Assembly (NCBI RefSeq): GCF_000166715.1
Contig: NZ_AEMI01000020.1
Span: 1-64,000, forward strand
Length of the DNA: 64,000 bases
Direction of reading: 5' to 3'
Source: Leuconostoc gelidum subsp. gelidum KCTC 3527
GTDB taxonomy: Bacteria > Bacillota > Bacilli > Lactobacillales > Lactobacillaceae
This document shows positions 1 through 64,000 of this stretch, piece after piece. The translations under genes and the position numbers were made by a program. Each line of letters opens with the position of its first letter. Within the stretch, counting starts at the first letter, position 1. The notes beneath the pieces are model-generated. The model was not told the DNA's origin. It made no database searches and was given only the letters and a program-made list of their open reading frames with translations.

Positions 1-215
1 TATACTTGACTATTGTTATTTATAAATCCATTTTGAACATCATTGCTCACAAATGTATTACTATCACCATAAACCAGTTGACTTAACAGTGCACCGTGTT
101 CATTAACAATTTCTTGATTATTTATATTAGCAGAAACTGTTGTTTCCTTAATGATCATAATAGTAATTAAAACAAATGGTATCATTATAATTTTTAAAAA
201 AGTATTTCTACTCAT
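1..215 (-). CDS. Secreted protein, N-terminal part only (runs off the window)
   Basis: The start codon is at 215 and 71 codons stay open to the window edge. An AGAAAGAAG ribosome-binding site lies about 5 nt upstream. Residues 1-29 form a textbook signal peptide: a short basic N-end (MSRNTFLK), a hydrophobic core of Ile, Met, Leu and Val, and a likely cleavage after VSA at residue 29. The mature part seen so far is polar and rich in Asn, Gln and Ser. No family can be named from 42 mature residues. It is downstream of polysaccharide genes on the same strand, so a surface or exported role is plausible but not shown. Confidence 0.7.
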   Translation of the reverse strand, partial: MSRNTFLKIIMIPFVLITIMIIKETTVSANINNQEIVNEHGALLSQLVYGDSNTFVSNDVQNGFINNNSQV

Positions 216-487
216 TATTTCTTCTTTCTTTTTAGAAAAACATTTACGTGTATATTATGCTGTTGCTGAGTATAAAACGTTAAAGCTAAAAACAGTTAAC
301 TTCAGTAAACTAAACTATTAAAAAATTTATTTCATTAAAAATAATTAAATTATTTACTATCCCAAATTATGCGCGACTCTGAATGAACAATACCAAAAAA
401 TGTTAAAAATATACAATATTGGTTTAACCTCAAACTATATGCGATTTAACATGAAATTCATTTTTTATGAAAACATTTCCCAACTCT
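216..487. other. AT-rich intergenic region, no gene seen
   Basis: This 272-nt gap separates the DUF4422 gene from the exported-protein fragment. It is very AT-rich. It must carry the promoter or readthrough leader of the fragment (a TAATAT-like -10 lies near 255), but I see no convincing -35, no strong terminator and no open frame of note. Confidence 0.4.
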
Positions 488-1267
488 TTATACAATTCGT
501 CCTATGCCAATCTTTCGTGCCAAAAATTTTCCCCCTTTAAGCAGCCAATTTTGTCTTTCCATAAAAATCACGGGAACTTCTTGATAATTGATATGATTTT
601 TATCCAACCAAACATCCAACAAACGCTCACTTAAAAATCCGTAAACTCTTTGTTCATAGTTATCCCACTGCACAACATCATCTTGTATTTGCACTTCAAC
701 TGCAAATAGTATATCAAACAACCAGTCCATATACGCGTCAAATTCATTTCGCTTCATAATAAACATATTGAACATATGTGCCCAGCTACGTGCCATATTT
801 CGATCGTAAACATCTAAATATTCTGGTTGACGTGTTGCAATTACAGCACGTAACACATCTAATGATTCACCATGATGTGCATGACGGTAATGTGACTGAC
901 TACTTTCAATCCAGTATCGTCGCTTTTTAGGTACGATAACAGTGGTTGTTTTTAACAACTCACGTAAATCCGGCTCAGACAAAATTGCACTTAAACTTTT
1001 TTTCTTCGAAATTGAAAAAAACCGGCGATAATGTACAAGTCCAATAACGTCTGCATCAGAATTATGTCTTGCCCAGTATAAAGCCGTCAATTCATTGAAA
1101 TATGGATTTTTAGCAGAAATATTGACTCCATTATCATCGAATAAAAATCCAGCAAATCTTTCAGAAGCAAGTGCTGATCCAACTTGAATCGGTGTATACA
1201 TACATTCTTTTTGAGGCATTGGTGCTTTTTTGTGTGCTGCTACCAAGATTTGAATTTTATCAACCAT
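488..1267 (-). CDS. DUF4422 family glycosyltransferase
   Basis: The 259-residue protein has the DUF4422 signature along its N-terminal half: YTPIQVGSAL, then FAGFLFDD, NISAKNPYFNELTALYWA, and VIGLVHYRRFF at about residues 75-84. Proteins of this family are found in capsule and EPS clusters and are thought to be cytoplasmic glycosyltransferases; the sugar specificity cannot be read from sequence. The upstream neighbour on the same strand is a priming sugar transferase, which supports a polysaccharide role. The gap to it is 121 nt, so the two may have separate transcripts. The start has only a weak SD (TTTGGT). The length is usual for the family. Confidence 0.85.
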   Translation of the reverse strand: MVDKIQILVAAHKKAPMPQKECMYTPIQVGSALASERFAGFLFDDNGVNISAKNPYFNELTALYWARHNSDADVIGLVHYRRFFSISKKKSLSAILSEPDLRELLKTTTVIVPKKRRYWIESSQSHYRHAHHGESLDVLRAVIATRQPEYLDVYDRNMARSWAHMFNMFIMKRNEFDAYMDWLFDILFAVEVQIQDDVVQWDNYEQRVYGFLSERLLDVWLDKNHINYQEVPVIFMERQNWLLKGGKFLARKIGIGRIV

Positions 1268-1388
1268 AATTTTTTACCAAATCATCTAGCTCTACAATAT
1301 CGAATTAGCTAGTAGAGACTATATTTTATTTTAGCGTTACCTATTTTTTGTATGAAAGCAGCGTTGACTTATTTAATTCTTTCATCAG

Positions 1389-2024
1389 TTAATAGGCCCC
1401 TTTAGATTTAAAAATTGCAATCACGTTTCTAAATACAATACTAATATCATAAAAAAAACCTGCATTTGCAACATATTCTAATTCTATCTGTGTCCGTTCT
1501 GGATACTCAATTAGTGACCGGCCACTAGCTTGCCATAGACCCAATGCACCAGGTCTAACTGACAAAAATATATCCTTTTGATCACCGTATTCTTTTAACT
1601 CTTCAGCAACGATCGGACGTGGCCCTACTAAACTCATATCACCAATCAACATATTCCAAAATTGTGGTAATTCATCAATTGTTGAACGACGCAAAAAGGA
1701 ACCTAGTTTTGTAATTCGTGGGTCTTCTTTTGTTGGCAGTTTATAGCCACTAGTAACATATTTTTCGTATAATACCTTATCTGCTTTTAAAATTTCCTCA
1801 GCATTTGGCACCATTGATCGGAATTTATAAATGTGAAACGGTTTACCATTTTTACCAATCCGTTGTTGTTCAAATAATGCCGATGATTTTGGACTATCTA
1901 TTTTTAAAATCACAAATACGATCACAAATATGGGAGATAACACAATTAATCCAAGTAACGCAAAAGCCACATCAATGAGTCGTTTAGTAATTAAATATGA
2001 TTTGTGTTTTGGCTTGATTTTCAA
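1389..2024 (-). CDS. Priming sugar transferase (undecaprenyl-phosphate sugar phosphotransferase)
   Basis: This 211-residue protein is a bacterial sugar transferase of the short, single-domain kind that moves a sugar-1-phosphate onto undecaprenyl phosphate at the membrane. It has one N-terminal membrane helix (about residues 16-39, ending LSPIF), then FEQQRIGKNGKPFHIYKFRSM, the RRSTIDELPQFWNML block and LVGPRP, then a C-terminal amphipathic region. The initiation codon is TTG at 2024, preceded by a TAGGT-type SD. It begins 16 nt after the methionine aminopeptidase stop, so the two are probably co-transcribed. A second priming transferase sits at 59308-59931, so the genome has at least two. Confidence 0.93.
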   Translation of the reverse strand: MKIKPKHKSYLITKRLIDVAFALLGLIVLSPIFVIVFVILKIDSPKSSALFEQQRIGKNGKPFHIYKFRSMVPNAEEILKADKVLYEKYVTSGYKLPTKEDPRITKLGSFLRRSTIDELPQFWNMLIGDMSLVGPRPIVAEELKEYGDQKDIFLSVRPGALGLWQASGRSLIEYPERTQIELEYVANAGFFYDISIVFRNVIAIFKSKGAY

Positions 2025-2039
2025 ATTTTTAACCTACTT

Positions 2040-2828
2040 TTACAAATATTTTGCATCGAATTTTGCATCTTGACTTGTTAGTATTTTTGGTCCTTCTTTT
2101 GTAATTGCTAGTGTATGTTCATATTGCGCTGACCATGAGCCATCACTAGTTGTAACAGTCCAACCATCTTCAGCCGTATCATCAGTATCAACTTCCCAGC
2201 CGCCAATATTAATCATTGGTTCAATAGTGATAACCATGCCTTCGCGTAAACGAATGCCATGGCCTGGTTTACCATAATGTGGTACTTGTGGCTCTTCATG
2301 CATTGTTGGCCCAACACCGTGACCAATATATTGGCGTACATCACCATAATGATTTTCAACTTCAGTATATTGCTGAATTGCATTGCCAATATCGCCAATG
2401 CGATTACCAATAACTGCTTGATCAATTCCTAAATACATGGCCTTTTTTGTCACAGCCATTAACTTTTGTATTTCAGGCGTTACTTCGCCCACAGCATAAG
2501 ACCATGCTGAATCCGACACAGCGCCTTTAAGCGCAACAACTGTATCTACTTTGACCAAATCACCATTTTTTAAATGTAACCCTTTACGAGGCAAGCCATG
2601 AGCTACTTCATTATTAACACTAATTGTTGTTGCATATTTAAAGCCTTCAAATCCAACTTGTGAAGGTACGGCACCATGACTTTCAATATAGTCACGTGAT
2701 TTTGTTTCAATTTCCCATGTATCAATCCCAGGTTTAATTAAGTCTTGTAACATATGATGCATACCAGCAATAATTGCGCCGGATTGGCGCATTGCTTCTA
2801 TTTCTCTTGGTGATTTTAAAGTAATCAT
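2040..2828 (-). CDS. map: Type I methionine aminopeptidase
   Basis: It removes the initiator methionine from nascent cytosolic proteins. All expected metal ligands are present in the 262-residue protein: Asp95 (VKVD), Asp106 (AVSD), His170 (YIGHGVG), Glu203 (TIEPM) and Glu237 (QYEH). The substrate-binding His77 (AHGLP) and His177 are also there, so it should be active. The SD AGAAAGAAG is well placed. Two TATAAT-like -10 boxes lie in the 110-nt upstream region, after the glcK terminator. The downstream neighbour is a polysaccharide priming transferase, an unusual partner. Confidence 0.96.
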   Translation of the reverse strand: MITLKSPREIEAMRQSGAIIAGMHHMLQDLIKPGIDTWEIETKSRDYIESHGAVPSQVGFEGFKYATTISVNNEVAHGLPRKGLHLKNGDLVKVDTVVALKGAVSDSAWSYAVGEVTPEIQKLMAVTKKAMYLGIDQAVIGNRIGDIGNAIQQYTEVENHYGDVRQYIGHGVGPTMHEEPQVPHYGKPGHGIRLREGMVITIEPMINIGGWEVDTDDTAEDGWTVTTSDGSWSAQYEHTLAITKEGPKILTSQDAKFDAKYL

Positions 2829-2937
2829 GTTGTATCTTCTTTCTGTAAAACAAGTCGATTATAGCTTATTATTTAATTAACAATACCTTACATTATACCT
2901 TTTTTAGCTGATAAAATGTTATTTATTAAAAAACGCG

Positions 2938-2964
2938 TCAAAAAAAAACAACCAGGTGGTTGTT
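2938..2964 (-). terminator. Terminator after glcK
   Basis: Read on the minus strand, AACAACCA and TGGTTGTT form an 8-bp stem immediately followed by a run of nine T. It lies 16 nt past the glcK stop codon. Confidence 0.9.
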
Positions 2965-2979
2965 ACTAATCCTACTTAT

Positions 2980-3948
2980 TTAATTAGTGTTAACACGTGC
3001 CAATGATGCTGCGCCAATGACGCCAGCATCATTACCTAATTCGGCTAATTTAACACGTGTTGTACTTCTGACTGTTGGAAATGCAAATGTTTGCCAATTT
3101 TTTTCTACACGGGCACGTAAAAACTCACCCGCTGCGGCCACACCACCACCGATAACAACGGCTGATGGATTTAATATGTTAGACATAGCTGCTGTAGCAT
3201 AGCCTAAGTAATATGCCACTTTATCAATGACCTTATTAGCCAAAAAATCACCATCTTTTGCTAAATCAAACACAATTTTTGAAGTGACTTCATCCCCATC
3301 GGCAATTAATTGTTTTAGCTTTGATGAACCAACATACTCTTCAGAAAAATCTTGTGCTAAGTGTACAACACCAGTCGCCGAAGTATATTGTTCCAAGCAA
3401 CCTTTGTTCCCACAAGTACACAAGTAACCATTGGGCTCAACAACAACATGCCCAATTTCACCCCCTGCACCGGCAGTTCCATGAATCAGTTGGCCATTGG
3501 ACACTAAGCCCCCACCAACACCGGTACCAAGTGTGATAAATGATACTTCGTCATCATTATTACCAGCACCTCTCCAAGCCTCACCAAGTGCTGCAGCGTT
3601 AGCGTCATTGTCCAGTGTCAACGAAAACCCAGTACCAGATTCAATGTCTGCTTTAACACTTTGTTCTGTCTTCCAATTTAAGTTATAAGCCCCAGTCACA
3701 GTGCCAGTTGTCCGGTTTACCGTCCCAGGTGTGCCCATACCAATACCAATCACACGTTTTGGATCTAATTGATATAAGTCAAGGTGATGATTAATTGATT
3801 CAATAATATCTGGTACAATATGTACACCATCATCAAAAACATTCGTTTTAATTGACCATTTTTGTTGAATTTCGCCAGCTTCAGTCAAAATAGCAAACTT
3901 AATTGTTGTGCCACCAAGGTCAACACCGATTAATTTATCTTTAGCCAT
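2980..3948 (-). CDS. glcK: Glucokinase (ROK family)
   Basis: ATP-dependent phosphorylation of cytosolic glucose to glucose-6-phosphate. From the start at MAKDKLIGVD the 322-residue protein shows the phosphate-binding GVDLGGTT at residues 8-15, the catalytic aspartate in LDNDANAA (about 115), a second phosphate loop GTGVGGG, and the ROK zinc site built from His167 (GEIGH) and a CTCGNKGC cluster. The frame is open nine codons further upstream, but that extension lies inside a stem-loop and is not family sequence, so I reject it. The start ATG has no close SD; a strong AGGAGG lies 68 nt upstream on the far side of the stem-loop. The order rhomboid-yqgQ-glcK matches that of Bacillus subtilis. Confidence 0.96.
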   Translation of the reverse strand: MAKDKLIGVDLGGTTIKFAILTEAGEIQQKWSIKTNVFDDGVHIVPDIIESINHHLDLYQLDPKRVIGIGMGTPGTVNRTTGTVTGAYNLNWKTEQSVKADIESGTGFSLTLDNDANAAALGEAWRGAGNNDDEVSFITLGTGVGGGLVSNGQLIHGTAGAGGEIGHVVVEPNGYLCTCGNKGCLEQYTSATGVVHLAQDFSEEYVGSSKLKQLIADGDEVTSKIVFDLAKDGDFLANKVIDKVAYYLGYATAAMSNILNPSAVVIGGGVAAAGEFLRARVEKNWQTFAFPTVRSTTRVKLAELGNDAGVIGAASLARVNTN

Positions 3949-3958
3949 TATCTTAAAA

Positions 3959-4022
3959 GTGCAACGTACCGCCATAGACGAGATTAAATCTCTATCAAAC
4001 GGTACAGCACACGTTTCCTCCT
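3959..4022 (-). promoter_or_regulatory. glcK leader: SD, long stem-loop, then start codon
   Basis: On the minus strand AGGAGG (4022-4017) is followed after 6 nt by an imperfect stem-loop spanning 4010-3959. It is built from GTGC/GCAC, GTACCG/CGGTAC, ATA/TAT and GAGAT/ATCTC with a TTA loop. Ten nt further is the glcK ATG at 3948. No other good SD is present. If the hairpin folds, SD and ATG are brought to about 16 nt. An alternative is an 8-codon leader peptide from GTG at 4010, which is 6 nt after the SD. Confidence 0.6.
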
Positions 4023-4042
4023 AGTAAGTTGATTACCAACTC

Positions 4043-4072
4043 ATTTTAACAGAAAACGCCTGCAAATTGCAA
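4043..4072 (-). promoter_or_regulatory. Probable glcK promoter
   Basis: TTGCAA at 4072-4067, an 18-nt spacer and TAAAAT at 4048-4043. It overlaps the yqgQ terminator and lies about 95 nt upstream of the glcK start. Confidence 0.5.
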
Positions 4073-4079
4073 GCGTTTT
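4053..4079 (-). terminator. Terminator after yqgQ
   Basis: AAAACGCTTGC pairs with GCAGGCGTTTT (11 bp with one G-T pair) around a 5-nt loop. It lies 33 nt past the yqgQ stop; the arm itself ends in TTTT. Confidence 0.75.
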
Positions 4080-4111
4080 CATAACTTTCAGTAAACAATT
4101 GTTTATCAGAA

Positions 4112-4318
4112 TTAATCACTTGGATTTTCTTCTTCCAACCGATGTTCATGTGCCAATATTAACTTCATTACGGCATATTTTTTATTATCAATAACGTCTG
4201 CTTTTTTTAAATTATCAACCTCTAATGCAGCTATCTCAATATCCCACAGCCGTTTGCCAACATGAATATAAACCCCAAACGTTTTTAAATAGGTTAGTAT
4301 GTCATAAAAACTTTTCAT
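4112..4318 (-). CDS. yqgQ: YqgQ family protein (DUF910)
   Basis: This is a 68-residue cytosolic protein of unknown function from the YqgQ family, recognised by MKSFYDILTYLKTFGVYIHVG and its consistent place between a rhomboid gene and glcK in Firmicutes. The frame is open further upstream, but that part is only the shadow of the rhomboid gene. The true start at 4318 has an ideal SD (AAAGGAGG, 6 nt away) and overlaps the rhomboid stop by 4 nt (ATGA), so the two are translationally coupled. Charged residues near the C-terminus (HEHRLEEEN) give an acidic tail. Confidence 0.9.
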   Translation of the reverse strand: MKSFYDILTYLKTFGVYIHVGKRLWDIEIAALEVDNLKKADVIDNKKYAVMKLILAHEHRLEEENPSD

Positions 4319-5004
4319 GAAACGCCTCCTTTTGCAATCAAAGCGAGTGCAAGTATCAAAACCGTTACCACAGCCACTGTCAGTCGCCAAGCCATTGGAT
4401 ATTTTCCAGAACGGCCATAGAAACCAAACATAACAGCAAACATCATGCCACCGATTAGACCACCAATATGTCCCCACATATCAATACCTGTTGAAAAAAA
4501 ACCAGACATTAAATTTAGAACGACAAAAAGTCCCATCATTGTGCCTTGCGCACGGATACGAGGGTCGTGCTTAAACTGTATAGCATATAATATCAATCCA
4601 CCAAACATGCCAAAAAGTGCCGAAGAGGCACCGACGGAAACTGTCAAGGGTGCAAATAAATAAGACATAATATTACCGACAATACCGCCAAATAAATACA
4701 ATCCTAAAAACTTACGACTCCCAAATGTTTCTTCAGCAATGGGACCAATGAACCATAACGTCAGCATATTGGTCAGTATATGCATAACTCCCGCATGTAA
4801 AAATATTGGCGTCACTAGTCGCCAATATTGATCATACGCTTTAATATATGGTCCCCATTTTGCACCAAAAGCGACTAGCAGGCTGCCATTATCGGTTTGT
4901 CCCCGTCCAATAAGAAATTCGGCGAAAAAAACAAGGACAGTTAAGACAAAAATACTAATTGTCACTGGTGTATTTTTAAATTGTTGTTTCAGAGTTAATA
5001 ACAT
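4315..5004 (-). CDS. Rhomboid intramembrane serine protease
   Basis: A 229-residue integral membrane protein with six to seven predicted helices. The catalytic dyad is visible: Ser127 in GASSALFG and His179 in WGHIGG. An oxyanion-type Asn sits in HILTNM (about residue 79). The family cleaves transmembrane helices. It lacks the extra N-terminal cytosolic region of the B. subtilis homologue YqgP/GluP (about 500 residues), so it is a minimal rhomboid. It is upstream of yqgQ and overlaps it by 4 nt. The SD (AAAG) is weak. A TTCTTG-A-CAAGAA palindrome lies about 30 nt upstream of the start and might be an operator. Confidence 0.94.
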   Translation of the reverse strand: MLLTLKQQFKNTPVTISIFVLTVLVFFAEFLIGRGQTDNGSLLVAFGAKWGPYIKAYDQYWRLVTPIFLHAGVMHILTNMLTLWFIGPIAEETFGSRKFLGLYLFGGIVGNIMSYLFAPLTVSVGASSALFGMFGGLILYAIQFKHDPRIRAQGTMMGLFVVLNLMSGFFSTGIDMWGHIGGLIGGMMFAVMFGFYGRSGKYPMAWRLTVAVVTVLILALALIAKGGVS

Positions 5005-5061
5005 AGTCTTTATTTTACACTATTCTTGACAAGAAAGATAAATCAAACGGTCTGACTGCAT

Positions 5062-8000
5062 CTATCCAGTCACATGAGGTGATGTCACACTGATAACTTG
5101 ACCAACACTTAAGGCTATAATTTGTGGGTCATGAAAAGTATATGTTGGAAATTCTTGCTGCAAGGCTTGCCGATATAGTCTTAGCTGTCCTTGGTACCGC
5201 GTTTGCATTTTTTGTAACTCTTCTATCACACGATCATGCCTAATAAAGTCTGTCTTATAATCAAAAATAGTAATTGATTGTGTTGTTTCATCAATAAAAT
5301 AGCCGTCAATAATACCATGAACTAATACCGGGGCATCATCAGTCAATGTATGGTAAATACGATTAGCTGGCATAATCATCGCAAATGTCGCTTCTCGCTG
5401 CAATGTATCTGCATGCTGTTTCAAACGCTTAGCGAATGATGTGTTTAAAAAAGCCATTAATTGTTCAATATTAATTAATGCTGCAACTTGTGGCAAGATG
5501 CGTTTACTATTGACTAAATTATCACGTAATTTTTCTATTGTTTGCTGTGTTTGTATTTGCTTAAAATCAATGAGTTGTAATAATAGATGTGTCGCTATAC
5601 CAATTGCAGCACTTGATGGTTTATGCGAGCCATCGGTCATAAATCCCGGTAGCATTAAACTTTGGTTAACCAATTCATTAGCAGGTTTGAAATCACCATC
5701 TTCATTGATGTCTAAGGTCTTCAAGTTAAGACGATCTGGATCTTCAAACAAGCGTTTCATTTCAGTAACAGATTGGTAAGCCGCTGTGTTACTGGCAGCT
5801 TTGTTTTCATAATCATAAGCCAAAATTTTTTGAGCTTGCACATAGTCATTTGCATCATAGGATGCGTTTATTGTCTTTTCATCAGCACTGAATGTATCTG
5901 ATGATTGTTGTAAAACAATGTCGTTTTCAGATATAAAATTCACAGTTAATTCGGCATCCAGTGCCGTTTCTGAACCTAATAAACGTGGTGCATCGCCATC
6001 ACCTAACCAATTTTCAAGGACATCATTTTTAGTACGTGCTAAACTAATGATTAACCATGCCAAATAAGATTTGGCCGTCAAACGTAAATCCTCATTTAAA
6101 AATTGTCCGACAGTGTTTTTAGCACGTTGCCATAGGTCAGATAGCTGTTTGTTTTGCCCATTCTCATCAATTGCAACCGTGCCAATGACATATATTTGTT
6201 GTTCAGCACGTGTCAATGCTACATAAAGCAACCGCATTTCTTCCGACCAACTTTGCCGTTTAATAGCTTGTTGCACTGTCAATTTTTGTAAGGTTGGCAT
6301 AGACACCAACGCGTCAGGTTGTAAGTAATCAATACCAATGCCTGCATCTTTTTGAAGTAAGACCTTACCAGTCAAATCTTTTGTATTAAATGCCTTATCA
6401 AATTCTGGTAAAATTACGATTGGAAATTCTAGTCCTTTTGAGGCGTGAATCGTCATCAGACGAACTGCTTGTACATCAGATTCTTGTGGCGCTTCACCTA
6501 ATTGACCATCATTTTCTTGCAACTGTTCGATATAACGCACAAATCTAAACAGCCCAGCATTCGTATTGTTTTGATAAGTGCGTGCATATTCATACAAAGC
6601 ATGCAAGTTAGCCTGCCGCTGTGTCCCACCAGGCATACCTGCAACATAATCCAGCCAGGCAGTATCATCAAATATGGTCCAAATTAAAGTGACCAAATCA
6701 TTTTGAATAGCCAGTAAATGCCATTTATCAAACAAAGCGATAACTTTTTTACTATGTGTATCGTTTTTAGAAAATTTTTGTAATGCTGACCAATAATCAT
6801 GCTTCTGATCTGCTAAACGCACAGCTGCAAGATCATTTTCTGTAAAATCAAATAGTGGTGAACGTAGTACAGCAGCCAATGGTATATCTTGATGTGGATT
6901 ATCAATCACACGTAAAACATCAAGAATTAAATAAACTTCCATGGTTTGAAAATAATTACCCACAGATTCCACTTGGACAGGAATACCTGCTTCTCGCAAA
7001 GTAGCCACTAAGTCTATATAACCAGATTTTGATCGGGTTAAAATTGCGATATCAGCATAATTCACAGGCCGCATACCTGCTGGCGTCATTTTACGATCAA
7101 ATAGCATTGTTTCCCGTAACTTCAAAATTTTATCAGCCAAGTGTGCATACTGTGCTTGGCGTTTTTCAAATACCTGTGTCTCTTCTTGATCGTTCACTAC
7201 AAGATTCGAATCCTGTTTTGTTATGATGTCAATATCAAATACCGCCGGTACTGCAGTTGGATACGTCGCTTTTGGAACTAATTTCGCCTCACCAGCATAC
7301 GCAATATCCCCTAATTTTTCATCCATTAATTGCGTAAATAGCAAATTTGTCATTCGTGTCACGTTGTTTTGTGATCTAAAATTATCAGCTAATTCAATTC
7401 GACTATCGTCATTTTCTGTCGTGGCAAATTGCTTATACTTGCTTGTAAACAACGTGGGATCTGCTTGACGGAAGCCGTAAATGCTCTGCTTGACATCCCC
7501 AACCATGTACATATTTTTCCCGTTTGATACTTGAGATAGTAGTGTTTCTTGTAACTGGTTGATATCTTGATACTCATCAACTAATATTTCAATAAATTGT
7601 CCATTAACTGTTTTTCGTGTTGGCTCATCGGCTAATATTTGTAATGCTAACGCACCTAAATCCGGGAAATCAACCAGTTTGGTTTCCCGCTTAGATTGCG
7701 CAAAGGCTACACGAAAAGTTTGTGTAACGACAATGAGTGTGTGCACTAATTCGTCCGTTGCGCATTGTATTTTTTGCCAATTCGCTTGATCAAATCTAAA
7801 AAATGAGTCTATTAATTGGTTTAAATCAGATTTGGAACCAACAATTTTATTTTTAACCGCTGTCACCTGAGCTAAAATAGACAACATGTCTGGTTCGTCT
7901 TTTATCCCCTTGCTTGCCCGAGTTTCAATACTTATTTTTGGCATTTGAATCACTTTGTCACGTAAGTTATCCCATGTTACATCCATCAAATCTAGCTGAA

Positions 8001-8790
8001 TGCGCTGCAAATAGTCAATAATGGTAATGAACCCTGCTTGTGTTTTTTTAAACTCGGGTATGCCCTCAACTAAAGATTGTGCAGCCGTTGCTGAATCTAA
8101 AAGGTGGTTAATCATATCAGATACAATTGGCAACACGTCATTTTGATACATAGTTGACTGTGTGATATCACTATTTTTTGACATCTCATTATCATTTAAA
8201 TGTTGCAACCACGCGTCACCATCTGGTCGTGCTTCTGCAAAATCTGCTAATTTTAAAACAATTTGTTTCAATTGCGTATCATCACTTGGACTGCTGAAAT
8301 TAGTGACCAGCGCCAAAAAATCTGCATGATTTTCGTGAGATTCTTCATAAAATGACGCAAATACTTCGTCTAACACATCTTGGCGCAATAGATCGCGTTC
8401 CGCAGTATCTGAAAGTAGGCGAAACTGTGGATCTAAGCCAATCACATGATAATAGTTTTCAATTAAACGTAATGCATAGGCATCTATTGTTGAAATATTA
8501 GCCGCCGGTAGTAACAACAGTTGTTCTTGTAAAAAACGTTTCGTCTGGTTATCAGCCGTTTGCATACGTTTTTCAAGCGCTGTCTCCAAACGTTCTCGCA
8601 TTTCCTTAGCCGCTGCATTAGTAAAGGTCACAATTAAAAATTTTTCAACACTGGTTCCAGATAAAATTTTTTGAATGAGACGCTCAATTAAAACAGTTGT
8701 TTTACCAGAACCAGCTGAGGCTGCAACTAAAATATTATGACCTGTTTCTTCAACTGCACGTTGCTGATTAATTGTAAATGTTGTCGCCAT
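5062..8790 (-). CDS. rexA: ATP-dependent helicase/nuclease subunit A (RexA/AddA)
   Basis: The helicase-nuclease subunit of the RexAB (AddAB-type) double-strand-break resection enzyme, which feeds RecA-mediated recombination. Superfamily 1 motifs appear in order over about 1242 residues: Walker [10 protein letters not shown] (residues 24-32), [10 protein letters not shown] (motif II), [12 protein letters not shown] (motif III), [14 protein letters not shown] (motif V), [10 protein letters not shown] (motif VI), and the C-terminal RecB-like nuclease motif IFDYKTD. The length is normal. I prefer the ATG at 8790, which is 9 nt after AGGAGG; the ATG at 8796 is only 3 nt from it. The start overlaps rexB, so translation is coupled. 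Confidence 0.97.
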
Positions 8791-11700
8791 TATCATCTGC
8801 CTCCTGTAAAATTTTTAAAATATTGGCCTTGCCTTTAGGTGCTTCTGGTCGATAAGTATCACCTAATGATCGATCAAACCGTAAAATATCAACATATGGT
8901 GTGTACTGTAAGCTTGCTGCCGTAGGTTTTAAAGGAAAAAGACCCGCCAATATTCTCTCTCCGGCAAACATAATATTATCAGTATTACGTTTTAATAATA
9001 ATGCAAAATCTTGCGCAGCTACAAAGTCACTATTGGCGTAAAGTTCGCCATCATTTTTCTTCTTGAGTTGATAAAATTGTGAGCTGTTACTGTCAGATAA
9101 ATTATCTAAACTATCGATATAATCTTCTTCTGAAACAAATAGACCGCGATATTTAAAAATATCTGGTCTCACTTGCCCATCTAAAAGTGCACTAACATCG
9201 CCTTTGAAATCTGATATCAGTCGCTTTTGTGGGGCTATTTGTGCAAAAAATGCACCTCCAATGGCTTCGACACCAAGTGCTTCAGCATTCATTTGCGCTG
9301 CCTGCCAGTATGTTAATAATTGCATTTGTAGCCCATCAAATGCTTGTCCCCAATCAAATTGTTTCCCACTCGATTTATAATCAATAATTGTACCAAATAC
9401 TTGTGTGTTATCTTGAATATCAAAACGATCAATTTTACCACGTACTTGCATATTAAAATTTCCTCGAGAAAATTTTAAAGCTGGTAACGCATTTTTATCC
9501 GGAAAGCCAAATAATTTTTCGACGGCACTAGGTCGCGCAATATTAACACGAGCAGCACGCTGCAAATTGGTTAACAATGTTTCACTCACTTTTTGCAAAT
9601 AATCTCGTATCGCACGCATTTTACCGTTTTCTTGTAACAAGTTATATTCTGGTAACATGAGTTGAGAAGCCAGCTCTTGCTGTAATAACACTATCAAGGC
9701 TGATGTTTTTATATCTCGTAAGCTAATATTTTCTTGAATTAATCGCTGCAGGACACCTTCAAGCACTGCATGATAAAGTGTGCCTGTTTGGGACACGTTC
9801 AACTCATTGGTCACACGTTCTTTTAATTTCAAACCATATTGCAAAAAATAGCCTAAGGGATTATTATAATAACTTTCTAGTTGAGATATGGAAACATTTA
9901 ATTGTTCACCAAATAGCGCCTGCACAAATTCCGGTTTTAAAGTCTGAATCGTATTGCGATAGTTTGGCGCCTGTAAAACACGTATCAAACGCTCTTTTTG
10001 TTGCTGACTAATAGCATTTTGAACTGCTTTAAAAGCTGCTGTTGTTTGTTGTGTTGGTATGATTTTCACTAATTCAGACAACGTCGCTCTAGGTGTACCA
10101 ATATAATGCTTTAACAAATCAACACTGCTATGTGGGACATTACTAATTTTTTCAATCGTAATATCAAAAGTATCTGTTAATCTTTTGAAAAAAGGCGATA
10201 TTTCTGATATTTTACCAGTTGCATCTAAAATAGGATATGAGAATGTTATCCCACTTGTTGTTGTAGCCAAGGCACCATAAAATAGTAGGTTTTCTTCTGC
10301 CATTTGTTGTTGTGCTGTATTCTGTAAATACTTTGCTGTGCCAGCTTCTTGCAAAGCTGGTTGTACAATTAATCTTTCAGCATCATTAATTAACGCATTT
10401 GTTTTTGTTTGTGCTGGTAAATTTGTGCGTGTACCACCAATAAAAAAAAGTTGTTTATAATGATTGCTTTGAACAATACCTGCTTCAGATATTGTCAATT
10501 GGTCCAAATTATTAGGAATTCCAGAAAATTTTGCCGCAGAAAAACCAGTGCGCAATACTTCTTTAAATACTGTCAGATCAAATGTTTGTTCACCATTGAT
10601 TGCTACAATATCATCAAGTGTTTGAATAAATAGTTGCCAAACCTGTTCCCCTTGACGTGAACGTGTTAATTCACCTGCCGCAAGTAAGACATCACGTTGC
10701 TCTAAAATAGCATCGACAACATGGTATTTTTCCAGCCACAATACCAAATTTGTCGCTGCTTGCCGCATTGTTTTTGCTTGATCCAATTGTCGTTGTAAAT
10801 CGTCAAATGCTGACAATATAAATCGACGCATGGTTTCAATTCGTCGATTGACTATACTGTCATCTGAAGTAATTGTTACATCATCCTCGTCTACTTGATC
10901 AACAACTGTGAATAGTTCAAATGGTTTATCTAAATTACGCCAAGTTGTTTCATACGGTCGATTTGCGTAAAGATAATTGTCAAAATAACCCATCACATCG
11001 AAAAATTCTTTTTCAGGAACTAATACACCATCCAAGTAAGGACGTAACAAACTTGTTTTCAAAATAGCCATCACATTTTGATATTGAAATCTATCTTTTT
11101 GAGGTAATAACAAATTCAATAGTAACTCAACCAATGGATGATTAGCCATTGGTTGATCATTATCTAGAAAGTAAGGCAAGTCAAATTGTGCCATCACTTC
11201 TGGTATATGTGCAGTATATGGTGTTAAATCACGCGCCAAAATTAAAATATCACGTAAGCGCAGTTCAGGTTCATTAACTAGTAACCGTCGAACGCGTCGC
11301 GCAACTTCTTGTATTTCAACAATTGTATTTTTGGCAGCAAATGTCTGTAAGTTAACATGCTCTTTTTCACCATTAAAAGCGCGGTATTCACCTAAACTTT
11401 CCCAAGCCAATAAAACTTGTTTTGTTGTTTGGCTTAGATGACGTAACTGTTTTGGCGCGTTTATCTGCACTTTTTGATCGCATGTTTGAGCAGTATGTAT
11501 GAGTTGTTGCGCTGTATACATCGGTTTATTAAAGACATCGCCATCTTGTTGTTTTCCTAATCTATCAGCCTGCCCTAAAAGTGCAATTGACACCGGATAT
11601 TTTGCAACCAATTGCGTGATCACTTGCATCTCAGCACTCGTAAAGCCATTAAAACCATCAAAATAAAATGCCACATTTTTTAGGGATGATTTTGCTAACT

Positions 11701-12304
11701 GCATAGCAAAAAAAGGCAAAACTTCCTGCGCAGTTATGTATTCCTGCCCTATTTTTCTATCTAAGGCATCCGCAACAATTGCTAAATCACGTAACTTGCT
11801 GCCAAGTGTTTGGTGTAAAAAAGTTGCATCATGACTCGTATCATTTAAAATTTGCAATAAATCTTGTGGTGTAATATGACTGGCACGTAACTCTACTAAC
11901 TGTTTGACTAGTGCTGATATGAATCCACTTTTAGATTGCATACGCGCAAAAATGGGCAATTGTCCTGCATAGTCCCGCAATATATCTGATACCATAATAA
12001 ATAAACCTGTATTTTGTATGATATTTGGTTGTATATCAGGCAAATTTTTTAACAACGCCCACGCCAATCGTGACAATGAGTATACTTGTAAGCGACTTTG
12101 TGCATATAATTCTTTTTTAGGATTTTGACCATTTATTATTGCAAATTGTCTTAGAACATCGACCTCACTATCAAACTTAACATGATTTGGTACGATATAA
12201 TAAACTGTTAACGTTTTATCTTGTTGCGTTTTCGTCTGCACATCTTGTAATAAGGCATGCCGTAGATCAGTGCGTGCATGATTCATATAAATTGTTAGTG
12301 CCAT
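8768..12304 (-). CDS. rexB: ATP-dependent nuclease subunit B (RexB)
   Basis: Partner of RexA. The 1178-residue protein begins [15 protein letters not shown] and has no Walker A motif, which distinguishes the RexB type of streptococci and lactobacilli from Bacillus AddB. A RecB-family nuclease motif, [13 protein letters not shown], is present in the C-terminal quarter with QMQLLTYW behind it, so this subunit should cut one strand while RexA cuts the other. The SD AGAGGG is well spaced. The 3' end overlaps rexA by about 23 nt. The gene is preceded by a strong terminator from the upstream gene, so it has its own promoter in 12305-12384. Confidence 0.96.
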
Positions 12305-12384
12305 TTGACCCTCTTTTCATATGTGCCCAAAAATTAGTACATTATCTCACACATCGTTTATTCTTTCTATATTTTATCACACAA

Positions 12385-12412
12385 AAAGGCACACAAATAT
12401 TTGCGTGCCTTT
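12385..12412 (-). terminator. Terminator after the DUF402 gene
   Basis: AAAGGCACGCAAAT pairs along its whole length with ATTTGTGTGCCTTT on the minus strand (one G-T pair), followed by TTTTT. It starts 5 nt past the stop codon. Confidence 0.92.
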
Positions 12413-12416
12413 CTTT

Positions 12417-12986
12417 TCAACGACGATCTTTAAGCCGCTGCTGCATCAAATGCTGATATCTTGCATACCACACATCAATATAACCTTGTGAAAAAGGTCC
12501 TGTGCCTTCATTAATCCAGTCCACTAAAATTTTGACATGTGCTTTCAAAATTTGATCGATTTCTGGTGGGTAATGCCATTTTTTACTATGAGCAGCATAT
12601 TCATCTGCATCAAGTAAATGCTTTTCCCCATCTGGAAAAACTTTAACATCTAAATCGTAGTCAATATATTTTAGCGCCTCTTTATCTAGAACATAAGGTG
12701 ATGCTAAATTACAGTAGTACGACACACCATTATCACGTATCATTGCAATAATATTAAACCAATACTTCTTATGGAAGTAAACAATCGCCGGTTCCCTAGT
12801 CACCCAGCGACGACCATCATCTTCCGTTACTAAAGTATGATCATTTAATCCAATAATAGCATTTTCACTGGTTTTCAAAACCATGGTATCGCGCCAAGTT
12901 CGATGCAACGAGCCGTCATGCTTGTAACTTTTGATCGTGATGAAATCACCCTCGCGTGGCCCGCGATTCGACTTATCAAAGCTCAT
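12417..12986 (-). CDS. DUF402 nucleoside tri/diphosphatase-like protein
   Basis: A 189-residue cytosolic protein of the DUF402 family. Family members in staphylococci and streptococci (Ntdp) hydrolyse the terminal phosphates of NTPs and NDPs with a divalent metal. Typical segments seen are [20 protein letters not shown] near the N-terminus, [13 protein letters not shown] in the middle, and [14 protein letters not shown] with LLDADEY, which supply acidic metal-binding residues. The length is close to the usual 175-190. It lies downstream of recX and the small coiled-coil gene on the same strand, but its SD (AGAAGAG...AGG) and the 68-nt gap leave its operon status open. Confidence 0.88.
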
Positions 12987-13054
12987 GATCGTACCTACTC
13001 TTCTGACACCGAATTTCTATTTAATTGTATCAAATTTCACGATCAAATGATAGA

Positions 13055-13327
13055 CTACAAGTCATTGCGATGGTTATTACTACGCACAAAATGTTGCGTG
13101 TTTGTTTTTTGGTTAGACTTTTTAGCAGAAATAAGCTGTTTTTTTAACTGTATAATAATTAATTTTAAATTTGGCAGTTGATTTTCCAATGTCTTGATTT
13201 GCTGCTGCATATAATTATCAATGCTGTCTGCTTTTTGTAAACTTTGTAATTCTTGTGCTATCTTACCCGCTTGTTGCTCTGCCGCCGACAGCTTTATTTG
13301 TATGACTTTTGAATCATAAATCTGCAT
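13055..13327 (-). CDS. Small coiled-coil protein of unknown function downstream of recX
   Basis: I do not recognise a family. The 90-residue product is rich in Gln, Lys, Leu and Ala. It has heptad-like stretches at about residues 10-70 (KLSAAEQQAGKIAQELQSL, then IKTLENQLPNLKLIIIQLKKQL), which suggests a coiled coil, and a basic polar tail (KKSNQKTNTQ). There is no membrane segment or signal peptide. It starts 2 nt after the recX stop codon with its SD (AGTGAG) inside the end of recX, so the two are almost certainly co-translated. That linkage is the main reason to believe it is real. Confidence 0.6.
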   Translation of the reverse strand: MQIYDSKVIQIKLSAAEQQAGKIAQELQSLQKADSIDNYMQQQIKTLENQLPNLKLIIIQLKKQLISAKKSNQKTNTQHFVRSNNHRNDL

Positions 13328-13329
13328 GA

Positions 13330-14127
13330 TTAAGACTCACTTTCAAGTGCTAGCATGATGATATCAATAACTTCACGATTATAACCTTTGGTATAAAGAT
13401 GACTTTTTGTCTTATACTGTCGTTGACTCACTGGCTCATTTCGATAACGATGCCAGAGCTTTTCTGCTTGCCTTTTAACATTATCTAACTCAGTTGTATC
13501 ATCATTCCCAACATCAAGTTCTGATACAACAGTTTGACCAATATCAAATGAAAAACCTTTATTCGCTAAGGCTTGGATAATTTTTTGTTGCTTAGCGCGT
13601 GTGGACTCACGTTTGTAAGTATTGGCAAATTTAATCGCCATTTTTTGAGCAATTTCAATTTGTTCTTCATAAGTGTAAGACGCAAGTGCCACCTCAATAT
13701 CGTCTTCTAATATTCCGGCCTGCTTCAAATCCATTTTTATAGTATTTGGCCCTTTAGGACTAATTAACTTCTTTGTTGACACATAGTGCATGGCATAATT
13801 GGCATCATCAAGATACCCTAATTCTTTTAACTGTGCAATCGCCTGGGCCTGTATATCTTCAGAAATCTCTTTTTCAGTTAATTTTTGTTTCACTTGTTTA
13901 ATTGTCCGTAAAGCATGGCCTAAATAATTTATTGCCGTATTAAACGCTTTAGCAATTTCATCGTCATGCTTGATTTGTTCAATTAACGTATCATCAAGCT
14001 CACGACCTTTTGCCAAGCCATATTTAATTAACACACTTTCAGACACACCAAACGCAAATTGTTTATCTAAATCAATGCTGTAACGTCCTGATTTTTTTTG
14101 TGTTGCAATTTTCGTAATCGTTTTCAT
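13330..14127 (-). CDS. recX: Recombination regulatory protein RecX
   Basis: RecX binds RecA filaments and modulates strand exchange in the cytosol. The 265-residue protein is of the long Bacilli type with three-helix repeats: ITKIATQKKSGRYSIDLD at the N-terminus, then the typical YLGHALRTIKQVKQKL repeat, LKELGYLDDANYA, and the C-terminal QRQYKTKSHLYTKGYNREVI. The SD is poor. A TACAAT box ends 6 nt upstream of the ATG, which hints at a very short or absent 5' leader, but I see no matching -35. It is coupled to the small downstream gene. Confidence 0.92.
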   Translation of the reverse strand: MKTITKIATQKKSGRYSIDLDKQFAFGVSESVLIKYGLAKGRELDDTLIEQIKHDDEIAKAFNTAINYLGHALRTIKQVKQKLTEKEISEDIQAQAIAQLKELGYLDDANYAMHYVSTKKLISPKGPNTIKMDLKQAGILEDDIEVALASYTYEEQIEIAQKMAIKFANTYKRESTRAKQQKIIQALANKGFSFDIGQTVVSELDVGNDDTTELDNVKRQAEKLWHRYRNEPVSQRQYKTKSHLYTKGYNREVIDIIMLALESES

Positions 14128-14465
14128 ATTTCTATTGTACGCAAAAAAAGACCAACGTGCTTATTTTGTTGGTAACCTGTGTATTAAGTTGACGCACACA
14201 TTGTAAAAATTCTAGATTAAAACAGATGACTTGTTACCCATGAGGTTCTAATCTTCTATTTAATCATTCAAAGATGAAAGAAAGTATTCTATAATTTTTT
14301 AATGAAAACTAGCTATTTTTTTGTTTTTTACCAATTATAGTTAATTTTAATGTTGATAAGGTATAAATATATCCAACATCATGGTGATTTTATTAATCAT
14401 TAGCTTTATGTTTTAAAAACAGTTATCACTATCTTTAATCTTGTCAATATATCAAAATAAGAGCA
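14128..14465. other. Non-coding gap between recX and the lysine operon
   Basis: No credible gene: a plus-strand frame starting at 14535 runs antisense to dapB and has no SD. The region is AT-rich and holds the recX upstream region at its left end. I see no repeat or strong hairpin in 14160-14460. Confidence 0.5.
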
Positions 14466-14487
14466 CAAAAAAGTGGATTCCACCACT
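14466..14487 (-). terminator. Terminator of the lysine operon (after dapB)
   Basis: AGTGG and CCACT pair around a 6-nt loop on the minus strand, followed by six T. It lies about 67 nt past the dapB stop. Confidence 0.7.
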
Positions 14488-14553
14488 ATAAATTAAGGCT
14501 CTGAAAATAGTCAGGTATTTGCTGCCAAGGAAAGATGAATGATTTTTTGACTA

Positions 14554-15279
14554 CTATAAAACACTATCAAGTCCAATCTTTAAATCATTTATTTTTTCAA
14601 CACCAGCTAATGAGCGCAAAACGCCTGGTACAAACGCCAATCGACTCGTTGTACTTTGTGTTAATGTTAATTGTTCATCAATACCACCAAAATAAACACT
14701 TTGTTGTGCGATATACCCTGGCAAGCGAAGCGCATGAACAGGAATATCTGAAACACGTTGCCCACGTGCCTCACCATAACTTGTTTTTTGTGCTGAATTA
14801 ATCCGTTCGTTTGCAATCAATTTAGCAGTTTGTACAGCAGTTCCTGAGGGTGCATCAATTTTTTTAGGATTGTGCGTCTCAACAATTTCCACATCAGGAA
14901 AATATTTCGCAGCTTGTTGTGCAAACTGCATTAACAATACAGCGGAAAGGCTGAAGTTAGGTACAATTAAAATACCATGTTCTGATTGATCACGTAATTG
15001 TGTCACTTGCGCCTCAGTCAAACCAGTGGCACCAATAACAATAGCCATATCATGTTTTATAGCCCACTGCGCGTTTTCAAATACAGTAGCTGGTGTACTA
15101 ACATCTAGAAAAATATCCGCTGTTTCAGTTATTTGATCACGTGTTGTCCAAACCGGATACTGACTTTCATGGTTATGGCCACTTAAAATACCGACAATTT
15201 CATAATTGGTTGCTGCTAAACCTTCTTGAATGGCCAAGCCTAATTTACCAAAACCACCAGCCAAAATTATTTTTGTCAT
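14554..15279 (-). CDS. dapB: 4-hydroxy-tetrahydrodipicolinate reductase
   Basis: Second dedicated step of the diaminopimelate/lysine pathway: NAD(P)H-dependent reduction to tetrahydrodipicolinate. The 241-residue protein has the nucleotide-binding GGFGKLG loop at residues 8-14, GATG in the middle, and the DapB signature ETHNPKKIDAPSGTA. In that signature the second His of the common EXHH motif is Asn; the first His, the catalytic one in E. coli, is kept. The start overlaps the dapA stop by 4 nt. It is the last gene of the lysine operon, followed by a terminator. Confidence 0.96.
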   Translation of the reverse strand: MTKIILAGGFGKLGLAIQEGLAATNYEIVGILSGHNHESQYPVWTTRDQITETADIFLDVSTPATVFENAQWAIKHDMAIVIGATGLTEAQVTQLRDQSEHGILIVPNFSLSAVLLMQFAQQAAKYFPDVEIVETHNPKKIDAPSGTAVQTAKLIANERINSAQKTSYGEARGQRVSDIPVHALRLPGYIAQQSVYFGGIDEQLTLTQSTTSRLAFVPGVLRSLAGVEKINDLKIGLDSVL

Positions 15280-16154
15280 GAATTAGTCTCCAAAAGTTCA
15301 TCAAGCGTTTTATTTTCTTGTTTTGTCAACGGCAAAATTGGTAATCTTGCAATATTTTTAACCAAACCTTTTTCGCTTAATTTTGCTTTGACCGGTGATG
15401 GTGATGGGAATGCAAATAAAGCGTTCATACGTGGTGTGAGGTAACGTTGTATACGACCAGCTTCACGCCAATTATTAGTATTCATTGCAGCAAATAAAGC
15501 AGTCATTTCCTCACCGTATAGGTGTGATGCAACTGAAATAGTTCCGGCACCACCTTGCGCATAAGCAGCTAGTGTTTGTGCATCTTCACCTGTATAAACA
15601 GCAAAGTTTTCTGTTTGTGTGCGTTCAATTTCAGCACCTATAAATTCCGCTGAAGTTGTCTCTTTAATTGCATTAATATTTTTGTGTTGTGCTAACTTTA
15701 CAACACTGTCAAGAGTAAGTCCTACTGCCGAACGACCTGGAATATTATATAGCATCACTGGCTTATTAGATGCATCTGCAATTGCTGTAAAATGTGCGAT
15801 CATACCACTCTGGCTTGGTTTATTATAATACGGTGTCACAGCTAGAATACCATCAACGTGAGTAATAGCACTCAATTCACGCGCATTTTTGATAGACTCT
15901 GCTGTATTGTTTGTTCCAGCATTAGCTATCAATAGCACTTTATCTCCAACATAGTCCGCAATGTATTGCGTCAATGTTAACTTTTCTGAGTGTGTCAATG
16001 TCGGTGATTCACCAGTTGTCCCAGCAATAACAAGGCCTTGCGTACCATGAGATAACAAATAATCAATCACCTGTTTTAACGCTGAATAGTCAATCTCATT
16101 TGCTTCATCAAAAGGCGTAATAATAGCCGTAATTAAATTAATGTTCTCATACAT
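15276..16154 (-). CDS. dapA: 4-hydroxy-tetrahydrodipicolinate synthase
   Basis: Condenses pyruvate with aspartate semialdehyde as the entry step to lysine. The 292-residue TIM-barrel protein has the TTGES motif (residues 46-50), Tyr136 (LYNIPGRS) and the Schiff-base Lys164 in NAIKETT, all at the expected spacing. The SD AGAGG is well placed. It follows the deacetylase gene after 53 nt and overlaps dapB by 4 nt, so it is part of the L-box-controlled operon. Confidence 0.97.
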   Translation of the reverse strand: MYENINLITAIITPFDEANEIDYSALKQVIDYLLSHGTQGLVIAGTTGESPTLTHSEKLTLTQYIADYVGDKVLLIANAGTNNTAESIKNARELSAITHVDGILAVTPYYNKPSQSGMIAHFTAIADASNKPVMLYNIPGRSAVGLTLDSVVKLAQHKNINAIKETTSAEFIGAEIERTQTENFAVYTGEDAQTLAAYAQGGAGTISVASHLYGEEMTALFAAMNTNNWREAGRIQRYLTPRMNALFAFPSPSPVKAKLSEKGLVKNIARLPILPLTKQENKTLDELLETNS

Positions 16155-16207
16155 CGCTTTTTCCTCTGAATTATATTTATTTGTTTACCTGCAATAATAT
16201 AGCTGAT

Positions 16208-17359
16208 CTACTGATTCATTCGCCATTCAATAAAATCCCTTAATGCTGTAAAACCAGGTAATAACGCAGCTTCATCTATATTTAACTTAGGACTGTGTAA
16301 TGCGTGCTTATCATTGACACCTAACCATAACATGACCCCTGGAATTTGTTGTAACAAATAACCAAAATCTTCGCCAGTCATCGCTGGCTGTGCAATTTCA
16401 AAAGCAATATCATCACGCGATTGCATGAAATCAATCAATTGACTTGCCAACTTTGGATTATTTTCAACTGGTAAGTAACTACCACTTTCTAACACAACAT
16501 CAATTGTTATATCATTGGACAACGCAACGCCCGCTGCAATTTGACGAACGCGGGTTAGCATAATATCCAAGTCAGTACGTGTCATACTACGGACAGTTCC
16601 TTCTAAATGGATATTATCAGGGATCACATTATTAGCTTGTCCACCGTTAATAACCCCAATACTAACCACGCCACCTTTAATCGGATCAACTGAACGGGAA
16701 ACAACAGTCTGCAGCTGCATAATTAATTCCGCAGCTGCAACAATAGGATCCTTAACCAAATGTGGATAAGCCGCGTGCCCACCTTGACCATGAATATCAA
16801 CTACCAATTCAGCAGTGCCAGCAAATAAAGTGCCAACTAGTGTGCTCAATTTTCCTGCTGGTAAATCTGGTTGATCATGAATACCATAAAATTCATCTGG
16901 ACGCCATTCATCTTCAAAAAGTCCTAAATCATAAGCCAGTTTGCCACCGCTCTTTGCTTCTTCAGCCGGCTGAAAGAACACAATAAAATTATCCTTAGGT
17001 TGGTGCTGACTAAAATATTGCACCATTCCCAAAGCCAAACTCATATGCACATCATGTCCACAAGCATGCATGGCACCGGCATGAATTGACTGAAATGGCA
17101 GATCTGTTTGTTCTGTGATTGGCAAAGCATCAATATCTGAGCGATAACCAATCGTTCGCTTTGGGTCACTACCTTCAAAACGTACCAAAATGGCGGTTGG
17201 CAATTCTGCTACTGTACGAATAGTCATCGTATCGTTTTGCCAACTTCTTATTTTGTCCATTAAATAAGCATGTGTTTGGAATTCAACCAACGCCAGCTCA
17301 GGAATTAAATGCAAATCTCGACGATACTGTTGTAAATTTTCAAAAGTTATCTCAGCCAT
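16208..17359 (-). CDS. N-acetyldiaminopimelate deacetylase
   Basis: Removes acetate from N-acetyl-LL-diaminopimelate in the acetylase branch of lysine synthesis. The 383-residue M20D metallopeptidase-like protein has HACGHDVHMSLALG (metal ligands), FFQPAEEAKSGG, and the C-terminal MTGEDFGYLLQ and ALHSPKLNIDE blocks. M20D includes amidohydrolases such as hippurate hydrolase, but the place directly after the tetrahydrodipicolinate acetyltransferase decides the function. The start overlaps the upstream dapD stop by 1 nt. Length and motifs look intact. Confidence 0.93.
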   Translation of the reverse strand: MAEITFENLQQYRRDLHLIPELALVEFQTHAYLMDKIRSWQNDTMTIRTVAELPTAILVRFEGSDPKRTIGYRSDIDALPITEQTDLPFQSIHAGAMHACGHDVHMSLALGMVQYFSQHQPKDNFIVFFQPAEEAKSGGKLAYDLGLFEDEWRPDEFYGIHDQPDLPAGKLSTLVGTLFAGTAELVVDIHGQGGHAAYPHLVKDPIVAAAELIMQLQTVVSRSVDPIKGGVVSIGVINGGQANNVIPDNIHLEGTVRSMTRTDLDIMLTRVRQIAAGVALSNDITIDVVLESGSYLPVENNPKLASQLIDFMQSRDDIAFEIAQPAMTGEDFGYLLQQIPGVMLWLGVNDKHALHSPKLNIDEAALLPGFTALRDFIEWRMNQ

Positions 17360-18066
17360 TATAATCCTCGTAAGGCGTCAATTAAGGCAGTCTTTTGCTG
17401 TGTTTTTGAATCAATTTTTTTAATCACCTTGGCTGGCACACCGGCCACAACAGTATTAGATGGCACATCTTTTGTCACAATGGCACCTGCTGCAACAACC
17501 GCGCCATCACCTACTTGAACGCCTTCTATGACCACAGCATTAGCACCAACCAAGACGTTATTGCCAATACGAACTGGTTGCGCAGAGGCTGGTTCGATAA
17601 CACCTGCCAAAACAGCGCCCGCACCAATATGTGAATTGGTGCCCACAATTGCACGCCCCCCCAGTATTGCACCCATATCAATCATTGTGCTAGCGCCAAT
17701 TTCAGCACCAATATTAATGACTGCTCCAAGCATAATGACAGCATTATCTCCAATTTCAACTTGTTCACGAATAATAGCACCGGGTTCAATACGCGCATTA
17801 ATGTTCAACTTATCAAGCAGAGGTACAGCCGAGTTGCGTGACTCATTTTCAATATAAACATTTTCACTAGGTAGACTAGCAATCAGGGGTTGTACGTCAG
17901 ACCAATCACCAATCAATTGACCAAATGAGACACCACCAAATTGTTGCACATTGGCTGGAATCTCACCATCTAAAACACCTTTATAAGTAACCTTTACCGG
18001 TGTCACCTTTTTAGCATTGGCAATAAAATCGATCAATCGTTGCGCATCATTTTGAATTTCTGTCAT
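17359..18066 (-). CDS. dapD: Tetrahydrodipicolinate N-acetyltransferase
   Basis: Acetyl-CoA-dependent acylation of tetrahydrodipicolinate (also named dapH). The 235-residue protein has a 70-residue N-terminal domain and then a left-handed beta-helix of hexapeptide repeats, visible as isoleucine/valine at every sixth position from about residue 90 to 190 (for example [16 protein letters not shown] and [15 protein letters not shown]). Length and the downstream deacetylase indicate the acetyl rather than the succinyl branch. The SD AAGGAC is close. It follows lysA after 54 nt. Confidence 0.95.
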
Positions 18067-18120
18067 GAGTCCTTAGTTCCCTTTTGTTTGTTTTAGTTTT
18101 ACTGCCCTATAAACAGCGTA

Positions 18121-19419
18121 TTACTTATCGCTTTTTTTCAACATATAATCATGATCCAAGGCTATTAAATGCGCATATGATTCACGCGTAACAATTAATT
18201 GATGCTTGCCGTTTTCAACAAATACGACAGCTGGTCTTGGATTACGATTATAATTTGACGCCATAGCATATCCGTACGCGCCAGTTGCCAAAACAGATAA
18301 AATATCGCCAGGTTTGGTTTTCGGTAACGCTTGTTGCCATACTAACACATCCCCTGATTCACAATATTTACCTGCCACACGCACAACTTCTTGGGTTGAT
18401 GCGTTGGGGTTATTGGCTAATATTGCGTCATAATTTGCCTGATACAACGCTGGCCGAATATTATCCCCCATACCACCGTCAACTGCTAAGTAGTGACGTA
18501 AATCAGGAATATCCTTCCTTGACCCAATCGTATAAAGTGTTTGCCCTGCTGGACCGACAATTGAACGCCCTGGCTCAATCCAAATTTCCGGCATTTTCCA
18601 ATCATACTCGGCTGCTTTACCCTTCAAAGTACGGATAATCGCATCTGCATACTCACTTTCAGGTAATGGTTCATCTTCTGACGTGTAACGAATACCAAAA
18701 CCACCACCAACATTGATAACTTCTGGTTGAAATCCCCAACTTTCAGCCGTCTCTGCGAGTAGTGCAGCATTTTTTTCAAAACCGGTCACATCAAAAATTT
18801 GTGATCCGATGTGTGCATGGAGTCCACGCAGATTAAAATTTTCATTCTGTTTAGCAATGTCATAAGCTGCCTTAGCTTGTCCCGTTAACAAATCAAATCC
18901 AAATTTAGAATCTTGTTGCCCAGTACTAATGAATTCATGTGTATGGGCCGATATGCCTGGTGAAATTCGCAATAATATATCTTGTTTCACACCATTTTCA
19001 GTAGTAATTTCTGACAATAATTGTAATTCCAAGAAATTATCGACAATAATTGTTCCGACACCCTCGGTAACTGCCATGGTGAGTTCTTCCCAACTTTTAT
19101 TGTTACCATTAAAACTTAGATGTTTAGGATCAAAGCCAGCTGCTAATGCCGTGTAGAGTTCACCACCGGAGACAATATCAGCATGGATTCCTTCTTGCTG
19201 TGCCACTTGATAAATGGCTTTGGTAGCAAATGCTTTAGACGCGTAACTCACGACATAAGGAACATGTTCTTTTTCAAAAATAGCCTTAAAATCACGCATA
19301 GTTTGACGAATTTTAGTAACATCGTATACATATAATGGTGTCCCATAAGTTTTTGCTAATTCAATTGCGTCAACCTCACCGATTGTCAAATGTTGTGCCG
19401 TATTTACTGGGTAGCTCAT
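18121..19419 (-). CDS. lysA: Diaminopimelate decarboxylase
   Basis: Last step of lysine synthesis: PLP-dependent decarboxylation of meso-diaminopimelate. The 432-residue fold-III protein shows the PLP lysine (Lys62 in VSYASKA), the glycine loop VGGGFGIRY, EPGRSIVGPAG and the active-site cysteine motif CESGD. It is the first gene of the operon lysA-dapD-deacetylase-dapA-dapB and has a good SD (TAGGAGAG). A promoter and a full lysine riboswitch with terminator lie in the 360 nt upstream, so high lysine should stop transcription before this gene. Confidence 0.97.
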   Translation of the reverse strand: MSYPVNTAQHLTIGEVDAIELAKTYGTPLYVYDVTKIRQTMRDFKAIFEKEHVPYVVSYASKAFATKAIYQVAQQEGIHADIVSGGELYTALAAGFDPKHLSFNGNNKSWEELTMAVTEGVGTIIVDNFLELQLLSEITTENGVKQDILLRISPGISAHTHEFISTGQQDSKFGFDLLTGQAKAAYDIAKQNENFNLRGLHAHIGSQIFDVTGFEKNAALLAETAESWGFQPEVINVGGGFGIRYTSEDEPLPESEYADAIIRTLKGKAAEYDWKMPEIWIEPGRSIVGPAGQTLYTIGSRKDIPDLRHYLAVDGGMGDNIRPALYQANYDAILANNPNASTQEVVRVAGKYCESGDVLVWQQALPKTKPGDILSVLATGAYGYAMASNYNRNPRPAVVFVENGKHQLIVTRESYAHLIALDHDYMLKKSDK

Positions 19420-19483
19420 ATACTCTCCTAAGTTCTATTTGTGTCAACAATTGTACACAAACTAACAATTCCCCTTTATTTCA

Positions 19484-19530
19484 CATAAAAAGCCTTTTGT
19501 TCGAGACTAGGTCACGGACAAAAGGCTTTT
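19484..19530 (-). terminator. Expression-platform terminator of the lysine riboswitch
   Basis: AAAAGCCTTTTGT pairs with ACAAAAGGCTTTT (13 bp) around a 21-nt loop and is followed by T-rich sequence. It sits between the lysine aptamer and lysA, where the L-box family places its regulated terminator. Confidence 0.93.
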
Positions 19531-19550
19531 GTGTTTAGCAATTTTGACTG

Positions 19551-19720
19551 TTTCCATAGCTCACCGTTATTTCTAACGACAGTCTAATAGTTATTAGCTA
19601 TTAGCCCAACAAATATCTCCTTTGAAGACGATTCATTTCGGCGATATCCCCTTTTACTTGGTTAAACTGTTATAACAGTTTAACCAAGCGACTCATGTCA
19701 ATCGCGACCTCTATGTGAAA
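19551..19720 (-). promoter_or_regulatory. Lysine riboswitch (L-box) aptamer
   Basis: The conserved L-box blocks appear in order on the minus strand: CATAGAGGTCGCGA, TGACATGAG, AAAGGGGATATCGCCGAA, GTTGGGCT, AGACTGTC and GGTGAGCTATG. The P1 helix is closed by TTTC-CATAG (19720-19711) pairing with CTATG-GAAA (19559-19551). P2 ends in a perfect 14-bp or longer hairpin (CTTGGTTAAACTG with CAGTTTAACCAAG), and P5 is CGTTA-GAAA-TAACG. The family binds lysine and switches the downstream terminator. It controls lysA and the four dap genes. Confidence 0.97.
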
Positions 19721-19741
19721 TTAAATTTTTATATTGTAGTA

Positions 19742-19770
19742 ATCATAACTTATTGAGTAAAAAATGTCAA
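19742..19770 (-). promoter_or_regulatory. Promoter of the lysine operon
   Basis: Consensus TTGACA (19770-19765), a 17-nt spacer and TATGAT (19747-19742). It starts only 10 nt after the end of the preceding gene. Transcription would begin near 19735, about 15 nt before the aptamer. Confidence 0.92.
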
Positions 19771-19779
19771 ACCTTTAAT

Positions 19780-20115
19780 CTAGTATTCTGTATCAATAAA
19801 AGTTAGACCAAGTTCTTTACCGTACTGTCGAATGGTTGATTCTGCCAAATTCATTTCAAAGGACAAATCAATGTAACTCGTCATGCCAGCATTAAACAAG
19901 GCAGCTACTTTAATTTTACGTTCATCTTTACCAATAGCAGACTCGGTTGCAAGCGCCCGAAGGCCATGTCCCACAACATCATTTTCAGGCTCACTGTCTG
20001 GTTTTTTATCTCGTTTTTCACGGTCACGGTAGGCCTGTGCAGCAGACTTGACATCAAGCATTGTCACTTCAACTTCATCTTTTAACGCAGCTTCTTTTTT
20101 AAATTGATAATTCAT
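19780..20115 (-). CDS. Unknown 111-aa protein with a C-terminal helix-turn-helix-like end
   Basis: I do not recognise the family. The N-terminal 60 residues are highly charged (YRDREKRDKKPDSEPEND). The C-terminal 45 residues read like a small DNA-binding helix-turn-helix (KVAALFNAGMTSYIDLSFEM then NLAESTIRQYGKELGL). There is no signal peptide or membrane helix. It starts 9 nt after the nadV stop, so it is the last gene of an operon with the Xre-like gene and nadV. A role tied to NAD salvage or its control is inference only. The lysine operon promoter begins 10 nt past its stop. Confidence 0.7.
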   Translation of the reverse strand: MNYQFKKEAALKDEVEVTMLDVKSAAQAYRDREKRDKKPDSEPENDVVGHGLRALATESAIGKDERKIKVAALFNAGMTSYIDLSFEMNLAESTIRQYGKELGLTFIDTEY

Positions 20116-20124
20116 GTCAATACC

Positions 20125-21501
20125 TCAAAAAAGTGTTCGATCAATGACATCATTGCCATTAACAGATAGTATCTTACCGTTTTCATATACTGTTTGTAAT
20201 AAGTCTTGACCAGGTTCATTTTGAGAAACAGTCACGATGTTCTTATCACGTAAAACAACCTTAAGTAGTCCAGCTTTTGATGTTTTTGCAACATCAGTTT
20301 TAGGCTTTTTTTGGATGTCGATTTTGTCACCGGCGGTATTCTCAGCATAGGCTGCTTTAATCGCAAATCTTTCAGTGTCTCGGGTAAAGCCTTCTTGTAA
20401 CAAACCACCGCCTGAACCAACGACCAAGTTGTCTACTGACCAACCGTCTTGCATGATTGCTTCATAAAGTGACACAATCGTGTCTGCTTTCATGCCATCC
20501 CCCTGAATCACACCAACATTATGTTGCAATACCTTATAGCCTTTATCATTGGTTGTCGTGCCAAAAATATCCTCTAATAATGATAATACTTGTAAATCAA
20601 TCGTTTCTGGATCACCGGAGTCAGGTCGTAAAACAATTCGTCCGGCGCGTTTGATGATACGATTTTTAATTTCTGGGGAGCCAATAACTTTTTTAATAAA
20701 ATTCAATGCATCATATGAATCAATCACAATCGACAAAATAGCACTATCGGGTGCACGATCCAATTGCGCATTAACGTAGTCAAACTCGCCTTGACCCACA
20801 CCATAAGCAGTTGCGACTGAATGTTCAGTCGCCCAAACTGACAAAGCACGCCCTGAAATACCATAAACATCATTAAAATACTGTGATGCAGCCATGTTAT
20901 CGGATCCTTGGAAATGTAATAAATGCGCAGAACCACCACGTTTACCGGATTCAAGCGATGTCGCACCACGTAAACCAAAATCATTAACAGCTAGTGATAT
21001 TCCAGCTATTGTACCTGACTTTTCAAACAATGGTAGCAAACGCTTTTTAATATACAAAGAGTTTGTAGCAATCGTCGTTGGATACCAAACATGCATCAGC
21101 ACAACCTCTAACGCATTCAAACTCGTTGCAAACCAGTCAGCTGTTGATTCAATTGTGAACAGTGCATTACCAGTTGGTACTTCAAGCCCTTCAGGTAATG
21201 CCTTAATTTTAACCGGAAAATAGCCTAAATCGCGCACTTTTTCCCAGACTGCACGATTAAAATAAGCCGATGTGTTAAACGTCATTTTAGATACTTGCTC
21301 GGCTTCATCAATCATAGCGTCTGTAATCGGGTTATGAAAATAATCATGCAAAATCATAGACATGCCAAACCAGCTGACTGTATCAAAACGACCACCCACA
21401 CGTGCTTCACCGTAAGAATAGAGTTTTGTAATATTTGTTGGATACTGTAAATGGTGTGTTAGCTTGTAGGCATCTGTTGCCAAAATTAAATTTTCCATCA
21501 T
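20125..21501 (-). CDS. nadV: Nicotinamide phosphoribosyltransferase
   Basis: Makes NMN from nicotinamide and PRPP for NAD salvage. The 458-residue protein matches the NAMPT/NadV type rather than nicotinate PncB: DAYKLTHHLQYP at the N-terminus, NDFGLRGATS, SVWATEHSVATAYG (catalytic-site His), VLRPDSGDPETI, GVIQGDGM and VVGSGGGLLQ. There are two ATGs at the start (21501 and 21498); the first overlaps the upstream stop by 1 nt. It sits between an Xre-like gene and an unknown 111-aa gene. A PnuC-like transporter and a nucleoside deoxyribosyltransferase are encoded 2 kb away, which fits a salvage neighbourhood. Confidence 0.93.
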   Translation of the reverse strand: MMENLILATDAYKLTHHLQYPTNITKLYSYGEARVGGRFDTVSWFGMSMILHDYFHNPITDAMIDEAEQVSKMTFNTSAYFNRAVWEKVRDLGYFPVKIKALPEGLEVPTGNALFTIESTADWFATSLNALEVVLMHVWYPTTIATNSLYIKKRLLPLFEKSGTIAGISLAVNDFGLRGATSLESGKRGGSAHLLHFQGSDNMAASQYFNDVYGISGRALSVWATEHSVATAYGVGQGEFDYVNAQLDRAPDSAILSIVIDSYDALNFIKKVIGSPEIKNRIIKRAGRIVLRPDSGDPETIDLQVLSLLEDIFGTTTNDKGYKVLQHNVGVIQGDGMKADTIVSLYEAIMQDGWSVDNLVVGSGGGLLQEGFTRDTERFAIKAAYAENTAGDKIDIQKKPKTDVAKTSKAGLLKVVLRDKNIVTVSQNEPGQDLLQTVYENGKILSVNGNDVIDRTLF

Positions 21502-22046
21502 TAACTTATCACCGGTAAGTCCGTTGTAATTATTGTTTGCGTCACATCTGTGAAGTGATCTTCATTTATACGCAACAAACGCCAATCATATTCCTTGTCA
21601 TCATCAAATTCGTCAATGTATGGTTCAAACTCGCCTTCTGTTTGTAAGATTAAATAACCAGCAAAAGCAGTAACAAAATCCATACTAGACGTCACAACTC
21701 GTGTTAATTGACCTTGATCGAAGAAACCAACAGCCAGCTTATCACCTTGCCATTTTCCTTCAAATGCCCATTTGAGCGTGATCCAGTCAGAAGTTGTGAT
21801 ACCAAGATTCATCAAATAATCCAATGACAAACGAATATGTATTGGATGCTTTTCTGATTGTGTTTCAATGCCTTGTGCATCAAGTTGGCTAGAGAAGATA
21901 CCAACTAACGCCTCTAATTCACCAACCGTTGGCATATTTTCTTCATTCTCAAACGATTTAACTAAGGCCAAATCAATGTCCAAAGCATCGCTAATTTCTT
22001 CGGCAGATATGCCAGTTAATTGTTGTAGTTTTTTTAAATTATTCAT
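21501..22046 (-). CDS. Xre-like helix-turn-helix protein, possible regulator of nadV
   Basis: Residues 4-50 read as an Xre/Cro-type helix-turn-helix (LQQLTGISAEEISDALDIDL then FENEENMPTVGELEALVGIF). The remaining 130 residues are acidic, rich in Asp and Glu near FEPYIDEFDDDKEYDW, and match no domain I know. The product is probably cytosolic. It is the first gene of a three-gene unit with nadV, which it overlaps by 1 nt. A TATAAT box ends 7 nt before the ATG and no SD is present, so translation may be leaderless. Control of nadV is inferred from context only. Confidence 0.75.
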   Translation of the reverse strand: MNNLKKLQQLTGISAEEISDALDIDLALVKSFENEENMPTVGELEALVGIFSSQLDAQGIETQSEKHPIHIRLSLDYLMNLGITTSDWITLKWAFEGKWQGDKLAVGFFDQGQLTRVVTSSMDFVTAFAGYLILQTEGEFEPYIDEFDDDKEYDWRLLRINEDHFTDVTQTIITTDLPVIS

Positions 22047-22053
22047 AACTTTA

Positions 22054-22059
22054 TTATAC
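22054..22059 (-). promoter_or_regulatory. -10 box that would give a leaderless mRNA
   Basis: TATAAT, preceded by AG, ends 7 nt before the ATG of the Xre-like gene at 22046. The expected transcription start coincides with the start codon. No SD is present. The -35 region is poor. Confidence 0.5.
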
Positions 22060-22061
22060 TA

Positions 22062-22086
22062 AAAAAGCCACCTCAAAGGCAGCCTT
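22062..22086 (-). terminator. Terminator after dedA
   Basis: AAGGCTGCC pairs with GGTGGCTTT (with G-T pairs) around a 5-nt loop, followed by a T run. It overlaps the dedA stop codon. Confidence 0.7.
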
Positions 22087-22762
22087 ATTTTTTTGATTTT
22101 GTTATTTTTTTGGCACGTTGGCTAATAATCACCGACCGAATAATTCCAATAATTGTTGGCAACAGTGTGATTAAAGCAATTCCTAAAATAATCACTGAAA
22201 AATGTGCACTGACAAAGGGAATATTACCAAATAAATAACCTGCCCCTGTTGCAATCAGACTCCATGAAAAAGCGGCGATAACATTATTTCTTAAAAAATG
22301 ACTATATGGAAACTGACTAATACCAGCCACAAAAGGAATAAATGTCCGCACAATGGGCATGTACCGACCAATAATAATCGCTGCTGCCCCACGTTTTTCA
22401 AAGAAAGCCTCTGCTTCATGAATATGAGTTTCCTTGATAAAACGACCAATAACTGGATGTCTAATAAGCTTGTAGCCACCCGTACGACCAATCCAAAAAT
22501 TCAAGGAATCGCCTGTCACTGCGGCAACGAAGAACAAGACCATGAATACCCAATGATTTAAACCAGCATGTAGGCCAGCTGGTGTTGCCGCAACCGCGCC
22601 AGCGGCAAAAAGTAATGAATCACCAGGCAAAAATGGCATGATGACAATCCCTGTCTCTATAAAAATAATGGCAAATAAAATGAGGTAAGTCCATGGTCCA
22701 AATTGTGTCACCAGACTAGCGATGTGCGCATCAATATGGAGGATGAAATCTATTAAAAACAT
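22085..22762 (-). CDS. DedA family membrane protein
   Basis: A 225-residue integral membrane protein of the DedA/SNARE-associated family, whose members translocate phospholipids or undecaprenyl phosphate across the membrane. The signature is present: FIETGIVIMPFLPGDSLLF, GDSLNFWIGRTGG, FFEKRGAAAIIIGRYMPIVRTFIPFVAG. Five to six hydrophobic segments can be seen. I use the ATG at 22762 (MFLIDFILHID). The frame is open to a TTG at 22792, but that lies in a stem-loop and adds non-family residues. The only SD (AGGGGA) is on the far side of that stem-loop, as at glcK. Confidence 0.93.
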   Translation of the reverse strand: MFLIDFILHIDAHIASLVTQFGPWTYLILFAIIFIETGIVIMPFLPGDSLLFAAGAVAATPAGLHAGLNHWVFMVLFFVAAVTGDSLNFWIGRTGGYKLIRHPVIGRFIKETHIHEAEAFFEKRGAAAIIIGRYMPIVRTFIPFVAGISQFPYSHFLRNNVIAAFSWSLIATGAGYLFGNIPFVSAHFSVIILGIALITLLPTIIGIIRSVIISQRAKKITKSKK

Positions 22763-22771
22763 ATGATTGAT

Positions 22772-22816
22772 GTATTTCGTCAAACCAAACAAGGCTTGCG
22801 AGAAACACGTTCCCCT
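22772..22816 (-). promoter_or_regulatory. dedA leader: SD, stem-loop, then start codon
   Basis: AGGGG (22816-22812) is followed by a two-part stem: GTGTTTC (22808-22802) with GAAATAC (22778-22772), and CAAGCC (22798-22793) with GGTTTG (22786-22781), loop TTGTTT. The ATG is 9 nt further at 22762. There is no SD between stem and ATG. Folded spacing is about 12 nt. Confidence 0.6.
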
Positions 22817-23009
22817 AACTTAATTTTTTTGAATAAGATTAGTGTACCACAATTTTTATGTCAAACATAATATACAAACGACACAATGTCTTTTAAATAC
22901 ATGATAAAATAGATTTTAGACAAAATTTGTCCGTTTACTGGATATTACAACACTTACAAAATAATCTGTTGTACAGTTATATTATGTTGCAAATCAAAGG
23001 AGAAAACAT

Positions 23010-23546
23010 ATGAACGAAACAAAGCTTATTGCTGATCTTGAAGAAATCAATCGTCATGTTGACAATGATAAAAAGCTACCCGGGGCTAAAAACATTTATT
23101 TGGCAGCGGGCTGGTTCTCAGATACACAAGAAGCATTATTGAAGGATGCTTTTATTCAGCTCAGTGCTAATCCAACAATTGCACACATTCACGTGCCACT
23201 GTTGCATCAATATGGTGGTATGGCATTAGGTGATGCCAATAGCGAACCAGATTTTGAATGGGGCGCTATGACTTACAAAGCAGACATCAAAGCAATTGAT
23301 AATTCTGATCTCACTGTTGCGGTTTTTGAGGCAGAAGATGCCGACACAGGTACGGCAATGGAATTAGGTTACTCGGTAGCCTCAAACACGCCTATTGTGT
23401 CAGTATTTTCTGGTAATATAGACCAACATCCAATCAACCTTATGCTATCATTTGGTACAGATGCTCACGTCACATCAACTGCTGAATTAGCAAATTATGA
23501 TTTCTTTGATATTACACCAAATAAATATATGGGAAAACTCATTTAA
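23010..23546 (+). CDS. Nucleoside 2-deoxyribosyltransferase
   Basis: Transfers 2-deoxyribose between bases in nucleoside salvage, a typical enzyme of lactic acid bacteria. The 178-residue protein has the N-terminal YLAAGWFSDTQ, the DNSDLTVAVFE strand, and DTGTAMELGYS, where Glu118 is the expected nucleophile. The SD AAAGGAG is well placed. The start of the plus-strand block with the PnuC-like gene 100 nt downstream suggests linked nucleoside and nicotinamide riboside use. I cannot tell whether it prefers purines only. Confidence 0.88.
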   Translation: MNETKLIADLEEINRHVDNDKKLPGAKNIYLAAGWFSDTQEALLKDAFIQLSANPTIAHIHVPLLHQYGGMALGDANSEPDFEWGAMTYKADIKAIDNSDLTVAVFEAEDADTGTAMELGYSVASNTPIVSVFSGNIDQHPINLMLSFGTDAHVTSTAELANYDFFDITPNKYMGKLI

Positions 23547-23570
23547 TTTAATAGTTCACTTATAATAAGA

Positions 23571-23649
23571 AAGGTGCCAAGCCGCTCTCTCAAAGTACTG
23601 TCAAGTTGCAGACCATCCAGAGTGCCTTAATCTTGGCAAACATAAAACT
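23571..23649 (+). promoter_or_regulatory. Structured leader of the PnuC-like gene, candidate NAD-related riboswitch
   Basis: TGCCAAG (23575-23581) pairs perfectly with CTTGGCA (23632-23638), enclosing a second stem GCTCT/AGAGT and further pairable sequence; the ATG is 11 nt past the closing strand. A TATAAT box at 23561-23566 would start transcription right at the stem. An NAD+-II (pnuC motif) riboswitch class is known upstream of pnuC in related bacteria; I could not verify the consensus, so only the structure and position are claimed. Confidence 0.5.
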
Positions 23650-24465
23650 ATGCAAAACGCCTCATCTAAACAAATTTCTCACTGGCAATTGATCAACCCC
23701 CTTTGGTATGCTGAACAATTCAAGGGTTGGACACGATTATCTTACACACTATTAATTATTGGTTTACTAATTATTGCCTACACTAGTTTTGGCATGGGTG
23801 CACCAATTAGTGGCATGACTTTTGCCACATTTTTTGCGGCAGCATTTGGTTGGACAACTGTCCTCGGTTTAAAAGAGGCAAAGCCTATGAATGGCCTTTT
23901 TGGTCTATTATCGGCCGCTATCTATATTTATGTTGCGTGGTTACACAGTAATCCGGCTGACGCGGTATTACAATTAACCTATGTTATCTTGCTAGACATA
24001 CCTGTCTTAGTCATGCCATCATGGGTTAAAGATACTGACAAACATGTCCGCTTTATTCATGAAACAGATATTCGCGGCGAAAAACATGGTAAATCGTTTT
24101 GGTACACTATTATTGCGATCGTGGCTGTTGTCGCTTTTGTTGCTGCTTACCTATTTGAAACTCAAGTGCTCCATACACCACGCCCAATATCAGATTCATT
24201 AGTATTAGGTACTGGGTTAGTTGGTGCTGTCTTAACAACTTTTCGCTTTTCTGAAAGCTGGTTTGCTTGGCTACTACAAGGTATTATGCAAATTGCCTTG
24301 TGGGGCTTGACAGTTGCGGCCGGTGGTGCACTAGGCGCCTCTGCCTTGGTTATTTTAGTCACTTATCTTATGTATTTTGCAAATGATGTTCTAGCTATTG
24401 TCCAATCATCATGGTTTCATCATAAAGAAATCACGGCACAGCTAGCACAACGACATGTCAAGTAA
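23650..24465 (+). CDS. pnuC: PnuC family nicotinamide riboside transporter
   Basis: A 271-residue membrane protein with about seven hydrophobic segments and the look of the PnuC family in lactic acid bacteria: PLWYAEQFKGWTRLSY at the N-terminus, GLFGLLSAAIYIYVAW, and a C-terminal SESWFAWLLQGIMQIALWG followed by YLMYFANDVLAI. The family takes up nicotinamide riboside. Its position near nadV and a nucleoside deoxyribosyltransferase supports this, but specificity is not proven. The leader is strongly structured. The stop codon lies inside a hairpin with a T-rich tail that probably terminates the transcript. Confidence 0.83.
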   Translation: MQNASSKQISHWQLINPLWYAEQFKGWTRLSYTLLIIGLLIIAYTSFGMGAPISGMTFATFFAAAFGWTTVLGLKEAKPMNGLFGLLSAAIYIYVAWLHSNPADAVLQLTYVILLDIPVLVMPSWVKDTDKHVRFIHETDIRGEKHGKSFWYTIIAIVAVVAFVAAYLFETQVLHTPRPISDSLVLGTGLVGAVLTTFRFSESWFAWLLQGIMQIALWGLTVAAGGALGASALVILVTYLMYFANDVLAIVQSSWFHHKEITAQLAQRHVK

Positions 24466-24486
24466 AATACCTTGACATTGTTTTTA
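24455..24486 (+). terminator. Terminator at the end of the PnuC-like gene
   Basis: ATGTCAAG and CTTGACAT pair (8 bp) around TAAAATAC, followed by TGTTTTT. The 5' arm covers the last codons of the gene. Confidence 0.65.
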
Positions 24487-24495
24487 ACAAACCTA

Positions 24496-24524
24496 TTGAC
24501 AAAAGTGTTAAATTTCGGTAAACT
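24496..24524 (+). promoter_or_regulatory. Promoter of rpmF
   Basis: TTGACA (24496-24501), a 17-nt spacer and TAAACT (24519-24524), 40 nt upstream of the rpmF ATG. Confidence 0.75.
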
Positions 24525-24563
24525 TGACTAGTTGATAAATTGAAACGAAAGGAGGTGCCATTT

Positions 24564-24737
24564 ATGGCTACCCCATCAAACAAGAACTCAAAGTCTCACA
24601 AACGTAACCGCCGCGGACACATTGGTTTGAATGTTCCTAACATTATGTTGGATCAAACAACTGGTGAGTACCGTGTAGCTCACCGTGTCTCACCTTCTGG
24701 TGTTTATAACGGTAAGCAAGTTATAGAAAAGAAGTAA
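24564..24737 (+). CDS. rpmF: 50S ribosomal protein L32
   Basis: The 57-residue basic protein starts [19 protein letters not shown], typical of L32. It has no zinc-binding cysteines, so it is the Cys-free form. The start follows a strong AAAGGAGGTG at good distance; the in-frame ATG 24 nt upstream would put the SD inside the gene and is rejected. It has its own promoter and terminator. The C-terminal end GKQVIEKK is normal. Confidence 0.96.
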
Positions 24738-24746
24738 TCACACATG

Positions 24747-24777
24747 AAAACCTGTACCATTGTGGCACAGGTTTTTT
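24747..24777 (+). terminator. Terminator after rpmF
   Basis: AAAACCTGT pairs with ACAGGTTTT (9 bp), with CCA/TGG pairing inside, then continuing T. Confidence 0.9.
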
Positions 24778-24790
24778 GTTTGCAATTTTA

Positions 24791-24799
24791 TGGTAAAAT
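24791..24799 (+). promoter_or_regulatory. Extended -10 promoter giving a probably leaderless cutC mRNA
   Basis: TGGTAAAAT, an extended -10 element, ends 6 nt before the cutC ATG at 24806. The expected transcription start is the A of the ATG. The only SD-like bases (GGTGA) are 1 nt from the ATG, too close to work. Confidence 0.5.
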
Positions 24800-24805
24800 G
24801 GTGAC

Positions 24806-25441
24806 ATGACAATTACAATTAGAGAAGCAGCGGTTGATTCTGTCGAAACTGCCAAACAAATGCGTCAAAAAGGCGCTAATCGTATTGAACTAAATAGTCG
24901 GTTAGACTTAGGTGGACTCACACCAGACACGCGCACAATCATTGATACCCTGATTGCCATTGACGATGTGCCAGTCATTATTATGGTGCGTCCTCGTGGT
25001 GGTGATTTTGCCTATTCTGACATTGAATTGCAACAAATGCAAGATAGTTTACAACAAATTGCTGATCTTGGTGGTCAATTTGTGACATTTGGTGTTGTTC
25101 GTGACGGTCTTTTAGACAAAGAAGCCATGTCTACATTAATTATGCGTGCTACTGAATTAAATTTACAAGTTATTATGCACATGGCATTTGATGCCATTGA
25201 TCAAGACCAACAACAACAGGCTATGTATTGGTTATCAGATCATAATGTTCGTCGCATTTTGACACACGGTGGTGATCTCACCACACCAATTATGATCTTA
25301 TTACCGCATCTACAAGTGCTTGTGAACGCAGCACCAGCGAATTTAACAATCTTACCTGGTGGTGGTATTACAGTTGCCAATTCACAAACCATTGCTGATA
25401 CACTCGGTGTCACTGAAGTGCACGGATCTAAAATTATTTAA
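24806..25441 (+). CDS. cutC: CutC family protein
   Basis: A 211-residue TIM-barrel protein of the CutC family, once linked to copper homeostasis; its real biochemical role is uncertain. Recognised segments are GANRIELNSRLDLGGLTPD (normally RIEL...GGLTPS), IMVRPRGGDFAYSD, and FGVVRDGLLD, HMAFDAIDQ, RILTHGG, and the C-terminal ILPGGGI. It is cytosolic and stands alone between two terminators. It may be translated from a leaderless mRNA. Confidence 0.92.
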   Translation: MTITIREAAVDSVETAKQMRQKGANRIELNSRLDLGGLTPDTRTIIDTLIAIDDVPVIIMVRPRGGDFAYSDIELQQMQDSLQQIADLGGQFVTFGVVRDGLLDKEAMSTLIMRATELNLQVIMHMAFDAIDQDQQQQAMYWLSDHNVRRILTHGGDLTTPIMILLPHLQVLVNAAPANLTILPGGGITVANSQTIADTLGVTEVHGSKII

Positions 25442-25455
25442 TTTTGAAATGGTCT

Positions 25456-25483
25456 CTTTAACAATATAGTTAAAGGCTTTTTT
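25456..25483 (+). terminator. Terminator after cutC
   Basis: CTTTAAC and GTTAAAG pair (7 bp) around AATATA, followed by GCTTTTTT. It lies 15 nt past the stop codon. Confidence 0.8.
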
Positions 25484-25555
25484 AATAAGCAGATTGAATT
25501 ATATGTTATTATTTCCGCGTTACGATACAATAGAATAATAAGCGAGGTACTATAT

Positions 25556-27253
25556 ATGCCATTAGATGGCCTTTTCACACATGCACTGGTGCATGAACTT
25601 AATGAACTAATCGTTGGTGGTCGTATCACAAAAGTGCACCAACCTTATCCAAATGAAATTGTCCTAGTTGTACGCAATAACAGTGTTAACTACCCTGTTC
25701 TTTTAAGTGCACATCCGACTTATGCACGAACGCAAATCACACACATTCCATATGAAAATCCACAAACTGCCCCCAATTTTGTCATGTTTTTGCGACGCTA
25801 TTTAGAAGGTGCTAAGCTACAAAAGATTGAACAAGTAGAAAATGACCGTATCATCAACTTCTATGTCAATGCACGTAACGAATTAGGAGATATACAACAA
25901 ATTCGTTTAACCCTTGAAATGATGGGACGTCATTCTAATTTGTTTTTAATTCGTGAGACTGATTCTCGCATTTTAGAACTTATTAAACACGTACCCGCAG
26001 ATCAAAACCGTGTGCGCTCATTAATGCCTGGTGCTACGTACGTGTTGCCTCCAGCTCAAAATCTCAAGAATCCGTTTATCACAGGCGCCTTAGAAGCATT
26101 AGCACCGATGATTTTGGATACACCTTTTGATGACTGGTCCAAGTTTATTCAATCTACATACCAAGGATTTGGTCGTGATTCCGCTCAGGTTTTGGCTCAA
26201 ACCATTAATCAAGATGGTGATCATTTAGCACACGCTAACAATTGGTTAGCACGTTTTAATGATTTAAAGCCAACACTTTTCACTGCCGAAAATGGCACCC
26301 TAAGTTATGCTGCTTTTGACTGGTTGCAAGATTATGCGACTAGTGAACATTTTCATACACTTGGTGATATGCTAGATGCTTACTATATTGGAAAAGCAGA
26401 ACGTGAACGTGTCAACCAACAAGCTGGTTCACTAGTTCGTGTTGTCAAAAATGAACTCAAAAAAAACAACTCAAAACGAAAAAAACTACTGGGAACACTT
26501 GATGATGCAACAAACGCTGATGACCTTAAAGTTATGGGAGATTTGTTGATTACATACCCTCATCTCGTTAAAAAAGGCATGACATCAATTGAAATTGAAA
26601 ATTACTATGATAACAATCGTTTACTTAAAATCTCACTAGATCCTAAATTAAATGGCTTGAAGAATGCTGAAAAATATTTTACCAAATATCGTAAATTACG
26701 AACAGCTGTGGCCTATGTGAATGAACAAATGACCTTGACAGATGCTGAAATTGACTATTTTAATAACATTGTCGCACAACTTGATGTTGCTTCGCCAAAA
26801 GACGTTGAAGATATTCGCTTGGAATTAACCAACGGTGGTTATATTCGTGCTAATAAAAAGAACAAACAAAAACCAAAAGTTTCAAAACCAGATAAATTTG
26901 AAAGTTCAGACGGTACATTAATTGAAGTCGGTAAAAATAATTTACAAAACGAACGTCTGTCTCTAAAACAAGCTGATCGTCGTGATATTTGGCTTCATGT
27001 TCAAAAAATACCTGGTTCCCATGTTATTATTCACTCAGCAAATCCTTCAGATGAAACACTAGTCGAAGCTGCAAAGCTAGCTGGTTACTTTAGTAAGGCA
27101 CGTGACTCCGCCAATATTCCAGTTGATTATTTGCCAGCCGGCAAATTGCGTAAACCAAATGGTTCAAAACCTGGTTTTGTCATTTTTGAAGGACAACAAA
27201 CCATGTATGTGACACCAGACGCAAATTTGGTCTCTCGTTTAAAAATTAAATAA
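25556..27253 (+). CDS. rqcH: Rqc2 homologue RqcH (NEMF/NFACT family)
   Basis: Binds stalled 50S subunits and recruits alanyl-tRNA to add C-terminal alanine tails, which marks the stalled peptides for degradation. The 565-residue length and motifs fit: N-terminal GGRITKVHQPYPNEIVL, LTLEMMGRHSNLFL, a coiled-coil middle (about 270-400), and the C-terminal NFACT-R domain with DRRDIWLHVQKIPGSHVII and VDYLPAGKLRKPNGSKPGFV. Older names are fibronectin-binding protein A or FbpA. The SD GAGGT is present. Confidence 0.95.
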   Translation: MPLDGLFTHALVHELNELIVGGRITKVHQPYPNEIVLVVRNNSVNYPVLLSAHPTYARTQITHIPYENPQTAPNFVMFLRRYLEGAKLQKIEQVENDRIINFYVNARNELGDIQQIRLTLEMMGRHSNLFLIRETDSRILELIKHVPADQNRVRSLMPGATYVLPPAQNLKNPFITGALEALAPMILDTPFDDWSKFIQSTYQGFGRDSAQVLAQTINQDGDHLAHANNWLARFNDLKPTLFTAENGTLSYAAFDWLQDYATSEHFHTLGDMLDAYYIGKAERERVNQQAGSLVRVVKNELKKNNSKRKKLLGTLDDATNADDLKVMGDLLITYPHLVKKGMTSIEIENYYDNNRLLKISLDPKLNGLKNAEKYFTKYRKLRTAVAYVNEQMTLTDAEIDYFNNIVAQLDVASPKDVEDIRLELTNGGYIRANKKNKQKPKVSKPDKFESSDGTLIEVGKNNLQNERLSLKQADRRDIWLHVQKIPGSHVIIHSANPSDETLVEAAKLAGYFSKARDSANIPVDYLPAGKLRKPNGSKPGFVIFEGQQTMYVTPDANLVSRLKIK

Positions 27254-27302
27254 TGTCACACTGATTTTTTCTCCGCTTCTTTTATTCTTATTTAGAAAAA
27301 AT

Positions 27303-27348
27303 AAGGGCCTCAAATGGTTAGTTATAAACTAACTGTTTGGGGCCCTTT
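27303..27348 (-). terminator. Long hairpin terminator between rqcH and the M20 gene
   Basis: AAGGGCC/GGCCCTT closes a long stem with CAAA/TTTG and GTTAGTT/AACTAAC inside. The T-rich tail (TTATTTTTTC) is on the minus strand, so it serves the M20 peptidase; it may also stop rqcH transcripts. Confidence 0.85.
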
Positions 27349-27362
27349 GTCGGCTCTGCCAC

Positions 27363-28607
27363 TTATTTCAAATATTGATGTACCACTGATTCATAAATAT
27401 CTATAAATGAATGATACATACCGGCATCAACAAATTCATCAACTTGGTGTGCTGTAATGTTTCCTGGTCCAAAAATAACAACTTCCATATTTGGATTAGC
27501 CTTAATAAATTGTGAAGCATCAGTACCGCCAGAAACACCAATAAATGGTAATGATTGGTGTATTAACTTTTCGCCAATTTTTTTTGTAATTTGGCTTAAT
27601 CTACCATTCGGATTAGAGTAAACAGGCTGATTTTTAAAATTAATCGTCAAACTTAGTACAGCTTTCCCACTAGCATTTATTTCATTAATGATTTTTTCAA
27701 CTTCTGATACTATTTTTTCATGGGGTACTTCTGGAATTGTCCTCACAAAGACACCCATTGTTGCACAACCAGGTACAGTATTGGGTTGTTCTCCACCAGC
27801 TATTTGTGTCACAACCGGTGTCGTTTTGCCCAGTAATTTGTTTTGAATTTTAGAGATATCGTTAAATAGTTCTTGTTGCTTATTATAAAATGTTAACAAA
27901 GCGTCAATGGCATTGACGCCAAGTTCAGGCATTGAACTATGTGCCGTAATACCTTGACTCGTAATACGATAAGAAATTGCACCTTTGTGTGCAATTTCTA
28001 AAAAATGTTGCTCAGTTGTTTTGTTTTTCTCACTGATGTCATGTATGTTTTCTGCCATTACAATGCCAGGTAACGATTGTTCTACTGGTAGTGATTTAAT
28101 ATAGTCTAGCTGTATGCCACTAGGTTCACCAATTAATAATGCATCAATATGATTAGCCAACCCAGCTTCAACCATTTGCTTGGCACCTAATTCACCAGTT
28201 TCTTCACCAACAGTTGCATATAATTTAAACGTACCATTTAACAACTGTTCGTTTCTCTTTAATCGAATCATCGCTAACACCCCGGCCGCTAAACCTGATT
28301 TCATGTCAGTGATTCCTCTGCCAAATATTTTGTCACCAATTTTAATGCCACTTAATGGGTCTGTTTGCCAACGCGTTTTATCTCCCAAAGCAACTGTATC
28401 TTCATGCCCATCAAAAGCTAAAATTGGGCCATGTCCATTGCCAATTTCAGCAATGAGACCTGCTCGTCCATCGTCGAATTCAATTATTTCATTGGTAATA
28501 TCATGCTCATCAAGTAACTTTTTCAAATATTTAGCAATCGCCACTTCATTTTTTCCAGTAGTATTAATTCGAACGAGATCCTGCAAAACTAATTCATCAT
28601 TATCCAT
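27363..28607 (-). CDS. M20 family metallopeptidase (ArgE/DapE type)
   Basis: A 414-residue cytosolic zinc hydrolase of the ArgE/DapE branch. Metal-site motifs are visible: LAFDGHEDTVALGD (about 72-85), the FGRGITDMKSGLAAG block, and ATVGEETGELGAK. The C-terminal GVSGGTDASQF and HQVDEFVDAG complete the fold. Such proteins cleave acyl-amino acids or small peptides. Since a dedicated acetyldiaminopimelate deacetylase is in the lysine operon, this is more likely a general amidohydrolase or peptidase; the substrate cannot be assigned. The SD GGAGGT is 8 nt from the ATG. It is divergent from the MFS gene. Confidence 0.88.
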   Translation of the reverse strand: MDNDELVLQDLVRINTTGKNEVAIAKYLKKLLDEHDITNEIIEFDDGRAGLIAEIGNGHGPILAFDGHEDTVALGDKTRWQTDPLSGIKIGDKIFGRGITDMKSGLAAGVLAMIRLKRNEQLLNGTFKLYATVGEETGELGAKQMVEAGLANHIDALLIGEPSGIQLDYIKSLPVEQSLPGIVMAENIHDISEKNKTTEQHFLEIAHKGAISYRITSQGITAHSSMPELGVNAIDALLTFYNKQQELFNDISKIQNKLLGKTTPVVTQIAGGEQPNTVPGCATMGVFVRTIPEVPHEKIVSEVEKIINEINASGKAVLSLTINFKNQPVYSNPNGRLSQITKKIGEKLIHQSLPFIGVSGGTDASQFIKANPNMEVVIFGPGNITAHQVDEFVDAGMYHSFIDIYESVVHQYLK

Positions 28608-28739
28608 AACATGATACCTCCAATTTATTCTAGTACAATAATAACATAACTCATGAGTTATTACTGTTGTATTTATTGGCGTACGCGTGTGATAATCATA
28701 TTCTTTTTGATCAAAATCGTCATTTATTTGAGTTTCTTA

Positions 28740-28768
28740 TTGACAAACTAGCTTCGTTTCTGTTACAT
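28740..28768 (+). promoter_or_regulatory. Promoter of the MFS gene
   Basis: Consensus TTGACA (28740-28745), a 17-nt spacer and TTACAT (28763-28768). The mRNA would have a leader of about 112 nt. Confidence 0.75.
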
Positions 28769-28774
28769 TTATTT

Positions 28775-28868
28775 AAGTTGTTTCGTACAGATAGCGCGGA
28801 TTAAATTCGTGCCGACAAAAGAGGCGTGACATTATCATTTTTTGATAATGTCACACCTCTTTTTATTT
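28775..28868 (+). promoter_or_regulatory. Attenuator-like leader with a strong terminator before the MFS gene
   Basis: Downstream of the promoter a small hairpin (GCGCGGA with TTCGTGC, loop TTAAA) is followed by a 20-bp stem: AAAAGAGG plus GTGACATTATCA pair with TGATAATGTCAC plus CCTCTTTT (28817-28863), then T-rich sequence. It ends 20 nt before the MFS ATG. No complete gene ends here on the plus strand, so this looks like conditional termination of the MFS transcript. The ligand or signal is unknown. Confidence 0.6.
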
Positions 28869-28887
28869 AGTTAAGGAGAAAATCACA

Positions 28888-30225
28888 ATGAAAACAAAAA
28901 ATTGGCGCGTTATTCCAGCCGTTATTGCAGCAGGTATTCTAAGCTTTAGTGGTGTTTTAATTGAAACTTCAATGAATGTTACCTTTCCTAAGTTAATGTC
29001 GGAGTTCAGTACGAATGCCAACGGCGTACAATGGGTAACCACCGGTTATTTACTGGCGATTGCCATAATTGTCCCAATTTCAGCATTTTTAATTCGTAAT
29101 TTTTCAACTAAAGAATTATTTATTTTATCAAATTTTTTGTTTCTCTTTGGTACAGTTCTGGACAGCTTTTCTCCTTCACTCACACTACTGTTAGTTGGCC
29201 GTATATTGCAAGGAATCGGTACAGGTATTGCATTACCTTTAATGTTTCATATTATTTTAACTAAATCGCCAATTAAAAGTCGTGGCATGATGATGGGGAT
29301 TGGCAGTATGATCACATCCCTTGCACCAGCAATTGGCCCAACATATGGCGGCGTTTTACTGAATACATTGGGTTGGCGATCAATATTCTGGTTTTTAATT
29401 ATTTTAATTCTCATTTCTTTAGTCATTGGACTAAACAGTATCCCATCCGAAAAAGTACAACGGACAGAAAAATTTCCTTTCAAAACATTTATCTTTTTGG
29501 GACTTGGTTTAAGTTTCGTGCTATTATCAATTGAAAAAATGTCACTTTTAATGGCAATAGTTGGTATTTTTTCCCTCGTTATTTTTTATATCATTAATCA
29601 AAAACAAAAGTTATTACAACTCACACTATTTCAAAATAATCGCTTTAATTTTTATATGTATGGCTTCTTAACCTACCAAGCCATTTTGTTAGGCTTATCG
29701 TTTATTTTACCAAATTATTTACAATTAAATTTACACGTGAGTGCAGCTGCTGCGGGCGCATTTATGTTTCCAGGTGCGCTTATTAGTGCGGTTTTGGCAC
29801 CCGTATCTGGTTCATTGCTGGACAGAATTGGTCAGTATCGTCCCATTTTATTAGGTCTCGTTATATCGACAGTTGCGCTAGGTCTCATGTTCCTTTACTT
29901 CCCTAGACTTAATTTTTGGACGTTAATGTTGAGCCATATGTTATTGATGGTTGGTATTGGTTTATCATATGCTAACTTGATGACTGTGACATTGGCAACA
30001 TTACCTGCAAATGAAACAGCTGATGGCAATAGTATTTTAAACACGACACAACAATTTGTTGGCGCAACGGCAACAGCTATTGTGGCCCAGGTGATTACGA
30101 CTGCCATGCATAAAAATCCAATAAATGGTATGATAATCGGTTCCAAACAAGGCATTGGCGGTTTAACTATTTTGATTATGATATCACTTATCTTGTTCAT
30201 CGCTGTCAATAGACATCGAAAATAA
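28888..30225 (+). CDS. MFS transporter of the DHA2 (14-helix drug:proton antiporter) family
   Basis: A 445-residue membrane protein with about 14 hydrophobic segments. Family features are LIETSMNVTFPKLM in helix 1, WVTTGYLLAIAIIVP, GRILQGIGTGIALPLM (motif B/A region), the motif C-like GSMITSLAPAIGPTYGGVL, and GSLLDRIGQYRP. It probably exports toxic compounds or drugs with proton uptake. The SD AAGGAG is well placed. Control appears to be by a terminator in the leader. Confidence 0.92.
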   Translation: MKTKNWRVIPAVIAAGILSFSGVLIETSMNVTFPKLMSEFSTNANGVQWVTTGYLLAIAIIVPISAFLIRNFSTKELFILSNFLFLFGTVLDSFSPSLTLLLVGRILQGIGTGIALPLMFHIILTKSPIKSRGMMMGIGSMITSLAPAIGPTYGGVLLNTLGWRSIFWFLIILILISLVIGLNSIPSEKVQRTEKFPFKTFIFLGLGLSFVLLSIEKMSLLMAIVGIFSLVIFYIINQKQKLLQLTLFQNNRFNFYMYGFLTYQAILLGLSFILPNYLQLNLHVSAAAAGAFMFPGALISAVLAPVSGSLLDRIGQYRPILLGLVISTVALGLMFLYFPRLNFWTLMLSHMLLMVGIGLSYANLMTVTLATLPANETADGNSILNTTQQFVGATATAIVAQVITTAMHKNPINGMIIGSKQGIGGLTILIMISLILFIAVNRHRK

Positions 30226-30280
30226 GAGACTCTCATTATCAACATGCTAAAATACTGCGTCACCAAAATTAGTGATCGAT

Positions 30281-30313
30281 AAAAAAAAGATGACCTTTTG
30301 GTCATCTTTTTTT
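30281..30313. terminator. Bidirectional terminator between the MFS gene and argF
   Basis: GATGACC-TTTT-GGTCATC flanked by A-run and T-run on both strands; serves both convergent genes. It ends 3 nt before the argF stop codon. Confidence 0.93.
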
Positions 30314-30315
30314 AT

Positions 30316-31329
30316 TCACGTTTCTGGTATAAACATATTGCCTAATGTTGCTGCCATTACCGCTTTAATCGTATGTAATCTATTTTCTGCTTGTTCAAAT
30401 TGATGTGCATAAGCTGCATGAAATACTTCGTCTGTAATTTCCATCTCCGAAATACCAAATCTATCATATATTTCCTGTGACATTGTGGTATTTAAGTCAT
30501 GAAACGCTGGTAAATCATGTAGCACAATGACGTCATCATTATGAGTCATTGCTACCAACTGCCCGTTAATTTGATAAGGTGTCAGCAGTTTAATACGCGC
30601 TTCAAATGTCTCCTCTTCGCCCATAGAAGCCCAAACGTCTGTATAAAGTACATCAACCCCAGCAACACCTTTGGCAACATCATCGGTCACCAAAAGATTT
30701 GCGCCAGACATGGCTGCTTTTTGTGCTGCCAATGACTGAATCTCTGCTGTTGGCTGTAAACTTTTAGGTGCCACAATATGCACATTAACGCCTAAAATGG
30801 CACCGGTAACCAGTAAAGAGTTAGCCACATTATTTCGACCGTCCCCCATATAAGCCAGTGTCACGCCTTCTAATCGTTTAAACTGTTCTTTAATTGTTAA
30901 AAAATCGGCCAACATTTGTGTTGGATGCCATTCATCTGTTAAGCCATTCCAAACCGGCACACCAGAATATTTTGCCAATCCTTCAACCACATTTTGTGAA
31001 AAGCCACGATATTCAATGCCGTCATACATACGCCCAAATACTTTTGCTGTGTCTTCTAATGACTCTTTTTTACCAAATTGAATATCATTTTTACCTAAAA
31101 ATTCGGCATGAGCACCCAAATCATTAGCGGCTACGGTGAAACTTGAACGGGTTCGTGTTGATGACTTTTCAAAAAGTAACGCAATATTTTTACCTTGAAG
31201 ATAATGATGTTGTATATTATGTTGCTTTAAGTATTTAAAATGCGCCGCTAAATCAATCAGCGTTTCTAATTCTTTTTTTGTAAAATCACTTTCCTTCAAA
31301 AATGATTTTCCTTGAAAATGTGAATTCAT
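30316..31329 (-). CDS. argF: Ornithine carbamoyltransferase, active-site Cys replaced
   Basis: Makes citrulline from ornithine and carbamoyl phosphate. The 337-residue protein has the carbamoyl phosphate motif SSTRTRSSF (Ser57-Arg61), HPTQ (135-138) and the SMGEE loop that binds ornithine. The conserved HCLP motif reads HDLP (His271, Asp272), so the ornithine-site Cys is Asp. Everything else looks like a normal OTC. It is the last gene of argG-argH-argF and overlaps argH by 1 nt. The SD is GGAGG. Confidence 0.93.
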
Positions 31330-32714
31330 TAACGCGCCTCCAATTCTTTTTCATGTCGTGCAATTTCTTTTTTGACATTTTCAACTGCTGTACCACCAAT
31401 AGACGTGCGCCGATTAACTGCTGTTTCTGATTGCAAAACGTGATAAATATCATCCTCAATTTGCGGTGCCGCTGCTTGTAAAGTGGCCAGTGGTGTCTTT
31501 TGTAAAGGTGTGTGTGTCTGCAAACCTTGTAATACAAGTTGACCGACAATGGCATGTGCTTCACGAAAAGGGACACCCTTAGTGGCTAAATAATCAGCTA
31601 ACTCTGTGGCATTAGAAAAATCATCTTGTGTACTAGCTAGCATGCGTTCTTCATGGACTTTTAAGCCATTTAACATACCGGTAAATATTTTGATAGATGC
31701 AATCACTGTATCCATCACGTCAAAGACTTGCTCTTTATCTTCTTGCATATCCTTATTATATGCAAGCGGCAATGATTTCATTGTCGTCAATAAAGCCATT
31801 AAAGCGCCATAAGTTCGTCCCGTCTTACCACGAACAAGTTCCGCAAAATCAGCGTTTTTCTTTTGAGGCATAATCGATGAGCCCGTCGAAAAATCGTCTG
31901 ATAGTTCAATATAGTTGAATTCATATGTCGACCAGAGAATCAATTCTTCAGCCATTCGTGATAGATGCATCATCAAAATTGCTGCATTTGACAAAAACTC
32001 TAAAGCAAAATCACGATCTGACACCGCATCTAGTGAGTTATGGTAAATATCACCAAATCCTAATTCATCTGCAACAAATTCACGATCAATAGGAAAAGTG
32101 GTTCCCGCAAGGGCTGCTGCCCCTAAAGGTAAGATATCAGTATGTAACTGATTAAATTCAAAACGATCATAATCTCTTTGGAACATGTCAAAATAGGCTA
32201 ATAAATAATGACCATATGTTATTGGTTGCGCGTGTTGTAAATGCGTATACCCAGACATAATTGTCCCTGCGTGCCTAGTGGCTAATGTTAGTAATTCTTG
32301 TTGTAAATCAGTTATTACATCCAGTACATGTGGCAAACGATGTTTAACCCACAAATGAAAATCAGTTGCGACTTGGTCATTTCGTGAGCGCGCCGTATGT
32401 AGCTTTCCAGCAACTGCACCAATTTTTTCAGTTAACAAAGATTCCATGTTCATATGAATATCTTCATTTTTGACATCAAATGTTAATTTCCCAGCGATTA
32501 AATCTTGTTGCAGTGCTTTTAAACCAGCAACAATTTGTTCTGATTCATTAGAAGCAATAATACTTTGCTGTCCTAACATTTTAGCATGAGCAATTGATCC
32601 TTCAAGATCTTCTGCTGCCATTTGTTGATCAAAATGAATTGATGCCCCAAACTCATCTACCCATTCAGCTGCTTTAGCAGTGAAACGACCACCCCATAAT
32701 TTCGTTGTTGCCAT
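31329..32714 (-). CDS. argH: Argininosuccinate lyase
   Basis: Cleaves argininosuccinate to arginine and fumarate. The 461-residue protein has WGGRF at the start, [24 protein letters not shown] and the superfamily signature [16 protein letters not shown] with the catalytic serine. Length and motifs are complete. The SD GGGAGAG is 6 nt from the ATG. It follows argG after 38 nt; that gap holds a short GGCG-TTTT-CGCC hairpin without a T-run, perhaps an mRNA stabiliser or processing site. Confidence 0.97.
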
Positions 32715-32752
32715 AGTTACTCTCCCTTATGTACGGCGAAAACGCCTTTTCT

Positions 32753-33979
32753 TTACTTAATTTTATTCTTCTTATCTACTGAATGGACATGGTTAACTTG
32801 CTCATAAACGGTATTGCTTAATGTCCACAACTTAATAAAGCCAACTGCTGCTTCTTGATCAAACGATGAGGCACTCGTATAAGTTGCTAAATCTTCATCA
32901 TATAATGAATTATGTTCTGATTGACGTGCAACAGCAATGGCATTGCCCTTGAACATTTTCATTTTTACAATACCATTAACATTCTTTTGTGTTTCATCTA
33001 TAAATGCCATTAAACTATCAAACAAAGGTGATACCCATTTAGCTTCATACACCAAATTAGCTAATTGCTGTTCTATCATTGGTTTAAAATGAGCAACATC
33101 ACGCTCTAAAGTCAAGTCTTCTAGATCCTTGTGTGCTGTCATCAATACGGCTGCAGCAGGTGCTTCATAAATTTCACGTGACTTAATACCAACTAAACGG
33201 TTTTCAATATGATCAATCCGACCAATGCCATGCGCCCCAGCAAGTTCGTTTAATTTGATAATCAAATCAGCTAATGGCATATCAATACCATCGAGTGCAA
33301 CTGGTACACCAGCGGCAAACGTCACATCAATAAATTCTGCTTCATTTGGTGTTTTTTCAATTGGTGTTGTTAAAGCATACGCACCTTCTGGTGCCTGGTT
33401 CCAAGGATTTTCCAAAATACCAGCTTCATTAGCGCGACCCCAAAGATTTTCATCAATAGAATAAGGTGATTCCAAACCGACTGGTACGGGCACATTGTGT
33501 TCAGCAGCATAGGCAATTTCTTCTTCACGAGACCACTGAAATTCACGAATGGGTGCTTCAATTTTCATATCTGGATCCAAAGCATGAATTGCTGCCTCAA
33601 AACGGACTTGGTCATTGCCATGACCTGTTGAGCCGTGCGCAATGGCAACAGCGTCATTTTCATGCGCAATATCAACAAGTTTTTTAATAATCAATGGTCG
33701 TGATAATGCTGATACCATTGGATATTCACCTTCATACAACATGTTAGCTTTAATTACTGGTGCCACATATTGATCAGCAAATTCTGCCTGTGCATCAATC
33801 ACGATTGACTGAGTAGCACCAACCTGTAGTGCCTTTGCTTGAATCATGTCCATATCTTTGCCATGTTGACCAACATTCAAAACAACAGCAATAATTTCAT
33901 AACCTTTACTTTTTAACCAAGGAATCGCCACCGATGTATCTAAACCGCCTGAATATGCTAATACTAATTTTTCTGTCAT
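32753..33979 (-). CDS. argG: Argininosuccinate synthase
   Basis: ATP-dependent ligation of citrulline and aspartate. The 408-residue protein begins with the P-loop-like [11 protein letters not shown] (residues 8-18) and has [30 protein letters not shown] and [11 protein letters not shown]. First gene of argGHF. The SD GGAGG is 8 nt from the ATG. The operon would turn ornithine into arginine; no argCJBD genes are in this window, so the ornithine source is not seen. Confidence 0.97.
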
Positions 33980-34010
33980 TTTTTTTCCTCCGTATTTATG
34001 CTATGTAATT

Positions 34011-34039
34011 ATATTACCGCTTAATGTTTATTTATTCAA
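34011..34039 (-). promoter_or_regulatory. Promoter of argGHF
   Basis: TTGAAT (34039-34034), a 17-nt spacer and TAATAT (34016-34011). The -35 overlaps an AT-rich stretch TTGAATAAATAAACAT that resembles an ARG box half, so ArgR-type control is possible but unproven. Confidence 0.6.
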
Positions 34040-34104
34040 TACTTTACTGACTATATACATCAAAACAGTGTATATGTATCTTTTTTTTGTATTTTTTTGC
34101 AAAT

Positions 34105-34127
34105 AAAAACAAGTATCGCTACTTGTT
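34105..34127 (-). terminator. Terminator after the LCP gene
   Basis: ACAAGT and ACTTGT pair on the minus strand around AGCGAT, followed by TTTTATTT. It lies just past the stop codon. Confidence 0.8.
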
Positions 34128-34133
34128 AGTTTA

Positions 34134-35120
34134 CTATTCTGTCATTTGTTCTGAAATAGCGTCATGAACCCGATCAATTTCTGTTTGGTTCATCACTTCT
34201 ACTGAACCCAATGATCCCATATTTTGTGTCGTACCACGCATCTGATCTTGTTTAATATTCCCAAGAGCTGAGCGGTAACTTAATGCTAAATTCTTCATCG
34301 ATGATGTTGATACATCTGTCTGAACATTATTTGATAATGTGTTTAGTAGTGAATCATTAAACAAACTACCAACACTTGCTGAATTTTTTAATACGCCTCG
34401 CAGAATAAGTTGTTGACGCATTTGACGACCATAATCGCCATTTGGATCTTCATGTCGCATACGTGAAAAGGCTAGTGCTTCATTGCCATCCATATGATAT
34501 GTTTGGTTAGCCGTGAATGAATACTGGCTTTTAGAATCTGCTTGCGTGTCATCCCCCTCTGTTGTGAAGGTCAATGGAGATGTCACATCAACACCACCGA
34601 CAGCATCAACCATTTTAACCAAACCACCCATGTTAACTAAAATATAGCCACCATTGATTTTAATGTTTAAGAGGTTTTCAACTGCTGCCATGGCAGAGTC
34701 AGCTGTACCATAAGCATAAGCTGCATTAATTTTCATTTGTTGTCCATTGACAGTAGCTAACGTATCGCGTGCAATAGATGTCATTGTAGTCACATTAGTT
34801 TTTGGGTTAACCGTCATAACAATCATCGTATCTGTACGGCCTTTGTAATCACGGCCTAATTCACCAGTATCTGTACCTAATAGTAAATAAGATACTGGTT
34901 TTTTATTGGCCGTTATTTTATCCGCTTTTTTAGTCGTTTGCGATGGATTTTGTATTTTTGTAATCGTTCGATTCATGTTGTAGTAGGCATAACCACCCGT
35001 ACCTAACCCAATTAACACTAACAAGCCAATAATTAGCAAAATTGTATGACGAATTCTGTGCTTTTTTGGTCTATTCTGTTTTCCCTTATTAGCCGATCGC
35101 ATTTGTTCACGTGTTGGCAT
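34134..35120 (-). CDS. LytR-CpsA-Psr (LCP) family cell-wall glycopolymer ligase
   Basis: LCP proteins attach teichoic acid or capsule polymers to peptidoglycan outside the membrane. The 328-residue protein has a basic cytosolic N-end, one membrane helix at about residues 27-46, and an extracellular LCP domain: LLLGTDTGELGRDYKGRTDTM, SIARDTLATV, INAAYAYG, and the late EALAFSRMRHEDPNGDYGRQMRQQ block. Catalytic aspartates and arginines are all present. The SD TAGGAG is clear. A single-gene unit between argG and mgtE. Confidence 0.94.
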   Translation of the reverse strand: MPTREQMRSANKGKQNRPKKHRIRHTILLIIGLLVLIGLGTGGYAYYNMNRTITKIQNPSQTTKKADKITANKKPVSYLLLGTDTGELGRDYKGRTDTMIVMTVNPKTNVTTMTSIARDTLATVNGQQMKINAAYAYGTADSAMAAVENLLNIKINGGYILVNMGGLVKMVDAVGGVDVTSPLTFTTEGDDTQADSKSQYSFTANQTYHMDGNEALAFSRMRHEDPNGDYGRQMRQQLILRGVLKNSASVGSLFNDSLLNTLSNNVQTDVSTSSMKNLALSYRSALGNIKQDQMRGTTQNMGSLGSVEVMNQTEIDRVHDAISEQMTE

Positions 35121-35190
35121 ATTAATTCACTCCTACAATAATTTATATCATTTATTTTAACATAACAAAGATTAATTTCTGATTAAAAAG

Positions 35191-36555
35191 TCAACTCCCA
35201 ACAAAATGAGAAATAAACAACTGTGCAACATTAAAATAAATCAAAACAGAGGTTAAATCAGATAGTGTTGTAATAAATGGCCCGCTGGCAACAGCTGGAT
35301 CAAATCCCATTTTATCAATTAAAACCGGAATTAAATAACCAGCTAGATTGGCTACTATAATGGCCATTGTCATTGCAAGTCCAACTGCCAATCCCAGTAT
35401 ACTATTGTGTTTCCATATTGCCACAATAACAAAAACAGAGCATCCAGTGGCTATCCCAACAATAATACCAGCAAGAATTTCACTAACAAAATTTTTCCAA
35501 CCACTATTGTCACTACCAACCGCAATACGACGAACCGCCAATGCAAGTGCTTGCGTACCGGCATTTCCAGCAGTTCCAGTAATGAGTGAAATAAAGGCCG
35601 CTAAGATTGAAGCCTGCTGCACTAATTGATCATATGAACTAATCAGTGTTGCTGTTGCCATACCAAGCACAAGTAAGGCAATTAGCCATGGTATTCGCTT
35701 AATCGCAGAATGCCATGGTGTATCATTAATTTGACTCACGTTAACGGCAGCCAAACCAGAATAATCTTCAACTGCCTCTTCATCAATAACATCAACAATA
35801 TCATCAACAGTAATAACACCTAACAAACGATTGTCGTCATCGGTTACAGGAATTGAAAGGAAATTATAATCAGCAACAATTTGAGCGACATCTTCTTGAT
35901 CATCACCTGCTTTAACACTAATAATACGATCATTTGTAATTTCGGAAACTGCTAAATCATCTGGATGCGTTAACAAATCACGAAGTGAAATAACGCCAGC
36001 CAAATGTTCTTGCAAATCTAATACGTAAACATAGCTAATAGATTCTGCCTCTAGCGCTTGTTTTTTAACCAAGCGCATGACTTCATCAACATGCAAATCC
36101 TCTTCTACTGCCAAATATTCAGTAGACATTAAGGAACCAGCTGTTTGTTCATCATAATCAATTAATTTACGAACAGTATCAGCTTCAGATTTTGACATTA
36201 AGCTCAGATACGTCGCAACAAGTCTTGCTGGCATTTCTTGCAATAAATCAGCTTCATTATCGGCATACATTTCCTGCAAAACAAGCACACCACGTTGTGG
36301 TGGTAATTCTTGCAAGAGTTTGACAATATCTACTTCGTCAATGTCTAAATTATCAAACACACGTGCTAAAATATCAATGGATAACAATCGCCATGCAACT
36401 GATCGAAATTGTTCTGGTAAATCGGCATAAACCTGTGCCATTTCAAAATCGTGTAATGACTCAAAACTTTCAATAAATTCAGTATCTTGACCTGAATGCA
36501 GTAGATCAGATAAAAATTGAATGGTTTGATAGCGTTGTTCAATTTGATCTGCCAT
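35191..36555 (-). CDS. mgtE: Magnesium transporter MgtE
   Basis: A 454-residue Mg2+ channel with an acidic N-terminal domain (about 1-125), two CBS domains (about 130-255, including SYVYVLDLQEHLAGVISLRDLL and PVTDDDNRLLGVITVDDIVDVI) and five membrane helices from about residue 280, with the GTAGNAGTQALALAVRR selectivity region. The cytosolic domains close the channel at high Mg2+. It follows rluD on the strand map but is downstream of it in transcription. The SD is GGGG. No M-box riboswitch is seen; a TATAAT box lies 20 nt upstream. Confidence 0.96.
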   Translation of the reverse strand: MADQIEQRYQTIQFLSDLLHSGQDTEFIESFESLHDFEMAQVYADLPEQFRSVAWRLLSIDILARVFDNLDIDEVDIVKLLQELPPQRGVLVLQEMYADNEADLLQEMPARLVATYLSLMSKSEADTVRKLIDYDEQTAGSLMSTEYLAVEEDLHVDEVMRLVKKQALEAESISYVYVLDLQEHLAGVISLRDLLTHPDDLAVSEITNDRIISVKAGDDQEDVAQIVADYNFLSIPVTDDDNRLLGVITVDDIVDVIDEEAVEDYSGLAAVNVSQINDTPWHSAIKRIPWLIALLVLGMATATLISSYDQLVQQASILAAFISLITGTAGNAGTQALALAVRRIAVGSDNSGWKNFVSEILAGIIVGIATGCSVFVIVAIWKHNSILGLAVGLAMTMAIIVANLAGYLIPVLIDKMGFDPAVASGPFITTLSDLTSVLIYFNVAQLFISHFVGS

Positions 36556-36588
36556 AGTTACCCCACTGTTTTGACATTATAATTTCTG

Positions 36589-36615
36589 GACAAATAGATT
36601 GCCTATTTATTTGTC
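36589..36615 (-). repeat. Inverted repeat between rluD and mgtE
   Basis: GACAAATA (minus strand 36615-36608) pairs with TATTTGTC (36596-36589) around AATAGGCAATC. It sits 24 nt past the rluD stop and has no T-run, so it is a weak terminator or an operator-like palindrome upstream of the mgtE -10 box. Confidence 0.5.
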
Positions 36616-36638
36616 TGAACTATCAAACTGCTCACCAA

Positions 36639-37541
36639 TTATGTCAAATCGTGTAAGCCTTTTAAATCTTCCGGTAATGTTGTGTTAAATTCTCGATACG
36701 CTTCTATAAAGGGATCATAAAATTTCATATGATACGCATGTAACGCCTGCCGTTTTAAACCATACCATCGTGGTCCACCGTACAAGTTATCCCCAACCAA
36801 TGGGTGCCCTAGATTCTGAAAGTGAACTCGAATTTGGTGTGTCCGACCTGTATGCAATTGCACTTTGACGCGTGTCATCGGTTGCACACCACCTTCATCA
36901 TAACGGCGTTCTACCCAATACTCTGTACGCGATGGTTTCCCATCATCTCGTACTTCGCGTTTAATAAAATCATCATCCATACGCCCAATAGGAGCATGAA
37001 TATCGCCATGATCTTCTGACAAAATACCACTGACATAAGCCACATAAAACTTTTCAACCGTATGTTCTTGTAACTGCTGATCCATCACTGCGTGAGCAAA
37101 ACGATGCTTAGCTAATAATACAATGCCAGATGTATCTCGATCTAATCGTGTCACAACATGTGGTACTAAATCCTCGGCTTTTATCTCTTCTAAGTGACCT
37201 TTTACCTGATTAACTAGCGTGTGTAGCCTGTCAGCATGTCCAGGCACGGTTGTGAGACCATAAGGCTTATCAACAACCAACCAATGCTCATTTTCAAAAA
37301 TAGTAGTCAAAGGTTTGTAATCTGCCACAACAAGATCATTACTCTTTTCTGTTGGCATAATAATGGTCACTTGATCGCCATCATCTAAATAGTCAGAGGT
37401 ATACACCTGCTTGTCATTTTTTAAAATCGCGCCACCATTATGTTTCATTTGGCTAAACATACGATGTGAAACGCCATGTGCCTGTAAAAATGTTCGTACC
37501 TTACGCTGCTCACTGCCAGAATATGTCCATGTAAATTGCAT
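36639..37541 (-). CDS. RluD family pseudouridine synthase
   Basis: Makes pseudouridine in rRNA or tRNA. The 300-residue protein has an S4-like N-terminal region, WLVVDKPYGLTTVPGH, the catalytic TRLDRDTSGI (Asp134), and the late PMTRVKVQLHTGRTHQIRVHF and HPLVGDNLYGG blocks. It is the last gene of relQ-nadK-rluD, an order shared with B. subtilis yjbMNO. The start at 37541 has no adjacent SD; AAGGG lies beyond a stem-loop (see the leader entry). Confidence 0.94.
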   Translation of the reverse strand: MQFTWTYSGSEQRKVRTFLQAHGVSHRMFSQMKHNGGAILKNDKQVYTSDYLDDGDQVTIIMPTEKSNDLVVADYKPLTTIFENEHWLVVDKPYGLTTVPGHADRLHTLVNQVKGHLEEIKAEDLVPHVVTRLDRDTSGIVLLAKHRFAHAVMDQQLQEHTVEKFYVAYVSGILSEDHGDIHAPIGRMDDDFIKREVRDDGKPSRTEYWVERRYDEGGVQPMTRVKVQLHTGRTHQIRVHFQNLGHPLVGDNLYGGPRWYGLKRQALHAYHMKFYDPFIEAYREFNTTLPEDLKGLHDLT

Positions 37542-37552
37542 TACTATGTCAT

Positions 37553-37585
37553 GCGTTTAACGATAAATTATCAAACGCTTCCCTT
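37553..37585 (-). promoter_or_regulatory. rluD-family leader: SD, stem-loop, then start codon
   Basis: AAGGG (37585-37581) is followed 2 nt later by a stem: GCGTTT (37578-37573) with AAACGC (37558-37553), plus GATA/TATC inside with a 3-nt bulge. The ATG is 11 nt further. The nearer ATG at 37552 is followed by a stop after one codon. A TTG 6 nt after the SD would open a 5-codon leader peptide. Confidence 0.6.
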
Positions 37586-37626
37586 CATTATTTTAAAACG
37601 GACAGCATCAAAAATGCCCGAATATG

Positions 37627-38421
37627 TCATTCGATATCACTAATAAATGCTCGATGCACACGTTGCCAAAAATCAACATGCCGATATGCTGCAAAATGCA
37701 CTTGTTTATCGGCCACACGAAACCGTAATTCTGTAATACTTTTAACTTTAATGTCGCTTTGATCATACATGACCAAAAAATGGTCACTTTTTGGTTTCAT
37801 AATAATCTCTTGACCTTGCGGTACTATCAATGGTGAACCCAAAGTCCGAAACACACGATTATTAATAGATGCAATTTCAGACATTTGTATAGCGGATAAA
37901 CTAGGATGTAATACTGCGCCGCCATTCGCCTTGTTATAGGCAGTTGAACCCGTTGGTGTTGCAACAGAAATACCATCACCACGAAAACGTTCAAAAATTT
38001 GATCACCTAAATAAATATCAGCAACCAGTGTACCAGTTGGTTGCTTAATAGCTGCTTCGTTCAAAGCCAAAAAATGATAGTGCTCCCCACTGTCATAAAC
38101 TACGGTCATATCTAATAGTGGATAACTCACGCTTTGACTGTTGTCATTAACGAGACTATTAACCAATTCATCAAGTTCTGTACTCAACCAATCAGTATAA
38201 AATCCAAGGTGCCCAGTATGTAAACCCACAAATCTTATATGATCAATTTGATCAACGTAATGTTGAAAAGCACCCAAAAGTGTGCCATCACCACCAACAG
38301 TGACAACGATATCAGGCTCATTATTATCAATCACAATATTATTTTTTTTTAAAGCCAACGTTAATTTTTTTGTAATTGCTTGCGAACTCACAGCATCATT
38401 GTTAAAAATTGCTATTTTCAT
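37627..38421 (-). CDS. nadK: NAD kinase
   Basis: Phosphorylates NAD to NADP in the cytosol. The 264-residue protein has the ATP-binding TVGGDGTLLG (Gly43-Thr47), the HTGHLGFYTDW strand, LNEAAIKQ, and GDGISVATPTGSTAYNKANGG, which are the family hallmarks. Its start overlaps the relQ stop by 4 nt. The pairing of alarmone synthetase and NAD kinase is conserved in Firmicutes. Confidence 0.96.
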   Translation of the reverse strand: MKIAIFNNDAVSSQAITKKLTLALKKNNIVIDNNEPDIVVTVGGDGTLLGAFQHYVDQIDHIRFVGLHTGHLGFYTDWLSTELDELVNSLVNDNSQSVSYPLLDMTVVYDSGEHYHFLALNEAAIKQPTGTLVADIYLGDQIFERFRGDGISVATPTGSTAYNKANGGAVLHPSLSAIQMSEIASINNRVFRTLGSPLIVPQGQEIIMKPKSDHFLVMYDQSDIKVKSITELRFRVADKQVHFAAYRHVDFWQRVHRAFISDIE

Positions 38422-38996
38422 TCTGATGCCCGAATCTCACTGACTCTTTGATCCCATTCAAAATTATCATCTGCTAAAATTGTTAGCTGCTCGACCATAG
38501 GCGCTGGCAAATTATCCCCATGTTTATAACGTAAGTCATGCTCAATTGTTGCCCAAACATTCATAGCAATTGTGCGTACTTGAATTTCGGCAAGTACTTT
38601 ACGTTCACCACTATACATTTGAACCGGATATTCAATAACAATATGGTATGATCGATACCCCGATGGTTTAGCATTGGTAACATAATCACGTTCTTCTAAT
38701 ATTTGAAAATCTGTTCTGCCACGCAATAATTCAACAACTGTATAAACGTCTTCGACGTATTTTGTCATAATACGCACACCAGCAATATCTTGCAAATCTA
38801 AGGACAAACGCGTTTCATCCAAATGGCGACGAATAATTTTTTCTTCAATTGATTCTTGCGTTTTCACACGACCTGTAACGAATTCGATGGGTGAATTTTT
38901 ACCATCTTTTTCGAACTGATCACGTAAACCGCGTAATTTAATTTTTAATTCTGTTACCGTCTGCTGGTACGGAACGAAAAACCTATCCCAATCCAT
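38418..38996 (-). CDS. relQ: Small alarmone synthetase RelQ
   Basis: Synthesises (p)ppGpp from ATP and GDP/GTP. The 192-residue protein has only the synthetase domain: SPIEFVTGRVKTQESIEEKI, the DIAGVRIMTKYVEDVYTVVELL block, SGYRSYHIVIEYPV and EIQVRTIAMNVWATIEHDLRYKHG. The frame is open 26 codons upstream, but those residues are not family-like, and the ATG at 38996 has a perfect SD (AAAGAGGTG). A strong stem-loop lies in the leader. It overlaps nadK by 4 nt and is divergent from a SpxH-like gene. Confidence 0.95.
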   Translation of the reverse strand: MDWDRFFVPYQQTVTELKIKLRGLRDQFEKDGKNSPIEFVTGRVKTQESIEEKIIRRHLDETRLSLDLQDIAGVRIMTKYVEDVYTVVELLRGRTDFQILEERDYVTNAKPSGYRSYHIVIEYPVQMYSGERKVLAEIQVRTIAMNVWATIEHDLRYKHGDNLPAPMVEQLTILADDNFEWDQRVSEIRASE

Positions 38997-39015
38997 GCCG
39001 ACACCTCTTTCTAGA

Positions 39016-39053
39016 TATAATTGTCGCATGGCCTTGACCATAAGACAATTATA
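39016..39053 (-). promoter_or_regulatory. Stem-loop in the relQ leader
   Basis: TATAATTGTC and GACAATTATA form a perfect 10-bp stem, with ATGG/CCAT pairing inside. It ends 6 nt upstream of the relQ SD and has no T-run, so it is not a plain terminator. Confidence 0.55.
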
Positions 39054-39255
39054 CATGTGTGTATTAATGTTCAAAAATAAAATATTTTTAAGCCGTTATA
39101 AACAACCTGCGTATAACGATCTAATATCATACGCTTAATTTTAACACATATTTGGTGTTGATTTGAGCATATCAGTCGACAAGTAATCATTTTACGGGTA
39201 GAATTACAATTTGGATATTAAAAAACCTATCAAACAAACTTAACGGAGACCAATC

Positions 39256-39864
39256 ATGATTGATATTTATCATTTTTCAAAACCACTTTCAACACATTGT
39301 CTGACAACGGAACAATGTTTAACAAACATAACCAGCGACATCGCGCAACACGCGCATTTGCATTTTGTCCCACTCATCAATATGGATTTCATCGCAAATT
39401 TAGAAAATCACGCACTGACTCCCTCAAAAAGCCATCGTATTTCCGATAGCTCCGAAATACTTTTTAATGTTATTTTAGACTTTAAAGCTGCTCAACTTGA
39501 AGGTAATAAAAAAGCACGCACCTTTTTGGTTCAATTACAACACGAATTACTCATTAATCAAAAAAATTATACAAGCACACTTGTTGCTCAGCTTCTGGAT
39601 AAAATTGGTATCAATCATGCTAATTTTTTAATTAATCGCGCTAATAAGGAAACAATTTCAGCGATTATTAAAGATCAAAAGTTTGCCGAAAAAATCATGC
39701 AAAAAAAATGTGCAACCATTGCCTTGACGTTTTCCCAAGAAAACGACACCCAAGTATTAACTGATTTTTCTGTTAATGATCTAGTACTCGCATTTGCACC
39801 GCACTTAACACCAACAGTTGATACAGACAGTTTATTACAGAGCCTAAAATCTTATGCTTATTAA
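39256..39864 (+). CDS. SpxH/YjbH-like adaptor protein (DsbA-fold), no CXXC
   Basis: The 202-residue protein starts MIDIYHFSKPLSTHC, which resembles the YjbH/SpxH family of DsbA-like ClpXP adaptors that target Spx for degradation. The gene is divergent from relQ-nadK-rluD, as yjbH is close to yjbMNO in B. subtilis. A CXXC redox motif is not present; two Cys (CLTTEQC) are six apart. The overall similarity is modest, so the name rests on the N-terminus and context. The SD GGAG is present. Confidence 0.65.
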   Translation: MIDIYHFSKPLSTHCLTTEQCLTNITSDIAQHAHLHFVPLINMDFIANLENHALTPSKSHRISDSSEILFNVILDFKAAQLEGNKKARTFLVQLQHELLINQKNYTSTLVAQLLDKIGINHANFLINRANKETISAIIKDQKFAEKIMQKKCATIALTFSQENDTQVLTDFSVNDLVLAFAPHLTPTVDTDSLLQSLKSYAY

Positions 39865-39909
39865 AAAATAGGCGTTCACATTTAACATATTTATGCTATG
39901 GAGGTCAAC

Positions 39910-40623
39910 GTGCTATCACAAATGATGATTAGCGAATTAACCAATTATGCGACGGAATTTCAGAATCAACCGGTCGCTTATCAAAAAATAATAGCTGCTC
40001 TTTCAACATTACATGCCCTTAAAAAAAAGCAACTCCCCTTGACACCACTACCCTCACTTATTTTTAGTGAGTCACAAATTCTAAAAGATTTACGGCTCAT
40101 GCCAGTTGATGACTTGCTCTCTGAATTTCGACAAACACTGATTACTGATTTTGGTATTTGGCATTTACCAAACCAAAGTTGGATAACAGATTTACATCAT
40201 TTCATCGCGGGTCGACAGGTACTTGAAATTATGTGTGGTAATGCAATTATGACCTATGCACTACGCGCACTCGGTGATAAAATTATCGCAACCGATAATT
40301 TTACCTGGCAAGGACAAGATATACAAACCCCAAGACCTTGGACAAAAGTAACCAAAGTATCAGGACTAACAGCAGTCAAAACCTTACCGTTTGATGTCGT
40401 TATTATGAGTTGGGCGCCAGATACAGATACTAGTGATGCAGCTATTTTGACAGCACTACGTGACAAGCAATTCACCGGTGACTTTATTGTTATTGGTGAA
40501 AAAAATCAAGCAACTAATTCAAAAAAATTCTGGCAAATTGCTGATCTCACTGTCTCAAAAACTCTGAACCAACATCATAAACAATTTGATTTTATTCATG
40601 ATCAAGTTTTTATAGTCAAATGA
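39910..40623 (+). CDS. SAM-dependent methyltransferase-like protein
   Basis: The core region GRQVLEIMCGNAIMTYALRALG followed by KIIATDNFTWQG is a class I methyltransferase motif I and acidic loop; FDVVIMSWAPDTD is motif IV-like. The substrate is unknown. GGAGGT lies 4 nt before a GTG at 39910, which I take as the start; the ATG at 39922 is also possible. The frame extends to an ATG at 39898, but that codon overlaps the SD and is rejected. The length is 237 residues. A 22-bp terminator follows at 40630. Confidence 0.72.
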   Translation: MLSQMMISELTNYATEFQNQPVAYQKIIAALSTLHALKKKQLPLTPLPSLIFSESQILKDLRLMPVDDLLSEFRQTLITDFGIWHLPNQSWITDLHHFIAGRQVLEIMCGNAIMTYALRALGDKIIATDNFTWQGQDIQTPRPWTKVTKVSGLTAVKTLPFDVVIMSWAPDTDTSDAAILTALRDKQFTGDFIVIGEKNQATNSKKFWQIADLTVSKTLNQHHKQFDFIHDQVFIVK

Positions 40624-40629
40624 TTAACG

Positions 40630-40678
40630 AAAAGGCTTCAAAGCTGTTAGACAAAATCTAACAGCTTTGAAGCCTTTT
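40630..40678. terminator. Bidirectional terminator between the methyltransferase-like gene and apt
   Basis: A perfect 22-bp stem (AAAAGGCTTCAAAGC... with its complement) around CAAAA, with T-runs on both sides; shared by convergent genes. Confidence 0.96.
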
Positions 40679-40691
40679 CTTGTTTCTTTTT

Positions 40692-41222
40692 TTAATATGT
40701 CATCAAAGCTAGAAATGGTACATCCCCAGCGCGCATGATTTTTTCACGACCTTGTAAATCTTTTAATTCAATAATAAAAGCAACCCCAGCAACAACACCA
40801 CCAAGTTCCGCGATAATTTCACGCGTGGCATTGATTGTACCCCCAGTAGCTAACAAATCATCAACAATGAGTACACGTTGACCAGGCTTGATCGCATCCT
40901 TATGAATTTCAAGCACATTTTCACCGCCATATTCCAAGGAGTAAGATGCACTCACAGCCGCACGTGGCAATTTACCACCCTTGCGTGCTGGCACAAAACC
41001 AATATTCAACGCATATGCTAACGGTGACCCGACGATAAAACCGCGCGATTCAGGACCTGCAATTAAATCAATTTTTAAATCTTTAGCAAAATTAGCGATT
41101 GCATCAATCGTTTGTTTATATGCAACGCCGTCACCCATTAATGGTGATAAATCACGAAAACTTACACCATCTTCTGGAAAATTCTCGACTGTTGCAACAT
41201 AATTATGTAAATCTACTGTCAT
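40692..41222 (-). CDS. apt: Adenine phosphoribosyltransferase
   Basis: Makes AMP from adenine and PRPP. The 176-residue protein has [21 protein letters not shown] at the N-terminus, [19 protein letters not shown] and the PRPP loop [13 protein letters not shown]. The frame is open 19 codons upstream, but the family begins at MTVDLHNYV and an SD (GAGAG) lies 4 nt before that ATG. The upstream 55 nt form a strong hairpin. It follows recJ, as in many Firmicutes. Confidence 0.95.
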
Positions 41223-41232
41223 TTTTCTCTCA

Positions 41233-41277
41233 GAGTGCTGCGCAATGCTAACGAACACGTTTCCATGTCCAACACTC
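41233..41277 (-). promoter_or_regulatory. Hairpin in the recJ-apt intergenic leader
   Basis: GAGTGTTG (41277-41270) pairs with CAGCACTC (41240-41233), enclosing GACATG-GAAA-CGTGTT. The inner arm shares the GGAAACGTGT string with the glcK leader. Unlike glcK, an SD lies between the hairpin and the start codon. Confidence 0.55.
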
Positions 41278-41295
41278 ATGCTTTCTGTTTAATCA

Positions 41296-43260
41296 TTAAC
41301 GGTTTGCTAGAAATTTATGATAGGTTTTTGACGTTGTCAATGCTTTTTGTGGTGCATTTGGCATCACTTTTACAAAGCCGCCATCAATCACTTTTACAAA
41401 ACCTAATTCAATAAAGACTTGTACCATAATATTAAGATCATTTTTAGTAATATTTAGTTGCCCTGCTATTTTATCCAAATTTTGTGCAAAATTCAAGTCC
41501 TGATGCGCATAAATAAATTTATAAACGTGACCAAAAAATTTCTTATGTGCATCATTTTCAACCACGGCTGGCATAGAAACGTCTGTCAATAATAATTGTA
41601 ATCTTTTCTTACCACGAAAATAATTCAATCCCAATGTTGCGACAAACGATATATTGGCTGGATGAGCAACAATTGTTGTCCACTCAGGATGATTAAAACC
41701 AACTGCTTCGATTTGATTAGCGAGTGTTAACTTAAGATGTTGGTTTGTTGATCCCATTGTGACAGCTTTTTCAATCGTTGGTTCTTGTACACCAAAAGTT
41801 GGTTGTGCATTTCCTGTCCCAAAAGGTTCTAATAGTGTCAACCCATCATAGACAGATATTGCCATTTTAGATACCGGTAACATCATATTAACAGCTACTG
41901 ATATTTCAGGCACATCAAGTGTTGGTAATTCTGCTAGTTGCTCACGTAATTTAGACAAGTTTTCCGGAGATATTGCCAACCCTAGTGCACTTGCGTGACC
42001 ACCAAACGTGTCATAAAGCGCACGATATTGACCCATCAATGTATACAAATCAAAATTATTGTAAGTGCGACCAGAACCTTTGTAAATCCCATCTATTAAG
42101 CTCAACACAATCACTGGTTTGTGCAATAATTCAACCAATCGGCTTGCCACTATACCTAAGATGCCTTGATGCCAATTTTCACCTGCAACAACAAGCACTT
42201 GATCGTTAGCATGTTTATCCGATAACGCAATTTGTTTGGCAGCACCAAACACTTCTTCTACAAATTCTTGACGTTGCGCGTTGATTGCCTCCACTTGTGA
42301 GGCAATTTCAATGGCCTCATCAGAGTCTTGGCTTAACAATAAATCAAGTGCTAGCTGGGCATCGCCTAAACGACCAACAGCATTCAAACGTGGTGCAATT
42401 TTGAATGACACCGTTTCTGAAATAATTGGTTGATTCGCCATTTGCCCAGCATTTTTAAGTAACGCGACTAACCCTGGACGTGGATTATCATTTATTTGTT
42501 TCAGACCCCATGATACTAGGGTTCTATTTTCATCAGTCAACGACACCATATCAGCAATTTCGCCTAAAGCCACCAAATCCAACATTTCCGTTGGTAGTTC
42601 ACTTTTATCTGTAATTGATTGGCCGTCTGTTAAAAGCGCTTGTGCGACCTTAAAGGCCACACCAACACCTGACAAATCATCGAATGGATAATGACCGTCT
42701 GGGTGTCTTGGATGAACAATAGCATAGGCCTCAGGTAAGGATGGCGGCATTTCATGATGATCAGTAATAATAACATCGACGCCTTGACTCATTGCATAGG
42801 CAACTGCTTCATGACCACTAACACCATTATCAACTGTGACAATAATTTGCGCGCCTTCAGTTATTAAACGTTTGTAAACATCAATATTTGGTCCGTACCC
42901 GTCTTTAAAACGATTAGGTATATATGCAGTCACATCAGCACCTAACACTTCGAGCGCCTCAACCATGACTGCGGTACTTGTCATGCCATCTAAATCATAA
43001 TCACCATAGACAACTATTTTTTCACCACCAAATGCTGCTTCGGTAAGCCGTTCAAATGCTTTATCCATATCATGTAATAGCATCGGATCATGTAACTGAT
43101 CAATACTTGGTTGTAAGTATTGAAAGGCGGATTCAGGTGTTATAAAGCCTTTTTGAGCGACAACGGTTGCAGTTAATGGATCAATATTTAGTTTTGTTGT
43201 AAGTTGACGTACTGTCTTTTCTGTTGGCTGTGGTAATATTTGCCAATTGTTTTGACTCAT
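41296..43260 (-). CDS. recJ: Single-stranded-DNA-specific exonuclease RecJ
   Basis: 5'-3' ssDNA exonuclease in recombination and repair. The 654-residue protein has the DHH-family motifs YGDYDLDGMTS (Asp87, 89, 91), TVDNGVSG, VIITDHHEMP, a DHHA1 domain with NWHQGILGIVASRL and SGRTYNNFDL, and a C-terminal OB-fold region with a lactobacillal-type tail. The SD AAGAAGG is clear. It lies between rnz and apt. A GTGTAAG/CTTACAC hairpin covers the rnz stop just upstream. Confidence 0.95.
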   Translation of the reverse strand: MSQNNWQILPQPTEKTVRQLTTKLNIDPLTATVVAQKGFITPESAFQYLQPSIDQLHDPMLLHDMDKAFERLTEAAFGGEKIVVYGDYDLDGMTSTAVMVEALEVLGADVTAYIPNRFKDGYGPNIDVYKRLITEGAQIIVTVDNGVSGHEAVAYAMSQGVDVIITDHHEMPPSLPEAYAIVHPRHPDGHYPFDDLSGVGVAFKVAQALLTDGQSITDKSELPTEMLDLVALGEIADMVSLTDENRTLVSWGLKQINDNPRPGLVALLKNAGQMANQPIISETVSFKIAPRLNAVGRLGDAQLALDLLLSQDSDEAIEIASQVEAINAQRQEFVEEVFGAAKQIALSDKHANDQVLVVAGENWHQGILGIVASRLVELLHKPVIVLSLIDGIYKGSGRTYNNFDLYTLMGQYRALYDTFGGHASALGLAISPENLSKLREQLAELPTLDVPEISVAVNMMLPVSKMAISVYDGLTLLEPFGTGNAQPTFGVQEPTIEKAVTMGSTNQHLKLTLANQIEAVGFNHPEWTTIVAHPANISFVATLGLNYFRGKKRLQLLLTDVSMPAVVENDAHKKFFGHVYKFIYAHQDLNFAQNLDKIAGQLNITKNDLNIMVQVFIELGFVKVIDGGFVKVMPNAPQKALTTSKTYHKFLANR

Positions 43261-43290
43261 TGTAACCTTCTTTAATGTGTAAGATCAGCC

Positions 43291-44235
43291 TTACACCTCT
43301 TTTTTAAATGGGATATCGATCACATCAAAATCTCTGGCAACGATTGTATTTGGAAAAATACGACGCACATCAGTAATTAATGTTTTGACCATTGGGCCAA
43401 TATATCTTGCTGATAAATGCGTCAACACCAGTTTATCAACCTGTGCATTATGCGCTGCCATAGCTGCATTAACACTCGTCGAATGCGCATGAGATTTGGC
43501 TAATTTTGCTTCCTCATCTCCAGCACCATAAGTACTTTCATGTACAAGTACATCTGCATGGTGAGCTAGTATACCAATATTGTCATTGGGTCGTGTATCT
43601 AAAATAAACGTCACAACGCGCCCTTTTTGTGCCGCGCCAATGTAATCATGACCATCTAGCCGACGGCCGTCTGATAACGTTACTTTTTTTCCAGCCTTTA
43701 GTTGTCCAAATATTGGTCCTGAGGGTACGCCTTCATGCCGTAATTTATCAACAAGTAATTCACCTGGATGATCTTTTTCTTCAATACGATATCCCCAAGT
43801 TTCAATACGATGTCGCATCTTTGCAGCGATCACACGGAATGTTTTGTCTTCAAAAATAACACCTTCAACGATTTCAATATATACCACAGGATATGACAAA
43901 CGTGTTTCTGAAACGCGTAGTGCTGTTTGCACAAATTCTTTAACCCCTTTTGGGCCATAAATTGTTAGTGATTCATTTTTATTAGCGCCTTGAAAAGAAC
44001 GGGAACTCAAAAAACCTGGTAGCCCAAAAATATGGTCACCATGTAAATGTGATATAAATATTTTTTCAACTTTACGTGGCCGTATGGTTGTTTTTAAGAT
44101 TTGATGTTGTGTGGCTTCACCAACATCAAAAAGCCATACCGCATTACGTTCATCAAGTAAACGCAAGGCAATACTAGTAACATTTCTAAATTTTGATGGT
44201 TGGCCTGAGCCAGTCCCTAGGAATTCAAGCTGCAT
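43291..44235 (-). CDS. rnz: Ribonuclease Z
   Basis: Endonuclease for 3' processing of CCA-less tRNA precursors. The 314-residue protein begins [18 protein letters not shown] and has the metal site HLHGDH (His63-His68), [13 protein letters not shown] (the flexible arm region), the HESTYG block and LTHLSARY. The frame is open 11 codons further, but that part lies in a hairpin. The start at 44235 has no adjacent SD; AGGAG is beyond a perfect 10-bp stem-loop. It is followed by recJ after 30 nt. Confidence 0.95.
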
Positions 44236-44248
44236 GGTATTTTGATCG

Positions 44249-44293
44249 TTGCATCCGACAAAAAACAACCCTTCGGATGCAATGTATTCTCCT
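44249..44293 (-). promoter_or_regulatory. rnz leader: SD, perfect 10-bp stem-loop, then start codon
   Basis: AGGAG (44293-44289) is followed 6 nt later by TTGCATCCGA (44282-44273), which pairs without mismatch with TCGGATGCAA (44258-44249) around a 14-nt loop. The ATG is 13 nt further at 44235. No other SD lies next to the ATG. A TTG 6 nt after the SD is a possible alternative initiation site in another frame. Confidence 0.65.
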
Positions 44294-44380
44294 AATCAAT
44301 TAGATGTATGTGGATCATCTATAACTTATCCATTTTACCATATAACAGCCTCTAATGAAGTCACAATCCAAATACAACAT

Positions 44381-44402
44381 AAAAAACAGCTTTCGCTGCT
44401 TA
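44381..44402 (-). terminator. Terminator after msrA
   Basis: AGCAGC-GAAA-GCTGTT with a following T-run on the minus strand; overlaps the msrA stop codon. Confidence 0.75.
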
Positions 44403-44927
44403 ATCTTTATGCCAATTTTTTTGTTGAAACGCCAAACGTTGCGACATTTCTAAGGCCTCACGTGTCGGATCTTTTTTGTAAAAATCCTGATGATATTCCT
44501 CGGCCTCATAAAAGGGTTTAGCATCCTCAATTGTCGTTAAAATAGGTTTATCAAATCGACCAGAAGCGGCAAGCGCTGCTCGTGACTTTTCAGCAATTTG
44601 ACGTTGTGTATCATCTGCAACAAAAATGACTGGTCGGTAACTGTCGCCACGATCTTGAAACTGACCCATAGCATCGGTCGGGTCAGTTTGTTCCCAATAA
44701 ATTGATACTAATTCAGCATACGTTAACTTTTGCGGATCAAACACTATTTTAACAGCTTCGGTGTGACCCGTGGTATGTGAACTGACTTCTTCATATGTTG
44801 GATTAACAGTATGTCCACCTGTATAACCTGATCGCACCTTCTCAATCCCTGGTAATGAATCAAATGGTTGTACCATGCACCAGAAACAACCGCCAGCAAA
44901 AACCGCGGACTCAAATTTTTGTGTCAT
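44400..44927 (-). CDS. msrA: Peptide methionine sulfoxide reductase MsrA
   Basis: Reduces methionine-S-sulfoxide in damaged proteins. The 175-residue protein has the catalytic [13 protein letters not shown] (Cys14), [29 protein letters not shown] and [12 protein letters not shown]. The recycling Cys of longer forms is not seen at the C-terminus. The SD GGAGG is 6 nt from the ATG. It is a single-gene unit. Confidence 0.96.
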
Positions 44928-44997
44928 ATTTATCCTCCATTAATCCTATTCTACAAATTATAAACAGTTAGTTTTTCACATCATACTATAATCTAAA

Positions 44998-45951
44998 TTA
45001 AATTTCAAAGGTTTCTTGCTTTTTAGCCAATTTAACACGTTCAATGTCTTCCTTAGCATGAACAAGCGCCGTTACTAACGCATTAAATGGTGTGTCAATG
45101 TGTTCCTGACGACCAATTTTAGCAAAAAAGCCGTTCAGGAAATCAATTTCAGTGCGCTTCCCATTTTGAATGTCTTGATACATGGATGGATAATGATTTC
45201 CCGCATTTTCGGGTTTTAAGAGATCAGTTAAATCATTCATAATACCAGTGATATCAACCTTAACACCTTGCGTTGCACCAACTTTTTGAATTTCATCAAG
45301 TATATGCAATGCCAAATCCATACCATTGCCTGCTGTACCAAATTCTGAAATGTTGGCATTTAATAATACGGATAATGGATTCAAAACTGAATTAATGCCT
45401 GCTTTATGCCAAATAGCGGTTAAAACGTCTTGCGTAATTTCAACATTTAAACCAGCTTTGTTTAAGGCTGCTGCTACAGAAATAGCATCAGCATGTCCGA
45501 TCGCTTGTAATTTAATTGAACCCGTCCCAGTTGTATGTATTTCACCAGGCTTAACAAGTGAAGACGTCCAAAGTGTTACACCAGCTAAAATTTGATCTCG
45601 AGCGACGTGCTTTTCAATTACCTCAATGTTACCCAAACCATTAGATAAAACCAACAGTTGTGTTTTCTGAGTAATAATTGGGGCAATATCTGTCAACATT
45701 CGGTCTAATTGCGGGGTCTTTGTCAATAAAATAATTAAATCAAATTCACCGGTAACTTCTTTTGGGGTTACCACTGGTACAAAGTATTTTTTGGGTGGTA
45801 AATCATCGTGCACAACTGTTAAACCGTTCGTATTGATTGCAGCAATATGTGCTGGCCAACCATCAATGCCAGTCACTTCGTGCCCAGCTGTTTGTAGCTT
45901 CACGCCTAACCGTGAGCCAAGCGCACCAAATCCTGCAATTGCTATTTTCAT
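44998..45951 (-). CDS. panE: 2-dehydropantoate 2-reductase (ketopantoate reductase)
   Basis: NADPH-dependent reduction of ketopantoate in pantothenate synthesis. The 317-residue protein has the Rossmann GFGALGSRLG (residues 7-16), LLTKTPQLDRML, NGLGNIEVIEKHV and the catalytic-lysine region AIWHKAGINSVLNPL. It could alternatively act on other 2-keto acids in this family. The start has no adjacent SD; GGAGG lies beyond an 8-bp stem-loop. Confidence 0.88.
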   Translation of the reverse strand: MKIAIAGFGALGSRLGVKLQTAGHEVTGIDGWPAHIAAINTNGLTVVHDDLPPKKYFVPVVTPKEVTGEFDLIILLTKTPQLDRMLTDIAPIITQKTQLLVLSNGLGNIEVIEKHVARDQILAGVTLWTSSLVKPGEIHTTGTGSIKLQAIGHADAISVAAALNKAGLNVEITQDVLTAIWHKAGINSVLNPLSVLLNANISEFGTAGNGMDLALHILDEIQKVGATQGVKVDITGIMNDLTDLLKPENAGNHYPSMYQDIQNGKRTEIDFLNGFFAKIGRQEHIDTPFNALVTALVHAKEDIERVKLAKKQETFEI

Positions 45952-46257
45952 ACTTAATTATACTGCGCACACGATTGCGTACGCTTCCTCCATTTCGTTT
46001 AAGTCAGCTTCGTCTCGATTAACTCATTGAAACAGTGACAATATCATCAATATTACATCTCTAGCTTATCATATTTTCGACAGGCATGTTTAGATTAACC
46101 ATCGCTTTTTTAAGTTAAAAGCACCTTTTTGTCTATACTATCTATTGAAAGCGCAAACCAGGTATTGTGACATGAAAGCGTTATAATAGATGTTAAGGAG
46201 GCTTGATCAATTGCGATCAATCATCCAATACTTGCTTTTGAAAGGCGGTTTGAGTTC
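45952..46257. other. Divergent intergenic region between panE and the 42-aa ORF
   Basis: It holds the panE leader, and on the plus strand a TATAAT box at 46182-46187 followed by AAGGAGG at 46195-46201. A TTGATC/GATCAA inverted repeat (46203-46220) follows that SD. No gene is seen. Confidence 0.5.
45965..45991 (-). promoter_or_regulatory. panE leader: SD, 8-bp stem-loop, then start codon
   Basis: GGAGGAA (45991-45985) is directly followed by GCGTACGC (45984-45977), which pairs with GTGTGCGC (45972-45965) around AATC. The ATG is 13 nt further. A TATAAT sequence (45962-45957) between the stem and the ATG offers a second reading: a leaderless transcript, but no -35 supports it. Confidence 0.6.
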
Positions 46258-46386
46258 ATGAATAAATCTTTAGGTACACTATTATTTGTTACTGGTTCAC
46301 TAGTCATCATTGGTGGCTATTTGGCAAAGAAATTGTCACTTTTTAAGTGTGACGATTCAGAAGATTATAAAAAATTTGAAAGTTAA
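46258..46386 (+). CDS. 42-aa single-span membrane peptide
   Basis: I do not recognise it. The peptide begins MNKSLGTLLFVTGSLVIIGGY, a hydrophobic helix, then LAKKLSLFKC and an acidic tail DDSEDYKKFES. This gives one membrane span with a charged cytosolic or exposed end. A weak AAAGG lies 14-18 nt upstream of the ATG and a strong AAGGAGG lies 57 nt upstream with an inverted repeat between. It ends 56 nt before oleate hydratase and is probably on the same transcript. Confidence 0.5.
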   Translation: MNKSLGTLLFVTGSLVIIGGYLAKKLSLFKCDDSEDYKKFES

Positions 46387-46442
46387 TATGACCCATTTGT
46401 GGCTTGTTAACTCAGAACTATTTTATGAATAGGAGATTTCTA

Positions 46443-48137
46443 ATGCGCAAAAAGAAAGCTGTAATGATCGGTGCTGGCATAGCTAATATGGCAGCTGCCG
46501 TTTATTTGATTCAAGAAGGTCATTGGTCAGGTGAGAATATCACTTTTTATTCGCTTGATCAGCATGGTTCTAATGATGGTGACACAACTGAGTCTGCCAC
46601 TGATGATTACTGGAATAAAAATCACCCCTTGGAAAACAACAAAGGTTATATTGCTCGAGGTGGTCGTATGCTAAATTACCGGACATATGTCGACTTGATG
46701 GACTTACTCAATCGTATCCCATCAACAACTGAAACTGGTATGACAGCTGCAGAAGATACACGGGATTTTGATGCCAAACACCCAACATTTGATAAAGCAC
46801 GCCTTCTGCAACCTGGCCACGGTATTCTCAATGCCAGTAAATTAGGTTTCAATCGTTTGGATCGGCAGTTGTTAACACAGTTAATTTTAATGCCTGATGA
46901 AAATGAGACAAAACTAGATAATATCACTATTGCACAATATTTTGAAAACGACCCACACTTTTTCGAAACAAATTTTTGGTTTATGTGGGAAACAACTTTT
47001 GCTTTCCGCACACAAAGTTCAGCACAAGAACTACGCCGTTATATGCATCAAATGATCTATGAATTTTCACAAATTGAACATCTAGTTGGTGTTAATCGCA
47101 CACGTTATAACCAATATGAAAGCATCATGTTGCCCCTGATTAATTATTTAAAGGCACAAGGTTGCCAAATTATTTTAGATCGTCGCGTGACAGCATTCGA
47201 GTTTAAAGAAACATCGATGACGGACGAAATTACCGTAACTGGTTTAAAAATGATTAATACAACCACAAACGAAAAAGAACACGTGTCAATTGATGATGAT
47301 ACTGGCGTTTTATTTACAAATGGATCTATTACAGATTCCGCAACGCTTGGTGATTACAACACACCGGCGCCAGAAAATATGGATTATGGTGCGGCATCTA
47401 GTTTATGGAAACAAGCAACAAAGCACTTCTATAATCTCGGAAATCCTGATAAATTTTTTGCAGATCGCGACGCAAGTGAATGGGTTAGCTTTACACTGAC
47501 AACCAAAAATCATTTATTATTAAACGAAATTACACGTATCACAACACAATTACCTGGTAACGCACTAAATTCATTCTTGTCTACAACGCCCATAACACCA
47601 TTAGGACAAATTGACGTTGATATGTCAATTGTCGCTCACCATCAACCTCATTTTACGAGCCAACAGCCCAACGAAACGGTTATTTGGGGATACTTCTTGT
47701 ATCCTAGAAGAGATAGCTTGCTTTTTGGAAAACCTTACTTAGAATTAACTGGGAAAGAAATGGTGTTAGAATTAATTTCACACTTATCTCAAGTCGACTC
47801 CGGTCCAATCAATATTAAAGATCGTGAATCAGAAATTTTAGACAGTGTTGTCAATAATATTCCTGTCTATATGCCTTATGCTTCAGCGCTATTTAATAAT
47901 CGTGCTAAAATAGATCGTCCGGAAGTCATTCCGGACCATTCGACTAATTTAGCCTTCACTGGAGAATTTGTTGAACAACCCTATCAAATGGTGTTCACAG
48001 AACAAAGTGCGGTTCGTTCTGGTGAAATTGCAGCCTATCATTTCGCAGGTGTACCTATGAGCAAACTGGTTAAAACCCCTAAATATGACCATGACATTAA
48101 AACGTTGCTTAGAGCAACAAAAAAGATGTTTTCTTGA
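46443..48137 (+). CDS. Oleate hydratase
   Basis: FAD-dependent hydration of unsaturated fatty acids such as oleate to 10-hydroxy acids; often linked to fatty-acid detoxification. The 564-residue protein has the dinucleotide fold GAGIANMAAA (residues 10-19), YIARGGRMLNYRTYVDLMDLL, FRTQSSAQELRRYMHQM, and the late VIPDHSTNLAFTGEFVEQP. The ATG at 46443 follows AGGAG; the upstream in-frame ATGs are rejected. The motif after RGGR is MLN rather than EM as I recall for the best-studied branch, so it may belong to another family branch. A long terminator follows. Confidence 0.93.
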   Translation: MRKKKAVMIGAGIANMAAAVYLIQEGHWSGENITFYSLDQHGSNDGDTTESATDDYWNKNHPLENNKGYIARGGRMLNYRTYVDLMDLLNRIPSTTETGMTAAEDTRDFDAKHPTFDKARLLQPGHGILNASKLGFNRLDRQLLTQLILMPDENETKLDNITIAQYFENDPHFFETNFWFMWETTFAFRTQSSAQELRRYMHQMIYEFSQIEHLVGVNRTRYNQYESIMLPLINYLKAQGCQIILDRRVTAFEFKETSMTDEITVTGLKMINTTTNEKEHVSIDDDTGVLFTNGSITDSATLGDYNTPAPENMDYGAASSLWKQATKHFYNLGNPDKFFADRDASEWVSFTLTTKNHLLLNEITRITTQLPGNALNSFLSTTPITPLGQIDVDMSIVAHHQPHFTSQQPNETVIWGYFLYPRRDSLLFGKPYLELTGKEMVLELISHLSQVDSGPINIKDRESEILDSVVNNIPVYMPYASALFNNRAKIDRPEVIPDHSTNLAFTGEFVEQPYQMVFTEQSAVRSGEIAAYHFAGVPMSKLVKTPKYDHDIKTLLRATKKMFS

Positions 48138-48161
48138 CTGAAAAAATCATCTGAACAAAAT

Positions 48162-48213
48162 ATAAAAACAGTTACTTTTTGAATGGCATTCAAGAAGTAA
48201 CTGTTTTTATATT
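48162..48213 (+). terminator. Terminator after oleate hydratase
   Basis: ATAAAAACAGTTACTT pairs fully with AAGTAACTGTTTTTAT (16 bp) and TTGAAT/ATTCAA continues the stem inside. Confidence 0.94.
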
Positions 48214-48235
48214 GTTTAATCTATTTTTTATAAAT

Positions 48236-48421
48236 TCACATGCCAAAATAATCGAAATACTGTTTCAAAGTAGCATAGTTTGTTTTGTGTCGCGCTTTTT
48301 TTGGATTTGGATCACCTACTAAAAAAATTTTGACGCTTTTTTCAAAGTAATGAATTAGGGTATTAACATTTTTAACGGATAAATTTTGTGCCTCATCAAT
48401 AAAATCACAGCTAAAATATTG
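48236..48421 (-). pseudogene. Remnant of a nucleotide-binding ATPase or helicase-like gene
   Basis: A frame without a start codon reads CDFIDEAQNLSVKNVNTLIH, then VKIFLVGDPNPKK, and stops at 48236. The DEAQ and VGDP pair is typical of the Walker B and following strand of P-loop ATPases of the PhoH or superfamily 1 helicase kind. The upstream part with Walker A is missing, and a stop lies just upstream at about 48424. It is a short 3' fragment of a lost gene. Confidence 0.55.
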
Positions 48422-48441
48422 TTATACTATATTTTCCCCAT

Positions 48442-48484
48442 AAAAAGAACCGCTTAATTCAGATTTTCCCAAATTAAGCGGTTC
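48442..48484 (-). terminator. Terminator for the baeRF-like gene
   Basis: GAACCGCTTAATT and AATTAAGCGGTTC form a perfect 13-bp stem with a 12-nt loop; the T-run (48446-48442) is on the minus strand, 54 nt past the gene. Confidence 0.88.
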
Positions 48485-48537
48485 ACTTCAAGTTTCTTAT
48501 CATTTATTCGTATCTTTAAATGGTGACTACCATCTCA

Positions 48538-49326
48538 TTATTTAAAAAGTTTCTGATAGGCTTCGTAAATATCATTTGTTGCATTGAAATGACCATCAAT
48601 TTTTTTATCAATGAGTTTAACTTTTAGGTTTTTTCCAATCGCATCTGTAAAAATACTCATGTTCTGAGATGCACCGCCCAATATAATCGGCATGCCTTTA
48701 AAGTTAGTATCAATATAGCTGACAATATCTGGCGAGGCAGCTTGGTAAAATCTTATCTGATCGTTCTTCTTTATTTCTTTTGCTGGATTGTGTCCATGTA
48801 CTGACACAGATTTGTTGCCTACAGATACATGATTGCTCTCACCTATACGAAATTCAGTGCCCAGATACTTCTGTAATGTTAACTCACCAAAATCTTTGGT
48901 TATGTCTTGAATACCACGGTCATCTACTAGATAAACAGTAATTGTCTCATAATCAACATCAAGAATTAAATTGGTTGGAAACTTAAGACTCAAGGCTTCT
49001 AGTCTTTCTAAGCGAGGCGTTTTGTCAATGACGATCTCATCGTCTTCAATCTCCAAGTGTGGACTCGTGTAGACGTGTACCTCGTCTCCCATCACAAAGA
49101 TAGCTGATGTTACCTGTCGCATTTCAGTTAAGCGGTCCTTTGCCATGGCATCTTCAAATGACTTTATATTAATATCGACACTGATTTTTTTCTGAATTTG
49201 ATTTAAACGCGACTTGTTCTCCGAAAAATTATCGTTAGATCTAAAATAGATACTAACAGTCCGGTCAATGTGCTTGCTTTGCTGAGTCACGTTCTTCATG
49301 AATTCTTCTAAATAGACACTTTTCAT
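48538..49326 (-). CDS. Probable baeRF (bacterial eRF1-like) domain protein
   Basis: The 262-residue cytosolic protein shows the pattern of the baeRF families, bacterial relatives of eRF1 domains 2-3. It starts with a VSIYFRSND strand and a basic linker, has PTNLILDVDYETITVYLVDD in the middle, and ends DQIRFYQAASPDIVSYIDTNF with GMPIILGGASQNMSIF. The function is unknown; a ribosome-related role is suggested for the family. The start at 49326 follows GGAGGAAC; the ATG at 49338 overlaps that SD and is rejected. Confidence 0.55.
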   Translation of the reverse strand: MKSVYLEEFMKNVTQQSKHIDRTVSIYFRSNDNFSENKSRLNQIQKKISVDINIKSFEDAMAKDRLTEMRQVTSAIFVMGDEVHVYTSPHLEIEDDEIVIDKTPRLERLEALSLKFPTNLILDVDYETITVYLVDDRGIQDITKDFGELTLQKYLGTEFRIGESNHVSVGNKSVSVHGHNPAKEIKKNDQIRFYQAASPDIVSYIDTNFKGMPIILGGASQNMSIFTDAIGKNLKVKLIDKKIDGHFNATNDIYEAYQKLFK

Positions 49327-49563
49327 AAGTTCCTCCATTGTTCTGCCTGCTTCGATTTATATTTCATCTATAATTATATCATAAAAGCAATGTAAACGTT
49401 TTCACAATTTAATACAGTTGCTTTCGTTTTATCTCTGCCAAAAAGTAGCATTAAATGCGTTCAAGGTTTAAAATAAAATCAAGGTTATAATGATTCTATC
49501 ATGCACACTGACGCGCCACTCATACTATCTTGGTATTTAATATCATTTAAATTGGAAGCAATA

Positions 49564-50907
49564 ATGGATAAATTTATTAAACAGCAAACACCTCTTTCAC
49601 AATCTCATCACATGGCAATTCCTTGGCAAAGTCTGATTCAAAACGATAAGCAACCAGCTAAAGACGCCAGTTTGCCAGAACGTGCTTCAATTGTTGGTCG
49701 TATTGGCATCCAAATGTTGTCATGTGGTACTGGTGCATGGCGCGTTCGAGACGCAATGAATAAAATAGCTAGAAAATTAGATCTCAGTTGTTCTGCTGAT
49801 ATTGGTTTAATTAATTTAACATATACTTGTTTTAGTGATGGTCATAGCTATACACAACAACTATCATTACCTAATACTGGTGTAAATACTGACAAATTAA
49901 ACACACTAGAAAACTTTGTCAAACATATAGGCGATACTTTTTCGACGTTAACCGTACGACAGGTTCACAACAAAATCAACGACATTCAAAACAAGCCCAA
50001 ACAATATTCGCCTATAGTCGCTGGCTTAGCAGCTGCTCTTGCATGTAGTGCCTTTATTTTTCTACTTGGTGGTGGCATACCAGAAATGATCTGTTCTTTT
50101 ATCGGTGCCGGTATTGGTAATTTTGTCCGCGCAACCCTAGGAAAACACACGATTACTACGCTCGTTGGTGTCGCTATCAGTGTTGCCATTGCCTGCTTAG
50201 TCTATATGTTTGCCTTCAAAATATTTGAAACCTATCTTCATGTCTTAGTCCAACATGAAGCAGGTTATATTGGCGCAATGTTGTTTGTTGTCCCCGGTTT
50301 CCCTTTTATTACCAGTATGTTAGATATGTCAAAATTAGATATGCGCTCCGGCTTAGAAAGATTAACCTATGCTATCATGATTACTCTGGTTGCAACCCTA
50401 GTTGGTTGGTTAGTCGCGTTATTTTTTGATTTTCGACCTGAAAACTTTTTACCACTCGGACTATCCCCCATCGTTATTGGCTTACTCAGATTACCGGCCA
50501 GTTTTTGCGGTGTCTATGGTTTCTCCATTATGTTTAATAGTTCACAAAGGATGGCTATTGTGGCTGGCTTTATTGGTGCACTTGCCAATACTTTACGCTT
50601 AGAATTGGTCGATTTGACAACCATTCCACCAGCAGCAGCGGCATTTGTTGGTGCACTTGTTGCTGGATTAATTGCTTCAATTGTCACACGTTACAACGGC
50701 TATCCCAGAATTTCATTAACGGTCCCAGCAATCGTTATTATGGTTCCTGGCTTATATATTTATCGCGCAATTTACAATATTGGCACAAATCAGATAGCAG
50801 TTGGCGCGCTTTGGATGACCAAAGCTGCTTTAATTATGATGTTTTTACCCCTTGGTCTATTCGTAGCACGTACACTGCTAGACAAAAATTGGCGCCACTT
50901 TGATTAA
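49564..50907 (+). CDS. Threonine/serine exporter family protein (ThrE type)
   Basis: A 447-residue membrane protein that fuses both halves of ThrE: an N-terminal cytosolic segment with GRIGIQMLSCGTGAWRVRDAMNKIA, then about ten membrane helices. The first set holds AGLAAALACSAFIFLLGGG and the second ends SLTVPAIVIMVPGLYIYRAIY. Family members export threonine and serine; here the substrate is not proven. The ATG at 49564 has an SD GGAAG; the ATG at 49501 has none. A TATAAT box at 49486 lies upstream. Confidence 0.85.
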   Translation: MDKFIKQQTPLSQSHHMAIPWQSLIQNDKQPAKDASLPERASIVGRIGIQMLSCGTGAWRVRDAMNKIARKLDLSCSADIGLINLTYTCFSDGHSYTQQLSLPNTGVNTDKLNTLENFVKHIGDTFSTLTVRQVHNKINDIQNKPKQYSPIVAGLAAALACSAFIFLLGGGIPEMICSFIGAGIGNFVRATLGKHTITTLVGVAISVAIACLVYMFAFKIFETYLHVLVQHEAGYIGAMLFVVPGFPFITSMLDMSKLDMRSGLERLTYAIMITLVATLVGWLVALFFDFRPENFLPLGLSPIVIGLLRLPASFCGVYGFSIMFNSSQRMAIVAGFIGALANTLRLELVDLTTIPPAAAAFVGALVAGLIASIVTRYNGYPRISLTVPAIVIMVPGLYIYRAIYNIGTNQIAVGALWMTKAALIMMFLPLGLFVARTLLDKNWRHFD

Positions 50908-50954
50908 TATTAGTGTTTAATATAATTGTTATTATGCCATTCAAACAATTTCCC

Positions 50955-50984
50955 AAAAAAAAGGCCCTAGTCAGGCCTTTTTTT
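50955..50984. terminator. Bidirectional terminator after the ThrE gene
   Basis: AAAAGGCC and GGCCTTTT pair around CTAGTCA with A- and T-runs on the two sides; it can also end the rfbD transcript from the other side. Confidence 0.9.
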
Positions 50985-51060
50985 GATGTGTCCACACACT
51001 GTTATTACTGATGGGGGCAGTCACATGACACGCGACTAATGCTATTCAGATAGGGCTTTT

Positions 51061-51900
51061 TTAGTCCAGTCCCATCAAAAACGCATTCAAAGCTTCACGC
51101 CAATTCAAAATTTCAAATCCAGTGGATTCAGCTTTATCTAAGCTCATGACAGAATGTCTTGGCCGATAAGCCTTTTGCGGGAACTCGGCACTTGTGACTG
51201 GTGCAATTTCAACATCAGTGTTTTTCAAAATCTCACGGGCAAAGTCAAACCATGTTGTTGTCCCCGTATTAGACAGATGATAAACACCATAAGTTGCCTT
51301 AACATCAACTAAATGTAACATGAATTCAGCTAATGTTCGCGTCCAAGTTGGTCGGCCTAATTGATCATTAACAACTGTTAACCTAGGATGTGTTGTGGCT
51401 AATCGCTGCATTGTATAGACAAAGTTATTCCCAAACTCACCAAATACCCAACTGGTACGTACAATATAAGCATCAGCGCCACTTTCCGTGACTGCTAATT
51501 CACCGGCTAACTTAGCACGGCCATATGCGTTTTGCGGGTTCACCGGATCTGTTTCAACATAATCATTATTTTGGGTGCCATCAAAGACATAATCTGTGGA
51601 TACAGCTACTACCTTAGCTCCAATTTTTTTAACCGCATCAGCGACATTTTTAGTGCCATTAACGTTCACTTGCCAATTCACTTCACGGCCGTCATCTTCT
51701 GCCAAATCAACTTTAGTATATGCAGCAGCATGTAATATAACATCTGGCTTGACTGATTCAAAAGTTGCAAGTACTGCTTCACGGCTTGTAATATCTAATT
51801 GTGTCGAGTCAAAAGCCACAAAATCTAGTTCACGTTCACGCAATAACTTTTGTAATTCTTGACCTAATTGGCCGTTTGCACCTGTGATTAAAAACTTCAT
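51061..51900 (-). CDS. rfbD: dTDP-4-dehydrorhamnose reductase
   Basis: Last step of dTDP-rhamnose synthesis. The 279-residue protein has GANGQLGQEL (residues 7-16), AAAYTKVDLAE, the short-chain-dehydrogenase motif STDYVFDG with YGRAKLAGE (Tyr and Lys), and RTSWVFGEFGNNF. The start at 51900 has an SD (GGGAGAG); the open frame 11 codons upstream is not family sequence. It is intact, whereas the rfbA and rfbB genes upstream are destroyed, so its substrate must come from elsewhere or it is on the way out. Confidence 0.94.
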   Translation of the reverse strand: MKFLITGANGQLGQELQKLLRERELDFVAFDSTQLDITSREAVLATFESVKPDVILHAAAYTKVDLAEDDGREVNWQVNVNGTKNVADAVKKIGAKVVAVSTDYVFDGTQNNDYVETDPVNPQNAYGRAKLAGELAVTESGADAYIVRTSWVFGEFGNNFVYTMQRLATTHPRLTVVNDQLGRPTWTRTLAEFMLHLVDVKATYGVYHLSNTGTTTWFDFAREILKNTDVEIAPVTSAEFPQKAYRPRHSVMSLDKAESTGFEILNWREALNAFLMGLD

Positions 51901-51922
51901 TTTACTTCTCTCCCTCATAGAC

Positions 51923-51948
51923 AAAAAACTCACATGATGTGAGTTTTT
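51923..51948 (-). terminator. Terminator between the rfbB remnant and rfbD
   Basis: AAAAACTCACAT and ATGTGAGTTTTT form a perfect stem with a T-run on the minus strand. It lies 9 nt after the rfbB remnant stop. Confidence 0.85.
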
Positions 51949-51956
51949 AATCGTCT

Positions 51957-52518
<562 letters not shown>

Positions 52519-52556
52519 TTAATATTTATTGCCTAATGATTATATTTAAATATACA

Positions 52557-53972
52557 TCAATCAAAAAAAACTTCCCATTTTAATAAAATATCTGCCTTAA
52601 CAAAAAACAAAGCAATAATATACACAATAATTCCCAAAGTTATTTCCAATATAACTGCACATATAGTTTTTGGCAACCAAATATCAACCAGAATTATAAT
52701 TAGAAACATAACCAAACTGCTAAATAAATACTTATGTATATTAGAAAATAACATTTTTTTAACGTTTAACTTGTTCTTTATGCCAAAAAGTAAATATGCA
52801 AGTACTATCAACTCACTAATTAAAGTTGAGATTATTGCACCATAAACCCCATAATTTCGGATAAAAAGTAAGTTTAGTATTATATTACTAATTGCTCCAG
52901 CAAAAGTTGATCCGATATATTCTTTGTTAAGACCTGATGGGATTAAGTATTGATTTGTAATGGCGATACTCCAAGAAATTAATATAATAATAGGGCTTTC
53001 AAGAATAATTAAATTACTTACAACGCCAAAACCTTTTCCTAAAAATAAAGGAACAAATTTTGATGAAATTGCTATTAAGCCTAATACTAACGGAAATGAC
53101 AAAAAGTTAATAAATTGAAAAGATTTATCCATATAATGATTTACGCCCTTTTTATCTCCTTTTGCTAATAAGTTAGCAATCCTAGGCATTAATACAGCTG
53201 ATATTGAAGACACAATGGTTAGTGCTAAACGTACAAGAGTATCTGATGAGCTAAAGAAACCAACCGATTTAATAGAATCCATTTGTCCAAGCATTGTTTT
53301 ATTAACAACTAAATAAATTTGAGTAGCTAGTTGTGGAATAAATAACAGTAAAATAGGCATTACGTGCTTTGAAAAATGGAGCTTGTTTACATCAACAAAA
53401 TAAATCTGCCCCTTTAAAAAAGGTATCAATATGAAATTTCCAATTAAAGTAGAGCCTGTAATAATTAAAATATAGATAGTTAAATCACTTTTAGTATGTA
53501 CCAATGAGAATATAAGTGCTAAAGAAATAATCTTTACTGCAACATTACGTGTAATAGTCTTCTTAAAATCTTCAATGCCTATAAAATACCAAGATACATC
53601 GAACATATTGGCAACAAGTGTTAAAGACTGCGCGATTATCAAACTCGTATATTCGTTGTAAATTGTTAAAAAAAAAGCTAATAATAAAATAGATATGACT
53701 GTTGTAACAATCTTTAAAATAGCAACATCCCAAAAAACTTTTGATCGATTTTCTTTGCTATCTTGAACATAAGCAACTTGTCTACTTCCGTATAATGATA
53801 TACCTAAACTCCCTAATAGAACAAAATAGGACATTATTGAATTAGTATATGAATATTTTCCCAATCCGTCTGGTCCAAGAACACGGGACACGTAGGGCAT
53901 AGTTACCAGAGGGAGAATAATTAATAAAACTTGATAAGTCATATTATAAAAAAAGTTTTTTAGAACTTTCAT
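52557..53972 (-). CDS. Wzx-type polysaccharide flippase
   Basis: A 471-residue membrane protein with about 12-14 helices that matches the polysaccharide transporter family: NMTYQVLLIILPLVTMPYVSRVLGPDGLGKYSYTNSI at the start. It should flip lipid-linked EPS repeat units across the membrane. The start at 53972 follows GGGAG; the frame open to 54017 overlaps the upstream gene and is rejected. AT-rich like its neighbours. The downstream side is the decayed rfbA/rfbB. Confidence 0.92.
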   Translation of the reverse strand: MKVLKNFFYNMTYQVLLIILPLVTMPYVSRVLGPDGLGKYSYTNSIMSYFVLLGSLGISLYGSRQVAYVQDSKENRSKVFWDVAILKIVTTVISILLLAFFLTIYNEYTSLIIAQSLTLVANMFDVSWYFIGIEDFKKTITRNVAVKIISLALIFSLVHTKSDLTIYILIITGSTLIGNFILIPFLKGQIYFVDVNKLHFSKHVMPILLLFIPQLATQIYLVVNKTMLGQMDSIKSVGFFSSSDTLVRLALTIVSSISAVLMPRIANLLAKGDKKGVNHYMDKSFQFINFLSFPLVLGLIAISSKFVPLFLGKGFGVVSNLIILESPIIILISWSIAITNQYLIPSGLNKEYIGSTFAGAISNIILNLLFIRNYGVYGAIISTLISELIVLAYLLFGIKNKLNVKKMLFSNIHKYLFSSLVMFLIIILVDIWLPKTICAVILEITLGIIVYIIALFFVKADILLKWEVFFD

Positions 53973-54006
53973 GATTTTTCTCCCACTGAATTGAAATAGA
54001 TAATAT

Positions 54007-54999
54007 TCATTGTCCAAGACTACGCATTCTACTAATTTTTTTTATTATAAAATCAAATTTTAAATCTAAACTTATTATTACTATTAGGTAAAGAATAATA
54101 TCTTTAGCTATCCTTGACTTAAATATTCCTAATCTAATTTTAGATTTTTTTATCTTTTTAACTATTTTTTTATATGAATCATCATGATTTGATACATTTT
54201 GATAGTCTAATAACAAATAAATCCATGATAAACTCAGAAAATAATTCATCCTATTCAATTTTTTATTCAGTATATATGAATTTTGCGTATACTTTTGTAT
54301 ATTTTCTTCAAATTTATCTAAAGCTAACATTCTATTATCGACTTCTTCATCTAATTTATTAGAAGTGATGGATCCAATCCTCTCACGTCGATAAAAATAG
54401 CCTACTTTTTCAACTTTAACAATACTTTTTGCCAAAGCCATAATAACATGTATAATTGCGGTATCTTCGTAAGTAATACCTTTGTTAAATTGAAAATTAT
54501 TTTTTATGTAAAAAGACACATTAAAACATTTGTTCCAAATGACTTCTCCATAACGTTTTAGTTGTTTATCAAAATGGGTAACCAATTTAACTTTATTAGA
54601 TCCATCGTCAAATTCCCCGTAATCAAACACCAAAATATCTGGTTGATTACGTTTAACAATATATTCGTTTAGAATAAATAATAGGTCGACATCAATATAA
54701 TCATCAGAATCAACAAATAGAATGTAATTTCCTTGTATATATTTAGTACCATAATTACGTGTCTCAGCTAAGCCTGAGTTACTTTTTGAATACATTTTCA
54801 CTTTGTGACCTACATTTTCAGTAGATTTTCGTGCTACCTTAAATGAATCGTCAGTTGATCCATCATCTACTAAAATCAATTCCCAATCAGAGTAGCTCTG
54901 TTCAACTATGGAATTAATAGTATGGGCTATATATCTCTCTGAGTTAAACATGGGCACAATAATAGAAAAAAATGCTCCTTTATTTATATCATTACTCAT
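54007..54999 (-). CDS. Glycosyltransferase family 2
   Basis: The 330-residue protein has the GT-A fold start FSIIVPMFNSERYIAHTINSI, LVDDGSTDDS, and the metal-binding region LFVDSDDYID. A conserved ITYEDTAIIH segment (ED motif) follows. It adds one sugar of the EPS repeat unit; donor and acceptor are unknown. I take the ATG at 54999, which has AGAAAGAGA 6 nt upstream; the GTG at 55020 overlaps the wzy stop. Visibly AT-rich. Confidence 0.88.
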   Translation of the reverse strand: MSNDINKGAFFSIIVPMFNSERYIAHTINSIVEQSYSDWELILVDDGSTDDSFKVARKSTENVGHKVKMYSKSNSGLAETRNYGTKYIQGNYILFVDSDDYIDVDLLFILNEYIVKRNQPDILVFDYGEFDDGSNKVKLVTHFDKQLKRYGEVIWNKCFNVSFYIKNNFQFNKGITYEDTAIIHVIMALAKSIVKVEKVGYFYRRERIGSITSNKLDEEVDNRMLALDKFEENIQKYTQNSYILNKKLNRMNYFLSLSWIYLLLDYQNVSNHDDSYKKIVKKIKKSKIRLGIFKSRIAKDIILYLIVIISLDLKFDFIIKKISRMRSLGQ

Positions 55000-55019
55000 T
55001 CGTTTTCTCTTTCTGTCCA

Positions 55020-56174
55020 CTACTCGTTTGAATTACTACGAATAGACTCATTATGAAAAATAAAGCTGTCATAATAAAAATCAGCCCCATTATCAAATCC
55101 AATTACAAACTTATACATCCCAACGAACGACACAAATACCAATAAAGAATACCAAAATATTTTATTGATTATACTAATTTTTACAATTAAGTAATCAATA
55201 ATCACAGGATATGTAAATAAAAAATAAAAGCCATAACGAACCATAATTGGTGATGTGGCAAATACAGAATAAATTGGAAGCAAAAGCATAAAGAGCCTAA
55301 TCATTAGTAATTGTTTTTCATCATTCAATTTCAGCTTGTTAAAATTTTTAATTAAGAAAAAATCAACAATTAAAAATTCTATAAAATGAAGAATGCTTGA
55401 TAAAATACCCACCTCGCCATACAACGTTCCGTTTGAAGCTTCTGAAATTTTCTGAGCACCTGAACCAGATACTATATTCGAAAAAAAGCCAAACATCGAT
55501 ATAACATCTACGTGTAGAAATACTAAAATAAAACTGAAAGCAAATAACATTGTGTACCATAATAATCTTTTTTGAGTTATTTTTATTCTATTAATCCAAT
55601 ATATCGGTATTAAAATTACAGCAGAAAAATGTACAGTTGCTGCAAAAATAATTAACAACATGTATGGAACAATTTTTTTATTTAAAATGTATCTCAGAGA
55701 TAAAGCGAATATTGCGACTGCTACTGATTGACGCATATATATAAAAGAAACATCTAATAAATATTTATACACAGCAATAACAATAAAGATATTAATGTTT
55801 GTCATATATTTTTTTAAAACAAAATATAGCGTAAACCAAAAAAATATTGCAACAAAAACAGTTAGTCCATAAAAATTGAATCCCATGCTTTTAATGGTTG
55901 AATTAATGAATGTCCAACCAACATCACTTCCTATTAACCCATTTTGTTGAACATAGTTAACTAGATTTAAATGGTTCAAGGTTGGCGCCAACTGGAACAT
56001 ATACTCGTAATTACTGTAATCGTAACCACCTAAATGGTACCTTGTTCCCGATAACAAGGCTAATAAGATAATTACTATACTAGCAAAAATATTTTTGATT
56101 GCGCCGATATTTGTAATTCCAGAGATTATCATGAATATTCCGGAAATACAAAGTATTGAAGTATAAAAAATCAA
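55020..56174 (-). CDS. EPS polymerase (Wzy, EpsG family)
   Basis: A 384-residue membrane protein with about 10-11 hydrophobic segments and the EpsG-like GTRYHLGGYDYSNYEYMF motif near residue 45-65, then FIYMRQSVAVAIFALSLRY. It should link repeat units outside the membrane. Sequence is strongly AT-rich. It is placed between two GT2 genes in the EPS operon. Confidence 0.85.
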   Translation of the reverse strand: MIFYTSILCISGIFMIISGITNIGAIKNIFASIVIILLALLSGTRYHLGGYDYSNYEYMFQLAPTLNHLNLVNYVQQNGLIGSDVGWTFINSTIKSMGFNFYGLTVFVAIFFWFTLYFVLKKYMTNINIFIVIAVYKYLLDVSFIYMRQSVAVAIFALSLRYILNKKIVPYMLLIIFAATVHFSAVILIPIYWINRIKITQKRLLWYTMLFAFSFILVFLHVDVISMFGFFSNIVSGSGAQKISEASNGTLYGEVGILSSILHFIEFLIVDFFLIKNFNKLKLNDEKQLLMIRLFMLLLPIYSVFATSPIMVRYGFYFLFTYPVIIDYLIVKISIINKIFWYSLLVFVSFVGMYKFVIGFDNGADFYYDSFIFHNESIRSNSNE

Positions 56175-56184
56175 TATTTTTCCC

Positions 56185-57093
56185 TCATCTTTTTTTCCAA
56201 TAGTAATAAATAATAATTGCTGGTAATTTCAAAAGTCTTTCAGTAAGTGTATCATGTCCAAACTCAGTTTTAATTTCATTACCGGTCAAAGTATGTATAA
56301 ATTTTTGATTAGACAACTTATAGACATTGAAAGCTAGTGCGTTTTTAATCTTATACTTTAGTGATATAACTTTAACATTTTCAAGTAGTCTATAATATTT
56401 CATTAGTCCCACCGGAGATTGAAGTCTCATTAGTCTCCCGCGTTTGCTCAATCCGTCATCTTGATAGCCCCCAACTACAATTGTATATGATATATTTACT
56501 GTACTATACAGTAGAGCCACATTTGTCCAAAGCCAACCTTCTGGAAAAAATTTTTCCTTATTTTTATATACCGGAAAAGGAAATTTTTTAAAAACAGATG
56601 CCCTGATGGTTTCAGCAAAGTCACCCGCAATAGCTTTTTTTATTCTGTAATCTAAGTCAGATCCAGAATAAATTTTTTTAGGAAACTCACCAAGTTTAAC
56701 TCCGGATTGATTTACTCGCTCAAATACAACTGTTGCATACTCTTTATTCTTATACACGGAATCCCAGTAATGCCTAATAGCGGCTACAGCATCAGGAACC
56801 AAAATATCATCACTATCTACAATAGTAATGACGTCTCCAGTTATGTAACTATGCGCATAATTCAGAGCTGTATGTTTACCACCATTTTCTTTTCTAAAAT
56901 AGTTAATTCTAAAGGCATTTTGTTTTGTTGAAATTTTTTTAATTACTTCAAAAGTATTGTCTGTACTCCCATCATCAATAATAAGCCACTGAAAATCTTG
57001 GTCTGACTGTTTTCCTAAACTATCATATAATTTTTGTAAAAGCTCAACACGATTATATGTTGTTGTGAGTACTGTAATATTTATTTTCAACAC
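56185..57093 (-). CDS. Glycosyltransferase family 2
   Basis: A 302-residue GT-A protein: NITVLTTTYNRVELLQKLYDSL, LIIDDGSTDNTFEVI, ENGGKHTALNYA and TIVDSDDILVPDAV (metal site). The C-terminal region resembles the group that transfers amino sugars or glucose, but no specificity can be assigned. It starts with GTG at 57093 behind AGAGAGG and overlaps the upstream GT4 gene by 41 nt. Confidence 0.88.
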   Translation of the reverse strand: MLKINITVLTTTYNRVELLQKLYDSLGKQSDQDFQWLIIDDGSTDNTFEVIKKISTKQNAFRINYFRKENGGKHTALNYAHSYITGDVITIVDSDDILVPDAVAAIRHYWDSVYKNKEYATVVFERVNQSGVKLGEFPKKIYSGSDLDYRIKKAIAGDFAETIRASVFKKFPFPVYKNKEKFFPEGWLWTNVALLYSTVNISYTIVVGGYQDDGLSKRGRLMRLQSPVGLMKYYRLLENVKVISLKYKIKNALAFNVYKLSNQKFIHTLTGNEIKTEFGHDTLTERLLKLPAIIIYYYWKKR

Positions 57094-58171
57094 CGTATAC
57101 CTCTCTTAAAATAGATTGGAAATGAGAAATACTATTTTTCGTTTTTACGTTTTCTTTTGCCATACATGATTTTTTAGCTAAATAGGTTTCGTTACTTAAC
57201 AGTTGAATAATTTCAGCAGACATTTCTTTAATTGAATTTGATAACATACCAACATCCTCATTTACCAAGTCTACAACACCACCAACTGGTGTTGCAACGA
57301 CAGGATTTCCTAGTAGCTGTTCTTCAAGAATGCTAAGACCAAACCCTTCCCATTTTGAAGTAGACACACCTATCTTGGAAGATTTAATATAAGGGTATGG
57401 GTTAGAAGTAAATCCAATTAACTCAATGTTATCAGTTAACTCATTATTCCATATAAATTTCTCAGTCTTTTCTCTTAAAGGACCATCCCCAAGTATATTA
57501 GCCTTAACATTAGGAAAAACTTTAGTAATTAATTTAACTATCTCTAAAAACATGATAGGATTTTTTTGCTCAACTAATCTTCCAACATAAATCAAATCAG
57601 ATCTTGGAGCAACAAACATATCAGCCTTTCTTAAAATAATAGAATCATTGACTATGTTCTTTAAAATTAAGACATCTATATTCTTTTTAATGTACTGACT
57701 AAATATATATTCATCAATAATTGACTCGGAAACTACTATAATTTTATTATATTTAGGAATACTCCATCTATATAATAATGGTAACAGTCCGAATCTCCGC
57801 ATTCGAGGATCATTATTATGAAGATGTGAAATCACAAATCCACCATAACTGTGTATGTAACTTGCATTTCTGGCAATCATGATACTTGCTCTAAAATCAT
57901 GAGCATGTACTATAGTTGGTTGATTATTCTTAATTACATTATAAACTGTCTTAGATGTTAATTTTTTAATTACAATATGACGAATATTAAATTCTTTTAA
58001 AATTTTGTCAATCGCTCCTGAAGGAGAAACATACACATGCTCACAATCATTTATTAACGTAGCTATATTAATTACAACATTCTCAGCACCAGAATAATTT
58101 CCAGTGTTCAAAAAATGAAACACAACCTTTTTTGACTTATTTAATCTTACTATTTTATCTTGCTTATTCAT
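57053..58171 (-). CDS. Glycosyltransferase family 4
   Basis: The 372-residue GT-B protein has an N-terminal FHFLNTGNYSGAENVVIN acceptor domain, IVHAHDFRAS, and the donor domain LIYVGRLVEQKNP, ILGDGPLREKTE and the EX7E motif EGFGLSILEEQ. It adds a sugar in the EPS repeat. It overlaps the next gene by 41 nt and the previous by 8 nt, so translation is coupled. Confidence 0.9.
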   Translation of the reverse strand: MNKQDKIVRLNKSKKVVFHFLNTGNYSGAENVVINIATLINDCEHVYVSPSGAIDKILKEFNIRHIVIKKLTSKTVYNVIKNNQPTIVHAHDFRASIMIARNASYIHSYGGFVISHLHNNDPRMRRFGLLPLLYRWSIPKYNKIIVVSESIIDEYIFSQYIKKNIDVLILKNIVNDSIILRKADMFVAPRSDLIYVGRLVEQKNPIMFLEIVKLITKVFPNVKANILGDGPLREKTEKFIWNNELTDNIELIGFTSNPYPYIKSSKIGVSTSKWEGFGLSILEEQLLGNPVVATPVGGVVDLVNEDVGMLSNSIKEMSAEIIQLLSNETYLAKKSCMAKENVKTKNSISHFQSILREVYGVENKYYSTHNNI

Positions 58172-59315
58172 AAATTTTCTTCATTTCATAATCAACTTTT
58201 CTTTTGTCAAAATTAATCAGCTCGTCATTATCTATTGTATTTTTTTTATAATTGTATTTCGATTTTTCAAATATAATAGCAGCAAGAATATTTGGGTCGC
58301 TCGGTGGGAAAGTTTTACCTATTGACTTATTTAATATATAGTCCCGTATACCACGTATATTACTTCCAATAATGTATAGTCCAGCAACAACTGCTTCTAA
58401 ACCAGCAACACCAAGGCCTTCTTGAAACGATGGAAATATAGATATATCACTAGCATAATTAATATCATGTACATCCGAGCGGTAACCTAATAATTTAAAA
58501 TGTTCACCAAAATCAAAACTTTCAGCAAGTTCGTTAAGCATTGCACCATTCGCACCGGTTCCGGCAATAATGTAATAAATATTTTGTCTTTGTTCTGGCG
58601 TCATTTCTTTTAAAGCTTGCAACACAACTCTATGATTTTTACGATCACTTAACTCACCAACTGATGATATCAAAAAAGCGTCTTCTGGAATATTTAATTC
58701 TTGACGTACTCTTTTTCGTGCTTCCTGCTTTTCTTCATCAGTTACACGCCATGCTTTTTCTACATCAACGCCTATGCCATTAATTTTAACAATATGTTTG
58801 GCATGCATATGTTTCTTAGCAAGAGTATAATCTTCATCATTAATAGTGATCAGCGTATCTGTTATGAAGGAAAACAACCATTCCAGCGGATAGAAAACGA
58901 GCCAACCACTCTTAGGTCCACCTTTAAAGAAGTGAAAGCCATGTGCTGTATAAATTGTTGGCACCTTAAATTGTTTTGCAACAAGGCGACCTAAAATGCT
59001 ACCTAACGGTGAATGTACATGAGTGAAAGTGAAGTCATATTGTTGAAACAATCGACGCAGTTGCTTAATCGAACGTAAGTTTCCCTTTAAAGAACCCATA
59101 CGCCTTTCAAAGTCAATCTGATGCGCAATAACATCATGATTAATCATCCACTGTTTAAATCGTTCATCCTCTTCTGATGACATAGATCCAAAGTCTACCA
59201 TATTTGTAGCAACATGAACTTCATAACCTAAACCTTGCAAAATTCCAATATTGCGATGATTAAATTGTTGAATCATATTAGCCTTTGCTGCTAACATTAA
59301 TACTTTCTTAGTCAT
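58164..59315 (-). CDS. Glycosyltransferase family 4 (EpsD-like)
   Basis: The 383-residue protein has KKVLMLAAKANMIQQFN at the start, the VHSPLGSILGRL and YTAHGFHFFKGGPKSGW motif typical of EPS second-step transferases in lactic acid bacteria, then ISSVGELSDRKNH and FPSFQEGLGVAGLEAV. It probably adds the second sugar after the priming transferase, with which it overlaps by 8 nt. Specificity is not readable. Confidence 0.9.
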   Translation of the reverse strand: MTKKVLMLAAKANMIQQFNHRNIGILQGLGYEVHVATNMVDFGSMSSEEDERFKQWMINHDVIAHQIDFERRMGSLKGNLRSIKQLRRLFQQYDFTFTHVHSPLGSILGRLVAKQFKVPTIYTAHGFHFFKGGPKSGWLVFYPLEWLFSFITDTLITINDEDYTLAKKHMHAKHIVKINGIGVDVEKAWRVTDEEKQEARKRVRQELNIPEDAFLISSVGELSDRKNHRVVLQALKEMTPEQRQNIYYIIAGTGANGAMLNELAESFDFGEHFKLLGYRSDVHDINYASDISIFPSFQEGLGVAGLEAVVAGLYIIGSNIRGIRDYILNKSIGKTFPPSDPNILAAIIFEKSKYNYKKNTIDNDELINFDKRKVDYEMKKIYE

Positions 59316-59931
59316 GCTTCACCACGTCTTTACCTGCATCATCAATATCTGTTTCCTTGAATATACCATCACGCTTCATAACAGATACAAACGTTTCAAC
59401 AGTTAACAACATGTCTACTCTAAAACTTAGATGTGCTGCATACTTAGCATCATAAGCAGCCTTATCTTCATCAGAAAGATTATTACGACCGTTGACTTGT
59501 GCTAATCCTGAAATGCCAGGTAAGACTTGATCAGCACCATTATGTTTACGTAGAAATAAAACTTTTGAATCTGTTTTAGCTAAAGGACGTGGTCCAATAA
59601 AACTCATATCACCTTTAATAATGTTCATTAATTGTGGCAATTCATCTATCGAAGTTTTTCGAATGATCATACCAAAAGGTGTGACATAACTGGTAATATC
59701 ATCGAAATCTGAGTTTGCTTTTACCGGTGCCTCATCTGTCATCGACCGAAATTTATATAGCAAAAAAGGTTTAGAATTCATACCGTATCGTTCTTGTCTA
59801 AATAAGGCGGGTCCCTTTGAAGTAAACTTTATAATTAGCCCGATAACAATTAGTGGGATAAATAAAATAATAGCCATTGGAACAGCAAGTAATAAATCAA
59901 GTACTCTTTTAACAACTTTTTTATACAACAT
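59308..59931 (-). CDS. EPS priming sugar transferase
   Basis: A 207-residue undecaprenyl-phosphate sugar phosphotransferase with one N-terminal membrane helix (about 10-35), RQERYGMNSKPFLLYKFRSM, RKTSIDELPQLMNIIKGDMS, FIGPRPL and GISGLAQVNGRN. It starts repeat-unit assembly on the inner membrane face. The ATG at 59931 follows CAGGAG; the frame open to 59952 is rejected. It belongs to a different subgroup from the transferase at 1389-2024 (PLAKT here, PIVAEE there). Confidence 0.93.
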   Translation of the reverse strand: MLYKKVVKRVLDLLLAVPMAIILFIPLIVIGLIIKFTSKGPALFRQERYGMNSKPFLLYKFRSMTDEAPVKANSDFDDITSYVTPFGMIIRKTSIDELPQLMNIIKGDMSFIGPRPLAKTDSKVLFLRKHNGADQVLPGISGLAQVNGRNNLSDEDKAAYDAKYAAHLSFRVDMLLTVETFVSVMKRDGIFKETDIDDAGKDVVKHD

Positions 59932-59969
59932 TGCGGCTCTCCTGTATCTCATCTCTCATAGATAACTAA

Positions 59970-60734
59970 TTATTTAGCTGTAGTATCCCCGTATCCATAG
60001 CCATATCCATAACCGTATCCAGCACTCCCCTTCTTTTTACGGTTCATATCATTATAAATAAATCCAAGTACTGGTGATCCAGCAATTTTTAGAATGTCAT
60101 TGGTCCGTTGTAATGCCCCCTTAGTCGTCTTATCTGCGCTGACCACAATAGCAACACCATCCATTTTACTCATCAATACTTGCGCATCTGTTACCATCAA
60201 AAATGGCGGTACATCGAATATGACCAAATCATAATGTGCTCTTAATTCACTAATAAGCGTCGTCATACGTCCTGAACCTAATAGTTCAGCTGGGTTAGGT
60301 GGTACAGGACCCGAAGTAACGACATCCAACTTATCCATACTTGTTTTATGGATAATCGCTTGGATGTCACTGTTAGCATCTGCCAGATAATTGGTTAGGC
60401 CATGGTTATCAGTAATGCCAAAAGTTACCGCAACTGTTGGTCGACGTAAATCAGCATCTACTAGTAAAACTTTTTTACCTTGTTGCGCGCAAGCGACAGC
60501 GAGATTAGCTGTAATAGTTGACTTACCCTCTGATGGCAGTGCGGATGAAATAAGTAGTGTCTTGACATCCCCCTTGGCAACAGATGCAAATTCAATGTTT
60601 GTTCGCAATGTTCGAAACTGTTCTGAAACTGGATTTTTAGGCTCTGCTGCAGTAATTAAGCGTGCACCCTTAGTCATTGTTTCAGTTGATAATTTATCGC
60701 GTCCAATTTGTGATCGTTTTTTAAAAAAAGCCAT
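59970..60734 (-). CDS. Tyrosine-protein kinase CpsD/Wze
   Basis: The cytosolic BY-kinase of the EPS system. The 254-residue protein has Walker A ISSALPSEGKSTITANLA, Walker A' LLVDADLRRPTVA and Walker B LVIFDVPPF. The C-terminus is a run of alternating YG, five Tyr in all, which is the autophosphorylation cluster. It works with the separate Wzd membrane activator immediately upstream (18 nt). Confidence 0.95.
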   Translation of the reverse strand: MAFFKKRSQIGRDKLSTETMTKGARLITAAEPKNPVSEQFRTLRTNIEFASVAKGDVKTLLISSALPSEGKSTITANLAVACAQQGKKVLLVDADLRRPTVAVTFGITDNHGLTNYLADANSDIQAIIHKTSMDKLDVVTSGPVPPNPAELLGSGRMTTLISELRAHYDLVIFDVPPFLMVTDAQVLMSKMDGVAIVVSADKTTKGALQRTNDILKIAGSPVLGFIYNDMNRKKKGSAGYGYGYGYGYGDTTAK

Positions 60735-60752
60735 AACTATGTGTCTCCTCTA

Positions 60753-61640
60753 TCACTCTCTATTTAAGCGACTCACACGTGAGCGTGAGTGATTACCAGT
60801 AGAACGATTCTCTGCCTGCATATATGCCACATCAAAATGCTTCATAGCCTTAATATGGCCAATGACACCTAAGTTAGTCATGCCAAACAGTTCTGTCACC
60901 TCATCTGGTGACTTAACTGTTGTATCTGACAACTCACGAACTAATACAATCAAAAATGTCAGACCAACCAAAATCACAAGACCGGCTAAAGTAAACAGTT
61001 TTTTATTTGGACCAACTGGACTATCAGGTGTTTTCGCTGAATCAATAATAGAGACATTATTGATTTTCATAAAATGACCAATCTTATCTCTAAATGAGTC
61101 AGCAACAGTATTAGCCACCAATGCGGCTTGCTTGGGATCGTTTGACTTCACATTGATAGCAAATACTTGTGAATTCTGTTGATTACTAATAGAAACCATC
61201 TTTTTCAGGTCATCAACTGTGAGATTATATTTCTTTTGCGATGATGCGCGTGTCACCTCTTTTTGTTCTGGTGTGACAAGTCGACGTGTGCCATCCGCAA
61301 GTGTGTCAAACACTGCCGGTTGATATTTTTGCACAACAATGCGATCTGGTTTCTTTAGGGTATTTGATACATCCCCCAAAACATTGCTTGAGGTAACCAA
61401 GTTTTTATAGGTATTGATAATTTGCACATCAGCTTGCTGATCAGATAAATTCGCTGTTGTCTGTGCATTATCTGTTGTCCGGTTGACTAACATGCTAGTT
61501 GAAGCGCTATAAGTAGGTGCTATCACGAATTTAGCGATACCAAACCCTATAGCACCACCAATAATCGCCATTAAAACGAGCAGGAAGAAATGCTTACGGA
61601 TAATATCCCATAATTGGCGTAGTTCAAGTACATTATTCAT
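60753..61640 (-). CDS. Chain-length regulator / kinase activator Wzd (CpsC)
   Basis: The 295-residue protein has two membrane helices (about 20-38 and 195-213) flanking an external domain, with ELRQLWDIIRKHFFLLVLMAIIGGAIG at the N-terminus and PVGPNKKLFTLAGLVILVGL near the second helix, typical of Wzz-like CpsC. It controls EPS chain length and activates the kinase encoded next. The C-terminal tail (SRSRVSRLN) is basic. It follows the PHP phosphatase gene after 30 nt. Confidence 0.94.
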   Translation of the reverse strand: MNNVLELRQLWDIIRKHFFLLVLMAIIGGAIGFGIAKFVIAPTYSASTSMLVNRTTDNAQTTANLSDQQADVQIINTYKNLVTSSNVLGDVSNTLKKPDRIVVQKYQPAVFDTLADGTRRLVTPEQKEVTRASSQKKYNLTVDDLKKMVSISNQQNSQVFAINVKSNDPKQAALVANTVADSFRDKIGHFMKINNVSIIDSAKTPDSPVGPNKKLFTLAGLVILVGLTFLIVLVRELSDTTVKSPDEVTELFGMTNLGVIGHIKAMKHFDVAYMQAENRSTGNHSRSRVSRLNRE

Positions 61641-61670
61641 TATTTAATTAATCCTTTATTATTATATATT

Positions 61671-62438
61671 CTAGAAACCATTAAAAAAGCGACGTTTAAC
61701 AATTGGTTCAGGCACTAATTTTTCTACATTATTACCATCCAAAATTGCCTCAGCATTTTTTTCAAATAATTGTTGATATTCCCGTCCTAGATGACTTCTC
61801 AATTTATCAAGTGCTTGACGCATTTCATAATCACGATTCGGCAAATCATGCGCATCAGAGACAAAAACATGTGCCAAATTATGTTCTATGATTGATTCAC
61901 CAAATTTTTGCACTTTTTTACCAAAACTGCCCACATAAGAACTAGCAGTCACCTGAGCAATAGCACCTTTTTCAATCAAACTATACAGTATATTTGGGTC
62001 AGACATGATTTTTGTATTGCGTTCTGGATGGGCAATTTGAATACTAATGCCCCGTTGCATAATCTTAAAGATCATATCTTCACTGTATGTTGGGACATCA
62101 TCATCAGGGAATTCCAATAACAAATAGCGATTACTGTCATCAGCAAACAAAATATCATCATTATCTAAGGCTTCAAGCAATCCACCGTTAATACGTACTT
62201 CTTGTGACGGGAAAACTTGTAACGGTATATTTTCTTTATCTAGCTGGTCTTGAAATTGACTCGTCAACTGGATAACATCTGCCTTATGGTTGATATAGTG
62301 ACCGTTCATATGATGTGGTGTCATAAGTGCTGCTTCGATACCATTTTCAACAGCTTCATTTGCCATACGCAATGATGCACGTAACGACTTCGAACCATCA
62401 TCAATATTAGGTAAAAGATGACTGTGTAAATCGATCAT
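61671..62438 (-). CDS. PHP-type tyrosine-protein phosphatase (CpsB/Wzh)
   Basis: Manganese-dependent phosphatase that reverses Wze phosphorylation. The 255-residue protein has MIDLHSHLLPNIDDGSK (metal ligands), ALMTPHHMNGHY, QEVRINGG, IAHPERN and FVSDAHDLPNRDY. It is the first gene of the EPS operon, with an SD GAGGAG. Upstream lie a TATACT box and a perfect TGTAAT-N5-TGTAAT repeat. Confidence 0.95.
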   Translation of the reverse strand: MIDLHSHLLPNIDDGSKSLRASLRMANEAVENGIEAALMTPHHMNGHYINHKADVIQLTSQFQDQLDKENIPLQVFPSQEVRINGGLLEALDNDDILFADDSNRYLLLEFPDDDVPTYSEDMIFKIMQRGISIQIAHPERNTKIMSDPNILYSLIEKGAIAQVTASSYVGSFGKKVQKFGESIIEHNLAHVFVSDAHDLPNRDYEMRQALDKLRSHLGREYQQLFEKNAEAILDGNNVEKLVPEPIVKRRFFNGF

Positions 62439-62656
62439 ATTTTCTCCTCACTAATACTGCTGTGTTTAATCTTAATTTAATCCGTACTTGTTAAGTATAC
62501 AGATCAATATTCAACAATACTATTACAAAAATATTACAAAGAAATTATTCGTTATAAATCTTGAATTATGTAGGTCTTAATATCAGTTCTAAATTAACAG
62601 ACCTGACTTATATCATTTAGTATTATTGACTGAGAAATACGCTAACTTCCTGCTTA
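62439..62656 (-). other. EPS operon promoter region
   Basis: 218 AT-rich nt upstream of the phosphatase gene. It holds the TATACT box (62499-62494) and the WalR-type repeat. No gene is seen. Confidence 0.5.
62522..62538 (-). promoter_or_regulatory. WalR (YycF)-type direct repeat before the EPS operon
   Basis: TGTAAT (62538-62533), ATTTT, TGTAAT (62527-62522) fits the published WalR consensus TGTWAH-N5-TGTWAH exactly. It ends 22 nt upstream of TATACT, so a bound factor would sit next to the -35 region. Confidence 0.55.
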
Positions 62657-62776
62657 CTACCACCAATTGCATAAACTATTTCCCTCTGCTGATTTTGTTG
62701 TTGGCATACGTAGCAAACTCAGCTCTTCGCCGATTTTATTTTTCAAAATAATTGTATCTAATGCATTGGCCATCAT
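62657..62776 (-). CDS. Short ORF (39 aa) of unknown nature, possibly a remnant
   Basis: The frame begins with two ATGs (62776, 62773) behind GGAGAAA and reads MMANALDTIILKNKIGEELS, then LLRMPTTKSAEGNSLCNWW and a double stop. I do not recognise it. The good SD argues for expression; the short length and tail suggest the 5' end of a lost gene. Confidence 0.35.
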   Translation of the reverse strand: MMANALDTIILKNKIGEELSLLRMPTTKSAEGNSLCNWW

Positions 62777-62860
62777 TTTCTCCACATATTACCTATTTAG
62801 ATTTCTTCTTTAATTATGACACGAAAAACTGATCATTCCTATTTTAACGATGCTTTTATT

Positions 62861-63907
62861 CTAGCTCTGTACTGACTCAGTATTTTTATCAATTATTTTA
62901 TTCAAATTTTGTAAAGCATCATAATTCATACCCGCTTTAATCCCTATCACTAGCCATTGACTTTGTTGACAAACATGCCAAATATCATTTTCTTCCAGAT
63001 ATTTATCAATTATTTCTCGCAACCCAACAATTAATTGCTCGCGTTTTTCGTCATTTTGCTGAATTTTAAGTATGGTTAGTACTGTACCATAAGAATGGAA
63101 TAATCTCCCAATATACATCGCCTTAAGTAATGACTGTTCATGTTGGTTCCAAACTGGTGACGCTTCAATGATAGTAAATATAGCCGACAAAATGTTTAAA
63201 TACTTCCAAGGCTCGTTATAAGCATATGTAGGACTTTTACCCAGATTGCCGAAATCATCGCGTTGGTTCCAAAAATAATAATCTTGATCTGCCAATATTG
63301 AAATTTTTCTAGCCACCGAGTAAGCTTTGATATTAAAAACTTGGTCTTCTTCTACTGGGATATAGTCACTATCATAGAAACGCACATCATAGGTATTTAA
63401 CATAGCTCGTCGGTACATTTTGTGCGGCGCGAGTGAATTTAAGATGTGGTCTGTTAACATACTGGCATCTTTAATATTTTTGCCTGTTTTAAATGGCACT
63501 TGTGTCCCGTTATAATGTGCTCCTTGCGCATATTTACCAATAATGACATCAGAATCATCCCCAGCAAAACTAACAAACCGCTCAAGCGTATTATCAGCAA
63601 GATGATCATCTTGGTCCATCAACATCACAAACGTGCCACTTGCTTGATCTATGCCATGATTTCTAGGTATACTCGGATAACCATAATTCTCTCCTTCTCT
63701 AATAATTTTTAGATTGTTAATTTTTCCATGATAAGCAAGAATCACATCCAAAGGTTTGGTACTTTTATCATCAACAATGATAACTTCAAAATCTGTTTGA
63801 GACATCGTTTGTCTAGCCAGCGAGTCCAACGCTTTTTTGATATAATTCCCAGCATTATAATGTGCAATGACTACTGATACTCTATAATTGTCTTGATTCT
63901 TATTCAT
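62861..63907 (-). CDS. Glycosyltransferase family 2
   Basis: The 348-residue protein has the GT-A start VSVVIAHYNAGNYIKKALDSL, IIVDDKSTKPLD and VMLMDQDDHLADN as the metal site, and a helical C-terminal region like teichoic-acid or EPS glycosyltransferases. The ATG at 63907 has TTGGAGA 7 nt upstream; two in-frame ATGs further up lack an SD and family sequence. It ends 422 nt before the phosphatase gene, so it is probably a separate unit next to the EPS operon. Confidence 0.85.
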   Translation of the reverse strand: MNKNQDNYRVSVVIAHYNAGNYIKKALDSLARQTMSQTDFEVIIVDDKSTKPLDVILAYHGKINNLKIIREGENYGYPSIPRNHGIDQASGTFVMLMDQDDHLADNTLERFVSFAGDDSDVIIGKYAQGAHYNGTQVPFKTGKNIKDASMLTDHILNSLAPHKMYRRAMLNTYDVRFYDSDYIPVEEDQVFNIKAYSVARKISILADQDYYFWNQRDDFGNLGKSPTYAYNEPWKYLNILSAIFTIIEASPVWNQHEQSLLKAMYIGRLFHSYGTVLTILKIQQNDEKREQLIVGLREIIDKYLEENDIWHVCQQSQWLVIGIKAGMNYDALQNLNKIIDKNTESVQS

Positions 63908-64000
63908 GCCAGTATCTCCAATTCGATTCATATCTACTTTGTTAATAACAGACGCAATCAATTGATTTACTTTGAATATCTAATCTAATTTTAATGTCCT

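Follow-up and report, generated by a model that had tools for sequence, protein, structure and literature searches.

In the 64,000-nucleotide window (the whole stretch of Leuconostoc gelidum subsp. gelidum KCTC 3527 DNA that was analysed), the leaders of five genes, glcK, dedA, rluD, rnz and panE, carry a strong Shine-Dalgarno sequence (SD) approximately 35–70 nt from the AUG, with the interval occupied by one hairpin (Table 1). We consider it likely, from sequence comparison, that these leaders are split ribosome-binding sites like those of bacteriophage T4 genes 38 and 25, used genus-wide in a cellular genome. Their anatomy, strand, conservation, covariation and phylogenetic range are directly supported.

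Table 1. Coordinates of the leader features in the window
Gene	Feature	Positions	Strand	Basis or detail
glcK	Coding sequence, ROK glucokinase (PF00480); protein begins MAKDKLIGVDLGG	2980..3948	-	ATG start 3948 (3946-3948)
glcK	SD, AGGAGG	4017..4022	-	Sequence and pairing with the 16S 3' end
glcK	Spacer hairpin, base GUGUG/GCAC, upper stem approximately GUACCG/CGGUAC	3959..4012	-	z -4.68 and covariation between relatives
glcK	Unpaired tail UUUUAAGAUA, 10 nt, hairpin to AUG	3949..3958	-	Folding
dedA	SD, AGGGGA	22811..22816	-	Sequence and duplex
dedA	Spacer hairpin, 9-nt tail to ATG 22762	22772..22808	-	z -2.62
rluD	SD, AAGGGAA	37579..37585	-	Leader scan
rluD	Spacer hairpin, 9 bp, 11-nt tail to ATG 37541	37553..37578	-	z -2.84
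rnz	SD, AGGAGA	44288..44293	-	Leader display
rnz	Spacer hairpin, 10 bp, 13-nt tail to ATG 44235	44249..44282	-	z -3.00
panE	SD, GGAGG	45987..45991	-	Leader scan
panE	Spacer hairpin, 8 bp, 13-nt tail to ATG 45951	45965..45984	-	z -3.14
pnuC	Distal SD-like sequence, GAAAGG	23569..23574	+	Invariant in 8 species
pnuC	Structured leader element of conserved sequence, lying between SD and ATG 23650	23575..23638	+	Covariation and conservation

The coordinates given for glcK in a preliminary description of this DNA were correct: AGGAGG lies 68 nt from the ATG and a stem-loop fills the gap. When folded, the interval reached -22.3 kcal/mol (z -4.68), a value equalled by none of 200 shuffled sequences. 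The distal SD forms a duplex of -10.2 kcal/mol with the 3' end of the 16S rRNA, which carries a normal anti-SD in this genome, and the best duplex close to the ATG reaches only -0.8 kcal/mol. The fivefold recurrence of the layout in the window, claimed in the same description, was confirmed by folding (z -2.62 to -4.68); its statement that no SD adjoins the AUG holds for glcK and is weaker for rnz, where a near match of -5.2 kcal/mol is present. A strong distal SD was found in every Leuconostoc glcK leader compared. As 14 of the 18 split glcK leaders contain an in-frame stop between the SD and the AUG, the true start of glcK is placed at 3948, not at 3975. The in-frame ATG favoured by the ORF finder (3975, minus strand) sits within the hairpin, and automated annotation from it would lengthen GlcK by nine residues (MAVRCTFKI). 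The closest named GlcK loci were from L. inhae (95–98%). A record labelled L. inhae KCTC 3774 (G004, L002; marked unverified) has the glcK leader of the near relative G005, unlike that of L. inhae DSM 15101, and its species label therefore looks wrong.

Leaders of eight families (glcK, dedA, rluD, rnz, panE, an Asp23-family gene, a DUF1831 gene and mscL) were compared across up to 19 Leuconostoc genomes. A fixed rule applied to 149 leaders scored 124 as split (SD-hairpin-AUG), 21 as canonical and 4 as unclear; the DUF1831 leader of G006 is canonical by this rule and split by eye, and in the mesenteroides-like clade the rnz and rluD calls are weak. As in a T4-type split ribosome-binding site, the 124 split leaders have a distant SD without a proximal one, and the stem reduces the spacing to a functional value: the effective spacing (tail plus lead) was mostly approximately 8–16 nt, slightly above the 6–9 nt that mostly separates GGAGG from ATG at canonical sites of the same genome. 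The mean hairpin z was -3.22, with z < -2 in 94 of 117. The insert from the SD window to the AUG measured 27–106 nt in the 124 split leaders, and the hairpins themselves approximately 14–93 nt (median 38). The stem mostly begins -1 to +5 nt past the GGAGG equivalent, and of the 124 stems 90 end 9–11 nt short of the AUG, which makes this the constrained dimension. Mean pairwise identity was 0.68–1.00 for the SD heptamer and 0.32–0.35, near random, for the stem letters. The Asp23 gene of G008 has a 106-nt insert folding at -33.9 kcal/mol, and the glcK leader has a short perfect stem in L. rapi and a stem nearly without G-C pairs in L. palmae. A single covariance model is a poor tool for such hairpins, because they have nothing in common beyond their geometry and a weak stem-base motif; the use of one model for all was rejected, hairpin sequence and length being unrelated.

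The compensatory changes in relatives that had been proposed as a check were sought and found, with architecture and pairing kept and letters not. Between the genome under study and G007, 33 pairs had changed; 25 still pair, and 8 do so via changes on both sides (approximately 1.4 expected). The covariation score was reached in 0 (rnz), 4 (rluD) and 19 (panE) of 500 shuffles; such counts are limited by the few sequences and their common ancestry, and they agree across genes. In the rluD structure 100% of the cells were paired and 3 pairs had changed on both sides, and sliding the rluD, panE and rnz structures as a control lowered pairing to 5–65%. Structure kept with compensatory change is a further property by which we assign the leaders to the T4 type.

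The mRNA strand folded better than its complement in 105 of the 124 unfiltered SD-AUG intervals, by a mean of 3.89 kcal/mol; in shuffled intervals the advantage was 1.35 kcal/mol (79 better, 44 worse). This bias argues that the element acts as RNA. Dyads serving at the DNA level, whether transcription factor operators or promoter-proximal palindromes falling by chance between the SD and the AUG, would account for perfect dyads such as the stem of approximately 20 bp in the DUF1831 leader of G007. They are nonetheless highly improbable as a general explanation, since G-U pairs favour the mRNA strand over the complement by 3.9 kcal/mol, the stem base holds a fixed distance from the AUG, and no sequence beyond the stem base is common to different genes. 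In 50 of 111 leaders the best -10 box lies 21–30 nt upstream of the SD, and from this clustering the SD and the hairpin are probably on one transcript. In-frame stops within the SD-AUG interval (70 of 106 leaders, 67 in shuffles) were not depleted, and interval lengths were spread at random over all three residues modulo 3. The interval is thus non-coding, and an N-terminal extension of the gene through it was rejected on the same grounds.

Similar strings at the start of the 5' arm had been noticed in glcK, dedA, rluD and panE, and the resemblance is real: of 106 split leaders, 81 had a purine-pyrimidine-G triplet 1–6 nt from the SD, where 43 (sd 4.5) were expected. The commonest first four stem letters were GUGU (21) and GCGU (12). 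Across unrelated genes and genera, the stem base tends to 5'-GYGU...ACRC-3', and the remaining stem is unconserved. The motif may arise because pyrimidine runs, which would pair with the SD, are avoided, or because the ribosome recognises it. Simple bridging does not explain the shared GYGU stem base.

The preliminary description also carried a competing view, in which translation from the SD yields a tiny leader peptide with a GTG or TTG start. In a fuller form of this view the peptide could also start with ATG, and the main gene would be translated by reinitiation or regulated by attenuation. GTG or TTG does follow the SD in several genes of the window, and RUG triplets are enriched 1–4 nt past the SD (52 vs 18.5). 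However, this enrichment is confined to a spacing too short for initiation, where ACG and GCG are common too. At 5–9 nt past the SD, start codons were present in 35 of 106 leaders compared with 34.2 by shuffling, so that no excess over chance was seen at a functional SD spacing in these 106 leaders, and AUG was depleted (6 vs 14.3). No start codon was present at 4–10 nt in 65 of the 106, only 6 leader ORFs end within 12 nt of the AUG, and the encoded peptides are unconserved. We therefore disfavour the leader peptide, which we regard as very unlikely.

The recurrence was compared with chance by a strict scan, which required that no SD lie within reach of the best start, that the distal duplex be -7 kcal/mol or lower, and that one hairpin start at most 6 nt after the SD window and end 6–14 nt before the start, with z of -2.3 or lower. 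The scan returned 4 matches among the 55 genes of the window (shuffled mean 0.0), one of them pnuC, a different case. Among 1,387 genes of Leuconostoc and Convivina there were 17 matches, compared with a summed shuffled mean of 2.5, and among 509 genes of Weissella viridescens, W. kandleri and Blautia there were none (shuffled 0.3). The near relative G005 was represented by 800 kb sampled in stretches. A permissive scan (single exterior hairpin, loose energy cut) gave 21 matches against 13.8 in shuffles, which was not significant; chance hairpins are thus common, and weight is placed only on the strict or comparative tests. As the strict scan overlooks dedA and rnz, both genuine cases, the true number of genes is higher than the scan count. 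Further genes with split leaders included pyrR, aroC, mscL, a walK-like gene, the DUF1831 gene, the Asp23-family gene and a purR-like gene, the identities of mscL, DUF1831 and Asp23 having been tested against Pfam and those of the other four being named from the sequence start only. Split leaders may perhaps precede approximately 2% of genes, a figure that is an estimate and not a count.

The glcK leader was split in all 15 Leuconostoc and Convivina loci and in none of 64 loci from other Firmicutes (Weissella, Periweissella, lactobacilli, enterococci, streptococci and clostridia), where 62 were canonical and 2 unclear. In dedA, a canonical SD with no hairpin was present in the clade of G009, G012, G013 and G018 (in G013, TTTAGGGGAACTTT-ATG), and G000 was split. 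The DUF1831 gene and mscL likewise differ between clades, having an ordinary ribosome-binding site in some and a hairpin in others, and two changes on the glcK tree suffice for the split and canonical states of DUF1831. The split form of the Asp23 gene was also present in genera g2, g7 and g8, the other Lactobacillaceae examined being canonical, and its leaders within g2 show compensatory changes (CGTGGGGTTTTTTGCCCCAC, CGTGGAGCCATTGGCTCTGC). Given its presence in these genera, the split form probably goes back to the ancestor shared by this part of the Lactobacillaceae.

Presence in some species and absence in others resembles insertion or deletion, as would be produced by mobile palindromic repeats (MITE- or REP-like) inserted at ribosome-binding sites. 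Such an origin is extremely improbable: hairpins from the same genome show no relation in sequence or length, which refutes a recent common repeat, and the 11 loci with such leaders gave no Rfam match. It is equally hard to credit that the hairpin is excised from the mRNA to leave an ordinary ribosome-binding site. The SD, lead and tail without the hairpin do make a near-canonical site; however, no consensus for an excision or ligation site was seen in the leaders, and we know of no mRNA hairpin-excision machinery in these bacteria.

The pnuC leader (23569-23649, plus strand) contains a conserved structured RNA, GAAAGGTGCCAAGCCGCTCTCTCAAAG...CAGAGTGCCTTAATCTTGGCA, in eight Leuconostoc genomes. 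Its outer stem covaries, with 4 predicted pairs changed on both sides, and the element had no Rfam match at E ≤ 1. Because its SD lies 5' of the element, the element occupies the same slot as the spacer hairpins; it is a riboswitch candidate. In the mesenteroides-like clade (L388-L391), a different conserved hairpin, GGTGCAGTGCTATCCAACGGATACCTATCACTGC, follows the same GAAAGG approximately 50 nt before a pnuC-like start. In the NAD+-II riboswitch (Streptococcus pnuC motif), the ribosome-binding site lies close to the 3' end, and ligand binding is proposed to sequester it (PMC7749635). Both are structured RNAs at the pnuC ribosome-binding site, whereas the Leuconostoc element has its SD on the 5' side. 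Rfam cis-regulatory families at the gathering threshold were absent from the 11 orthologous loci and were represented in the window only by a lysine riboswitch, a known family, at 19549-19721 (minus strand), upstream of the gene at 18121-19419.

The pnuC element, conserved in sequence and riboswitch-like in an equivalent slot, and the common stem-base motif, which a factor could read, would suit a regulatory RNA switch (thermometer, metabolite sensor or protein site) whose folding toggles translation on a signal. For the spacer hairpins, we find this distinctly unlikely. The loops and stems of the eight families are unconserved, with nothing kept that suits a specific ligand; stabilities vary from approximately -2 to -34 kcal/mol; the genes share no common pathway; and some species do without the hairpin.

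In the split ribosome-binding site that we propose, the mRNA would begin slightly upstream of the strong SD, and the SD would base-pair with the ordinary anti-SD of the 16S rRNA. The hairpin would fold out approximately 0–5 nt after the SD, its base setting a 9–11 nt A/U-rich tail and the AUG where the normal spacer would be, and the 30S subunit would start at the AUG with the hairpin still folded. Selection would act on geometry alone, that is, on the presence of a stem whose base keeps a fixed distance to the AUG; under such selection the hairpin letters and length would drift fast, and hairpin gain or loss would be harmless to the gene. The ribosome probably crosses a folded hairpin, and the role of the hairpin is probably mainly structural bridging rather than regulation. 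Counting against the mechanism, the SD core was predicted to be only 47% unpaired when the whole leader was folded, which does not exceed the value in shuffles, and the effective spacing is slightly above the canonical one. Conservation and covariation support the original reading that the hairpin unites the SD and the AUG. A bolder reading, which we hold to be unlikely, is that a mode of initiation of its own has evolved in the Leuconostoc lineage. Next to the SD helix, the ribosome or a bound factor would read the stem base 5'-GYGU...ACRC-3', and hairpins of any length would be tolerated; structured spacers would form a standing, freely evolving class of ribosome-binding site, into which ligand-binding RNAs, as at pnuC, would plug as ON switches.

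At E. coli thrS the ribosome accommodates a long hairpin with no unfolding, as is proposed for Leuconostoc. The thrS hairpin lies upstream of the SD, between the SD and the standby region, unlike the Leuconostoc hairpin, which lies between the SD and the AUG. The thrS ribosome-binding site is split: a long hairpin makes up domain 2, and domain 3 is the single-stranded site of binding (PMC3936740). Counterparts are also found in T4, where a stem shortens the SD-AUG spacing from 22 to 5 nt in gene 38 and from 27 to 11 nt in gene 25; mutations support both cases, and the gene 25 structure has been probed as well (Nivinskas 1999; Malys & Nivinskas 2009; PMC3014915). In both settings the SD is too distant and an intervening stem cuts the effective spacing, and the Leuconostoc leaders are clade-limited, as is the gene 25 structure, which is conserved in close T-even phages only (PMC3014915). 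Unlike these two phage genes, the Leuconostoc leaders belong to many chromosomal genes in several bacterial genera, have inserts of up to 106 nt and hairpins of unrelated sequence, and are gained and lost between species. Structure and function are proven for genes 38 and 25, whereas the Leuconostoc leaders are known from sequence comparison. The likeness suggests a shared mechanism, with no sign of common descent. The same idea was tested in a cellular genome by folding 58 E. coli genes that lack a canonical ribosome-binding site, which gave no convincing case (Hon-yaku, PMC1805508), whereas Leuconostoc is positive. In the open-access literature, no earlier Leuconostoc description was found, and structure between the SD and the AUG was found only in the T4 cases; this is weak evidence of novelty, as most subscription journals lay outside the search. 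What is new here is the scale, the cellular setting, the tolerance of length and the turnover.

If the split-site mechanism is true, spacer looping would be a normal, lineage-wide form of bacterial initiation and no phage oddity. Natural orthologs with and without the hairpin, together with dozens of unrelated hairpins that all keep a set distance to the AUG, would provide ready data on the tolerance of the 30S subunit for insertions between the SD and the P site. Gene finders and ribosome-binding-site calculators that expect a spacing of 5–10 nt would misjudge starts and strengths in these food bacteria.
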